Source of the DNA: Nitrospirota bacterium
GTDB lineage: Bacteria; Nitrospirota; Thermodesulfovibrionia; UBA6902
Assembly: GCA_016234115.1 (NCBI GenBank)
Contig: JACRHD010000064.1
Location: 1-38,796, forward strand
Direction of reading: 5' to 3'
DNA: 38,796 nucleotides
Shown: positions 1-38,796 of the stretch, in pieces
Layout of the letters: every line of letters begins with the position of its first letter
Numbering within the stretch: position 1 is the stretch's first letter
The notes under the pieces: generated by a model
Seen by the model: the letters and a program-made list of their open reading frames with translations, nothing else
Database searches by the model: none
Told to the model about the DNA's origin: nothing
Program-made: the position numbers and the translations under genes

Positions 1-1
1 G

Positions 2-160
2 GCACAGAGAAGAGATTTATTTATCCGCAGATTACACAGATTTCACAGATTGAAACAATATTTCTAAATACATCTGTGTTAATCAGTATAATCTGTGGAT
101 TAATATTTATTTTTTTCCTCTGTGGTCTCTGTGGTTTGTCTTTTGATGGTGAATCCGGGG
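2..160. repeat. Dispersed hairpin repeat A, copy 1 (cut by window edge)
   Basis: This AT-rich element has imperfect inverted arms built from CACAGAG / CTCTGTGG and CAGATTACACAG / AATCTGTGG words. It ends in TTTGATGGTGAATCCGGGG. A nearly identical copy lies at 28923-29099 and a half copy in opposite orientation at 38579-38657. Short open frames inside it are artefacts of the repeat. The family name is mine. Confidence 0.85.
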
Positions 161-291
161 AAAGGTCTCGGCGACAGACAACGGGTGATTTATTGCAATC
201 ACTCGCTGTTTATTGCTCCGGGTATCGCGCTAAGCAGGAAAAGGAAAAGGCAGGTAACGAGGAGATGATTGGCCCTTTTGTTTAGTCGATA

Positions 292-549
292 TTAACTTGT
301 CCTCAGTTCGTCTATCAATACGTCACTGAAGTAAACACATCTGTCTTTTTTATCTTTATCAGCGATGCCGGAATCCGCGGCGGCCGCTGCGCTGATTTCC
401 TTCTCGGTTAATATGCCCTGAAACTTGTCGTCCTCAACTACGAGCAGCGCTCCGATATTTTTCTCTCTCATCTTCCTGGCGGCCTCCTGGACCGATTCGT
501 TCGGCCGCACAGTAATAAAGTCTTTATGCATTAACTGGCTTACTAACAT
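292..549 (-). CDS. Short single-CBS-domain protein (85 aa), likely truncated
   Basis: Residues 1-55 form one CBS motif, with LMHKDFITVRPNESVQEAA near the start and the usual GALLVVEDDKFQGILTEKEI strand-turn-helix. CBS domains bind adenine nucleotides and normally occur as tandem pairs in proteins of about 130-150 residues. Here the frame stops at residue 85 (TAA), just where the second CBS should begin, and no second CBS is readable downstream. The ATG has a strong ribosome binding site (AAAGGAGGCG) and a good sigma-70-type promoter upstream, so the gene looks expressed rather than dead. It is either a genuine one-CBS protein that dimerises to form the Bateman module or a truncation. Repeat A lies just downstream. 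Confidence 0.75.
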   Translation of the reverse strand: MLVSQLMHKDFITVRPNESVQEAARKMREKNIGALLVVEDDKFQGILTEKEISAAAAADSGIADKDKKDRCVYFSDVLIDELRTS

Positions 550-587
550 GTTCGCCTCCTTTCAGGCCAATCCCTCGTTATAGGGCA

Positions 588-615
588 ATTGTAGCAGATG
601 TATTTTGAATGTCAA
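588..615 (-). promoter_or_regulatory. Sigma-70-type promoter of the CBS gene
   Basis: On the minus strand, TTGACA (615-610) and TACAAT (593-588) are separated by 16 bases. The pair lies about 40 bases upstream of the start codon. It is one of the best -35/-10 matches in the window. Confidence 0.7.
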
Positions 616-628
616 GCATTCGGGAAAA

Positions 629-707
629 GCTTTCAGCGATCAGCGGTCAGCCGTCAGCTATGACTGCACTATTTTAAGCTGATTGCCGACCGCTGATTGC
701 TGAAAGC
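629..707. repeat. Imperfect inverted repeat (CAGCGGTCAGC family)
   Basis: The left arm starts GCTTTCAGCGATCAGCGG and the right arm ends CCGCTGATTGCTGAAAGC, making a long hairpin of about 79 bp between the divergent CBS and PHA promoters. Related words (GCTGACTGCTGATTGCT) appear at 28887-28904. Confidence 0.75.
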
Positions 708-715
708 CTCAAGGC

Positions 716-744
716 TTGACAAGCCATATAAAAGGTGATAGAAA
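716..744 (+). promoter_or_regulatory. Putative sigma-70 promoter of the PHA operon
   Basis: TTGACA (716-721) is followed after 17 bases by TAGAAA (739-744), a 4/6 match to the -10 box. Predicted transcription starts near 750, leaving a short leader with GGAGG before the ATG at 770. Confidence 0.55.
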
Positions 745-769
745 TGCTTATGAGCTTAAGGGAGGCGCA

Positions 770-1195
770 ATGAACGAAGACATTACCAAGATGATAAAAG
801 ATCTCTACAGCAATCCTTTCTTTAAAAAAGGCTTCCTGGATTTTTTTGAAAAGATGCAGCTTGAAGGCATAGAGAGCGCCCGGAAGTTCTGGAAAACATA
901 TCCGGAAAAAGACATGTTCCCGAATGCCCCGGAGCTGTTTGAGAAATTAATCGATGTTTATCTGTTGATGGGAGTTGTGCCGCGACAGAAATACGAGGAC
1001 GTCGTCAAAGAGCATGAAGAGATGAAAAAGGAAGTGAACAAGCTTGTCAAAGGGCTTAACCTCGATATGATGCTGGAGGGCGGGGCCAAGGCCCAGGAAA
1101 TGTGGAAGGGCGCTATCGACAAGCAGATGGACGTGAACAAGGAAATAACAAAAAACTTTTTTGATTTTCTGAAGAAGATCAGCAATCAGAAGTAA
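770..1195 (+). CDS. Phasin/PhaE-like PHA-granule protein (141 aa)
   Basis: This is a small, highly charged, helical protein without a signal peptide. I placed the start at ATG 770 because GGAGGCGCA sits directly before it; an in-frame TTG at 716 is part of the proposed promoter and was rejected. The C-terminus carries WKGAIDKQMDVNKEITKNF, almost repeated in the next gene (WKGAFDKQMEISRELAKKS), and this amphipathic segment resembles PhaE and phasin proteins. Position as first gene of a phaE-phaC operon suggests that it coats PHA granules or modulates the synthase. The granule assignment is inferred from context and composition; I recognise no named family with certainty. Confidence 0.7.
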   Translation: MNEDITKMIKDLYSNPFFKKGFLDFFEKMQLEGIESARKFWKTYPEKDMFPNAPELFEKLIDVYLLMGVVPRQKYEDVVKEHEEMKKEVNKLVKGLNLDMMLEGGAKAQEMWKGAIDKQMDVNKEITKNFFDFLKKISNQK

Positions 1196-1309
1196 TTCCT
1201 GGTGCAGACCTGAGAGGGGTTTTCTGCAGGCCGACATACAATTCAAATCTCGGCTAAATTTATAACGTGAATCAGCAGACACGCTGGTTAATAAAAGGAG
1301 GAGGAGAAA

Positions 1310-1708
1310 ATGGTAAAGAAGGAAAAGTTCAGAACAGACGAAGAAGAGACCCTGCAGGGCATGGGGGCCGATGCTTTTAACTTATGGATGAAATCACAGA
1401 AGGAATTCAGTGATACCTGGTTGAAGTCCCAGAGCGATTTTATTGAAAGCTGGATGTCGGCGACAAAGGACTTTCAGGTCTCATTTCTCTCGTTGATGTC
1501 CGGCGGCAAGAACGGCGAATCAAAGGAAGAGATATCCAAGCTGATGGAGTCATGGCGCGAATTCATGCACGATTCCTACAAGGTATTCAACGACGGGATC
1601 GTCAAGATGCAGGAAACATGGAAAGGCGCCTTTGACAAGCAGATGGAAATCAGCAGGGAACTTGCAAAGAAGAGTTCCGACCTTGTCAAATGGCCCACGA
1701 AGAGATAG
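1310..1708 (+). CDS. Second phasin/PhaE-like protein (132 aa)
   Basis: A strong ribosome binding site (AAGGAGGAGGAG) precedes the ATG. Residues 22-50 (FNLWMKSQKEFSDTWLKSQ) resemble the N-terminus of the following PhaE (VDLWLKTQKEFMGSWLEG). The C-terminal third contains WKGAFDKQMEISRELAKKS, shared with the preceding small protein. The gene therefore looks like a mosaic of the two neighbours, probably from local duplication. It is soluble, rich in Lys/Glu and aromatic residues, and predicted helical, as expected for a granule-surface protein. It lies in the operon with phaE and phaC, separated from phaE by a palindromic repeat. Confidence 0.7.
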   Translation: MVKKEKFRTDEEETLQGMGADAFNLWMKSQKEFSDTWLKSQSDFIESWMSATKDFQVSFLSLMSGGKNGESKEEISKLMESWREFMHDSYKVFNDGIVKMQETWKGAFDKQMEISRELAKKSSDLVKWPTKR

Positions 1709-1732
1709 GCTGAAACTTTAATCCGTTAAAAG

Positions 1733-1857
1733 CCGCAGGGGACATTGGAAAAAGCCGGAGTTTGGATTTCAGAGGGTGGAGTCTGGTATCGGCCGTTTTT
1801 CTAAACTCTTCACTCTACCCTCCGTACTCTAAAGAAAAGCCTCCGTGTCCCCTGTGG
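1733..1857. repeat. Palindromic repeat C, between phasin gene and phaE
   Basis: Outer arms CCGCAGGGGACA (1733-1744) and TGTCCCCTGTGG (1846-1857) enclose imperfect inner arms of GGAGTTT / AGAGGGTGGAGT words. It belongs to the same GAGTTTAGAGT-type family as the palindromes at 4114, 24761 and inside the ketosynthase gene. In an operon it could form an RNA hairpin that sets relative expression of phaEC. Confidence 0.7.
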
Positions 1858-1885
1858 TTCATGCGTTGATCGACTGGAGGCAGAT

Positions 1886-2980
1886 ATGAACAAGGGAGCG
1901 GACGTTGTCGACTTATGGCTGAAAACCCAGAAAGAATTTATGGGGAGCTGGCTGGAGGGGACCAGGAAATTGCAGGATGTCTTAAGTGATTTCATCTCAT
2001 CAGGGGAACAGGCCGCGGGCGGAAAGGGCTTTGATTTCCGGGACATCTACTCTTCATGGATGAACCCGTCCGCGAATTATTTTGCAGGACAGGCAAAGGC
2101 TGAAGATTTTAAGGTAGTTGAGGACACATTTCAAAAGCTGTTCAGCGACTCAAATGTTTACATGAAGCTTTTTAATATCTGGAAGCCTATCTTCAGCAAG
2201 ATGCAGGAGAAGACGCTGAGGCCGGACTCATACTGGGACATGATGGACCCTGCAAACTATATGAAGATACTCGAGGAAGTACTGGGCTTCTGCTCTCCCG
2301 CCGCAATGGCTGAATCCTACAAACAGGCGGCGAAGATCTTCAATATAGGTGTTGATTCGGCAAAGGAATTTTCGGGCCCGTGGTCCGAGGCGTTCCGGAA
2401 GAACTGGCAGACCATGCCCGGCTTTCTCGATGGGCATTTGAGCGATTCCATCCTGAAAAATTTCCATAGTATGTTCGGCGCCTATGACGCCACCTTCGGC
2501 AAGGCCCTGAATATGCCCGCCGTGTGGAAAGACAGGGAGAAAGTCGAACTTTGCCTGAAGAGCTTCGATGATCTGTCCTCTTACCTCGAAAAAAGCATCG
2601 AATACCAGTACAGGATGTACTCGACAGGGCTGAAAGCCATGGGACGCGTCATGGAAGCGATAGTCGGCAGGACCAACGGCGAGGGAAAGATCGGCGGCTT
2701 CAGCGAGTTTCTGGATATCTGGGTACAGGAAAATGAAAAGACCTTTCATGAAATGTTCAATACGGAAGAGTTTGCGAAATTTCAGGGTGAATATCTGGAT
2801 TCGGCCCTGAATGTCCGCAGGCACTACTTTAAATTGATGGAACTTCACCTGTACGATTTTCCGGTCGCGGTCCGCTCGGAAATGGACGACCTGTACAAGC
2901 AGGTTTACGAGCTGAAAAGACAGGTCAGGAGTCTTCAGAAAACCGTTAAGGACTTGCAGCCAAAGGAGGCCACAGCATGA
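1886..2980 (+). CDS. phaE: Class III PHA synthase subunit PhaE (364 aa)
   Basis: PhaE is the non-catalytic partner of PhaC in class III synthases. It activates and stabilises the catalytic subunit at the granule surface. The length fits the family (about 350-370). The protein is soluble, rich in Trp/Phe/Tyr and charged residues, with N-terminal VDLWLKTQKEFMGSW and a C-terminal coiled-coil-like stretch at about residues 325-358 (DLYKQVYELKRQVRSLQKT). The start has a clear ribosome binding site (GGAGG, 7 bases upstream). The stop overlaps the phaC start (ATGA, 2977-2980), indicating translational coupling and stoichiometric production. The identification rests on composition, length and the immediate phaC neighbour, since PhaE sequences are poorly conserved. 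Confidence 0.88.
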   Translation: MNKGADVVDLWLKTQKEFMGSWLEGTRKLQDVLSDFISSGEQAAGGKGFDFRDIYSSWMNPSANYFAGQAKAEDFKVVEDTFQKLFSDSNVYMKLFNIWKPIFSKMQEKTLRPDSYWDMMDPANYMKILEEVLGFCSPAAMAESYKQAAKIFNIGVDSAKEFSGPWSEAFRKNWQTMPGFLDGHLSDSILKNFHSMFGAYDATFGKALNMPAVWKDREKVELCLKSFDDLSSYLEKSIEYQYRMYSTGLKAMGRVMEAIVGRTNGEGKIGGFSEFLDIWVQENEKTFHEMFNTEEFAKFQGEYLDSALNVRRHYFKLMELHLYDFPVAVRSEMDDLYKQVYELKRQVRSLQKTVKDLQPKEATA

Positions 2981-4116
2981 ACGCGCCCTTTTTAACCTTA
3001 GACGCCAAGGGGATAATCAGTGAGGCTGGCAATTTTACCTCAAAATTCATTAAGACCATGGAGACGCTGTCGGAGATCGAAGAGATCGACGTCGGGACCG
3101 CCCCGAAAGAACTTGTTTTCCGTGAAGACAAGATAAAGCTTTATCATTACATTCCGACAGCGGAAATAAAATGCAGTGTGCCGGTGCTGATAACCTACGC
3201 CCTTGTCAACAGGTATTATATGCTCGATCTGCAGCCCGACAGGAGCCTGATAAGGAACCTGCAGCAGCTCGGTCTGGACCTTTATATTATCGACTGGGAT
3301 TATCCCACGAAGGTCGATATGTACCTGTCACTCGATGACTATATCAACGGTTATCTGAATGACTGCGTGGATTTTATACGGGAGAGCACGGGACACAGGA
3401 AGGTCAATCTGATGGGGATTTGCCAGGGCGGTACTTTTTCAACCGTCTATTCAGCCATATATCCCGGGAAGATAAAAAATCTGGTGACCCTCGTGACCCC
3501 GATTGATTTCGCCGGAAACGGGGGGCTTCTGAATCTCTGGGCCAGGTATTTCAATGCCGATACCCTTGCCGACACTTTCAAGGTCATCCCGGGAGATTTC
3601 CTCAATAACGGTTTTTTGATGATGATGCCTTTTACCCTGAACATCAGCAAGTACAAGGAGATGCTTGAATTTACCGACAGCAGGGAGAAGATGATGAATT
3701 TCCTCAGGATGGAGAAATGGATATTCGACAGCCCCGGACAGACCGGAGAATGTTACAGGCAGTTTATGAAAGATTTTTACCAGGAGAATAAACTCATTAA
3801 GGGTACTTTGAAGATCGGGGACAGGAAAGTCGACCTCAAGAATATAACCATGCCGCTTCTGAATGTCTATGCCAAGGCAGACCACCTGGTGCCCCCGAAC
3901 TCTACAAAGCCGCTCAACGAACTTGTCGGCAGCAAGGACAAGGAGCTCTATGAATTCAACGGCGGGCACATAGGGGTCTTCGTAGGCTCCAGGTCACAGA
4001 AGGAACTCGCGCCTGCCATCGCGCAGTGGCTGATAAAGAGGGCGCATGAAAACGCGACTGAAAGGGCAGGCGGAAAAACCGTTGAAAAGAAAAGGGCAGG
4101 AAGAAGGAAGAAGTAG
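2977..4116 (+). CDS. phaC: Class III PHA synthase catalytic subunit PhaC (379 aa)
   Basis: PhaC polymerises (R)-3-hydroxyacyl-CoA, typically 3-hydroxybutyryl-CoA, into polyester at the granule surface and releases CoA. It has an alpha/beta-hydrolase fold with the PHA-synthase lipase-like box GICQGG, placing the nucleophile at Cys149. Asp302 (AKADHLVPP) and His331 (NGGHIG) complete the triad. As I recall, the Allochromatium vinosum class III enzyme has the same residue numbers. The 379-residue length also fits class III rather than class I or II (about 560-590). YIIDWDYPTKVD is the conserved tryptophan-containing strand. The C-terminus ends in a basic tail (EKKRAGRRKK). It overlaps phaE by four bases. 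Confidence 0.96.
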   Translation: MNAPFLTLDAKGIISEAGNFTSKFIKTMETLSEIEEIDVGTAPKELVFREDKIKLYHYIPTAEIKCSVPVLITYALVNRYYMLDLQPDRSLIRNLQQLGLDLYIIDWDYPTKVDMYLSLDDYINGYLNDCVDFIRESTGHRKVNLMGICQGGTFSTVYSAIYPGKIKNLVTLVTPIDFAGNGGLLNLWARYFNADTLADTFKVIPGDFLNNGFLMMMPFTLNISKYKEMLEFTDSREKMMNFLRMEKWIFDSPGQTGECYRQFMKDFYQENKLIKGTLKIGDRKVDLKNITMPLLNVYAKADHLVPPNSTKPLNELVGSKDKELYEFNGGHIGVFVGSRSQKELAPAIAQWLIKRAHENATERAGGKTVEKKRAGRRKK

Positions 4117-4187
4117 AGTTTGGCGTATGGAGTTTAGAGTTTAGCAGGTTGTGTTACTGAACTCCGGACTCTAAACTCCATACTCTG
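4114..4187. terminator. Palindromic repeat C between convergent phaC and phaA
   Basis: The left arm contains GTATGGAGTTTAGAGT and the right arm ACTCTAAACTCCATAC, a perfect 16-bp match, with further imperfect pairing inside. It fills the 72-bp gap between convergent genes and overlaps the phaC stop codon. It probably acts as a bidirectional terminator or 3'-end stabiliser, although there is no clear U-tract. Confidence 0.6.
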
Positions 4188-4188
4188 A

Positions 4189-5367
4189 TTATCTCACCCG
4201 TTCAATCAGCGCAGCGATGCCCTGCCCGCCTCCGATGCACAGTGAGGCAAGGCCGAGATTGACGTCCCTTCTTACCATTTCATAAATCAGCGTAACAAGA
4301 ATTCTTGCGCCGCTTGCGCCGACGGGATGTCCAAGGGCTATCGCCCCGCCGAGGACATTGACTTTTTCGGGGTCCAGCTTGAGATCGCGGCAGACCTGGA
4401 TGGACTGGACTGCAAACGCCTCGTTTATTTCTATAAGGTCGATGTCCTTCAGAGTACAGCCGCATTTGCCCAGAAGCGTCTTGCAGGCATGCGCCGGGCC
4501 GAGTCCCATGTATGCGGGGTCAAGACCTGCGGTTGCCGATGAAACGATTTTAAAGGCCCACGCCGGCTTCAGCTCCTCCATTTTTTTCTTCGACACTACC
4601 AGTACCGCCGCGGCCCCGTCATTTATTCCCGAGGCATTGCCCGCGGTCACCGTGCCGTATTTTTTAAATGCGGGCGGCAACTTGACAAGGACCTCCGGGG
4701 TGGTGCCGAAGCGCGGGTGTTCGTCCGTGTCGAATATCTTTTCTTCCCCTTTTTGTTTTATTTGAATCGGGACTATTTCATCCTTGAATTTGCCTTCCTT
4801 AATGGACTTCTCCGTCTTCATCTGGGAAGCCGCGGCGAATTCATCCTGCTCCTTGCGGGAAATGTTGAACTTCTCAGCCACGTTTTCCGCCGTTATTCCC
4901 ATATGGTAATCGTAGAATTTGTCCCATAATGCGTCGCTGATCACTGTGTCGATGACTTCGCCGTGGCCGAGACGCTGTCCCCATCTCATGTTTTTCAGGA
5001 TATATGGCGCGCTTGTCATGTGCTCCATTCCCCCCGCGATGACTGAATCCGAATCTCCGGCCGCCACCTCATAGCCCGCAAGGACCACTGATTTCAGTCC
5101 CGAGCCGCAGACCTTGTTGACCGTGTATGCCGGGACATCCTCGAACAGCCCGGCCTTCAGGGCGGCCTGTCTTGCCGAGTTCTGCCCTAATCCCGACTGA
5201 ATGACATTGCCCATTATGACTTCATGGACGTCATCGCTTTTAAGAGAGGCCCGCCTTATTATTTCTTTGATGACTGCAGCGCCGATATCGACCGTATTCA
5301 GAGACGCGAGCGACCCGTTGAATTTTCCAATTGCCGTCCTGACGCCGGCAACAATATAAGCATCCAT
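4189..5367 (-). CDS. phaA: Acetyl-CoA C-acetyltransferase (392 aa)
   Basis: This biosynthetic thiolase condenses two acetyl-CoA to acetoacetyl-CoA, the first step of PHB formation. The nucleophilic cysteine is Cys87 in NKVCGSG. The GHPVGASG motif supplies the active-site histidine near residue 347, and SLCIGGGQGIA near the C-terminus supplies the second catalytic cysteine (Cys377). The length of 392 residues equals typical PhaA/AtoB enzymes. A GGAGG-like site precedes the ATG. It lies downstream of phaB on the same strand and convergent with phaC, so the monomer and polymer halves of the pathway are transcribed towards each other. A fatty-acid or acetoacetate role cannot be excluded, but the context favours PHA. 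Confidence 0.94.
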   Translation of the reverse strand: MDAYIVAGVRTAIGKFNGSLASLNTVDIGAAVIKEIIRRASLKSDDVHEVIMGNVIQSGLGQNSARQAALKAGLFEDVPAYTVNKVCGSGLKSVVLAGYEVAAGDSDSVIAGGMEHMTSAPYILKNMRWGQRLGHGEVIDTVISDALWDKFYDYHMGITAENVAEKFNISRKEQDEFAAASQMKTEKSIKEGKFKDEIVPIQIKQKGEEKIFDTDEHPRFGTTPEVLVKLPPAFKKYGTVTAGNASGINDGAAAVLVVSKKKMEELKPAWAFKIVSSATAGLDPAYMGLGPAHACKTLLGKCGCTLKDIDLIEINEAFAVQSIQVCRDLKLDPEKVNVLGGAIALGHPVGASGARILVTLIYEMVRRDVNLGLASLCIGGGQGIAALIERVR

Positions 5368-5430
5368 GATTTGCCTCCAGTTTAATTATGTCGTACTGCT
5401 GAAATTAACTATTATGCCTTGGGCACTTGT

Positions 5431-5533
5431 AAATTAAAATTAAAAATTAAAAATCAAAAATAAAAATTATGGAATATATATTTTTTTAAATTAATTCCTC
5501 AATTTTGAATTTTGCATTTTGGTTTTTGATTTT
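5431..5533. repeat. AT-rich inverted repeat between phaB and phaA
   Basis: A run of AAATTAAAA / AAATCAAAAAT words on the left is mirrored by AATTTTGAATTTTGC and GGTTTTTGATTTTT on the right. The block is far more AT-rich than the surrounding genes and fills most of the 166-bp gap. It looks like a dispersed palindromic repeat. A promoter for phaA could be hidden in it, but none is clear. Confidence 0.6.
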
Positions 5534-6277
5534 TTAAATTCTCATGCCTCCGTCGACCTCGAGGACCCTGCCGGTGAAAAAATCACAGCTTATGATAAAC
5601 TGAACGGCCCGCGAAATTTCCTCTCTCTCGCCCAGCCTGCCGACAGGGATATTCTGACGGATTTTGTCTAACACTTCCTGCCTGATCATCGCGCACATTT
5701 CCGTGTTTATATACCCCGGAGCAATCGCCCCCACCCTTATTCCGAATTTCGAAAGCTCCTTTGCCCATACGACGGTCATGGCATCGACTGCCGATTTGGT
5801 TGCCGAATAATTCGTCTGTCCCAAATTCCCCGCCCGGCTGATCGATGAGATATTTATGATTACCCCTTTCACTCCGTTCTTGATCATATGGTAAGCGGCC
5901 TCCCTGCCGAACAGGAACACGCCCGTAAGATTGACATCTATGACCTTCTGCCAGTTTGCGAAGGAGAATTTGGTTATCTCATCGCCCTTCTTTTTGACTA
6001 AAAGGGCGTCGGCCGTTATGCCCGCATTATTGATGACTACATCGGGAGCGCCGTATTTGCTCACGTAAGTTTCGAAAAAGGACTCCACGTCTTTTTCATT
6101 GCCGACATTCACAATGCTGCCCGGAATTCCAAATTCCCTGGTCAGATTGTCGATATGTTCCTGGTGCAAATTCAGGACGTACGGCTCGGCGCCGAGCTTC
6201 TTTAAATCTACGGCATACTGCTTGCCCAGCCCGCGCGCGCCTCCGGTGATTATTATTTTTTTTCCGGAAAATTCCAT
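5534..6277 (-). CDS. phaB: Acetoacetyl-CoA reductase, SDR family (247 aa)
   Basis: This short-chain dehydrogenase probably reduces acetoacetyl-CoA to (R)-3-hydroxybutyryl-CoA, the monomer for PhaC. It shows the cofactor loop TGGARGLG (residues 11-18), NNAG (83-86) and the catalytic set Ser144, Tyr157 and Lys161 (SSISRAG, YSATK). The C-terminus ends in the usual TGRVLEVDGGMRI. FabG (3-oxoacyl-ACP reductase) is very similar and cannot be excluded from sequence alone. The preference for PhaB comes from its place upstream of phaA in the PHA locus. A strong promoter is predicted upstream. Confidence 0.85.
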   Translation of the reverse strand: MEFSGKKIIITGGARGLGKQYAVDLKKLGAEPYVLNLHQEHIDNLTREFGIPGSIVNVGNEKDVESFFETYVSKYGAPDVVINNAGITADALLVKKKGDEITKFSFANWQKVIDVNLTGVFLFGREAAYHMIKNGVKGVIINISSISRAGNLGQTNYSATKSAVDAMTVVWAKELSKFGIRVGAIAPGYINTEMCAMIRQEVLDKIRQNIPVGRLGEREEISRAVQFIISCDFFTGRVLEVDGGMRI

Positions 6278-6337
6278 TTCAACCCCCTGCTATAAAAAGT
6301 GATGATTGTTAACATAATTTCTTAACTGCTGAAACCA

Positions 6338-6365
6338 ATTATCTCATATTGAAAGCCCGTGTCAA
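6338..6365 (-). promoter_or_regulatory. Sigma-70-type promoter of phaB(-phaA)
   Basis: On the minus strand, TTGACA (6365-6360) and GATAAT (6343-6338) are 16 bases apart, about 60 bases upstream of the phaB start codon. Confidence 0.65.
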
Positions 6366-6489
6366 GACTCTTTTATTTCTTTTTATCGCCAGGTCTTCTG
6401 AAGTGAGCGCCCCGGTTCGTGACATGCCGAAAGAAATTAATCAACCCCTTGTTGCATCTTCCGTTTAAAATCCTGTATCCTTTTTTGTT

Positions 6490-7707
6490 ATGGAAATGCT
6501 GCCGCCTGAAGAACAGTTAAAGATAATCAAACGTGGTTCTGTTGAGATACTTGTCGAGGAAGAGCTCCTCAAGAAAATCAGGCGTTCCTTTGACACAAAC
6601 ACCCCCCTCATGGTGAAGGCGGGCTTTGACCCCACTGCGCCGGACATCCATCTCGGCCACACCGTGCTCCTTGAGAAGATGAGACAGTTCCAGGACCTCG
6701 GGCACGAGGTCATCCTGATAATAGGAGATCTTACCGGCATGATCGGGGACCCCACCGGGAGGTCGGAAATCAGGAAACCCCTGACAAGGGAGCAGGTGCT
6801 TGAGAATGCGGAGACCTATAAAGAGCAGGTCTTTAAAATTCTTGCCCCGGAAAAGACGCGGATCAGGTTTAACAGCGAATGGCTCGAAAAGCTGACCCCG
6901 ATGGAGATCATTAAACTCCAGGCCAAACAGACGGTCGCTCGTATGCTGGAGAGGGAAGACTTCAGGCAGCGGTTTGAAAATCATACCCCGATCGGCATCC
7001 ACGAATTTATCTACCCGCTGTTTCAGGGCTATGACTCCGTGGCATTAAGGGCCGACGTGGAGATCGGCGGCACGGACCAGAAATTCAACCTTTTGATGGG
7101 AAGGGAATTACAGCAGGAATACGGCCAGGAGCCGCAGGCGCTTGTGCTGATGCCTCTGCTTGAAGGCACGGACGGGGTGAAAAAAATGTCCAAGAGCCTC
7201 GGCAATTACATCGGCATTACGGAAACACCCAAGGAAATGTTCGGCAAGATAATGTCGATCAGCGATGAACTTATGCTGAAGTATTATGAACTGCTCAGCC
7301 ACCTCACGATAGAAGAGCTTGCCGCGCTAAAGAAGGGGATCGAGAGCGGCGAGGCGCATCCCATGGAGGCCAAGAAGTCCCTCGCCTCCGAGATAGTCGG
7401 AAGGTTCCATGGAATCCAGGCAGGGATACAGGCGCGAGAGGAATTCGAGCACATCTTTAAAGATAAAGGTCTGCCCGAGGAAGTGCCGCTCTTCAAACTT
7501 GCCCCGGATGAAGCCGAAATATGGCTGCCGAAGATTATGAAGCTGTCGGGAATCGTCAAAAGCACGGGCGAGGCGATAAGGCTCATTAAACAGGGCGGCG
7601 TGAGTGTTGATAACGAAAAGTTCGATGACCCCGATAAAAAATTACCCGCCGGTGAATATCTGCTGAAGGTGGGCAAGAGAAGGTTTTTGAAGATAACCCG
7701 TGAGTAA
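6490..7707 (+). CDS. tyrS: Tyrosyl-tRNA synthetase (405 aa)
   Basis: Class I aminoacyl-tRNA synthetase that charges tRNA-Tyr. The HIGH-type motif is HLGH (residues 54-57) and the KMSKS loop is [10 protein letters not shown] near residues 229-238. An S4-like RNA-binding domain occupies about residues 345-405. Length and motif spelling fit the roughly 400-residue TyrZ-like subgroup. No Shine-Dalgarno sequence precedes the ATG. A weak promoter (TTGCAT at 6452, TATCCT at 6476, 18-base spacer) would start transcription only a few bases before the ATG, so a leaderless mRNA is possible but speculative. It converges with manC with only a 10-base gap. Confidence 0.96.
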
Positions 7708-7717
7708 CGGAAAAACC

Positions 7718-9130
7718 CTACTTCCTGCCGAAATCGTCGTTGTAACGCACAATGTCGTCTTCTTCCAGATAACCGCCGATCTGCACCTCGATTAAATGAA
7801 GCGGTATCTTGCCGGGGTTTTCAAGGCGGTGGGGCGTGGTCTTGGCGACGTATGTAGACTGGTTTTCTTCAAGGTAAATGGTCCGGTCTCCGTTTACGAT
7901 CTTTGCCGTGCCTTGCACCACGATCCAGTGTTCGCTCCGGTGATGATGCATCTGCAGGGACAGTTTCGCGCCGGGATATACGACGATGCGTTTTATCTTT
8001 GTGTTCTTGTTCTCTTCGAGGATAGTGTAAGTCCCCCAGGGACGGTATACGGTCGTATGCGACTTGCACTCCTTGCGGCCCTGTTTTTTGAGCTCCTGGA
8101 CAATGGACTTGACGTTCTTGCTCTTTTCAAGGTCCGCCACAAAAACGGTATCAGGTGTTTCCACAACTACAATATTCTCGATGTCGCTTGTAACTATCAG
8201 CCTGTTGTCGCCCCTTATGAAACAGTTTTTAGTATTCCTGGGGATAACGTCGCCTTCCACTACATTATTCGCGGCGTCTTTCGGTAAAAAATCGTAAAGC
8301 GATTTCCATGACCCGATGTCGCTCCAGCCGAAATCGGAAGGCAATACGACCCCTCTTGCGGTCTTTTCCATGATCGCGTAATCGATCGATATGTCCGGCA
8401 GAGACTGATATTTGTCTAATGAAATAGAGGCCCCGTTGGACGCCATCTGCCGCATGCTCTTAAGGAGGGCGGGCTCAAACGTCCTGAATTCCTTCAGCAG
8501 CACCGAGGCCTTGAAGGCGAACATGCCGCTGTTCCAGAAAAAGTTGCCGGCAGCCACATAGCGCCGCGCGATTTTTTCATCAGGTTTTTCTACAAACCTT
8601 CTGATGGCAAAGGCCCCGTGTTTTAAACGTTTGGCGCCTTCTATATATCCATAGCCGGTCTCGGGATAATCCGGTTTGATCCCGAAGGTCACGATATAAT
8701 TCATGTTTGCAAGAGAAACAGCCGCCTTGAGCATTTTCTGGAACCCGTCCGTATTCCTGATGACGTGATCAGACGGGAATATCAATATCACCGCGTCTTT
8801 TTCCGTTTTAAGGATATTGAGTATGGCCAGGAGGATTGCAGGCGCGGTGTTCCGTCCGCAAGGCTCAGTAATGACCTTGTCCCTGGCCGGAATGCCTATC
8901 TCTTCAAGATGCCGCGAGATTTCAAAGAAATGCTCATCGCCGCATATGACCCTGATTCTTGACGCTTCGAGGACCGGGCACAACCGTTTAATCGTGTCCT
9001 GGATAAGGGAATCCGTTCCAACGAGACTGACTAACTGCTTGGGATAGAGCTCCCTTGAAATCGGCCACAGCCTGGAGCCGCTTCCGCCCGCAAGCAGGAC
9101 CGGGAATACTTTTAATTGCTTGTTCGGCAT
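7718..9130 (-). CDS. manC: Mannose-1-phosphate guanylyltransferase / mannose-6-phosphate isomerase (470 aa)
   Basis: This bifunctional type II enzyme makes GDP-mannose for polysaccharide or lipopolysaccharide synthesis. The N-terminal nucleotidyltransferase domain begins with PVLLAGGSGSRLWP and PKQ (residues 10-32), the signature of the family. The C-terminal cupin, about residues 350-460, carries the isomerase-type metal-binding region (LQMHHHRSEHWIVVQG). The length is standard. It is not obviously operonic with its neighbours; an unknown small gene lies 115 bases upstream on the same strand. Confidence 0.94.
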   Translation of the reverse strand: MPNKQLKVFPVLLAGGSGSRLWPISRELYPKQLVSLVGTDSLIQDTIKRLCPVLEASRIRVICGDEHFFEISRHLEEIGIPARDKVITEPCGRNTAPAILLAILNILKTEKDAVILIFPSDHVIRNTDGFQKMLKAAVSLANMNYIVTFGIKPDYPETGYGYIEGAKRLKHGAFAIRRFVEKPDEKIARRYVAAGNFFWNSGMFAFKASVLLKEFRTFEPALLKSMRQMASNGASISLDKYQSLPDISIDYAIMEKTARGVVLPSDFGWSDIGSWKSLYDFLPKDAANNVVEGDVIPRNTKNCFIRGDNRLIVTSDIENIVVVETPDTVFVADLEKSKNVKSIVQELKKQGRKECKSHTTVYRPWGTYTILEENKNTKIKRIVVYPGAKLSLQMHHHRSEHWIVVQGTAKIVNGDRTIYLEENQSTYVAKTTPHRLENPGKIPLHLIEVQIGGYLEEDDIVRYNDDFGRK

Positions 9131-9245
9131 AATTTATTTCTGTCCCCGCGTATACTGCCCGAACGCAAGGCAGATAAGAGGTTGACAGGTCTTAAAAGAT
9201 TATATTAGGTTGACGGCAGGAAGGTCAATAAAGCGTATCAGGGAA

Positions 9246-9530
9246 TCAGCTTTCGACCTTGTTCCAGCAGTCGGAGCTCTCTATAAACGAGGTTATTATG
9301 CCTGCCAATTTTCTTTCGGATTCCGGGTCCCCTGTCTTCACGTCCAAGAGCAGTTTCTTGGGGATCTCCACTATGCACATGGTGTCTTTCTTAAGGAATT
9401 GAAATTTGTAGATAAACCTGTCGAGTATATAAAAAACCCGGAATACGATTATCGTATTGTCGATCTCCCTGATCATTGTTTCAATTATCTCATACGCAGG
9501 AACTCTGTCTTCCTGGACTCGTGGATCCAT
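9246..9530 (-). CDS. Uncharacterised small protein (94 aa)
   Basis: I do not recognise this protein. It is soluble, mixed alpha/beta by eye, with a central hydrophobic strand pair (NTIIVFRVFYILDRF, FIYKFQFLKK) and a single Cys near each of the middle and the end. An AGAGGA ribosome binding site lies before the ATG, and the frame is maintained over the full length, which supports a real gene. It precedes manC on the same strand. No function is proposed. Confidence 0.5.
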   Translation of the reverse strand: MDPRVQEDRVPAYEIIETMIREIDNTIIVFRVFYILDRFIYKFQFLKKDTMCIVEIPKKLLLDVKTGDPESERKLAGIITSFIESSDCWNKVES

Positions 9531-9645
9531 GTGTCCGTCCTCTTTATAAATTAGGTGTTATGTTTTTAAAGATGTAATTCTACTTATATTCATGCCTTTT
9601 GTCACGAAAAAAATAAGGGTATTCAATTTTTTAATTTTCAAACCT

Positions 9646-9735
9646 CGAACAAGCCGTTCAAACCGTTCAAGCGGTTCAAGCGGTTCAAGCTGTTCAAGCC
9701 GTTCAAGCGGTTCAAGCGGTTCAAGCGGTTCAAGC
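9646..9735. repeat. Tandem 9-bp repeat B, ten units of (N)GTTCAAGC
   Basis: Ten consecutive 9-mers of the form NGTTCAAGC occur in perfect register, with variation mostly in the first base (C, G or T). Shorter arrays of the same unit lie at 28792-28818 (opposite orientation) and 32979-33014. Read on the minus strand the array encodes Leu-Asn-Arg/Gly triplets, but it overlaps no supported gene. It lies just upstream of the chemosensory operon. Confidence 0.9.
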
Positions 9736-9838
9736 AGGCCTCGTGTCCGTCAAGGCATGTGATATACTTATTCTTAATAATTGGTCGCAAGGTGGTGTAA
9801 CCTGGTCGCACGCCGGACAATACCGGTTGATCGTGAAA

Positions 9839-10294
9839 ATGGACTTATTCATCTTTAAACTTGAAGAGCAGCTTTATGCCCTGCGCCTGGCCTCTGTTGA
9901 AAGGGTGTTTCGCATCGTCGAAATCACTGCGCTGCCGAAGGCGCCGGACGTCGTCTTCGGCGTGATAAATGTGCATGGCCGCATTGTCCCTGTAATGAAT
10001 GTCCGCAAGAGGTTCGGCCTGCCGGAGCGGGGGCCCTCCCTGAGCGACCAGTTGGTCCTGGCCAGGACTTCGCGGCGTTCCGTCGCGCTCGTAGCCGAGG
10101 GAGTTCAAGGCATAATTGAGAAGAACGAAACCGACATCATCGGACGGGAGGAGATAATTCCGGGCATAGAGCATGTCGAAGGGGTGGTGAAGCTTGAAGG
10201 CGGCATGGTCTTCATACACGACCTGGACCGCTTTCTTTCGGTCGAAGAGGAAGATACTCTCGACAGGGCCATGGAGGGCATAAGGAAGCAATGA
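9839..10294 (+). CDS. cheW: CheW-like coupling protein 1 (WspB-like, about 151 aa)
   Basis: CheW adaptors link chemoreceptors to CheA. The domain covers almost the whole protein: the N-terminal strand MDLFIFKLEEQLYAL, then VFGVINVHGRIVPVMNVRKRF, and a final IEHVEGVVKLEGGMVFIHDLDRF. I chose ATG 9839 because CheW domains begin there; GTG 9833 is also possible, and the longer frame back to 9743 would read out of repeat DNA. No good ribosome binding site is visible. Its last codon overlaps the cheR start (ATGA). As first gene of the operon it matches WspB of the Wsp layout. Confidence 0.88.
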   Translation: MDLFIFKLEEQLYALRLASVERVFRIVEITALPKAPDVVFGVINVHGRIVPVMNVRKRFGLPERGPSLSDQLVLARTSRRSVALVAEGVQGIIEKNETDIIGREEIIPGIEHVEGVVKLEGGMVFIHDLDRFLSVEEEDTLDRAMEGIRKQ

Positions 10295-11775
10295 TGGCTG
10301 CTCAGGTATCATTGGAACTTCTGGACCGCTTCAGCAATTATGTCTCCTCGCGCATGGGCCTCCATTTTCCCAAAGAGCGTCTGAACGACCTTGAAAGGGG
10401 AACGCGAAAGGCATGCCGTGAGTTAGGGCACGAGGACGTGGAAGAGTGCATCCGCTGGCTCATGCTGTCGCCGGTCAAAAAGTCCCACATCGAGATTTTG
10501 GCGAGCCACCTCACAGTCGGCGAGACCTATTTTTTCCGGGACAGGAAGAGCTTCGACATCCTCGAAGGGGATATCCTTTCGGGGCTCATCCGAAAGAGAG
10601 CGGCCTCCGGCAGGTATCTCAGGATATGGTCCGCGGGCTGCGCCTCGGGTGAAGAGCCTTATTCCATCGCGATCCTGCTCAGCAGGCTGATACCCGATTT
10701 CGCCGACTGGAACATAACCATCCTCGGCACCGACGTCAACCTCTCTTTTCTCAGTAAAGCTTCAAAGGGAGTATACAGCGAGTGGTCCTTTCGTGAAGTC
10801 CCCTCCTGGATTAAAGACCGTTATTTCCGGAAGACCAGGGAGGGACTTTTCGAGATACTTCCCGAAATAAGAAAGCATGTGACGTTCTCTTATCTCAATC
10901 TTGCCGAAGACGCCTATCCTTCACTCACAAACAATACCAACGCCATGGATATAATTTTTTGCCGCAACGTCCTCATGTATTTTTCACGCGACCACCAGAC
11001 CGCAGTCGGGCGTAAGCTCTACCGCTGCCTTGTGGACGGAGGCTGGCTCATCGTGAGCATGGCCGAGATATCATCTGAGCTGTTTTCGCCGTTTGTTCAG
11101 GTGGACTATCAGGGGAGCACCCTCTACAGGAAAGACGTCAAAAGGGCTTTTGAATGTACTATTGCTGAAATGACGGCGCCCTGTGTAACGGTTATAGAGG
11201 AGCCTGTGGCGGAAACTCCGGAGCCCGAGACAGTCGTCCGGCAGGAAGCCCCGCGACCGGTTGAGAAAACCGCTCCACCCTGCGGGCCTTATGACGAGGC
11301 ATTGGCCCTTTACAAAGGATGCTGCTATAAAGAGGCTGAGGACAAGCTCGCTCCGCTTCTAAGCGACGAAAACGAAAGTGTCCGGGCGATGGCGCTCCTG
11401 ACCCATGTCTATGCCGATCAGGGGAGGCTCGATGACGCCCTCGATCTCTGCCGGAAGGCGGTCTCCCGTGACAAGCTGAATCCTCGCCTCTATTATCTCA
11501 TGGCAATCATCCAGCATGAGAAGGGGCTTGCGGAAGAATCCAGGACATCGTTGAAGCGCGCACTGTATCTCGACCAGAATTTCGCATTGGCGCATTTCTC
11601 ATTAGGCAATCTCGCCAGGACGCAGGGAAAAATCAGGGAATCCGAAAAACACTTCGGCAACGCCCTGTCGATCCTGAAGACCTGCCGCGAGGACGAGATC
11701 GTCCCTGAATCCGAGGGGATCACAGCCGGGAGGCTGTCGGAGATAATCAGGATGAATATGAAAAAGACGAGGTAA
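10291..11775 (+). CDS. cheR: CheR methyltransferase with C-terminal TPR (WspC-like, 494 aa)
   Basis: This enzyme methylates receptor glutamates using S-adenosylmethionine. Residues 1-90 form the CheR N-terminal helical domain. The SAM-binding site is around RIWSAGCASGEEPYS (about 110-125), and IIFCRNVLMYF (about 223-233) is the conserved catalytic-domain strand. A Pro/Glu-rich linker near 285-330 leads to tetratricopeptide repeats (about 335-480). CheR-TPR fusions are typical of WspC and FrzF in alternative chemosensory systems rather than flagellar CheR. It is translationally coupled to the preceding cheW. Confidence 0.93.
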   Translation: MMAAQVSLELLDRFSNYVSSRMGLHFPKERLNDLERGTRKACRELGHEDVEECIRWLMLSPVKKSHIEILASHLTVGETYFFRDRKSFDILEGDILSGLIRKRAASGRYLRIWSAGCASGEEPYSIAILLSRLIPDFADWNITILGTDVNLSFLSKASKGVYSEWSFREVPSWIKDRYFRKTREGLFEILPEIRKHVTFSYLNLAEDAYPSLTNNTNAMDIIFCRNVLMYFSRDHQTAVGRKLYRCLVDGGWLIVSMAEISSELFSPFVQVDYQGSTLYRKDVKRAFECTIAEMTAPCVTVIEEPVAETPEPETVVRQEAPRPVEKTAPPCGPYDEALALYKGCCYKEAEDKLAPLLSDENESVRAMALLTHVYADQGRLDDALDLCRKAVSRDKLNPRLYYLMAIIQHEKGLAEESRTSLKRALYLDQNFALAHFSLGNLARTQGKIRESEKHFGNALSILKTCREDEIVPESEGITAGRLSEIIRMNMKKTR

Positions 11776-11825
11776 CAATGTTATTAATTTTCAAACATCT
11801 TAAACGCCGGTTGACATCTTTAAAA

Positions 11826-11994
11826 GCGCAAAGGGGAGCCTGCTACAGAATTTCTATAATCGACAAACACCATTTTACATTTTTACTTCTGCGCAAATCT
11901 TGTCTTTTTCCTGTTCTTAACTCATTACTCTTAACTCTTGACTCTTTTTTAAAGGTGTCGTATAGAAATTCCTCCGCAGCCTCCCCTTTGCGCC
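11826..11994. repeat. MITE-like palindromic repeat D between cheR and cheW2
   Basis: The left arm begins GCGCAAAGGGGAGCC and includes AGAATTTCTATA and GACAAACACC. The right arm is its imperfect complement: GGTGTCGTATAGAAATT, then GCCTCCCCTTTGCGC. A GAGTTAAGAGT-type segment (repeat C words) sits in the middle. The right-arm sequence recurs at 20325-20366. The 298-base gap holds this element and no gene; an open frame spanning it reads repeat sequence only. Confidence 0.8.
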
Positions 11995-12073
11995 CTGATT
12001 ATGTCTTTTCTAACCTTATGAACCTTCGAACTTTTAAACCTTTGAACTCTTTCTCATTTGAACGGAGTTTCAC

Positions 12074-12688
12074 ATGAATGAAACCGGCGCAAAGAAACCG
12101 GCAGTCGACTGGGCTGAAGTGCGAAAGCGCGTGGAAGTCACGCGGTTGAAAATCGAACAGGGATGGGCCCCCGGCCTGGAAGAAAGGAAGAAAATCCTCC
12201 GGCAGCGCGCTGCTGCTCTTGCGAAGGAGCCGGAGCGGATTATTGAAGAAGAGAAGATTGAAGTTATCGAGTTTTTCTTAACTCATGAGAGATATGGAAT
12301 AGAGTCTTCGTACGTGCGCGAGGTATATCCGCTGAAGGACCTGACGCCGGTGCCTTGCACCCCGCCGTTTGTCCTCGGCATTATAAATGTGCGTGGCAGG
12401 ATTCTGTCGGTAACAGACCTCAAAAAATTCTTCAATCTCCCTGAGAAGGGCCTGGGCGACCTCAACAAGGTCCTTATCCTATCGTCGGATGATATGGAAT
12501 TCGGTATTCTCGCTGATTCGATTGCAGGAGTAAGAACGGTACCAGTGGCAGGATTGCAGAAGAGCTTGCCGACCCTCACCGGCGTCGGCGAGGAATACCT
12601 GAAAGGGGTCGCCGGTGACGGCCTGATAGTTTTGGATGCCGGACGAATTCTTTCCGACAAGGCCATTATAGTCAATGAAGAAGTTTAA
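12074..12688 (+). CDS. cheW: CheW-like coupling protein 2 with N-terminal extension (WspD-like, 204 aa)
   Basis: Residues 60-200 form a CheW domain (IEVIEFFLTHERYGI, FVLGIINVRGRILSVTDLKKFF). A charged N-terminal extension of about 55 residues (including LEERKKILRQRAAALAKEP) distinguishes it from the first CheW. Such extensions are usual in WspD-type adaptors. The start has CGGAGT upstream. Two distinct CheW proteins in one operon fit a Wsp-like assembly, where each may contact a different receptor or CheA face. Confidence 0.92.
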   Translation: MNETGAKKPAVDWAEVRKRVEVTRLKIEQGWAPGLEERKKILRQRAAALAKEPERIIEEEKIEVIEFFLTHERYGIESSYVREVYPLKDLTPVPCTPPFVLGIINVRGRILSVTDLKKFFNLPEKGLGDLNKVLILSSDDMEFGILADSIAGVRTVPVAGLQKSLPTLTGVGEEYLKGVAGDGLIVLDAGRILSDKAIIVNEEV

Positions 12689-12727
12689 TTATAAATTAAA
12701 ATAATATAAAACCAGGGAGGATAATTC

Positions 12728-14578
12728 ATGCTGCAGAATATGAGTATCAGGGCGCGCTTATTATTAGGATTTGGAATAGTCATTCTGTTTTTAATTATCG
12801 TCGGTGTTGTGGCCGTACTTAACGTCAGAAGCGCTCAGACTGTAACCGTTGATCTTTACACTCACCCTTTTACAGTGACTAATTCACTGAAGAACGCTCA
12901 TACCCACATCATTAAAATGCACCGGGGCATGAAGGATGTGGTGCTGTCGGCAAATCCTGAAGAGCTCAATACAACAATTGCCGCGGTGGACGATAGCGGG
13001 AAGGAGGTTTACAGCAATCTGAAAATCGTCAGGGAACGTTATTTGGGTCCCAAGGAAGATGTCGATGAAGTGGTCAGGGAGCTCGAAGCATGGCAACCTA
13101 TACAGAGGGAAGTCATAAACCTTATGAAGACGAACCAGAAGGACAGGGCGCTTTCCGTACACAAAGGAGAAGCTTCCAACAACGTCTCACGGATTGAGAG
13201 AAAAATGGACGCCGTCATAGAGTTTGCCATGAACAAGGCGGAATCATTTTATGAGGACTCGATGGAGATCGAGGAACAGACCATTCGCTTGCTTATTGTG
13301 CTTTTTATAGCGGCTGTCCTGATCGCGGTGACCGTGGCCATGCTGATCACCCGGAGCATTACCACTCCCCTGAATAAAGCGGTCGAAGTTGCCGAGAAAC
13401 TGGCGTTAGGCGATATGTCGGCTGAAATTGATGCGGTCTCAAAGGATGAGACCGGGGTATTATTGAGGTCGATGGACAGGATGGTCGGGTCCCTCAAGGA
13501 GATGGCTTCAGCGGCGGACAAGATATCGAAGGGAGAGATGATAGTGAATGTCAGGCCCAGGTCTGAAAAGGATATCCTTGGAAAATCCATGCAAGACATG
13601 GTCGGGTATCTAAAAGGCATTGCGGCCATTGCGGAACGGATTGCCGGACGCGACCTGAATGTAAGGTTTAAGCCCCTCTCGGAGAAGGACCTTTTAGGGA
13701 ACGCCTTCACCGGGATGATTGATAATCTCCGCGGGATGACAAAGGACCTTCAGGAGTCCGTCAATGTCCTCGCAACCTCTGCGAGTGAGATCCTTTCTTC
13801 CACTACCGAGGTCGCCTCGAGTGTTACGGAGACTGCCACGTCGGTTAGCGAGACGACTACTACGGTGGAAGAGGTAAAACAGACGGCCCAGGTTTCGAGC
13901 CAGAAGGCGCAGCATGTCTCGGACGCGGCCCAGAAGGCCGTGCAGATTTCCCATTCGGGCGGGAAGGCTGTGGACGACACGGTGGAGAAGATGGACCGCA
14001 TCAGGCAGCAGATGGAGTCCGTGGCTGAAAGCATAGTACGGCTGAGCGAGCAGAGCCAGGCTATAGGAGAGATCATCGCTACTGTGAACGACCTTGCGGA
14101 GCAGTCCAACCTTTTGGCTGTAAACGCCTCGATAGAGGCCTCGAAGGCAGGCGAGCACGGGAAGGGGTTTGTTGTTGTGGCCCAGGAGATGCGCAGTCTT
14201 GCCGAACAGTCCAAGCAGGCAACCGCCCAAGTCAGGTTGATCCTTAACGAAATACAGAAGGCGACAAGCGCCGCGGTATTGGCAACCGAACAGGGCAGCA
14301 AGACCGTGGAGGAGGGAATGAAGCAGTCGGAGCTGGCAGGCGATGCTATCAAGGCCCTTGCGGCGAGCATCACGGAGGCCGCCCAGGCGGCGACTCAAAT
14401 CACTGCTTCGAGCCAGCAGCAGCTTGTGGGGATGGAACAGGTCATCTCCGCGATGAACAGCATAAGACTGGCGACTGAACAAAACGTTGCCGGCACAAAG
14501 CAGACCGAGGGCGCTGCCCACAACCTCCATGAGCTGGGACAGAAACTGAAGAAACTGGTGGAGCAGTATAAGACATGA
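12728..14578 (+). CDS. Methyl-accepting chemotaxis protein with tandem HAMP domains (WspA-like, 616 aa)
   Basis: This is the membrane receptor of the system. Transmembrane helix 1 is about residues 10-32 and helix 2 about 186-208, with a periplasmic helical region between them, probably a four-helix bundle. After helix 2 there is a HAMP domain and two further HAMP-like repeats, each with a V/I-x-P/D…EKD-or-KDE…G/LLxxxxxxM pattern (about 209-340). The cytoplasmic coiled-coil signalling domain follows, with tip NDLAEQSNLLAVNASIEASK and GKGFVVVAQEMRSLAEQS. No C-terminal CheR-tethering pentapeptide is visible. It sits between cheW2 and cheA, unlike Wsp, where the receptor gene comes first. Confidence 0.94.
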   Translation: MLQNMSIRARLLLGFGIVILFLIIVGVVAVLNVRSAQTVTVDLYTHPFTVTNSLKNAHTHIIKMHRGMKDVVLSANPEELNTTIAAVDDSGKEVYSNLKIVRERYLGPKEDVDEVVRELEAWQPIQREVINLMKTNQKDRALSVHKGEASNNVSRIERKMDAVIEFAMNKAESFYEDSMEIEEQTIRLLIVLFIAAVLIAVTVAMLITRSITTPLNKAVEVAEKLALGDMSAEIDAVSKDETGVLLRSMDRMVGSLKEMASAADKISKGEMIVNVRPRSEKDILGKSMQDMVGYLKGIAAIAERIAGRDLNVRFKPLSEKDLLGNAFTGMIDNLRGMTKDLQESVNVLATSASEILSSTTEVASSVTETATSVSETTTTVEEVKQTAQVSSQKAQHVSDAAQKAVQISHSGGKAVDDTVEKMDRIRQQMESVAESIVRLSEQSQAIGEIIATVNDLAEQSNLLAVNASIEASKAGEHGKGFVVVAQEMRSLAEQSKQATAQVRLILNEIQKATSAAVLATEQGSKTVEEGMKQSELAGDAIKALAASITEAAQAATQITASSQQQLVGMEQVISAMNSIRLATEQNVAGTKQTEGAAHNLHELGQKLKKLVEQYKT

Positions 14579-14608
14579 AAATGGGAATTATGCAGAGAAG
14601 ACAAGCCT

Positions 14609-14740
14609 TGTCATTCCCGCGTTCCTTTAGCGGGAATCCAGCCCTTCGACAAGCTCAGGGTGACAAGCTTGTCATGGTGAGCCTGTCGAACCATGTACTT
14701 ATCGAACCTGGATGCCCGATTAAAAACTTCGGGCATGACG
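14609..14740. repeat. Nested palindromic repeat E between mcp and cheA
   Basis: Outer arms TCATTCCCGCGTTCC…GCGGGAATCCAG and CTGGATGCCCGAT…TCGGGCATGACG pair with each other. Inside is a second palindrome of TTCGACAAGCTCAGGG and CCTGTCGAA around ACAAGCTTGT. The outer family recurs at 36918-37091. It fills the gap between two operon genes, which it does not appear to disrupt. Confidence 0.85.
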
Positions 14741-14772
14741 CTTTTACTAATATATAAATGAATGAGATATAA

Positions 14773-17046
14773 ATGCCAGGTAAAGACGAAGCATTTCTGA
14801 AAAGACTTTTGGCGACGTTCAGGGTCGAGGCTGCTGAGCATATTGCGGCGATATCTTCAGGTCTGATCGAGATCGAGAAATCTTCTTCCCCCGAACAACA
14901 TGCGGAAGTCATCGAGAGGCTCTTCCGCGAGGCGCACAGCATGAAGGGAGCGGCGAGGACGGTGAATCTTGTTGCCATCGAGTCGCTGTGCCAGTCGCTC
15001 GAAAGCGTCCTGTCAGCGTTAAAACGGAAAGAGATAGCCCCGGCGCGGGAACTTCTCGATCTCCTTCACAGATCCGTCAATGTGATAGAAGGGCTTCTTT
15101 CCAATGTAGGAAAAGAGGACGCACCATCAGGAATGGAGATGATCAGGGACTTCGTTCGGGAGCTTGATGAGGCGGTAAAAACATCTCCCCGGCAAGAGGC
15201 CAAGGAGTCAGGCGAGAGAGTTGCGGAGCAACAGCCTGAAGCGCGGACGCCTGCTGTTTCTCCTGTGACGGCGGAGACGATGAGGGTGTCGAAACAGCGG
15301 CTCGACTCCATCCTGCTGCGGACAGAGGAGCTCCTGACAGCAAAGCAGGCGGCAGGCCAGAGGGCCTCTGAGCTGCGCGAAATCAGGGAGGTCATCTCAT
15401 CTATCAGGAAGGGCTGGACAAAGAATCTGCTCGATATGCGGGCGATCGAAAGAGCGTCAAAGAAGAGAACTGCTGTTTCATCCGCCACTGATCTTCGTTT
15501 AAATAAGCTCCTAAGTTTTCTCGAATCCGGAAGTAATGATATATCAGTATTATATGATGCCGTCATCCGGTCCGGAAAGGCCGCTGAGAGCGACAACCGG
15601 TCCATCGCCGCGATGGTGGATGGTCTTTTGGATGAGGTGAAGACCGCTTCACTGCTTCCCTTCTCATACCTGCTTGAGATCATGCCCAAGATCATCAGGG
15701 ACCTGTCGCGTGACAGGGGAAAGGAAGCGGAGCTTACGATCAAAGGGGGAGAAATAGAGATTGACAGGCGCGTCCTCGACGAGATCAGGGGGCCTCTTAT
15801 CCATCTTGTTCGAAACAGCATAGACCACGGAATAGAGAAACCGGAAGAGAGGGCGGCTAAAAAGAAGCCCCTGGCCGGGGCCGTGAAGATCGACGTCACA
15901 CTTAAAGAAGGGAAGTCGGTCGAGGTCCTCGTTTCTGATGACGGGGCCGGTATCGATACAGCGCTTATCCGGAACGCAGCTGTGAAGGCCGGGCTGCTTT
16001 CGAAGAAGGAGGCAGACACAATGGACGACCGGAAGCTGTTGCCTTTGATATTCCGCTCGGGGCTGACGACCAGCCCTATTATCACCGATATCTCGGGACG
16101 GGGTCTCGGGCTTGCGATCGTGCAGGAAAGGGTTGAGAAGCTCGGCGGCGATATATCCTGCGAGACGGCTGAGGGAAAGGGGACTATGTTTCGCATACTC
16201 TTGCCCCTCACTCTTGCCACTTTCCGGGGTGTGCATGTGCGCGTTGACGACAGACATTGTATAATTCCGTTAACAGGTCTTGACCGCACTGTGCGCGTGC
16301 GAAGGGACCAGATAAATACAGTGGAAAACAGAGAGACCATATCCGTTGAGGGCCGGGCAGTGCCGCTCGTTTCCCTCGGTACAGTCCTTGAGCTTCCACG
16401 CAAGAAAAAGGCCGGTCCGGGACCTGTTTATATGCAGGCGGCGGTATTGGGCTCAGGGGAACAAAGGATCGCCTTCCGCGTGGACGATATCGTGAGTGAG
16501 CAGGAGGTGCTGGTAAAAGACCTCGGCAGCCAGCTTGTTCGGGTCAGGAATGTCAGCGGGGCGACTGTCCTCGGCACGGGACGGGTAGTGCCTGTGCTGA
16601 ACGTGTCCGATCTGCTGAAGTCCGCAGTCAGGTTATCACCCGGCGCTGAGGCGCGCATTACCGCCGAAGAGGCCCCGGCTGAGAGAAAATCCGTCCTTGT
16701 TGTCGAGGATTCGATTACTGCGAGGACGTTGCTGAAAAACATCCTTGCCGCAGCCGGTTATGACGTTCAGACCGCCGTGGACGGCGTGGACGCCTTTACT
16801 GCGCTTAAGACGGGTAAGTTCGATATTGTTATCTCGGACATCGAAATGCCGAGGATGAATGGTCTGGACCTTACGGCGAAAATCCGCTCCGACGCACAGC
16901 TTGCCGAGGTGCCCGTAGTGCTTGTGACCGCCCTCGAATCGCGTGAAGACCGTGAAAGGGGCGTTGAAGTGGGAGCGAACGCCTATATCGTCAAGAGCAG
17001 TTTTGACCAGAGTAACCTGCTTGAGGTTATAAAGAGGCTGATATGA
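14773..17046 (+). CDS. cheA: Hybrid CheA histidine kinase with C-terminal receiver (WspE-like, 757 aa)
   Basis: Central kinase of the array. The N-terminal Hpt domain carries His55 in FREAHSMKGAAR, the phosphorylation site. No P2 docking domain is evident. A helical dimerisation region (about 170-300) precedes the ATPase (N box LVRNSIDHGIEKPEER; G boxes DDGAGID and SGRGLGLAIVQE). A CheW-like domain spans about 475-620. A receiver domain (about 635-755) has VVEDS and phosphoacceptor Asp in ISDIEMPRMNG. CheA-REC without P2 is typical of WspE. The start has only weak ribosome-binding potential. The stop overlaps cheB (ATGA). Confidence 0.94.
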   Translation: MPGKDEAFLKRLLATFRVEAAEHIAAISSGLIEIEKSSSPEQHAEVIERLFREAHSMKGAARTVNLVAIESLCQSLESVLSALKRKEIAPARELLDLLHRSVNVIEGLLSNVGKEDAPSGMEMIRDFVRELDEAVKTSPRQEAKESGERVAEQQPEARTPAVSPVTAETMRVSKQRLDSILLRTEELLTAKQAAGQRASELREIREVISSIRKGWTKNLLDMRAIERASKKRTAVSSATDLRLNKLLSFLESGSNDISVLYDAVIRSGKAAESDNRSIAAMVDGLLDEVKTASLLPFSYLLEIMPKIIRDLSRDRGKEAELTIKGGEIEIDRRVLDEIRGPLIHLVRNSIDHGIEKPEERAAKKKPLAGAVKIDVTLKEGKSVEVLVSDDGAGIDTALIRNAAVKAGLLSKKEADTMDDRKLLPLIFRSGLTTSPIITDISGRGLGLAIVQERVEKLGGDISCETAEGKGTMFRILLPLTLATFRGVHVRVDDRHCIIPLTGLDRTVRVRRDQINTVENRETISVEGRAVPLVSLGTVLELPRKKKAGPGPVYMQAAVLGSGEQRIAFRVDDIVSEQEVLVKDLGSQLVRVRNVSGATVLGTGRVVPVLNVSDLLKSAVRLSPGAEARITAEEAPAERKSVLVVEDSITARTLLKNILAAAGYDVQTAVDGVDAFTALKTGKFDIVISDIEMPRMNGLDLTAKIRSDAQLAEVPVVLVTALESREDRERGVEVGANAYIVKSSFDQSNLLEVIKRLI

Positions 17047-18116
17047 TAAAAGTACTGATCGTTGAGGATTCTCCGGTTGTCCAGGAATTTCTGGTGCACG
17101 TCCTGGGATTGGAGCCTGATATTGAAATAATCGGACGCGTAAACGACGGAGAGGAAGCCGTTGATTTCGTAAAGCGGACAAAGCCCGACGTAATTACAAT
17201 GGACATCATCATGCCGAAAATGAACGGCCTCGAGGCCACACGAAGGATCATGGAGACCAATCCGGTGCCCATCGTCGTAGTCAGCGGTAATTGGGACCCG
17301 AAGGAGGTGGATACCACATTCCGTGCCATGGAGGCCGGGGCGCTCGCAATTGTGAGGAGGCCTTACGGAGCAGGGCATCCCGAGCACGAGTCCGCTGTGA
17401 AGGAAATGGTCCGGACCGTTAGGCTCATGTCAGAGGTCAAGGTCGTTCGCCGCTGGTCCCGCCCTGCATCCGTGATACAGGACATGGAGGCAGATCCTCC
17501 GGTGCCCCGTGGCGCTCATCCCGAAATCAGCGTCATTGCAATCGGAGCTTCGGCAGGCGGCCCTCCTGTGCTTCAGAAAATACTGAGCGGGCTCCCTGCG
17601 GACTTTCCCTCACCGGTGTTGATAGTGCAGCACATGGCCGAAGGTTTTCTTCCGGGGATGCTGGAATGGTTAGGCGCCACCAGTGGAATCCCTCTTCATA
17701 TTGCGTCCGACGGTGTAGCCGCAATCCCGGGACAGGCCTGGTTTGCCCCTGACGGATTTCACATGGGCATCAGAAACAGCGGCAGGATATTTCTCTCGGA
17801 CCGTGAACCTGAGCGCGGCGCGCGTCCTTCCGTCTCTTTTCTTTTCCGCTCTGTGGCAGAGGCGTACGGGAACAATGCCGCGGCAGTGCTGCTGACAGGC
17901 ATGGGAAGTGACGGGGCCGTTGAACTGAAGCTGTTGAAAGAAAAGGGCGCAGTCACCATTGTGCAGGACAGGGAGAGCTCGGTAATTTACGGGATGCCGG
18001 GCGCCGCAAAGGAATTAGGCGCGGCATTATACGAACTCTCACCTGAAAAGATAGTTTCAGCACTTATGGACGTTACCTCGTACCGCAGGGAAAAAACTGA
18101 TAATCGAAGGAGATAA
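17043..18116 (+). CDS. cheB: CheB protein-glutamate methylesterase/deamidase (WspF-like, 357 aa)
   Basis: Phosphorylation-activated methylesterase that resets receptor methylation. The receiver domain (1-120) has the phosphoacceptor Asp54 in TMDIIMPKMNG. The catalytic domain (about 160-350) shows Ser170 (IGASAGG), His197 (VQHMAEGF) and Asp290 (GMGSDGA), matching the E. coli triad in arrangement. It overlaps cheA by four bases and is followed within 10 bases by a kinase gene, so the operon continues. Confidence 0.94.
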   Translation: MIKVLIVEDSPVVQEFLVHVLGLEPDIEIIGRVNDGEEAVDFVKRTKPDVITMDIIMPKMNGLEATRRIMETNPVPIVVVSGNWDPKEVDTTFRAMEAGALAIVRRPYGAGHPEHESAVKEMVRTVRLMSEVKVVRRWSRPASVIQDMEADPPVPRGAHPEISVIAIGASAGGPPVLQKILSGLPADFPSPVLIVQHMAEGFLPGMLEWLGATSGIPLHIASDGVAAIPGQAWFAPDGFHMGIRNSGRIFLSDREPERGARPSVSFLFRSVAEAYGNNAAAVLLTGMGSDGAVELKLLKEKGAVTIVQDRESSVIYGMPGAAKELGAALYELSPEKIVSALMDVTSYRREKTDNRRR

Positions 18117-18125
18117 AGTTAGCTT

Positions 18126-19517
18126 ATGAGCGAGTTCGACCGGGATGAATATTTTGTAAAAGCCAACGCCCGCATTCTTGTAGTTGAAGACAGTCTTACC
18201 CAGGCCGAGCAGTTGAAGTACATCCTTGCGCGGGCCGGCTACGAGGTCTCCGTGGCAAAGAACGGCAGGGAGGCGCTTGATATCGTCGGCGGCATTAACC
18301 CGGCAATCATCATCAGCGACATTATTATGCCGGAGATGGACGGTTTCACCCTCTGCAAGTACATCAAGGCCGATCAGGCACTGAAACGCCTCCCACTTAT
18401 TTTTCTTACCGCTCTTTCGGGCCCGGAGGACGTTTTGAAGGCGCTCGAATGCGGGGCCGACAACTTTATAACAAAGCCTTTCGACGAAAAATACCTTCTG
18501 ACAAAAGTCCACCACATCCTTGTTAACGAAGAGCTGCGCAGGGAATCCGGAAAAGGGAAGGAACAGGAGATAATTTTTAAAGGCAGGAGATACAGCATCG
18601 CCTCCGAACCCCGGCAGATGCTTGACCTCCTTCTGTCTACGTATGAAACAGCGGTCATGAAGAACCGTGAGCTCAGGGAGATGCAGGAAAAACTTGAAAC
18701 ACTGAATGAGAACCTTGAAAAAAAGGTCGAGGAGCGGACCGCTGATCTGAGAAAGGAGATAGCTGAACGCTGGAGGGTGGAGGAGGAGGTGCGGAGGTTG
18801 AACGCCGAGCTTGAGCAGAGGGTGGCAAAGCGGACCGCCCAGCTTGAATTCGCCCATAAGGAGCTTGAGGCGTTCAGCTATTCCATATCCCATGACCTTC
18901 GCGCTCCGCTGAGGATCATCAACGGGTTTGCGCAGATTGTTATGAAAGACCACTGTGCAGGACTCAGCGAAGAGGCAATCAGGCTTCTTACCGCGATAGG
19001 CGGGCAGGCCAGGCATATGGACGACCTCATATCCGCGCTGCTGTCGCTTTCGAAATTAGGGCGGCAGGCGATCAAGGTTTCGGAGATCGACATGGAAAAA
19101 CTCGTTAAGGGCGTCTTCGATGAGTTGAAAGGCGCGGTCACGGAAAGAGAAGTGCGGTTTACCGCCGGGCCTCTCCCCTCTGTTCATGGAGACCCTGCGC
19201 TTATCAGGCAGGTCCTTTCCAATCTCATTGCCAACGCTCTGAAGTTTACCCGTCACCGGGAGACTGCGGAGATCGAGGTAGGGGGCCGGCGTGAAGGAAA
19301 CGAATCCGTCTATTATGTGAAGGACAACGGCGTGGGTTTTGATATGAAGTATGCCGGCAAACTCTTCGGCGCGTTCCAGAGGCTCCACAGCTCCAAAGAG
19401 TTTGAGGGCACGGGTATAGGGCTTTCCATCGTCCAGAGGATCATCAACCTTCACGGCGGAAGGGTATGGGCCGAGGGGGAGCGCGACAGGGGGGCGACGT
19501 TTTATTTTACACTATGA
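18126..19517 (+). CDS. Receiver-histidine kinase hybrid (463 aa), candidate output of the array
   Basis: An N-terminal receiver domain (15-135, phosphoacceptor Asp65 in ISDIIMPEMDG) is followed by a long coiled coil (about 175-245) with two KVEERTADL / RVAKRTAQL repeats. Then come a HisKA domain (phospho-His256 in SYSISHDLRAPL) and an ATPase domain (VLSNLIANALKF, KDNGVGFD, GTGIGLSIVQRI). No transmembrane segment or signal peptide is seen. The coiled coil suggests that receiver phosphorylation switches kinase activity. It lies 9 bases after cheB, at the position where Wsp operons place the diguanylate cyclase WspR, which suggests that it receives phosphate from CheA. That link is inference. 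Confidence 0.9.
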   Translation: MSEFDRDEYFVKANARILVVEDSLTQAEQLKYILARAGYEVSVAKNGREALDIVGGINPAIIISDIIMPEMDGFTLCKYIKADQALKRLPLIFLTALSGPEDVLKALECGADNFITKPFDEKYLLTKVHHILVNEELRRESGKGKEQEIIFKGRRYSIASEPRQMLDLLLSTYETAVMKNRELREMQEKLETLNENLEKKVEERTADLRKEIAERWRVEEEVRRLNAELEQRVAKRTAQLEFAHKELEAFSYSISHDLRAPLRIINGFAQIVMKDHCAGLSEEAIRLLTAIGGQARHMDDLISALLSLSKLGRQAIKVSEIDMEKLVKGVFDELKGAVTEREVRFTAGPLPSVHGDPALIRQVLSNLIANALKFTRHRETAEIEVGGRREGNESVYYVKDNGVGFDMKYAGKLFGAFQRLHSSKEFEGTGIGLSIVQRIINLHGGRVWAEGERDRGATFYFTL

Positions 19518-19655
19518 TGAATATGGTTCAAAATTGCTCAATATCCGCCTTGCGGATGTTCAAAGCAGTTCAAATAACATTGAACCATTTTGAGTTATAA
19601 TTGAACTACCTTTGAACTATTGTTGAATTCATGTAATTGCTGAACGGAGTGAACA

Positions 19656-20300
19656 ATGGAAGATGAAAACCGCATAAAGGTCCTGGTGATCGAGGACAAC
19701 CCCGGAGATGTCTATCTGCTTCGCGTATTGCTGTCGCAGGCGGAAAATGTTGCGGTGGATATGGAGCATGCGGACAGCCTGTCTGCCGCGCTCTCGTTTC
19801 TCTCGACAATAAAAGTCGATGTCATCCTCTCCGATCTGGGTCTGCCCGACAGCCAGGGCATCGACACGTTCCTCTCCGTGCATAAGCAGTTCCCGGACAT
19901 TCCCGTAATTGTGCTTTCAGGGCTTGAGGATGAAGCGCTCGCGGTCGAGGCTGTGCGGAAGGGCGCCCAGGACTACCTCTTCAAGGGAAAAGTGGAAAGC
20001 GGCCTGCTGGTGAAAGCGCTGCGGTATTCTATAGAGCGCCAGAAGCTGATAACCGCGCTCGAAAGGAGCCTGAAGGAGATAAGGACCCTGCGGGGACTGC
20101 TCCCCATATGCGCCTGGTGTAAAAATGTCAGGGACGACAAGGGCTACTGGAAAAAAGTCGAGACTTATGTCGAGGAGCATACAGACGCCTCTTTCACCCA
20201 CGGTATATGCCCCAAATGTCTCAAGAGGGTCTATCCCGACGCCTTTGAACATCTGAAAAAAGACAACCCGGACCTTCTCAAAGACGAAGGCGACGAGTAA
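19656..20300 (+). CDS. Response regulator with C-terminal two-CxxC domain (214 aa)
   Basis: A receiver domain (7-125) has the phosphoacceptor Asp60 in LSDLGLPDSQG and a KG-type conserved Lys in YLFKGK. A helical linker precedes a short C-terminal module with Cys152/Cys155 (PICAWCKNVRDDKGYW) and Cys185/Cys188 (HGICPKCLK), a probable metal or zinc-binding unit that I have seen appended to sensor proteins in deltaproteobacteria-like genomes. No DNA-binding or enzymatic output is recognisable. A CGGAGTG ribosome binding site precedes the ATG. It is probably the terminal element of the chemosensory pathway, downstream of the REC-kinase. Confidence 0.85.
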   Translation: MEDENRIKVLVIEDNPGDVYLLRVLLSQAENVAVDMEHADSLSAALSFLSTIKVDVILSDLGLPDSQGIDTFLSVHKQFPDIPVIVLSGLEDEALAVEAVRKGAQDYLFKGKVESGLLVKALRYSIERQKLITALERSLKEIRTLRGLLPICAWCKNVRDDKGYWKKVETYVEEHTDASFTHGICPKCLKRVYPDAFEHLKKDNPDLLKDEGDE

Positions 20301-20324
20301 AAAAGTCGAGACTTTCTGTTCCCA

Positions 20325-20366
20325 GTGTGACGTACAGAAATCCTCCGCCGGGCTTCCCTTTGTGCT
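20325..20366. repeat. Partial copy of repeat D (right arm)
   Basis: GTGTGACGTACAGAAATCC followed by GGGCTTCCCTTTGTGC matches the right arm of the element at 11953-11994 with scattered changes. The left arm is absent. A short perfect hairpin, AAAGTC-GA-GACTTT (20303-20316), lies directly before it and may end the response-regulator transcript. Confidence 0.65.
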
Positions 20367-20397
20367 TCCCAACCTGATACCCATGAAACCCCCGACT

Positions 20398-20442
20398 TAC
20401 AAAATTGTATCTACAAAATTGTATCAAAATTACATAATTGTA
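20398..20442. promoter_or_regulatory. Three copies of a 12-bp palindromic motif, putative enhancer
   Basis: TACAAAATTGTA occurs at 20398-20409 and 20412-20423, and TACATAATTGTA at 20431-20442. The core is the inverted repeat ACAA-NN-TTGT. The copies end 46 bases before the sigma-54 promoter, a normal position for an upstream activator site. The same motif occurs before the second ammonium operon (23326-23354). The protein that binds it is unknown. Confidence 0.55.
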
Positions 20443-20487
20443 GTTCCTTCCAATTTATAAATCCTTTAATTTCAAGTTGTTCAGATC

Positions 20488-20503
20488 TGGCACGCTTTTG
20501 GCA
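20488..20503 (+). promoter_or_regulatory. Sigma-54 promoter of the HTH-porin-amtB1-glnK1 unit
   Basis: TGGCACGCTTTTGGCA matches the sigma-54 consensus TGGCACG-N4-TTGCA with one mismatch, and the GG and GC dinucleotides have the obligatory spacing. Transcription would start near 20514, about 14 bases before the HTH start codon. Confidence 0.75.
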
Positions 20504-20527
20504 CTATGACGGACCAAGGGAAACATT

Positions 20528-20743
20528 ATGAGTACATTGAAGGAACAGATCCGGGAGATTGAAAAGGAAGAGATAATCAGGGCGCTCAGGGAGTGCGAGT
20601 GGATAATGGCGAGGGCGGCAAGAAGGCTCGGCATCACCGAAAGGATGATCGGATACAAGGTCAAAAAATATGAAATCAGAAAGGAGGGCGCTGAAAAGAG
20701 TCAGGAGCGGAGGGGCGACCCGTCGGGTCGCCCGTACATGTAG
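20528..20743 (+). CDS. Stand-alone NifA/Fis-type HTH protein (71 aa)
   Basis: Residues 10-50 (EEIIRALRECEWIMARAARR, then LGITERMIGYKVKKYEI) match the C-terminal Fis-like DNA-binding helix-turn-helix of NtrC/NifA activators, and are especially NifA-like in the W-xxARAARRLG spelling. There is no AAA+ or GAF domain and no room for one, because a sigma-54 promoter lies immediately upstream. It could be a remnant of a NifA-like activator or a small DNA-binding regulator in its own right. The last ~14 residues (RRGDPSGRPYM) are encoded by a dispersed repeat that has replaced the natural end. Confidence 0.8.
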   Translation: MSTLKEQIREIEKEEIIRALRECEWIMARAARRLGITERMIGYKVKKYEIRKEGAEKSQERRGDPSGRPYM

Positions 20744-20770
20744 GGGCAGACCCCTGTGTGTCTGTCAGCC
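20711..20770. repeat. Dispersed repeat with GGGCGACCC/GGGTCGCCC hairpin
   Basis: A near-perfect palindrome, GGGCGACCCG-T-CGGGTCGCCC, is followed by GTAGGGGCAGACCCC and TGTGTGTCTG. It forms the 3' end and stop region of the HTH gene. I recall similar GGCGACCC…TCTGCCC repeats in other environmental bacterial genomes. Confidence 0.7.
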
Positions 20771-20810
20771 GGCGGGCTTCAGCCTGCGGAATAAAAAAAT
20801 TGGAGGCAAC

Positions 20811-21542
20811 ATGAAAATCTTCAGAGTCTTTGCAGTAAAAACAGTCTTACTTTTTCTATTGGCCGGAATCGCATATGCCACTCCGTCAACTCAGATATGG
20901 ATTCCGTCCACTGATATTCAGGCATTTAAGAAAGGTCATTTCGGTCTTGACAGTTACATTAAAACCGGAAGTCAGGACGGCGCAACGGAACCTACGGTTA
21001 CAAACATGGGATTGACCGCCGGCGTGCTGCCTTTTGAGAAGGTCCAGATGGAGCTCGGTGTGGATTACAGGGACACGGGAGGCAACCATGATTACCCCCT
21101 GTTGTTCAACGCAAAGCTCGGGACGCCTGAAAACGCCCTGTTTCAGGGTTCTCCGGCCATAGCGGCAGGCGGATATGATTTCGGAACAAAGAGTGATATA
21201 ACTAATTACAACCTGTACTACGGTCTGGCGGCAAAGACCCTCGGGCAATTAGGGAGATTTTCAGCCGGATATTATACCGGGAACAAAGACCTCCTGATTG
21301 ATATAGACGGAAAGAAGGACAACCATGGGCTGCTACTGTCATGGGACAGGACGATTACGGAGATATCGGACAAGCTCTGGGCCGCGGTCGATTACCAGGG
21401 CGGCGACAATGGATATGGCGCGTTGAGCTTTGGCGCCGCGTGGAAGTTTGCCCCGAACGTCGGCGTGATATTGGGCTATGACATATACAATGAAAGCACA
21501 TTCAAACCGACTGCGACCGTACAGTTGGATATAGACTTTTAA
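20811..21542 (+). CDS. Putative outer-membrane beta-barrel protein (243 aa)
   Basis: The ATG at 20811 has a strong ribosome binding site (TTGGAGGCAAC) and starts a signal peptide (VFAVKTVLLFLLAGIAYA, cleavage probably after residue 23 before TPS). The mature part is rich in Gly, Tyr and Asp with alternating hydrophobic patterns, and it ends in an aromatic residue (VQLDIDF), as outer-membrane barrels do. I know of no named function. It lies 16 bases upstream of amtB1 and behind a sigma-54 promoter, which suggests a role in ammonium or small-nitrogen-compound passage across the outer membrane; this is inference. The longer frame from 20670 reads the repeat and was rejected. Confidence 0.75.
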   Translation: MKIFRVFAVKTVLLFLLAGIAYATPSTQIWIPSTDIQAFKKGHFGLDSYIKTGSQDGATEPTVTNMGLTAGVLPFEKVQMELGVDYRDTGGNHDYPLLFNAKLGTPENALFQGSPAIAAGGYDFGTKSDITNYNLYYGLAAKTLGQLGRFSAGYYTGNKDLLIDIDGKKDNHGLLLSWDRTITEISDKLWAAVDYQGGDNGYGALSFGAAWKFAPNVGVILGYDIYNESTFKPTATVQLDIDF

Positions 21543-21558
21543 GAAAAAGGAGGAAGAA

Positions 21559-22899
21559 ATGAAACGACTACTTGGCATTTTAATGATCATTGTTTTAGCA
21601 GGAATGGCGGGCATGTCCTTTGCGGAAGGGCCGGCGGCCCCTTCCACGGCTGCTGAGCAGGTAGCGCCGGCGCCGAAGATCGACACGGGCGACACAGCCT
21701 GGGTGCTGATCTCCACGGCCCTTGTCATGCTGATGACCCCGGGGCTTGCGCTTTTTTACGGCGGAATGGTCAGGCGCAAAAACGTATTGGGAACAATAAT
21801 GCAGAGTTTTGTAGCATTGGGCGTCATTACGATAGTGTGGGTGCTCTACGGGTACAGCATGTCTTTCGGGCCGGACATCGGTCACGTCATAGGCAGTCTT
21901 GAATGGGCCGGGTTAAAGGGCGTCGGCCTTGAGCCGAACCCGGATTATGCGGCGACGATCCCGCACCAGGCCTTTATGATATTTCAGATGATGTTTGCCG
22001 TTATAACCCCGGCGCTGATTACAGGCGCATTTGCGGAAAGGTTCAAGTTCAGCACGTATCTTGTGTTCCTCATATTATGGGCGACGTTTGTATATTTCCC
22101 CCTTGCCCACTGGGTATGGGGCGTGGGCGGATGGATAAGAAACTTGGGCGCACTCGATTTCGCGGGCGGGCTGGTCGTTCATATCAGTTCAGGCGTATCG
22201 GCGCTGGCCGCGGCGATTTTCGTCGGGAAAAGAAAAGGCCTGGGAAAGGAACCCATGCTGCCGCACAACGTAACAATGACGTTTTTAGGCGCGGCATTAC
22301 TCTGGTTCGGCTGGTTCGGTTTTAACGGCGGAAGCGCGGTGGCTTCAGGCGCCCTTGCAACATCTGCATTTGTGGTGACCCATATTGCGACCGCGGCTGC
22401 GGCATTGTCCTGGATGATGGCTGAATGGTCCCACAGGGGAAAACCCACAGCGTTAGGCGCTGCCTCAGGGGCTGTTGCGGGTCTTGTAGCGATTACGCCG
22501 GCCTCGGGGTTTGTCGGCCCGATCTCCTCGATAATCATCGGGCTTGTAGCAGGGGCCTTATGTTATATGGCCGTTAATCTCAAAACAAAATTAGGCTACG
22601 ACGATTCGCTTGACGCAGTGGGCGTTCACGGCGTCGGCGGGACCTGGGGCGCGGTTGCAACGGGTCTGTTCGCATCAAAGGCGATTAATCCGGCAGGCAA
22701 TGACGGGTTGTTCTTCGGGAACGCGTCTCTGCTGACGAGCCAGTTCATCAGCATCGGCGCCGCATGGGCATACTCCTTTGTGGTGACGCTCATTTTGTTG
22801 AAAGCTCTCGACGCGACTATGGGATTGCGGGTTGACGCGCAGTCGGAGTTTGTCGGTCTTGACCACGCGCTTCATGGAGAAAGCGGGTATACGTCTTAA
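21559..22899 (+). CDS. amtB: Ammonium transporter AmtB1 (446 aa)
   Basis: Inner-membrane ammonium channel of the Amt/Mep/Rh family, with 11 transmembrane helices after a cleavable signal-like leader (to about residue 22) and a 20-residue Pro/Ala-rich segment. The pore twin histidines are His184 (FPLAHWVWG) and His357 (VGVHGVGG). ITPALITGAFAERFKF is the family signature, and WFGWFGFNGGS lies near the pore. A ribosome binding site (AAGGAGGAAG) precedes the ATG. It is followed by glnK1, whose product should block the channel under nitrogen sufficiency. About 75% of positions look shared with AmtB2, indicating duplication. Confidence 0.97.
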   Translation: MKRLLGILMIIVLAGMAGMSFAEGPAAPSTAAEQVAPAPKIDTGDTAWVLISTALVMLMTPGLALFYGGMVRRKNVLGTIMQSFVALGVITIVWVLYGYSMSFGPDIGHVIGSLEWAGLKGVGLEPNPDYAATIPHQAFMIFQMMFAVITPALITGAFAERFKFSTYLVFLILWATFVYFPLAHWVWGVGGWIRNLGALDFAGGLVVHISSGVSALAAAIFVGKRKGLGKEPMLPHNVTMTFLGAALLWFGWFGFNGGSAVASGALATSAFVVTHIATAAAALSWMMAEWSHRGKPTALGAASGAVAGLVAITPASGFVGPISSIIIGLVAGALCYMAVNLKTKLGYDDSLDAVGVHGVGGTWGAVATGLFASKAINPAGNDGLFFGNASLLTSQFISIGAAWAYSFVVTLILLKALDATMGLRVDAQSEFVGLDHALHGESGYTS

Positions 22900-22966
22900 A
22901 GAGTGGGTCAAGGGGCACGGGTCAAGGGCCCGACCCGGCCCCTCCCTAAAACATATAACAAGATAA

Positions 22967-23320
<354 letters not shown>

Positions 23321-23325
23321 GATCC

Positions 23326-23354
23326 TACAAAAATGTAGGAGCTACAAAATTGTT
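23326..23354. promoter_or_regulatory. Two copies of the palindromic enhancer motif before amtB2
   Basis: TACAAAAATGTA (23326-23337) and TACAAAATTGTT (23343-23354) repeat the motif found before the HTH operon. They lie 45-73 bases before the second sigma-54 promoter. The first copy also forms a hairpin (TCCTACA…TGTAGGA) that could terminate the glnK1 transcript. Confidence 0.5.
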
Positions 23355-23398
23355 GTAAAAAATATTCCGAGAAACACATAAAATCAAGAGCTTTTACA

Positions 23399-23414
23399 TG
23401 GCATAGCGCTTGCT
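23399..23414 (+). promoter_or_regulatory. Sigma-54 promoter of amtB2-glnK2-amidotransferase
   Basis: TGGCATAGCGCTTGCT matches the consensus TGGCAY-N5-TTGCW, with correct GG/GC spacing. The predicted start near 23425 leaves a ~22-base leader that includes AAAGGAGGCGCT before the amtB2 ATG at 23447. Confidence 0.82.
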
Positions 23415-23446
23415 TATTTAGCCAGGAAGATTTCAAAGGAGGCGCT

Positions 23447-24754
23447 ATGAACATAAGATTCATCGCTATTGCGAGTAGTTTGGTTTTACTGATTTTAATG
23501 CATCCCGGCACGACATTCGCCGGCGACGTCGGGCAGGTTGACAGCGGAGATACGGCATGGATGCTGATATCAACCGCCCTTGTGATGCTCATGACCCCAG
23601 GGCTTGCACTGTTTTACGGCGGGATGGTCAGAAAGAAGAATGTGCTTGGTACGATTATGCAGAGCTTTATCGCGCTTGGAGTTGTATCGATGTTGTGGGT
23701 CTTGTACGGGTACAGCCTTTCCTTCGGCCCGGATATCGGACATCTGATAGGCAGCCTCGACTGGGCAGGGTTGAAAGGCGTAGGGCTGGTCCCGAACCCG
23801 GATTATTCGGCAACCATACCTCACCAGACCTTTATGGTTTACCAGATGATGTTTGCGGCCATAACGCCGGCCCTGATCACCGGGGCCTTTGCCGAGAGGT
23901 TTAAGTTCTCGGCATATTTAATATTCCTCGTGATGTGGAGCACGCTTGTCTATTTTCCTCTCTGCCACTGGGTGTGGGGAGTTGACGGGTGGCTTAGAAA
24001 CAGGGGAGTGCTGGATTTTGCCGGAGGCATCGTCGTTCACCTCAGCTCCGGGGTGGCCGCTCTTGTTGCGGCTATAATGGTTGGAAAGAGGAAAGGTCAC
24101 GGCGTTGAGCCGATGCCCCCGCATAATCTGACGATGACACTATTAGGGACTTCAATTCTCTGGTTCGGATGGTTTGGTTTCAACGGCGGAAGCGCGGTGG
24201 CTTCAGGAGCAACAGCCACATCTGCCTTTGTGGTAACGCATATCGCATCATGCGCGGCGACCATAGCATGGGTGGCGGCGGAGTGGGTGCAGCGCGGGAA
24301 GCCGACTGTTTTAGGGGCCGCAACAGGGGCCGTCGCAGGGCTTGCAACGATTACCCCGGCGTCGGGCTTTGTCAGTCCGGCGTCTGCGATAATAATAGGA
24401 ATTATCGCGGGACTGGTATGCTACAAGGCCGTCAACCTGAAAAGCAAATTCGGCTACGACGACTCTCTTGACGTTGTCGGTGTGCATGGAGTCGGTGGGA
24501 TAATCGGACCCCTGGCAGTGGGACTCTTTGCATCCAAAGATATAAACCCGGCGGGGCAGAACGGTTTATTCTTCGGGAACGCTTCTCTGTTCAACATACA
24601 GCTTGAGGCCGTAGTTGTCACTATTGCATTTGTGTTTGTAATGTCTTATATAATTCTGAAAGTCATTGACGCTACCATCGGTCTGAGAGTTGACGCTCAA
24701 TCGGAGTTTGTAGGACTTGACCACTCGCTGCACGGCGAAAGCGGGTATATGTAG
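23447..24754 (+). CDS. amtB: Ammonium transporter AmtB2 (435 aa)
   Basis: A second Amt channel, with a leader peptide (to about residue 25, ending TTFA-GD) and 11 predicted transmembrane helices. Twin histidines are His174 (FPLCHWVWG) and His347 (VGVHGVGG). ITPALITGAFAERFKF and WFGWFGFNGGSAVASGA are identical to AmtB1 in large part. It lacks the Pro/Ala-rich N-terminal spacer of AmtB1. It has its own sigma-54 promoter and is paired with glnK2, so the whole amtB-glnK unit has been duplicated in tandem. Confidence 0.97.
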   Translation: MNIRFIAIASSLVLLILMHPGTTFAGDVGQVDSGDTAWMLISTALVMLMTPGLALFYGGMVRKKNVLGTIMQSFIALGVVSMLWVLYGYSLSFGPDIGHLIGSLDWAGLKGVGLVPNPDYSATIPHQTFMVYQMMFAAITPALITGAFAERFKFSAYLIFLVMWSTLVYFPLCHWVWGVDGWLRNRGVLDFAGGIVVHLSSGVAALVAAIMVGKRKGHGVEPMPPHNLTMTLLGTSILWFGWFGFNGGSAVASGATATSAFVVTHIASCAATIAWVAAEWVQRGKPTVLGAATGAVAGLATITPASGFVSPASAIIIGIIAGLVCYKAVNLKSKFGYDDSLDVVGVHGVGGIIGPLAVGLFASKDINPAGQNGLFFGNASLFNIQLEAVVVTIAFVFVMSYIILKVIDATIGLRVDAQSEFVGLDHSLHGESGYM

Positions 24755-24760
24755 TAAAAT

Positions 24761-24850
24761 ACGAGTCATGAGTTAAGAGTTATGAGTTAGGAGCAGCAAA
24801 CTTTGTTTCGAACTCCTCTCGCTTACCTCTTGACTCTTAACTCTTAACTC
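24761..24850. repeat. Palindromic repeat C between amtB2 and glnK2
   Basis: The left arm consists of GAGTCATGAGTTAAGAGTTATGAGT-type words and the right arm of the complementary TTGACTCTTAACTCTTAACTC, with a GGAG…CTCC inner pair. It forms a potential RNA hairpin between two operon genes, ending just before the glnK2 ribosome binding site. Confidence 0.8.
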
Positions 24851-24853
24851 TAA

Positions 24854-25204
<351 letters not shown>

Positions 25205-25227
25205 CGGCAATTTCAAAGGGAGCGACA

Positions 25228-25917
25228 ATGGCGGTTTTAATCTGCAAAAACATAGAGACCGAGGGGCCGGGGACCATAGAGGATTATCTCAAAATAGAGA
25301 AAATCCCCTATCATATTGTAGAATTGTCATCTGGTGAGCGAATCCCGTCTGATGACGGTTTCGATACGCTTATAATGATGGGGGGGCCGATGAGTGTGAA
25401 TGATAACATCCCCTATATCAGGGAAGAGGAGAAACTGGTCGGCGACTTTGCGGCAAGTAATAAAAAAATTTTAGGGATATGTCTCGGGGCGCAGATAATG
25501 GCAAAGGCGCTGGGGGCGACTGTTTTTGCCGGAAGGGAAAAGGAGATCGGCTGGCTCGACATAGAGCTCACCCATGAGGGACTGAAGGACAAATGCACGC
25601 AGGCCCTTTCACGGCATCCGGTGGTCCAGGATACCTGGAAGAAGTTCAAGGTCTTTCACTGGCACGGCGAGACATTCGATATACCGGAAGGCGCTGTCAG
25701 GCTTGCCGGTTCGGCATTATATCCGAACCAGGCCTTCAGGTTCGGCGTCAACGCATATGCCTTTCAGTTTCATATCGAGGTCGATAAAAACATTATTTAT
25801 GACTGGTTCAAAAACACGCCTGAGACCTTAAACAGATTGAAAGAAGAGACTGAAAGGCTGTATGATGTCTACCACGGAAGGGCAGAGAAGTTTTACGAGG
25901 TATTTTTTAAGTTGTAG
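25228..25917 (+). CDS. Class I glutamine amidotransferase (229 aa)
   Basis: A stand-alone GATase1 domain of the GMP-synthase/GuaA-N type. The nucleophile is Cys85 in GICLGAQ, and His182/Glu184 in FQFHIEV complete the triad. The length fits proteins annotated as 'type 1 glutamine amidotransferase'. The synthetase partner is not present, so the acceptor for the released ammonia is unknown. The place between glnK2 and glnA, with short spacing to glnK2, points to glutamine use under nitrogen control. Relatives act on gamma-glutamyl compounds, for example in polyamine breakdown, which is an alternative. Confidence 0.88.
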   Translation: MAVLICKNIETEGPGTIEDYLKIEKIPYHIVELSSGERIPSDDGFDTLIMMGGPMSVNDNIPYIREEEKLVGDFAASNKKILGICLGAQIMAKALGATVFAGREKEIGWLDIELTHEGLKDKCTQALSRHPVVQDTWKKFKVFHWHGETFDIPEGAVRLAGSALYPNQAFRFGVNAYAFQFHIEVDKNIIYDWFKNTPETLNRLKEETERLYDVYHGRAEKFYEVFFKL

Positions 25918-25936
25918 CGAAATATCTATTTACAAA

Positions 25937-26034
25937 ATCCCCCTTCATCCCCCTTTTTCAAAGGGGGAATTATATTTCCCTCTTTGGAAAAGAGGGGCTG
26001 GGGTCCCGTTGCGCAAAGCATTGCAGCGGGAAGT
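25937..26034. repeat. Hairpin stack (repeat F) upstream of glnA
   Basis: Three hairpins follow each other: CCCCCTTTTTCAAAGGGGG, CCCTCTTTGGAAAAGAGGG, and TCCCGTTGC…GCAGCGGGA. The first two belong to a dispersed family also seen at 36831-36865. They may attenuate read-through from the amidotransferase into glnA or simply be an inserted repeat. Confidence 0.7.
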
Positions 26035-26041
26035 GGAGATT

Positions 26042-26075
26042 TTCTGACTTGCAACCGAAATCTGTATAACAGATT
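26042..26075 (+). promoter_or_regulatory. Possible glnA promoter with overlapping palindrome
   Basis: TATAAC (26065-26070) is a good -10 box, and TTCTGA (26042-26047) a weak -35 at 17-base spacing. The -10 lies inside a perfect inverted repeat, AATCTG-TATAA-CAGATT (26059-26075), which looks like an operator. No sigma-54 promoter was found here. Confidence 0.35.
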
Positions 26076-26098
26076 AAACAAAAAAGGAGGTTAAGCAA

Positions 26099-27511
26099 AT
26101 GACACCGAAAGACGTAATCAAGATGGCGCAGGAAAACAAGGCTGTAATGGCGAATTTCAAGTTCCTTGATTTCCCCGGCATCTGGCAGCACTTCGCAGTG
26201 CCCGTAGCTGAATTAAAGGAAGAGATTTTTGAGGAAGGACTCGGCTTTGACGGGTCGTCCATAAGGGGATGGCAGGCTATCCATACATCGGACATGCTGA
26301 TAATCCCCGATCCAAAGACCGCCTTCATGGACCCCTTCATGAAGTATCCGACCATCAGCCTTATCTGCAACATCGTTGACCCTATCACCAAGGAATTCTA
26401 CACTCGCGATCCGCGCTATATCGCCCAGAAGGCTGAGGCGTACCTGAAATCAACAGGCATCGGCGACACTGCTTATTTCGGTCCCGAGGCGGAATTCTTC
26501 ATCTTTGACGGGATAAGGTTCGACCAGACGTCAAACAGCGGATATTATTTCATCGACTCCGTTGAAGGTATCTGGAATTCAGGCCGTGAGGAAAACCCGA
26601 ACCTCGGATACAAGCCGAGACATAAAGAAGGATATTTCCCTGTGCCGCCAACAGACAGTCAGGTCGATATAAGGACTGAAATGGTCATGGAGATGCAGAA
26701 GTGCGGAATTTATGTAGAGAGGGAGCATCATGAAGTCGCCACAGCAGGACAGGCCGAGATCGACATGAGATTTGACTCTCTCGTCAACATGGCCGACAAG
26801 AACATGCTCTTTAAATACATTATCAAAAACGTTGCAAAGAAGCACGGCAAGACCGCAACCTTCATGCCGAAGCCTCTCTTCGGAGACAACGGCTCAGGCA
26901 TGCATTGCCACCAGAGCATCTGGAAGGGAGGCAAGCCGCTTTTTGCGGGCAATGGTTACGCGGGATTAAGCGACATGGCCCTTTATTACATCGGCGGCGT
27001 ATTGAAGCACGCAAAGGCGCTTGCGGCGCTTACCAACCCGACCACCAATTCATACAAGAGACTTACCCCCGGGTTTGAGGCCCCTGTCAATCTTGCATAT
27101 TCCGCGAGAAACCGCTCGGCGTCAATAAGGATCCCGACTTACTCCGCGAGCCCGAAGGCAAAAAGGGTCGAGGTCAGGTTCCCGGACCCGTCATGCAATA
27201 CCTATCTTGCATTTTCCGCAATGCTGATGGCAGGGCTGGACGGCATCGAGAACAAAATTCATCCCGGCGAGCCTCTTGACAAGGACATCTATGAGCTCGG
27301 GCCGGAAGAACTCGCAAACGTTCCGACAATGCCCGGAACTCTTGAAGACGCATTGAGCCACCTCGAGGCCGACCACGAGTTCCTGATGAAGGGAAATGTA
27401 TTTACAGAAGACGCTATCAGGACATGGATAGAATACAAAAGGACAAGAGAAGTCGATGCGTTGAGATTGAGACCCCATCCTTACGAGTTTTTCCTGTATT
27501 TCGACATTTAA
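26099..27511 (+). CDS. glnA: Glutamine synthetase type I, adenylylatable (470 aa)
   Basis: Dodecameric GSI that makes glutamine from glutamate, ammonia and ATP. The N-terminal latch is standard. The signatures [32 protein letters not shown] and NRSASIRIP are present. The adenylylation tyrosine is Tyr398 ([11 protein letters not shown]), equivalent to Tyr397 of E. coli, which marks it as the GSI-beta type regulated by GlnE and PII. The length (about 470) is usual. A ribosome binding site (AAGGAGGTTAAGCAA) precedes the ATG. It is the last gene of the nitrogen block and has a clear terminator. Confidence 0.97.
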
Positions 27512-27517
27512 AATAAA

Positions 27518-27543
27518 AAAAGGGGGGCAAAGCCCCCCTTTTC
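27518..27543. terminator. Bidirectional intrinsic terminator of glnA and the small Cys-rich gene
   Basis: AAAAGGGGGGC-AAA-GCCCCCCTTTT forms a strong GC hairpin flanked by A and T runs, so it can end transcription from both sides. It sits between glnA and the convergent 50-residue gene. Confidence 0.88.
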
Positions 27544-27694
27544 ATTCCGCTCCCACGACAACGTTCATTGCCGAGGCGGCGAATCTGTCATTTTCAATGC
27601 ATTTTTTCAGTACATTGCCTGTACAGCAAGGGTCGCACTTCTTACATCCCATACATATTTTCTTGATTGATTCACTAAGTTCTGTCAGCGTCAT
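27542..27694 (-). CDS. Small cysteine-rich protein (50 aa)
   Basis: The minus strand carries a complete frame: ATG at 27694-27692 with an excellent ribosome binding site (AAGGAGGAAGCA), then MTLTELSESIKKICMGCKKC, then DPCCTGNVLKKC, ending AMNVVVGAE before TGA. Six cysteines lie at 14, 17, 20, 23, 24 and 32 (CxxCxxCxxCC…C), suggesting a metal or Fe-S binding peptide. It ends at a strong terminator shared with glnA. I recognise no family. The strong start signal, the terminator and the concentrated cysteines argue for a genuine gene that length cut-offs would miss. Confidence 0.65.
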   Translation of the reverse strand: MTLTELSESIKKICMGCKKCDPCCTGNVLKKCIENDRFAASAMNVVVGAE

Positions 27695-28040
27695 TGCTTC
27701 CTCCTTATGGTCTTTATGCCGGTTAATTAAAAATTCTCGGCCCGTATCGGGCCGTTCGCAAACATTGCTTCTACGGGTTCTTCACAGTATTCAATCGTCT
27801 TCAAGTGCACTTGCCGTATTATTAGCAATGAGGATGCCAGCAATGCCGGGCCAGCCAAACCCCACGAAATAGAATGATTCTTATTTAAAATAGGGCCTTC
27901 CGGTGTTTTGAAAAGTTGACAACCATGTATGGTATTTCATACGCCGGTAGAAAAAATTTCTTCATGGAAATCCCGGCCCAGGGACAACAAAGATGCAGAA
28001 ACCCGGATAAATGAATAAAATAAGATGAGGAAGGTCGAGA
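27695..28040. other. 346-base gap between the Cys-rich and PilZ genes
   Basis: It contains the divergent start regions of the two flanking genes. A hairpin CGGCCCG-TAT-CGGGCCG lies near 27738-27754. A TTGACA (27916-27921) with the short palindrome ACCAT-GT-ATGGT just after it may be a promoter/operator for the PilZ gene, but no convincing -10 follows at 17 bases. I see no other gene. Confidence 0.4.
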
Positions 28041-28787
28041 TTGAAAAGCAGGAGACGATATAAGAGGTTTGATTGTCCGTTCGCGGTAAAGTTCAGGCCC
28101 ACTTACGGCGCCAAAGATTATTTCTCCGGATCGGCCATGGACCTGTCCTGTGAGGGACTCGGCATCAGCGCTCGTGATTTCAGGTTTATTCTCTATGAAA
28201 ACCTGGAGCTGGTCATCGGGCCCGATGGAGGCGGGGACACTGCTTCTGTCTTCGGGGACATTGTGTGGAAGAAACAGGAAGGAAAAGGGTGTCTGGCGGG
28301 AATCAATTTCAGGATGAAAGACAGGGGCATTCAGGAGGCGATTCTCGGAGGAATATTTGCCCGTTCAAATATCCCGGTCGATTACTTGTACTCTCCGGAC
28401 CCGGATTATTCGGCTCCTGATAAGACCGGCGGACAGCCTGCCGCGTATGCTCCCGTTTCTGCCCCGAAGGGCATTTACAGGCTGGGGCTAATCAGGAAGT
28501 ACGATCATAGCGGCGCAAAATGCACTGTGACCTTCAGGCTGCTGAGGGACATGGCCAGGAATGTCCGCAATGTCGCGATCGCCGGCGACTTTAATGACTG
28601 GGACCCTTCCCGGTCGTTTATGACGAGGCTTGAAAACGGGGACTTTGTAATATCGATTGAATTGGGGACTAACAGAGAGTACAGATTCAGGTATCTTATT
28701 GACGGCAAGCTTTGGGTCAATGATCCCTATGCCGACAAGTTTGTCCGCAATGGGCGCGGGACGAAAGATTCAGTTGTGATTGTATGA
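28041..28787 (+). CDS. PilZ-CBM48 fusion protein (248 aa)
   Basis: Residues 3-108 form a PilZ domain with both c-di-GMP motifs: RxxxR (RRYKR, 5-9) and DxSxxG (DLSCEG, 34-39). After a Pro/Ala linker (about 115-145), residues 160-248 form a CBM48/AMPK-beta-type glycogen-binding module (NVAIAGDFNDWDPS, then FRYLIDGKLWVNDPYAD). The start is TTG with GAGGAAGG upstream; no in-frame ATG fits. Binding of c-di-GMP and of an alpha-glucan is known for the separate families; the combined role, such as c-di-GMP control of glycogen or granule association, is inference. It has no signal peptide, so it is cytoplasmic. The stop lies at the start of a repeat B array. Confidence 0.85.
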   Translation: MKSRRRYKRFDCPFAVKFRPTYGAKDYFSGSAMDLSCEGLGISARDFRFILYENLELVIGPDGGGDTASVFGDIVWKKQEGKGCLAGINFRMKDRGIQEAILGGIFARSNIPVDYLYSPDPDYSAPDKTGGQPAAYAPVSAPKGIYRLGLIRKYDHSGAKCTVTFRLLRDMARNVRNVAIAGDFNDWDPSRSFMTRLENGDFVISIELGTNREYRFRYLIDGKLWVNDPYADKFVRNGRGTKDSVVIV

Positions 28788-28791
28788 ACTG

Positions 28792-28818
28792 CTTGAACCG
28801 CTTGAACGGTTTGAACAA
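28792..28818. repeat. Tandem 9-bp repeat B, three units, inverted orientation
   Basis: GCTTGAACC, GCTTGAACG and GTTTGAACA follow the PilZ-CBM48 stop codon. They are the reverse complement of the NGTTCAAGC unit at 9646-9735. Confidence 0.8.
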
Positions 28819-28858
28819 TTTCAGCCGAGATGGGCGAGATGTTTGGATCTCCTCGGGA

Positions 28859-28919
28859 AGGTGGATGTCCGGTAGCCTTGGCTAAGTGCTGACTGCTGAT
28901 TGCTACCGGAATCCACCAC
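28859..28919. repeat. Hairpin with 16-bp arms
   Basis: GGTGGATGTCCGGTAGC and GCTACCGGAATCCACC pair almost completely around a loop that contains GCTGACTGCTGATTGCT words. It could terminate the PilZ-CBM48 transcript. With the flanking repeat A and B copies it accounts for most of the 425-base gap from 28788 to 29212. Confidence 0.75.
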
Positions 28920-28922
28920 CTA

Positions 28923-29099
28923 ACCACAGAGGTCACAGAGAAGAGATTTATTTATCGCAGATTACCAGATTTCACAGATTGAAAAATTATTTCTAAATAC
29001 ATCTGTGTTAATCAGTGTAATCTGTGGATTAATATTTTATTTTTTTCCTCTGTGGTCTCTGTGGTCTCTGTGGTTTGTCTTTTGATGGTGAATCCGGGG
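28923..29099. repeat. Dispersed hairpin repeat A, copy 2 (complete)
   Basis: The complete element runs from CCACAGAGGTCACAGAG through a central loop to CTCTGTGGTCTCTGTGG and TTTGATGGTGAATCCGGGG. The two ends are mutually complementary, making a long imperfect hairpin. It is nearly identical to 2-160. Confidence 0.88.
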
Positions 29100-29212
29100 C
29101 TAATTGGGGGGGGCACGTTTTTGGCTAATTATCCTGATAATGCCCGGCCGCAGGCAAAGAGGGGCTGCATGGGTCAGCGGCCCGACTGCTTACAGGTTGA
29201 TAAATTGCAGAT

Positions 29213-30760
29213 ATGGCATTGACTGATTTCAATATTAAGATGGAGAATTTCAGGATGAAACATAAGGTCGCGGGACAGGAACTCCACCATGAAATATTCG
29301 GCTCTATCCTTGACAGAAGCGAAATGACCCCTTATCTCCTGTTAAGGGCCATGAATTACGGGTCCGCTTTAAGGCAGGCGACAAAAATGATGGGTAACCG
29401 GGGCTTTGATGCTTACGGCTGCGATGAGCTGGAGGCAGGCGAAAAAGAGCGGGCCACAGGGTATGTTGAACAGGCTTACCGGTATTGTCTTGATTACCTG
29501 TTACCTTTTCTAAAAGAGCAGTTGGAAAGGCTGAAGGCCCTGAATTCATCAAACCGTGTTATGTATATGGATTGTATGAAAGACGTCCGGGACATCGAGG
29601 CGACACTGCAGAGGCGCGATTTCAGGGAGATGGTATTTGAGGACCCGAGGCATCTGTTTCTGATGGCCTCTTCGCGAAAGTATCCCCGGGTCATGTACGG
29701 ATACAAAGGCATAAACTTCGACGTCCCCGGGGGGTGGCAGCAGATGGCCTGTTCCGTACTGAAGGTGGCCCATTTAATAAAGTCGATTGAAGAAGACAGC
29801 CAGGACATCAACGATTGCGCCCAGCTTGGGTTGTTCCTGCAGATGCAGGGGCAATGCCTCAATGACTTATACAATTATCAGTGGCATAAGCCGGGCCGTC
29901 TCCCTGAGAGAGAACCGGCACAGAGGGCCTTTGTCAAAATATCCACTTTTTTTCTCAAGCTCAAAGAATTTGTCAATTACGACACAGAGAGAGGATGCCT
30001 GGTCTTTGACAGCGGGGACGGAGTTGAAGTGGAGCTTGTCAGGATTGAGTCAAGGCTGAAGAGCCCGGAAAGTATGTTTACAAAGTTAGGCAAGAGCCTT
30101 GAAGCGGAAGCGAACGACATCAGGGACATCCTTGCAATCACTTTTATCCTCAAGAGCAGGAACGATACGTTAAAGCTGTTTCATGCCCTGCAGAAAAGGG
30201 GCGTCATCCTGCAGGACAACACACTTTCCTCGTCCATAACACAGACGCTGTTTGACGGTCCCGAAGACATGATGGAAGCCGTAAAAAGCCTCAATATCAG
30301 TATCTGCAGGAGTGAAGGCCGGGACGCGGTCGCCGCAGAAGATGAGCTGCTCGAAAATGCGAAAAGCTTCTACAAATCCCTCAGTGTCAATACGGCCAAT
30401 AACCCCCACTCGTCCTCGGGTCACAGGAAGTTCCAGTGCAAGATAAATTTTTGCGTGCCGCTTCACCGCAAGACCGGAACTAACGGGATAATGATGCCCG
30501 GGACGCCCGAGTTCGCCGGGAGACATTCGATTGATAAAATGACGGAACAGCACACGCTGTCTCTGGAACTGCGCATATCCGATGAGCAAAGCTGGCGTAT
30601 GTCGGAACAGAGAGGGGATTCCCACCATGACGCCTACAAGTTCCGCCAGTTAATATCGGTAATGAACAGGATATTCAAAAACAGGTTTCATCTGCCGGAG
30701 GCGAACTTCCCTCAACTGAGGAAAGACCAGGCGAAACTCTTCTCCGAACCGGACCTATAA
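29213..30760 (+). CDS. RelA/SpoT nucleotidyltransferase-like protein (515 aa)
   Basis: The C-terminal half shows the order of motifs of (p)ppGpp synthetases. RLKSPESMFTKL (281-292) matches the RxKxxxSxxxK substrate loop, NDIRDILAITFI (301-312) matches the D-xxGIR strand, GHRKFQCKINF (403-413) the GYRSIH region, and LELRISDEQSW (451-461) with E465 and H471…YK476 the vEiQirT…AE…H..YK segment. The catalytic Asp305 and Glu452 are kept, but the Arg of DxxGIR is Thr310 and the Tyr of GYR is His404. The N-terminal ~270 residues are helical and unknown; no HD hydrolase, TGS or ACT domain is seen. It could be a divergent synthetase or an inactive relative. It overlaps the convergent VOC gene by six bases. 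Confidence 0.65.
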   Translation: MALTDFNIKMENFRMKHKVAGQELHHEIFGSILDRSEMTPYLLLRAMNYGSALRQATKMMGNRGFDAYGCDELEAGEKERATGYVEQAYRYCLDYLLPFLKEQLERLKALNSSNRVMYMDCMKDVRDIEATLQRRDFREMVFEDPRHLFLMASSRKYPRVMYGYKGINFDVPGGWQQMACSVLKVAHLIKSIEEDSQDINDCAQLGLFLQMQGQCLNDLYNYQWHKPGRLPEREPAQRAFVKISTFFLKLKEFVNYDTERGCLVFDSGDGVEVELVRIESRLKSPESMFTKLGKSLEAEANDIRDILAITFILKSRNDTLKLFHALQKRGVILQDNTLSSSITQTLFDGPEDMMEAVKSLNISICRSEGRDAVAAEDELLENAKSFYKSLSVNTANNPHSSSGHRKFQCKINFCVPLHRKTGTNGIMMPGTPEFAGRHSIDKMTEQHTLSLELRISDEQSWRMSEQRGDSHHDAYKFRQLISVMNRIFKNRFHLPEANFPQLRKDQAKLFSEPDL

Positions 30761-31135
30761 CTGCTTTATCTCGACCGGATTACCTGAAAAATCCCTGATG
30801 AAATAAACTGTCTTCTCTTTTGTTTTTCCGGTTATGACCTCGACACCGGCAGAGGGCGCCTTTTCCATCACTTCTGAAAAATTCTCGAGCAATAACCCGA
30901 TATGGCTGAAATCCGGCTGGGGCCGCCTGCATTCAGGGCAGATGAACACCTCGATCTTTACCCCCTCCTTCCCGAAGGCCAGCATCGTTACGTCCCTGTC
31001 GACAGAGAACAAGCGACCTGACAACTCTTTTGAGATCACGGCTTCCTTAAGGACGGCAAGACCCAGAAAGTCCCTGTAAAAGCGGAGGGCCTCTTCTTTG
31101 CTTTTATTGACGACACCCGCATGGTTCAGCAGCAT
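30755..31135 (-). CDS. VOC (glyoxalase/bleomycin-resistance) family protein (126 aa)
   Basis: The fold pattern is a βαβββ pair: LNHAGVVNKSKEEALRFYRD at the start, then LGLAVLKE, and FIRDFSGNPVEIKQL at the C-terminus, which is the usual ending of VOC metalloenzymes. His5 and Glu123 are plausible metal ligands. A Cys pair (CPECRR) is unusual for the family. The substrate cannot be read from sequence. It follows the zinc-ribbon gene by 40 bases on the same strand. Confidence 0.85.
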   Translation of the reverse strand: MLLNHAGVVNKSKEEALRFYRDFLGLAVLKEAVISKELSGRLFSVDRDVTMLAFGKEGVKIEVFICPECRRPQPDFSHIGLLLENFSEVMEKAPSAGVEVITGKTKEKTVYFIRDFSGNPVEIKQL

Positions 31136-31175
31136 ACGTTTTTTATCCCGAAAAGCCTTTCAGCGACGCCTGCCT

Positions 31176-31601
31176 CTACTCTCTATTTTGCACCATCAGC
31201 CGGTGGCTGTCCCTGAACAGGACGTCTATTTTATTGAGCTGGATTACCGCTACAACGATCCCGATCCCGAATTGGGGGTGGTCTATCACCTCATCCTTTT
31301 TAAAATCGCTTTTGATGCTGTATTTCCTGGCATTGGTCATGTCCGCCCCTGCGAGCCGGGACAGATAGTCGTTATAATTTTTCTCCTGGGATTTTAATTT
31401 TCGCGTCGGCGCCTTTTCCGATGCTGCCCTGACTTTCTTTTCAGTCCGGCCGGCGCGATAATTGTGCTCTCCGTCGCAGGTATTGCATTTGACCCTTTTG
31501 GGAGAATTGCCGACCATAGCGATTATTGTGTGCCCTAAGGCAAGTTTGCATTTTGTACACCAGGCTTCGATATCTCCGCCTGCGGAATGCTTGTCAGTCA
31601 T
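31176..31601 (-). CDS. Zinc-ribbon protein with Tudor/CarD-like C-terminus (141 aa)
   Basis: Cys15/Cys18 (WCTKCK) and Cys39/Cys42 (KCNTCD) form a zinc ribbon at the N-terminus. A basic linker (50-85) follows. The C-terminal ~45 residues (DEVIDHPQFGIGIVVAVIQ, then KIDVLFRDSHRLMV) resemble the small beta-barrel that ends UvrD-type helicases and occurs in CarD/Tudor-like proteins, which bind RNA polymerase or nucleic acid. I know it only as a conserved hypothetical type. A transcription- or DNA-related role is inferred. Confidence 0.75.
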   Translation of the reverse strand: MTDKHSAGGDIEAWCTKCKLALGHTIIAMVGNSPKRVKCNTCDGEHNYRAGRTEKKVRAASEKAPTRKLKSQEKNYNDYLSRLAGADMTNARKYSIKSDFKKDEVIDHPQFGIGIVVAVIQLNKIDVLFRDSHRLMVQNRE

Positions 31602-31649
31602 GTTTTTTTACCTTTCAAAATGGTCCTTCAGGATTTCCCATGGTTTGAC

Positions 31650-31670
31650 GGGGCGCTACTAACGCGCCCC
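31650..31670. terminator. Possible hairpin between the HNH and zinc-ribbon genes
   Basis: GGGGCG-CTACTAACG-CGCCCC forms a stem of about six GC pairs in the 132-base gap. There is no U-tract, so it is a weak candidate for a terminator. A second GC-rich palindrome (GGAAGGGGACCCTTCG) adjoins it. Confidence 0.35.
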
Positions 31671-31733
31671 GGAAGGGGACCCTTCGATCCCGCAGGAACG
31701 CCTTTCCGGAAAGACCTTAATAGATTGTTATTA

Positions 31734-32036
31734 TCAGACATCCTCTTTTTTCAACCGCTGCGCGTATTCTTCCCATTCAATGGAAAGAGAATATCTTTTC
31801 TTGTTATTGCAGGTCTTGCAAGCGGGGACAATGTTGTTCTTTACTGATTTTCCTCCCCGGATAACGGGCACGACGTGGTCCATTGTCAGCTCGTGTGACG
31901 GGGCCTCCTCACCACAGTAATAACACCTTCCCTCTGTACACTTGTCCTTCCACCACCGGGTCTTTCGCAGGTCCCGCGCCTTCTGTTTTTCCTTCTTTAC
32001 ATCCTGGTCCGATACCGGAGAAATAAAATAATCCAT
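31734..32036 (-). CDS. HNH endonuclease-domain protein (100 aa)
   Basis: A compact HNH nuclease with zinc cysteines CYYCGEE (Cys38/Cys41) and CKTCNNKK (Cys73/Cys76). The core is TMDHVVPVIRGGKSVKNNIV, with catalytic His54 and Asn67/68. The N-terminal 30 residues are basic. Such small HNH proteins occur as free-standing enzymes of unclear substrate, in phage-related and housekeeping contexts. It starts 6 bases after the OB-like gene, so they are probably co-transcribed. No mobile element is seen next to it. Confidence 0.88.
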   Translation of the reverse strand: MDYFISPVSDQDVKKEKQKARDLRKTRWWKDKCTEGRCYYCGEEAPSHELTMDHVVPVIRGGKSVKNNIVPACKTCNNKKRYSLSIEWEEYAQRLKKEDV

Positions 32037-32042
32037 TTGATG

Positions 32043-32786
32043 CTATTTCTTGACGCCGGCCTCCTCCACGATCACGGCGAACTTGTAGCCGCTGCCGAAG
32101 TCTTTGTTCGTGTACAGTGTCCCCTTTGCCGTAACAACGTCACCCACTGCTACAACGTCCTGCGATGTAACAAGGATGTCATTGGTGCCCTTTGAAGAGT
32201 CACCGCTTCCGTCCTGAAGGTGTATCCAGTTCTTCCCCATGATGCCGGGTGAATATTTAACGACCTGGCCCTTGACCACAACGCCCTTCTTTTCAAGTTT
32301 GGCGCTTTTTTCATGAAGCTCGGCTACCGTGTATGCGTTTTTGCCGGGGGCCTTTTCAACCTTTGCCGGTTTGACCGCGGGTGCGTCCGCCTTTTTACCG
32401 GCCGCCGTCTTGTCGGCAGGCTTCGCATCCGGCTGCTGGATAACACCGGCCGAAAAGATTATGGAATCAAACGTACGGTCCAGTGTCTTGCTCGTAAAAC
32501 TTCCCATTTCCGCTCCGGGACGGAATGATATGTTCTGCCCTACCTTCACCTTCATTTGCGGAACGGCGACCCATGTCTTCTTCCCGTCTTTCTCGACATT
32601 GACATAAGTATAACCGCCGCTGTCCAGTGCTTCGACGACTTTGCCTGAAATAGCAGACATTGTCACGGGGTCCGCACCCGGGCTGCCCTGCGGCGGCGAC
32701 GCCTGTGAAAAAGCATGAACGCTGTTTGCGCCTCCCGTCAGCGCCAAAGTCAGCATGAGGACAAATAGCATTGTGGATTTCTTCAT
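32043..32786 (-). CDS. Secreted protein with two OB-like domains, NrfJ-like (247 aa)
   Basis: A signal peptide (MKKSTMLFVLMLTLALTGG, cleavage near residue 25 at VHA-FS) directs it to the periplasm. Residues 45-115 (GKVVEALDSGGYTYVNVEKD, WVAVPQMKVKVGQNISF) resemble NrfJ-type domains. A Lys/Ala/Pro-rich linker (115-150) follows, and residues 150-245 (GVVVKGQVVKYSPGIMGKNW, WIHLQDGSG, VTAKGTL) form an OB-fold strand pattern. Such proteins occur beside c-type cytochrome genes, but no cytochrome is in view here. AAGGAG precedes the ATG. A GTCTG…CAGAC palindrome lies in its leader. Confidence 0.8.
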   Translation of the reverse strand: MKKSTMLFVLMLTLALTGGANSVHAFSQASPPQGSPGADPVTMSAISGKVVEALDSGGYTYVNVEKDGKKTWVAVPQMKVKVGQNISFRPGAEMGSFTSKTLDRTFDSIIFSAGVIQQPDAKPADKTAAGKKADAPAVKPAKVEKAPGKNAYTVAELHEKSAKLEKKGVVVKGQVVKYSPGIMGKNWIHLQDGSGDSSKGTNDILVTSQDVVAVGDVVTAKGTLYTNKDFGSGYKFAVIVEEAGVKK

Positions 32787-32978
32787 TTAAATCTCCTTTG
32801 AATTTTTTAGTCTGTAAGCAGACAATTTTCTGATATGTATATAATACTTGTTTTGGCAAAAAATATCAGGCTTCTTCCCGTCGTGGAAAAGACGGCATGG
32901 GCCGTTTGGACCCGCTTGAGCCGTTGTTCATGGACCAGTGGAAATCAGTGAAAGTTAAGTAGTACCATATTAATTAAC

Positions 32979-33014
32979 GGTTCAAGCCGTTCAAACCGTT
33001 CAAGCCGTTCAAGC
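32979..33014. repeat. Tandem 9-bp repeat B, four units
   Basis: GGTTCAAGC, CGTTCAAAC, CGTTCAAGC and CGTTCAAGC lie in register, ending 17 bases before the ABC-F start codon. This is the same unit as at 9646-9735. Confidence 0.85.
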
Positions 33015-33031
33015 GGCTGTGTTGGAGAAGA

Positions 33032-34894
33032 ATGATCCAGGTCAGCAACTTACATAAAGCATACGGTCGGCAGGTACTCTTTGATAACGCGGGCTTCACA
33101 ATAAATCCGGGTGAAAGGGTCGGGCTTGTCGGCAGAAACGGCCACGGCAAGACTACACTTTTCAGGCTGATCTTAGGGCAGGAGCATCCGGACTCCGGCT
33201 CTATAAGCATCACCGCAGGATACAGGATAGGCCATCTTTCCCAGCACATCCGCATGACCGCGGATACAGTCCTGGATGAGACGTGTCTGAGCCTTCCGTC
33301 GTCTGTCGACGGCGTGGATGAGAGCTACAAGGCCGAGACCATCCTCATGGGTTTAGGCTTTGCCGCCGATGAGTTGGGCCTTGATCCCATGCGCTTGTCC
33401 GGGGGCTTTCAGGTGCGGTTGAACCTCGCAAAGGCCCTTGTCTCGGACCCGGACCTCCTTCTCCTTGACGAGCCCACAAATTATCTCGATATCGTATCGC
33501 TGCGCTGGCTTTCCCGGTTTTTAAGCGCCTGGAAAAAAGAGCTTGTCATTATTACGCATGACCGTTTATTTATGGACAGCGTCACCACCCATACTATGGC
33601 AATACACCGATGCAGGACAAGGAAGGCGGCCGGCCCCACGGACAATGTATATCAGCAATTGCTCCTTGAGGAAGAGGTGTATGAAAAGACGCGGACAAAC
33701 GATGAGAAAAAGCGGAAAGAGACCGAGCAGTTCATAAACCGTTTCAGGGCCAAGGCGACCAAGGCGAGGGCTGTTCAATCGAGGATCAAGGCGCTTCAGA
33801 AAAAGGAACGGCTCGAAAAACTGTCCGACACAAAGGACCTTGATTTCTCATTCAGGGCTGCCCCTTTTACAGGGAAACGGCTTATGGAAGTAAAGGACCT
33901 GTCTTTCGGGTTTGAAGGCGGGGACCTGCTGATTGACGGTTTGAGCTTTTTTGTCGGGAAAGGGGACCGCATCGCCATTATAGGCAAAAACGGAAAAGGC
34001 AAGACCACTCTCCTGAACCTTCTGTCCGGTGAATTGGCCCCTGTCGGCGGCTCGGCGCGTCAGCATCAGGACCTGAAGCCGGCTTATTTCGGCCAGACGA
34101 ATATAAACAGGCTGGACCCGCAGAAGACCGTAGAAGAAGAGATCATGGACGCGCACCCTGATCATAACAGGGGCGCGTCGCGAAATATCTGCGGCGTCAT
34201 GATGTTTCCCGGAGACAGCGCGTTAAAGAAAATCAGCGTCCTCTCCGGCGGCGAGAAGAGCAGGGTGCTGTTAGGCAAGCTGCTCGTCGGCCCTGCCAAC
34301 ATGCTGATGCTTGATGAGCCTACAAACCATCTCGATATGGAGTCCGCCGAGTCCCTGCTTGAGGCGCTCGATGAATTCAGCGGCGCGGTAATCATCGTCA
34401 CCCACAGCGAAATGATACTGCGGGCGATAGCGACGCGGCTCATTGTCTTTGATAACGGAAAGGCAACGCTCTTTGAAGGCGCTTACCAGGACTTCCTGGA
34501 CAGGGTCGGATGGCAAAATGAAGACCTTCCGGCGCGGCCTGAAGCCGAAGCGGGCGAAGGCAGGACCGCGGACAGGAAACTCCTGCGGCGCGCCCGCGCT
34601 GAACTGATCAATGAAAAATCGAGGACGCTGGGGGCGCTTCAAAAGAGGATCGAAGAGATCGAACACGAGATTATCGGCCTTGAAGAAAAGACGGGGCAGG
34701 ACAACAAGGATATTCTCGACGCCTCCGTCAAGGGCGACGGCGAGACCATCAGGAGACTCTCAAAGGACATCCACGCATCGACCTCCCGGATCGAGGCCCT
34801 TTTTAGCGAATTAGAGCGGCTGCATGCGGAGCTGGGGGGCAAGACCAGGGAGTTTGAAGAAAGGCTTAACGCGGGTATATGTCTTCAGGGATAA
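33032..34894 (+). CDS. ABC-F family ATPase (620 aa)
   Basis: A soluble tandem ABC protein without membrane domains, of the ribosome-acting ABC-F class. Walker A motifs are GRNGHGKTT and GKNGKGKTT. Signature motifs are LSGGFQVRLNLAKAL and LSGGEKSRVLLGKLL. Walker B motifs are LLLLDEPTNYLD and MLMLDEPTNHLD. The inter-domain linker (about 230-275) is the charged helical arm that reaches the ribosomal P/E sites. A C-terminal coiled coil (about 515-615) resembles Uup/YdiF types, so the symbol is left open. GGAGAAG precedes the ATG, right after the repeat B array. It overlaps the next gene by 16 bases. Confidence 0.93.
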   Translation: MIQVSNLHKAYGRQVLFDNAGFTINPGERVGLVGRNGHGKTTLFRLILGQEHPDSGSISITAGYRIGHLSQHIRMTADTVLDETCLSLPSSVDGVDESYKAETILMGLGFAADELGLDPMRLSGGFQVRLNLAKALVSDPDLLLLDEPTNYLDIVSLRWLSRFLSAWKKELVIITHDRLFMDSVTTHTMAIHRCRTRKAAGPTDNVYQQLLLEEEVYEKTRTNDEKKRKETEQFINRFRAKATKARAVQSRIKALQKKERLEKLSDTKDLDFSFRAAPFTGKRLMEVKDLSFGFEGGDLLIDGLSFFVGKGDRIAIIGKNGKGKTTLLNLLSGELAPVGGSARQHQDLKPAYFGQTNINRLDPQKTVEEEIMDAHPDHNRGASRNICGVMMFPGDSALKKISVLSGGEKSRVLLGKLLVGPANMLMLDEPTNHLDMESAESLLEALDEFSGAVIIVTHSEMILRAIATRLIVFDNGKATLFEGAYQDFLDRVGWQNEDLPARPEAEAGEGRTADRKLLRRARAELINEKSRTLGALQKRIEEIEHEIIGLEEKTGQDNKDILDASVKGDGETIRRLSKDIHASTSRIEALFSELERLHAELGGKTREFEERLNAGICLQG

Positions 34895-35331
34895 ATAAAT
34901 TCAATCCTTCGGTCGACAAGAGATTTCTGATTGTCCTGTCCGGAGTCGTATGGAGCGTTGCAGGAATTATGCTCCTGAGACTTGCTGTTAAATGGCTGTC
35001 CGGGGCGTCATCTCAACATGTCCTTCTGTCAGGGGCCGCCGGGACAATTCTGGCTTTTTCGATACACATCTTCGGTTTTTCAAAAATTGTATCCAGGAAT
35101 TCAGAGCGCATCCTTTCAAAAGAAGGCCGGGTCTGCGTCTTTGCCTTTCAGCCGTGGAAAAGCTACCTGATTATCGGCGTTATGATCGGGATGGGAATGG
35201 CGCTCAGAAGCTCGCATATGCCGAGGCATTACCTTTCCGTTATATACATCGGATTCGGCGGGGCCATGGCGCTTTCAAGCCTTATATATTACCGGAATTT
35301 CTTCAGATACCTCAAGGGAATGGACAAATGA
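34879..35331 (+). CDS. Small integral membrane protein (150 aa)
   Basis: Four transmembrane helices are predicted at about residues 15-35, 46-67, 93-111 and 119-137, with a basic N-terminus and short loops ([13 protein letters not shown] between helices 2 and 3). I recognise no family. Its start overlaps the end of the ABC-F gene by 16 bases, so translation is coupled. It is probably a conserved small membrane protein, but no function can be read. Confidence 0.7.
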
Positions 35332-35338
35332 ACAGCCC

Positions 35339-35881
35339 ATGCAAGTTTCAAATAATTTCATCCGGCGACTGAATATGCACCCTCTCGTAAAACTCGCCAG
35401 GGCGGCAGTCGAACATTATGTCGCCACAGGGGAAAAAATCCCGCTTCCGGCGGACCTTGCGCCTGAAATGACGGAGAAGGCAGGCGTATTTGTCTGCATC
35501 AAGAAAAGAGGCGAGCTGCGGGGATGCCTCGGCACTTTCTCACCCTGCGCCGAAAACGTCGCGTACGAGATTATCCATAATGCCGTAAGCGCGGCTTCAT
35601 GCGACCCGAGGTTCGCGCCGATTACCAGGGCCGAACTGGATGAACTCGAATTTACAGTCGATGTCTTAATGACCCCGGAGAAGGTTGCGGACAAGAAGCA
35701 GCTCGACCCGCGCAAATACGGCGTCATCGTAAAAAGCGGCGGACGCAGGGGGCTCCTGCTGCCGGACATCGAAGGGGTTGACGACGCGGATGAGCAGGTC
35801 AGGATCGCGTCCATGAAAGCGGGCATTTTCACCGGTGAGCCGGTTGAGCTTTACAGGTTTGAGGTGAAGAGGTACAAGTAA
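35339..35881 (+). CDS. AMMECR1 domain protein (180 aa; possibly 168 aa)
   Basis: The AMMECR1 fold is shown by [20 protein letters not shown] (the LRGC-G motif) and [11 protein letters not shown] (DPRF). In many bacteria the domain is part of the AmmeMemoRadiSam system with a Memo-like dioxygenase and a radical-SAM protein; neither partner is in the window. The start may be the ATG at 35375 ([15 protein letters not shown]), which fits the usual N-terminus; neither start has a clear ribosome binding site. It converges with moaC with a 7-base gap. Confidence 0.88.
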
Positions 35882-35888
35882 GCACTCA

Positions 35889-36362
35889 TTAACGTCTCCA
35901 CTCCCCGCTCTTCCCCCCGCGTTTTTCCATGAGCATGACGCCGGAAACGACCATGGCTTTATCCACCGCCTTGCACATGTCATAAATCGTGAGGGCGGCG
36001 ACGGAAACCGCTGTCAGGGCCTCCATCTCGACCCCTGTCTGTCCGGTGCACCTGACTGTGGCCTCGATATTGACCATATTTTTTTTATGGTCCAAATCAA
36101 AATCCACTGTAACGGATGTGATGTTCAGCGGGTGGCATAACGGAATAAGCTCGTAAGTTTTTTTTGCAGCCATTATTCCGGCTATCCGCGCGGTTTCAAA
36201 GACATTCCCTTTTGTGATCTTATTGTCAGCTATAAGGCTAAGGGTTTCCTTTTTCATGGAGATCGTCCCCTTTGCAACGGCCTCCCTTCTGGTTGCCGGC
36301 TTATCGCCGACGTCAACCATGGCGGCCCTGCCTTCCCTGTCGATATGAGTGAGCTTTTTCAC
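35889..36362 (-). CDS. moaC: Cyclic pyranopterin monophosphate synthase MoaC (157 aa, GTG start)
   Basis: MoaC completes the first step of molybdenum cofactor synthesis after Moa[19 protein letters not shown] begins the protein, LIPLCHPL and [20 protein letters not shown] are the family signatures, and KRGGKSG lies near the C-terminus. I set the start at GTG 36362-36360 because GGAGG sits 7 bases upstream and family proteins begin there (VKKLTHID). A longer ATG start would extend into the upstream gene. The GTG overlaps the upstream stop codon (GTGA), so the two genes are coupled. Confidence 0.93.
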
Positions 36363-36790
36363 AGCATTTCCTCCAGTATCTCCGCCGCATCCAATACATA
36401 CTTCGGGCACAAATCAAAAATGACCCTGTCCCGGTCGGCGGTCAGCTTCTTGCGGGTGCGCACATCAAAGCCCGTCAGCTCCCTGCACGACAGAGAGGCA
36501 TTCCGTTTCATGAACTTCCTGATGAACTCCCTCCCTGATTCATAGGCCAGCCCATCGGCCTTTTTATCGGACGCATCGGATGTTCCGTATCTTAACCCGA
36601 GGACCATCAACGCCCCGGTCACGACGCCGCAGGTTTCACCTGTTTTGCCCATTCCCCCACCGAAGGGATTGGCAAGCCTCAATGCCGTTCCGTAATCAAT
36701 TCCAAGCTTAACCCCGTAAGCCGCCAATATCGACTGCGCTCAGTTGAGGCCCTTTCTGAAAAGCAATTCCGCGTCATCGATCCCGGACAT
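36359..36790 (-). CDS. C-GCAxxG-C-C family protein with in-frame UGA, probable selenoprotein (143 aa)
   Basis: From ATG 36790 the frame reads [16 protein letters not shown], then UGA (36742-36740, codon 17), then [17 protein letters not shown] and on to the normal end, EEML. The family has a conserved Cys exactly at the GLN-C-AQS position, so UGA replaces a redox cysteine. The other conserved cysteines remain ([22 protein letters not shown]). The 143-residue total fits the family's roughly 140; starting after the UGA would lose the first Cys. A hairpin with bSECIS-like geometry lies 17 bases after the UGA. No ribosome binding site is visible before the ATG, and a TAA four codons upstream bounds the frame. 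If it is not selenocysteine, it is a nonsense pseudogene. Confidence 0.8.
36705..36722 (-). promoter_or_regulatory. bSECIS-like hairpin
   Basis: In the minus-strand RNA, GGCUUA (36722-36717) pairs with UAAGCU (36710-36705) as six pairs including one G-U, around the loop CGGGGU. The loop begins 23 bases after the UGA and has G as its second base. Bacterial SECIS elements, as I recall the published model, need a stem-loop with its apical loop 16-37 bases from the UGA and a G among the first two loop bases. Confidence 0.55.
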
Positions 36791-36830
36791 GAGGATATAT
36801 TAACGTCTGGGAAATATTTTTTCTATGTTT

Positions 36831-37186
36831 CCCCTTTTGGAAAAGGGGGGGGAAGGGAGATTTTAAAATAAAAACGGCTCATCGTGGAAGAGTGTGGGTG
36901 ATTTCAATTAACAAAAGCGTCATTCCCGCAGTCAGTTTAGCGGGAATCCAATGAATATAAATAATTTTCTTTTAAAAGAGCAGAGGATAATAAAGCTTGT
37001 TCAGGAAGATGGGCGCTTAAAGAGCGGATAAAGGCGGAAGCAATTGCTTCTTGAGGCGATGGATTCCCGATTAAAAACTTCGGGAATGACGTTGCTTACA
37101 AGCTGTGTTAACCCACACTCTTACGCGATGAGCCATAAAAACATTTGTCCGATAATCTCCCCTGCCCCCTCTTTTGCAACGAGGGG
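36831..37186. repeat. 356-bp nested palindrome upstream of the ketosynthase gene
   Basis: Three shells of inverted arms are nested. Outer: CCCCTTTTGGAAAAGGGG…GGGAGATT (36831-36862) against AATCTCCCCTGCCCCCTC…GAGGGG (37154-37186). Middle: CGGCTCATCGTGGAAGAGTG against CACTCTTACGCGATGAGCC (37116-37135). Inner: TCATTCCCGC…GCGGGAATCCA (36919-36950) against GGATTCCCGATT…CGGGAATGACG (37060-37091), the latter being family E. The core from 36951 to 37059 shows no supported gene. Thus the 426-base gap (36791-37216) is nearly all repeat. Confidence 0.85.
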
Positions 37187-37216
37187 AATCAGCGCCTTAT
37201 GCTAATATATCTTTCT

Positions 37217-38548
37217 ATGAGACGAGTCGTGATTACGGGCCTCGGAGCGGTGACCCCGCTGGGCAATGACATGGAGACCGTCTGGAACAATCTGATGAAG
37301 GGAGTTTCAGGCATCGGCCCGATAACGAAGTTCGACCCCTCCGGCCTCTCAAGCAGGATCGCCGGGGAATTAAAGGATTTCTCTCCTGAACTATATCTCC
37401 ATAAAAAAGAAATCCGGAGGCTCGACCCGTTTGTCCATTATGCGGTTGCGGCGGCGACAATGGCGCTGAAGGACGCGGGTCTGGTGGGTCGGGAGTCAAG
37501 AGTCATGAGTCAAGAGTTGAATCCCCCCACTTTTGCTAACGCGGGGATTAATACTAACCTCTTAACTCTTAACTCCAAACTCTTAAACTCCGCGGGAGTC
37601 GTAATCGGTTCCAGCAGGGGGGGAATAGCCAGCCTGGAGAAGGCCGTGGAAAGACACCTCATGAAAGGCGGCCCTTTTTCCGCGTACCTTATGTCCGCAA
37701 GCACAGTCAGCATGGCGGCTTCTTCAGTTTCCATGAAATTCGGCATAACAGGACCTTCTCTGGGCATTTCAACAGCGTGCGCATCGGGTACAAATGCAAT
37801 CGGTGAGGCGGCAAGAATGATTCGTTGCGGCGACATTGACATTGCCATTGCCGGAGGGTCCGAGGCCCCTATTTGTAAACTGGCCGTCGGAGGATATGCG
37901 GCCTCGGGTGCGCTTTCAAAGAGGAACCACGAGCCGCAGAAAGCGAGCAGGCCTTTTGACAGGGGCAGGGACGGCTTTGTGATTTCCGAGGGCGCGGGGA
38001 TTGTCGTTGTTGAGGAACTCGGGCTCGCCCTGAGGCGAGGGGCGAGGATTTACGCCGAATTAGCGGGATACGGCGCATCGTCCGACGCCTTTCATCAGAC
38101 AAAGCCCGACAGCGAAGGAGAGGCCCTGGCGATGAAAAAGGCTTTAAGTGACGCGAAGGTCCATGTCGAAGACGTGGACCATATTAACGCCCATGCTACA
38201 TCAACGCCTCTTGGCGACGCTGCTGAAGCGGAAGCGATCAGGAGGGTCTTCGGCGGTCATGCGCGAGACATCCCGGTAAGCTCCTGCAAGTCCATGTTGG
38301 GACATATGTTAGGGGCCGCCGGGGCAATTGAGACCGCTATCGCCTCTCTTTCAATTTACAGAGGTATGCTTGTTGCTGCTGTTAATCTTGACGACCCGGA
38401 CCCGGTCTGCCGCCTTAACCATGCAACATCCGACAGGAAAGAGATTAATTATACGATTACAAATTCCTTCGGCTTCGGCGGGACCAATGCGGCGCTGGTG
38501 CTGAGGAAATATATTGAAGGGGCCGGCCCCGCATCCTGCCCCCCCTGA
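37217..38548 (+). CDS. fabF: Beta-ketoacyl-ACP synthase II-like ketosynthase with repeat-derived insertion (443 aa)
   Basis: A condensing enzyme of fatty-acid elongation. The active-site Cys lies in GISTACASGTNAIGEA, and the two histidines in NAHATSTPLGD and SMLGHMLGAAGAIE, with NSFGFGGTNAAL at the end. I set the start at ATG 37217 (MRRVVITGLGAVTPLG), where FabF proteins begin; the longer frame from 37145 reads repeat DNA. At residues ~91-126, between DAGL and GVVIGSSRGG, an extra stretch of about 25-30 residues (SRVMSQELNPP … LLTLNSKLLN) is encoded by palindromic repeat C, explaining the length above the usual ~413. No ribosome binding site is clear. A KS of another lipid or polyketide pathway is possible. 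Confidence 0.88.
   Translation: MRRVVITGLGAVTPLGNDMETVWNNLMKGVSGIGPITKFDPSGLSSRIAGELKDFSPELYLHKKEIRRLDPFVHYAVAAATMALKDAGLVGRESRVMSQELNPPTFANAGINTNLLTLNSKLLNSAGVVIGSSRGGIASLEKAVERHLMKGGPFSAYLMSASTVSMAASSVSMKFGITGPSLGISTACASGTNAIGEAARMIRCGDIDIAIAGGSEAPICKLAVGGYAASGALSKRNHEPQKASRPFDRGRDGFVISEGAGIVVVEELGLALRRGARIYAELAGYGASSDAFHQTKPDSEGEALAMKKALSDAKVHVEDVDHINAHATSTPLGDAAEAEAIRRVFGGHARDIPVSSCKSMLGHMLGAAGAIETAIASLSIYRGMLVAAVNLDDPDPVCRLNHATSDRKEINYTITNSFGFGGTNAALVLRKYIEGAGPASCPP
37488..37594. repeat. Palindromic repeat C inside the ketosynthase coding sequence
   Basis: GGGAGTCAAGAGTCATGAGT opens the left arm and CTTAACTCCAAACTCTTAAA, ending AACTCC, the right arm. An inner stem AATCCCC / GGGGATT surrounds the loop. 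The words match the intergenic palindrome at 24761-24850. It is in frame with no stop codon. Confidence 0.8.
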
Positions 38549-38578
38549 AATTCGTACCCGCTTGCCCCCCTCATCCTT

Positions 38579-38657
38579 GATTCACCATCAAGAGACAAGC
38601 CACAGAGACCACAGAGGAAAAAAATAAATATTAATCCACAGATTACACTGATTAACC
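38579..38657. repeat. Dispersed hairpin repeat A, copy 3 (half, inverted)
   Basis: The right half of repeat A runs here on the minus strand (TTCACCATCAAGAGACAAGC, CCACAGAGACCACAGAGG, ATCCACAGATTACACTGATTAA). It stops abruptly at 38657, so the other arm is lost, immediately before a partial open frame of unknown type. Confidence 0.8.
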
Positions 38658-38713
38658 CATCTTCCGCAGTTCAAAATTTGAAAGTCAATTAATCTGGCGG
38701 GTTACGCTTCAGA

Positions 38714-38796
38714 TCAGGCGATTTTCTTCACTACATTTTCAATAATCTTGGCTCTGTTCGGCATGAGAATTTTCATCCTCTGAAGCAGTACCTTCA
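38714..38796 (-). CDS. Partial C-terminus of an unknown gene entering from the right
   Basis: The minus strand reads …KVLLQRMKILMPNR then AKIIENVVKKIA before a TGA at 38716-38714. Only 26 residues are visible, too few to assign. The truncated repeat A copy beside it would fit an insertion-sequence transposase gene, but that is a guess. Confidence 0.35.
   Translation of the reverse strand, partial: KVLLQRMKILMPNRAKIIENVVKKIA

Follow-up and report, generated by a model that had tools for sequence, protein, structure and literature searches.

In the openly licensed literature, we found a single account of a glycogen enzyme on which c-di-GMP acts, Streptomyces venezuelae GlgX. This c-di-GMP-controlled glycogen debranching enzyme carries a CBM_48 module and itself binds the nucleotide at a surface ExR(X)6R motif, PilZ being unmentioned (PMC9530166). 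PilZ effectors such as BcsA, Alg44, YcgR and MotI/YpfA instead join a PilZ domain with RxxxR and DxSxxG motifs to an output domain, and none of those described has a CBM48 (PMC12564702). Glucan-binding CBM48 domains are also found in regulatory proteins that are not enzymes, namely AMPK-beta and SNF1-beta, part of a eukaryotic kinase scaffold, and plant PTST (protein targeting to starch), a non-enzymatic adaptor that brings its partner to the glucan through its CBM48 (PMC4339375). The protein described here lies in a window of 38,796 nucleotides, the whole stretch of DNA that was analysed. Its parts are known, but their combination is apparently new: no account of PilZ together with CBM48, glycogen or carbohydrate-binding modules was found in the openly licensed literature searched, in agreement with an earlier sequence-only reading to which the combination was unfamiliar.

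Compared with GlgX, the fusion has a PilZ domain and lacks the enzyme. Its only Pfam matches are to PilZ and CBM48, with none to a catalytic domain over the 248 residues and none to the GH13 catalytic domain of debranching enzymes. It resembles AMPK-beta and SNF1-beta in its predicted CBM48 fold, its stacking Trp pair and its character as a glucan-binding regulatory part, yet it lacks their kinase-binding C-terminal region, and they have neither PilZ nor c-di-GMP. PTST, itself non-enzymatic, likewise has a CBM48 bearing these two Trp, but it contacts its partner by a coiled coil and has no second-messenger sensor (PMC4339375). Like the PilZ effectors, it joins a PilZ domain with both motifs to an output domain; however, BcsA and Alg44 control exported polysaccharides (PMC12564702), whereas the predicted target of the fusion is an internal alpha-glucan. 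The gene has a Shine-Dalgarno-like run (GGAAGG) just 5' of its TTG start, and the start site is common to its relatives, mostly as an ATG one codon earlier in the alignment. The linker between the two domains differs in length and sequence among the relatives. The architecture of PilZ, linker and CBM48, as first seen in the sequence, is confirmed as real (Table 1). It had also been proposed that c-di-GMP could control a glycogen-related enzyme through this protein. This proposal is partly supported: the domain and motif assignments hold, but with no catalytic domain the protein would have to work as an adaptor.

Table 1. Coordinates of the fusion gene and other features (plain numbers, window positions; L numbers, positions in the locus named).
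Feature	Position	Strand	Basis or remark
PilZ-CBM48 fusion gene, 248 aa, TTG start, TGA stop	28041..28787	+	ORF and Pfam
PilZ domain, residues 4-101	28050..28343	+	Pfam PF07238, E 5.4e-8
RxxxR motif, residues 5-9 (RRYKR), R5 and R9	28053..28067	+	Sequence
DxSxxG motif, residues 34-39 (DLSCEG), D34, S36, G39	28140..28157	+	Sequence
Linker, about residues 113-147	28377..28481	+	Alignment of relatives; low pLDDT at 106-142
CBM48 / AMPK-beta-type glycogen-binding domain (predicted), residues 148-248	28482..28784	+	Pfam, model, Z 12.0 to 1z0m_B
W187 codon, equivalent of AMPK-beta Trp100	28599..28601	+	Alignment; 34/34 fusions
W225 codon, equivalent of AMPK-beta Trp133	28713..28715	+	Alignment; 31/34 fusions
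PHA synthase-like ORF	2977-4116		Translation
Terminator-like stem after glnA	27517..27543	.	Consensus scan only
50-aa cysteine-rich ORF	27542-27694	-	
515-aa ORF	29213-30760	+	Sub-threshold RelA_SpoT match
HDOD-GGDEF gene (putative diguanylate cyclase), intact GGEEF motif	L131:6849-8363		Own genome, divergent from glgB
glgB, back to back with HDOD-GGDEF gene	L131:4691-6670		Own genome
Other HDOD-GGDEF/glgB loci	L193, L194, L198-L200, L203-L205, L214, L217, L218, L221		
Separate-CBM48 run	L117:4918-9508		Own genome, contig C51; similar loci in relatives
Separate CBM48 gene, then two separate PilZ genes	L134:1532-2938; L135:2492-3782		Two genomes, genus g2
Longer PilZ proteins	L188:1144-2388; similar ORFs in L184, L185, L186, L187, L189, L191		Putative transmembrane stretch

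The N-terminus opens straight into the PilZ domain, which scores 33.5 bits against a PF07238 cut-off of 22.5. Both c-di-GMP motifs are intact, as first read, and the second is the textbook version of the DxSxxG form (PMC12564702). PilZ is matched in all 34 fusions identified (below) at E <= 0.001. Both Arg residues of RxxxR are invariant in the 34, and within [D/N]xSxxG the Asp or Asn is kept in 34/34, the Ser in 31/34 and the Gly in 34/34; the PilZ half is thus predicted to bind c-di-GMP through these two motifs. The assignment of the domain rests on profiles and motifs. The PilZ fold is a six-stranded beta-barrel, and the AlphaFold model of this half (pLDDT <50 over most of the domain, no alignment supplied) is uninformative here because the sequences supplied for modelling contained no PilZ relatives. 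By sequence, the sole solved relative found for the PilZ half is Bacillus subtilis YpfA, a weak match (E 7e-4). Since PilZ-like proteins without nucleotide binding exist, the protein might bind glycogen while its PilZ half, insensitive to c-di-GMP, serves constitutively for interaction or dimerisation. The weak YpfA match and the uninformative model would allow this. It is nevertheless quite improbable, given that 34 divergent members all keep RxxxR and nearly all keep [D/N]xSxxG, and that the genome holds 20 GGDEF matches. This PilZ subtype is also seen in longer proteins that have a putative transmembrane stretch; one of these has a SPOR match at its C-terminus (E 2.5e-4), and the ends of the others are similar by eye.

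For the C-terminal half, the window protein matches AMPK1_CBM (residues 176-228, E 5e-5) and CBM_48 (residues 172-231, E 2e-4) just under the curated cut-offs, the scores being 22.0 against 22.4 and 23.9 against 26.8 bits. Matches in its relatives reach E 3e-9 and 6e-9, and at E <= 0.001 CBM_48 is found in 34/34 fusions and AMPK1_CBM in 33/34. By sequence, its closest relatives of solved structure are the glycogen-binding domains of AMPK-beta. The AlphaFold model of this half is confident (pLDDT ~97) and its best structural match is the glycogen-binding domain of AMPK-beta1 (Z 12.0, rmsd 1.4, 80 residues); branching enzymes give Z 9.8-11.2 and the plant phosphatase SEX4 Z 10.5. The sequence-only reading had seen an AMPK-beta/CBM48 module here and named structure prediction as a check on it, and the superposition on AMPK-beta bears it out: the model gives the C-terminal half a CBM48 fold. 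At the aligned glucan contacts, a basic residue (Arg or Lys) occupies the AMPK-beta Lys126 position in 30/34 fusions and Asp the Asn150 position in 28/34, while the window protein has Arg at the Leu146 position. The second Trp and the motif Ser are missing from three members. In plant PTST, mutation of the Trp pair that corresponds to W187 and W225 abolished starch binding (PMC4339375). From its residues, the CBM48 half of the fusion presumably binds an alpha-glucan.

The fusion was searched for in 101 relatives first and then in the whole order, and 27 genomes of this order proved to carry it, with 34 full-length copies between them. Carriers make up 25/37 genomes of the window's own family and 2/4 of a sister family, and several genomes have two or three copies. 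A family-profile search of 396 genomes across the phylum gave full-length matches in the own family only, and outside it the profile picked up CBM48-type matches only. Peptide patterns of the single protein, run on 84,980 species genomes, gave no full-length match outside the order; as this search reaches close relatives only, fusions from other subfamilies may well exist elsewhere. As far as searched, the PilZ-CBM48 fusion is thus confined to one order. Over seven close pairs, dN/dS is 0.08-0.17 for the whole protein and about 0.02-0.20 for either half, low values which place both halves under purifying selection. When the CBM halves were put into one tree with 45 separate CBM48 proteins, a weakly supported branch (63/12; 66% of bootstrap trees) set the fusions apart on one side, as expected from a single fusion event, though this is no proof of one.

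The protein could also be an artefact of assembly, or two neighbouring genes fused by chance and now decaying, and in two genomes of genus g2 a separate CBM48 gene does lie next to separate PilZ genes. However, both g2 genomes hold the fusion elsewhere too, and its conservation as 34 full-length copies in 27 separately assembled genomes at low dN/dS refutes this explanation, to which we give practically no weight. The adjacency of separate CBM48 and PilZ genes was rejected as a general pattern, being seen in only two related genomes; it is a mild hint that the two functions may go together even unfused.

Upstream of the fusion gene lies a nitrogen cluster with Pfam matches to P-II, a class-I glutamine amidotransferase and GlnA, and with two amt-like transporters recognised by translation. 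The terminator-like stem after glnA suggests that the fusion gene lies outside this glutamine-synthetase cluster. About 425 bases downstream, a 515-aa ORF matches RelA_SpoT below threshold (E 0.002, residues 280-329) and is possibly a divergent (p)ppGpp-related protein. With the upstream cluster closed by the stem and this gap downstream, the fusion gene appears to stand alone. No conserved operon was found around the 34 fusions and no glycogen gene near the fusion in the window. An Rfam scan of the window gave no family at cut-off, and hence no known c-di-GMP riboswitch. The interval that separates glnA from the fusion gene holds, on the opposite strand, a 50-aa cysteine-rich ORF (MGCKKCDPCCTGN...), which possibly encodes a small metal- or redox-binding peptide.

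We regard it as fairly probable that the fusion protein is a soluble cytoplasmic two-domain adaptor, in which an alpha-glucan anchor is combined with c-di-GMP-dependent partner choice or glucan association. The C-terminal CBM48 would dock on an internal alpha-glucan, be it glycogen or another, the N-terminal PilZ would take up c-di-GMP through RxxxR and [D/N]xSxxG, and this binding would alter either the surface offered to a partner or the affinity for the glucan. The partner would most plausibly be a glycogen enzyme such as the branching enzyme GlgB, and glycogen turnover, or the protein coat of glycogen, would thereby track the c-di-GMP level. The architecture, its conservation under selection, the CBM48 fold, the intact ligand residues and the occurrence of glycogen enzymes and GGDEF proteins in the genome are shown by the data; that either ligand binds, who the partner is and which way the effect goes are inferred. 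The genome, which is 97% complete, does hold glycogen genes elsewhere, as the sequence-only reading had asked: GlgP adjoining a pyrophosphate-dependent phosphofructokinase, a second alpha-glucan phosphorylase, GlgX, MalQ, a GH57 protein, a GlgA-like GT5 protein and two GlgB, each with its own CBM_48. Against the adaptor reading stand the absence of a glycogen gene near the fusion and of any conserved neighbour, the redox surroundings of its separate CBM48 relatives, and the residues already described: Asp for Asn150 in most members, Arg for Leu146, and three members without the second Trp and the motif Ser.

Those separate CBM48 proteins (~130-160 aa) are encoded in a conserved run of rubrerythrin-like genes, CBM48, a DUF255/thioredoxin protein, rubrerythrin and an oxidoreductase subunit, the last recognised by translation as that of a 2-oxoacid oxidoreductase. 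It is an odd placement for a glucan-binding module, in an operon that looks like one for oxygen stress. Since these relatives sit in a redox run and not with glycogen genes, the module need not act on glycogen enzymes. The CBM48 half of the fusion might instead be a protein-docking beta-sandwich that is past glucan binding, making the protein a PilZ effector with a protein partner, for example from the redox operon. The company kept by the separate relatives, the lack of glycogen neighbours around the fusion and the glucan contacts that differ from AMPK-beta are all consistent with this. A mere docking fold, however, would need neither stacking Trp, and both are present in 31/34 fusions and in 45/45 separate CBM48 proteins; we therefore consider mere docking unlikely and retain the adaptor as the preferred reading.

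A link between c-di-GMP and glycogen gains some support independently of the fusion gene. In the own genome, one glgB is back to back with an HDOD-GGDEF gene, and this divergent pair was found at 13 of the 30 glgB loci examined, one per genome, in four genera. It would place a c-di-GMP-making enzyme next to a glycogen gene in the family that bears the fusion, although shared ancestry alone could also preserve such a pair. The fusion is present in 12/13 family genomes with the pair and in 13/24 others (Fisher p 0.027), a co-occurrence that is no proof because genomes with a common ancestry do not count as independent and because some loci are cut short at the ends of contigs. The c-di-GMP/glycogen link first proposed thus finds support in this pair, but not in the surroundings of the fusion gene itself. 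A rather doubtful extension of the adaptor reading is a dedicated c-di-GMP-to-glycogen module of one order, in which the cyclase paired with glgB would signal and the glycogen-bound PilZ-CBM48 protein would switch branching or breakdown, with a logic like that of AMPK-beta or PTST.

The fusion suggests a direct link from c-di-GMP lifestyle signalling to carbon storage. If true, it would constitute a second, independent c-di-GMP route to internal carbon storage after Streptomyces GlgX, here carried by a simple non-enzymatic protein that combines sensor and anchor, and it would hint at how bacteria of this order couple lifestyle decisions to their reserves. The protein is small, with two domains and predicted loss-of-function residues in each half. 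The cell had also been read as a maker of PHA, and the window indeed contains a PHA synthase-like ORF, recognised by translation.
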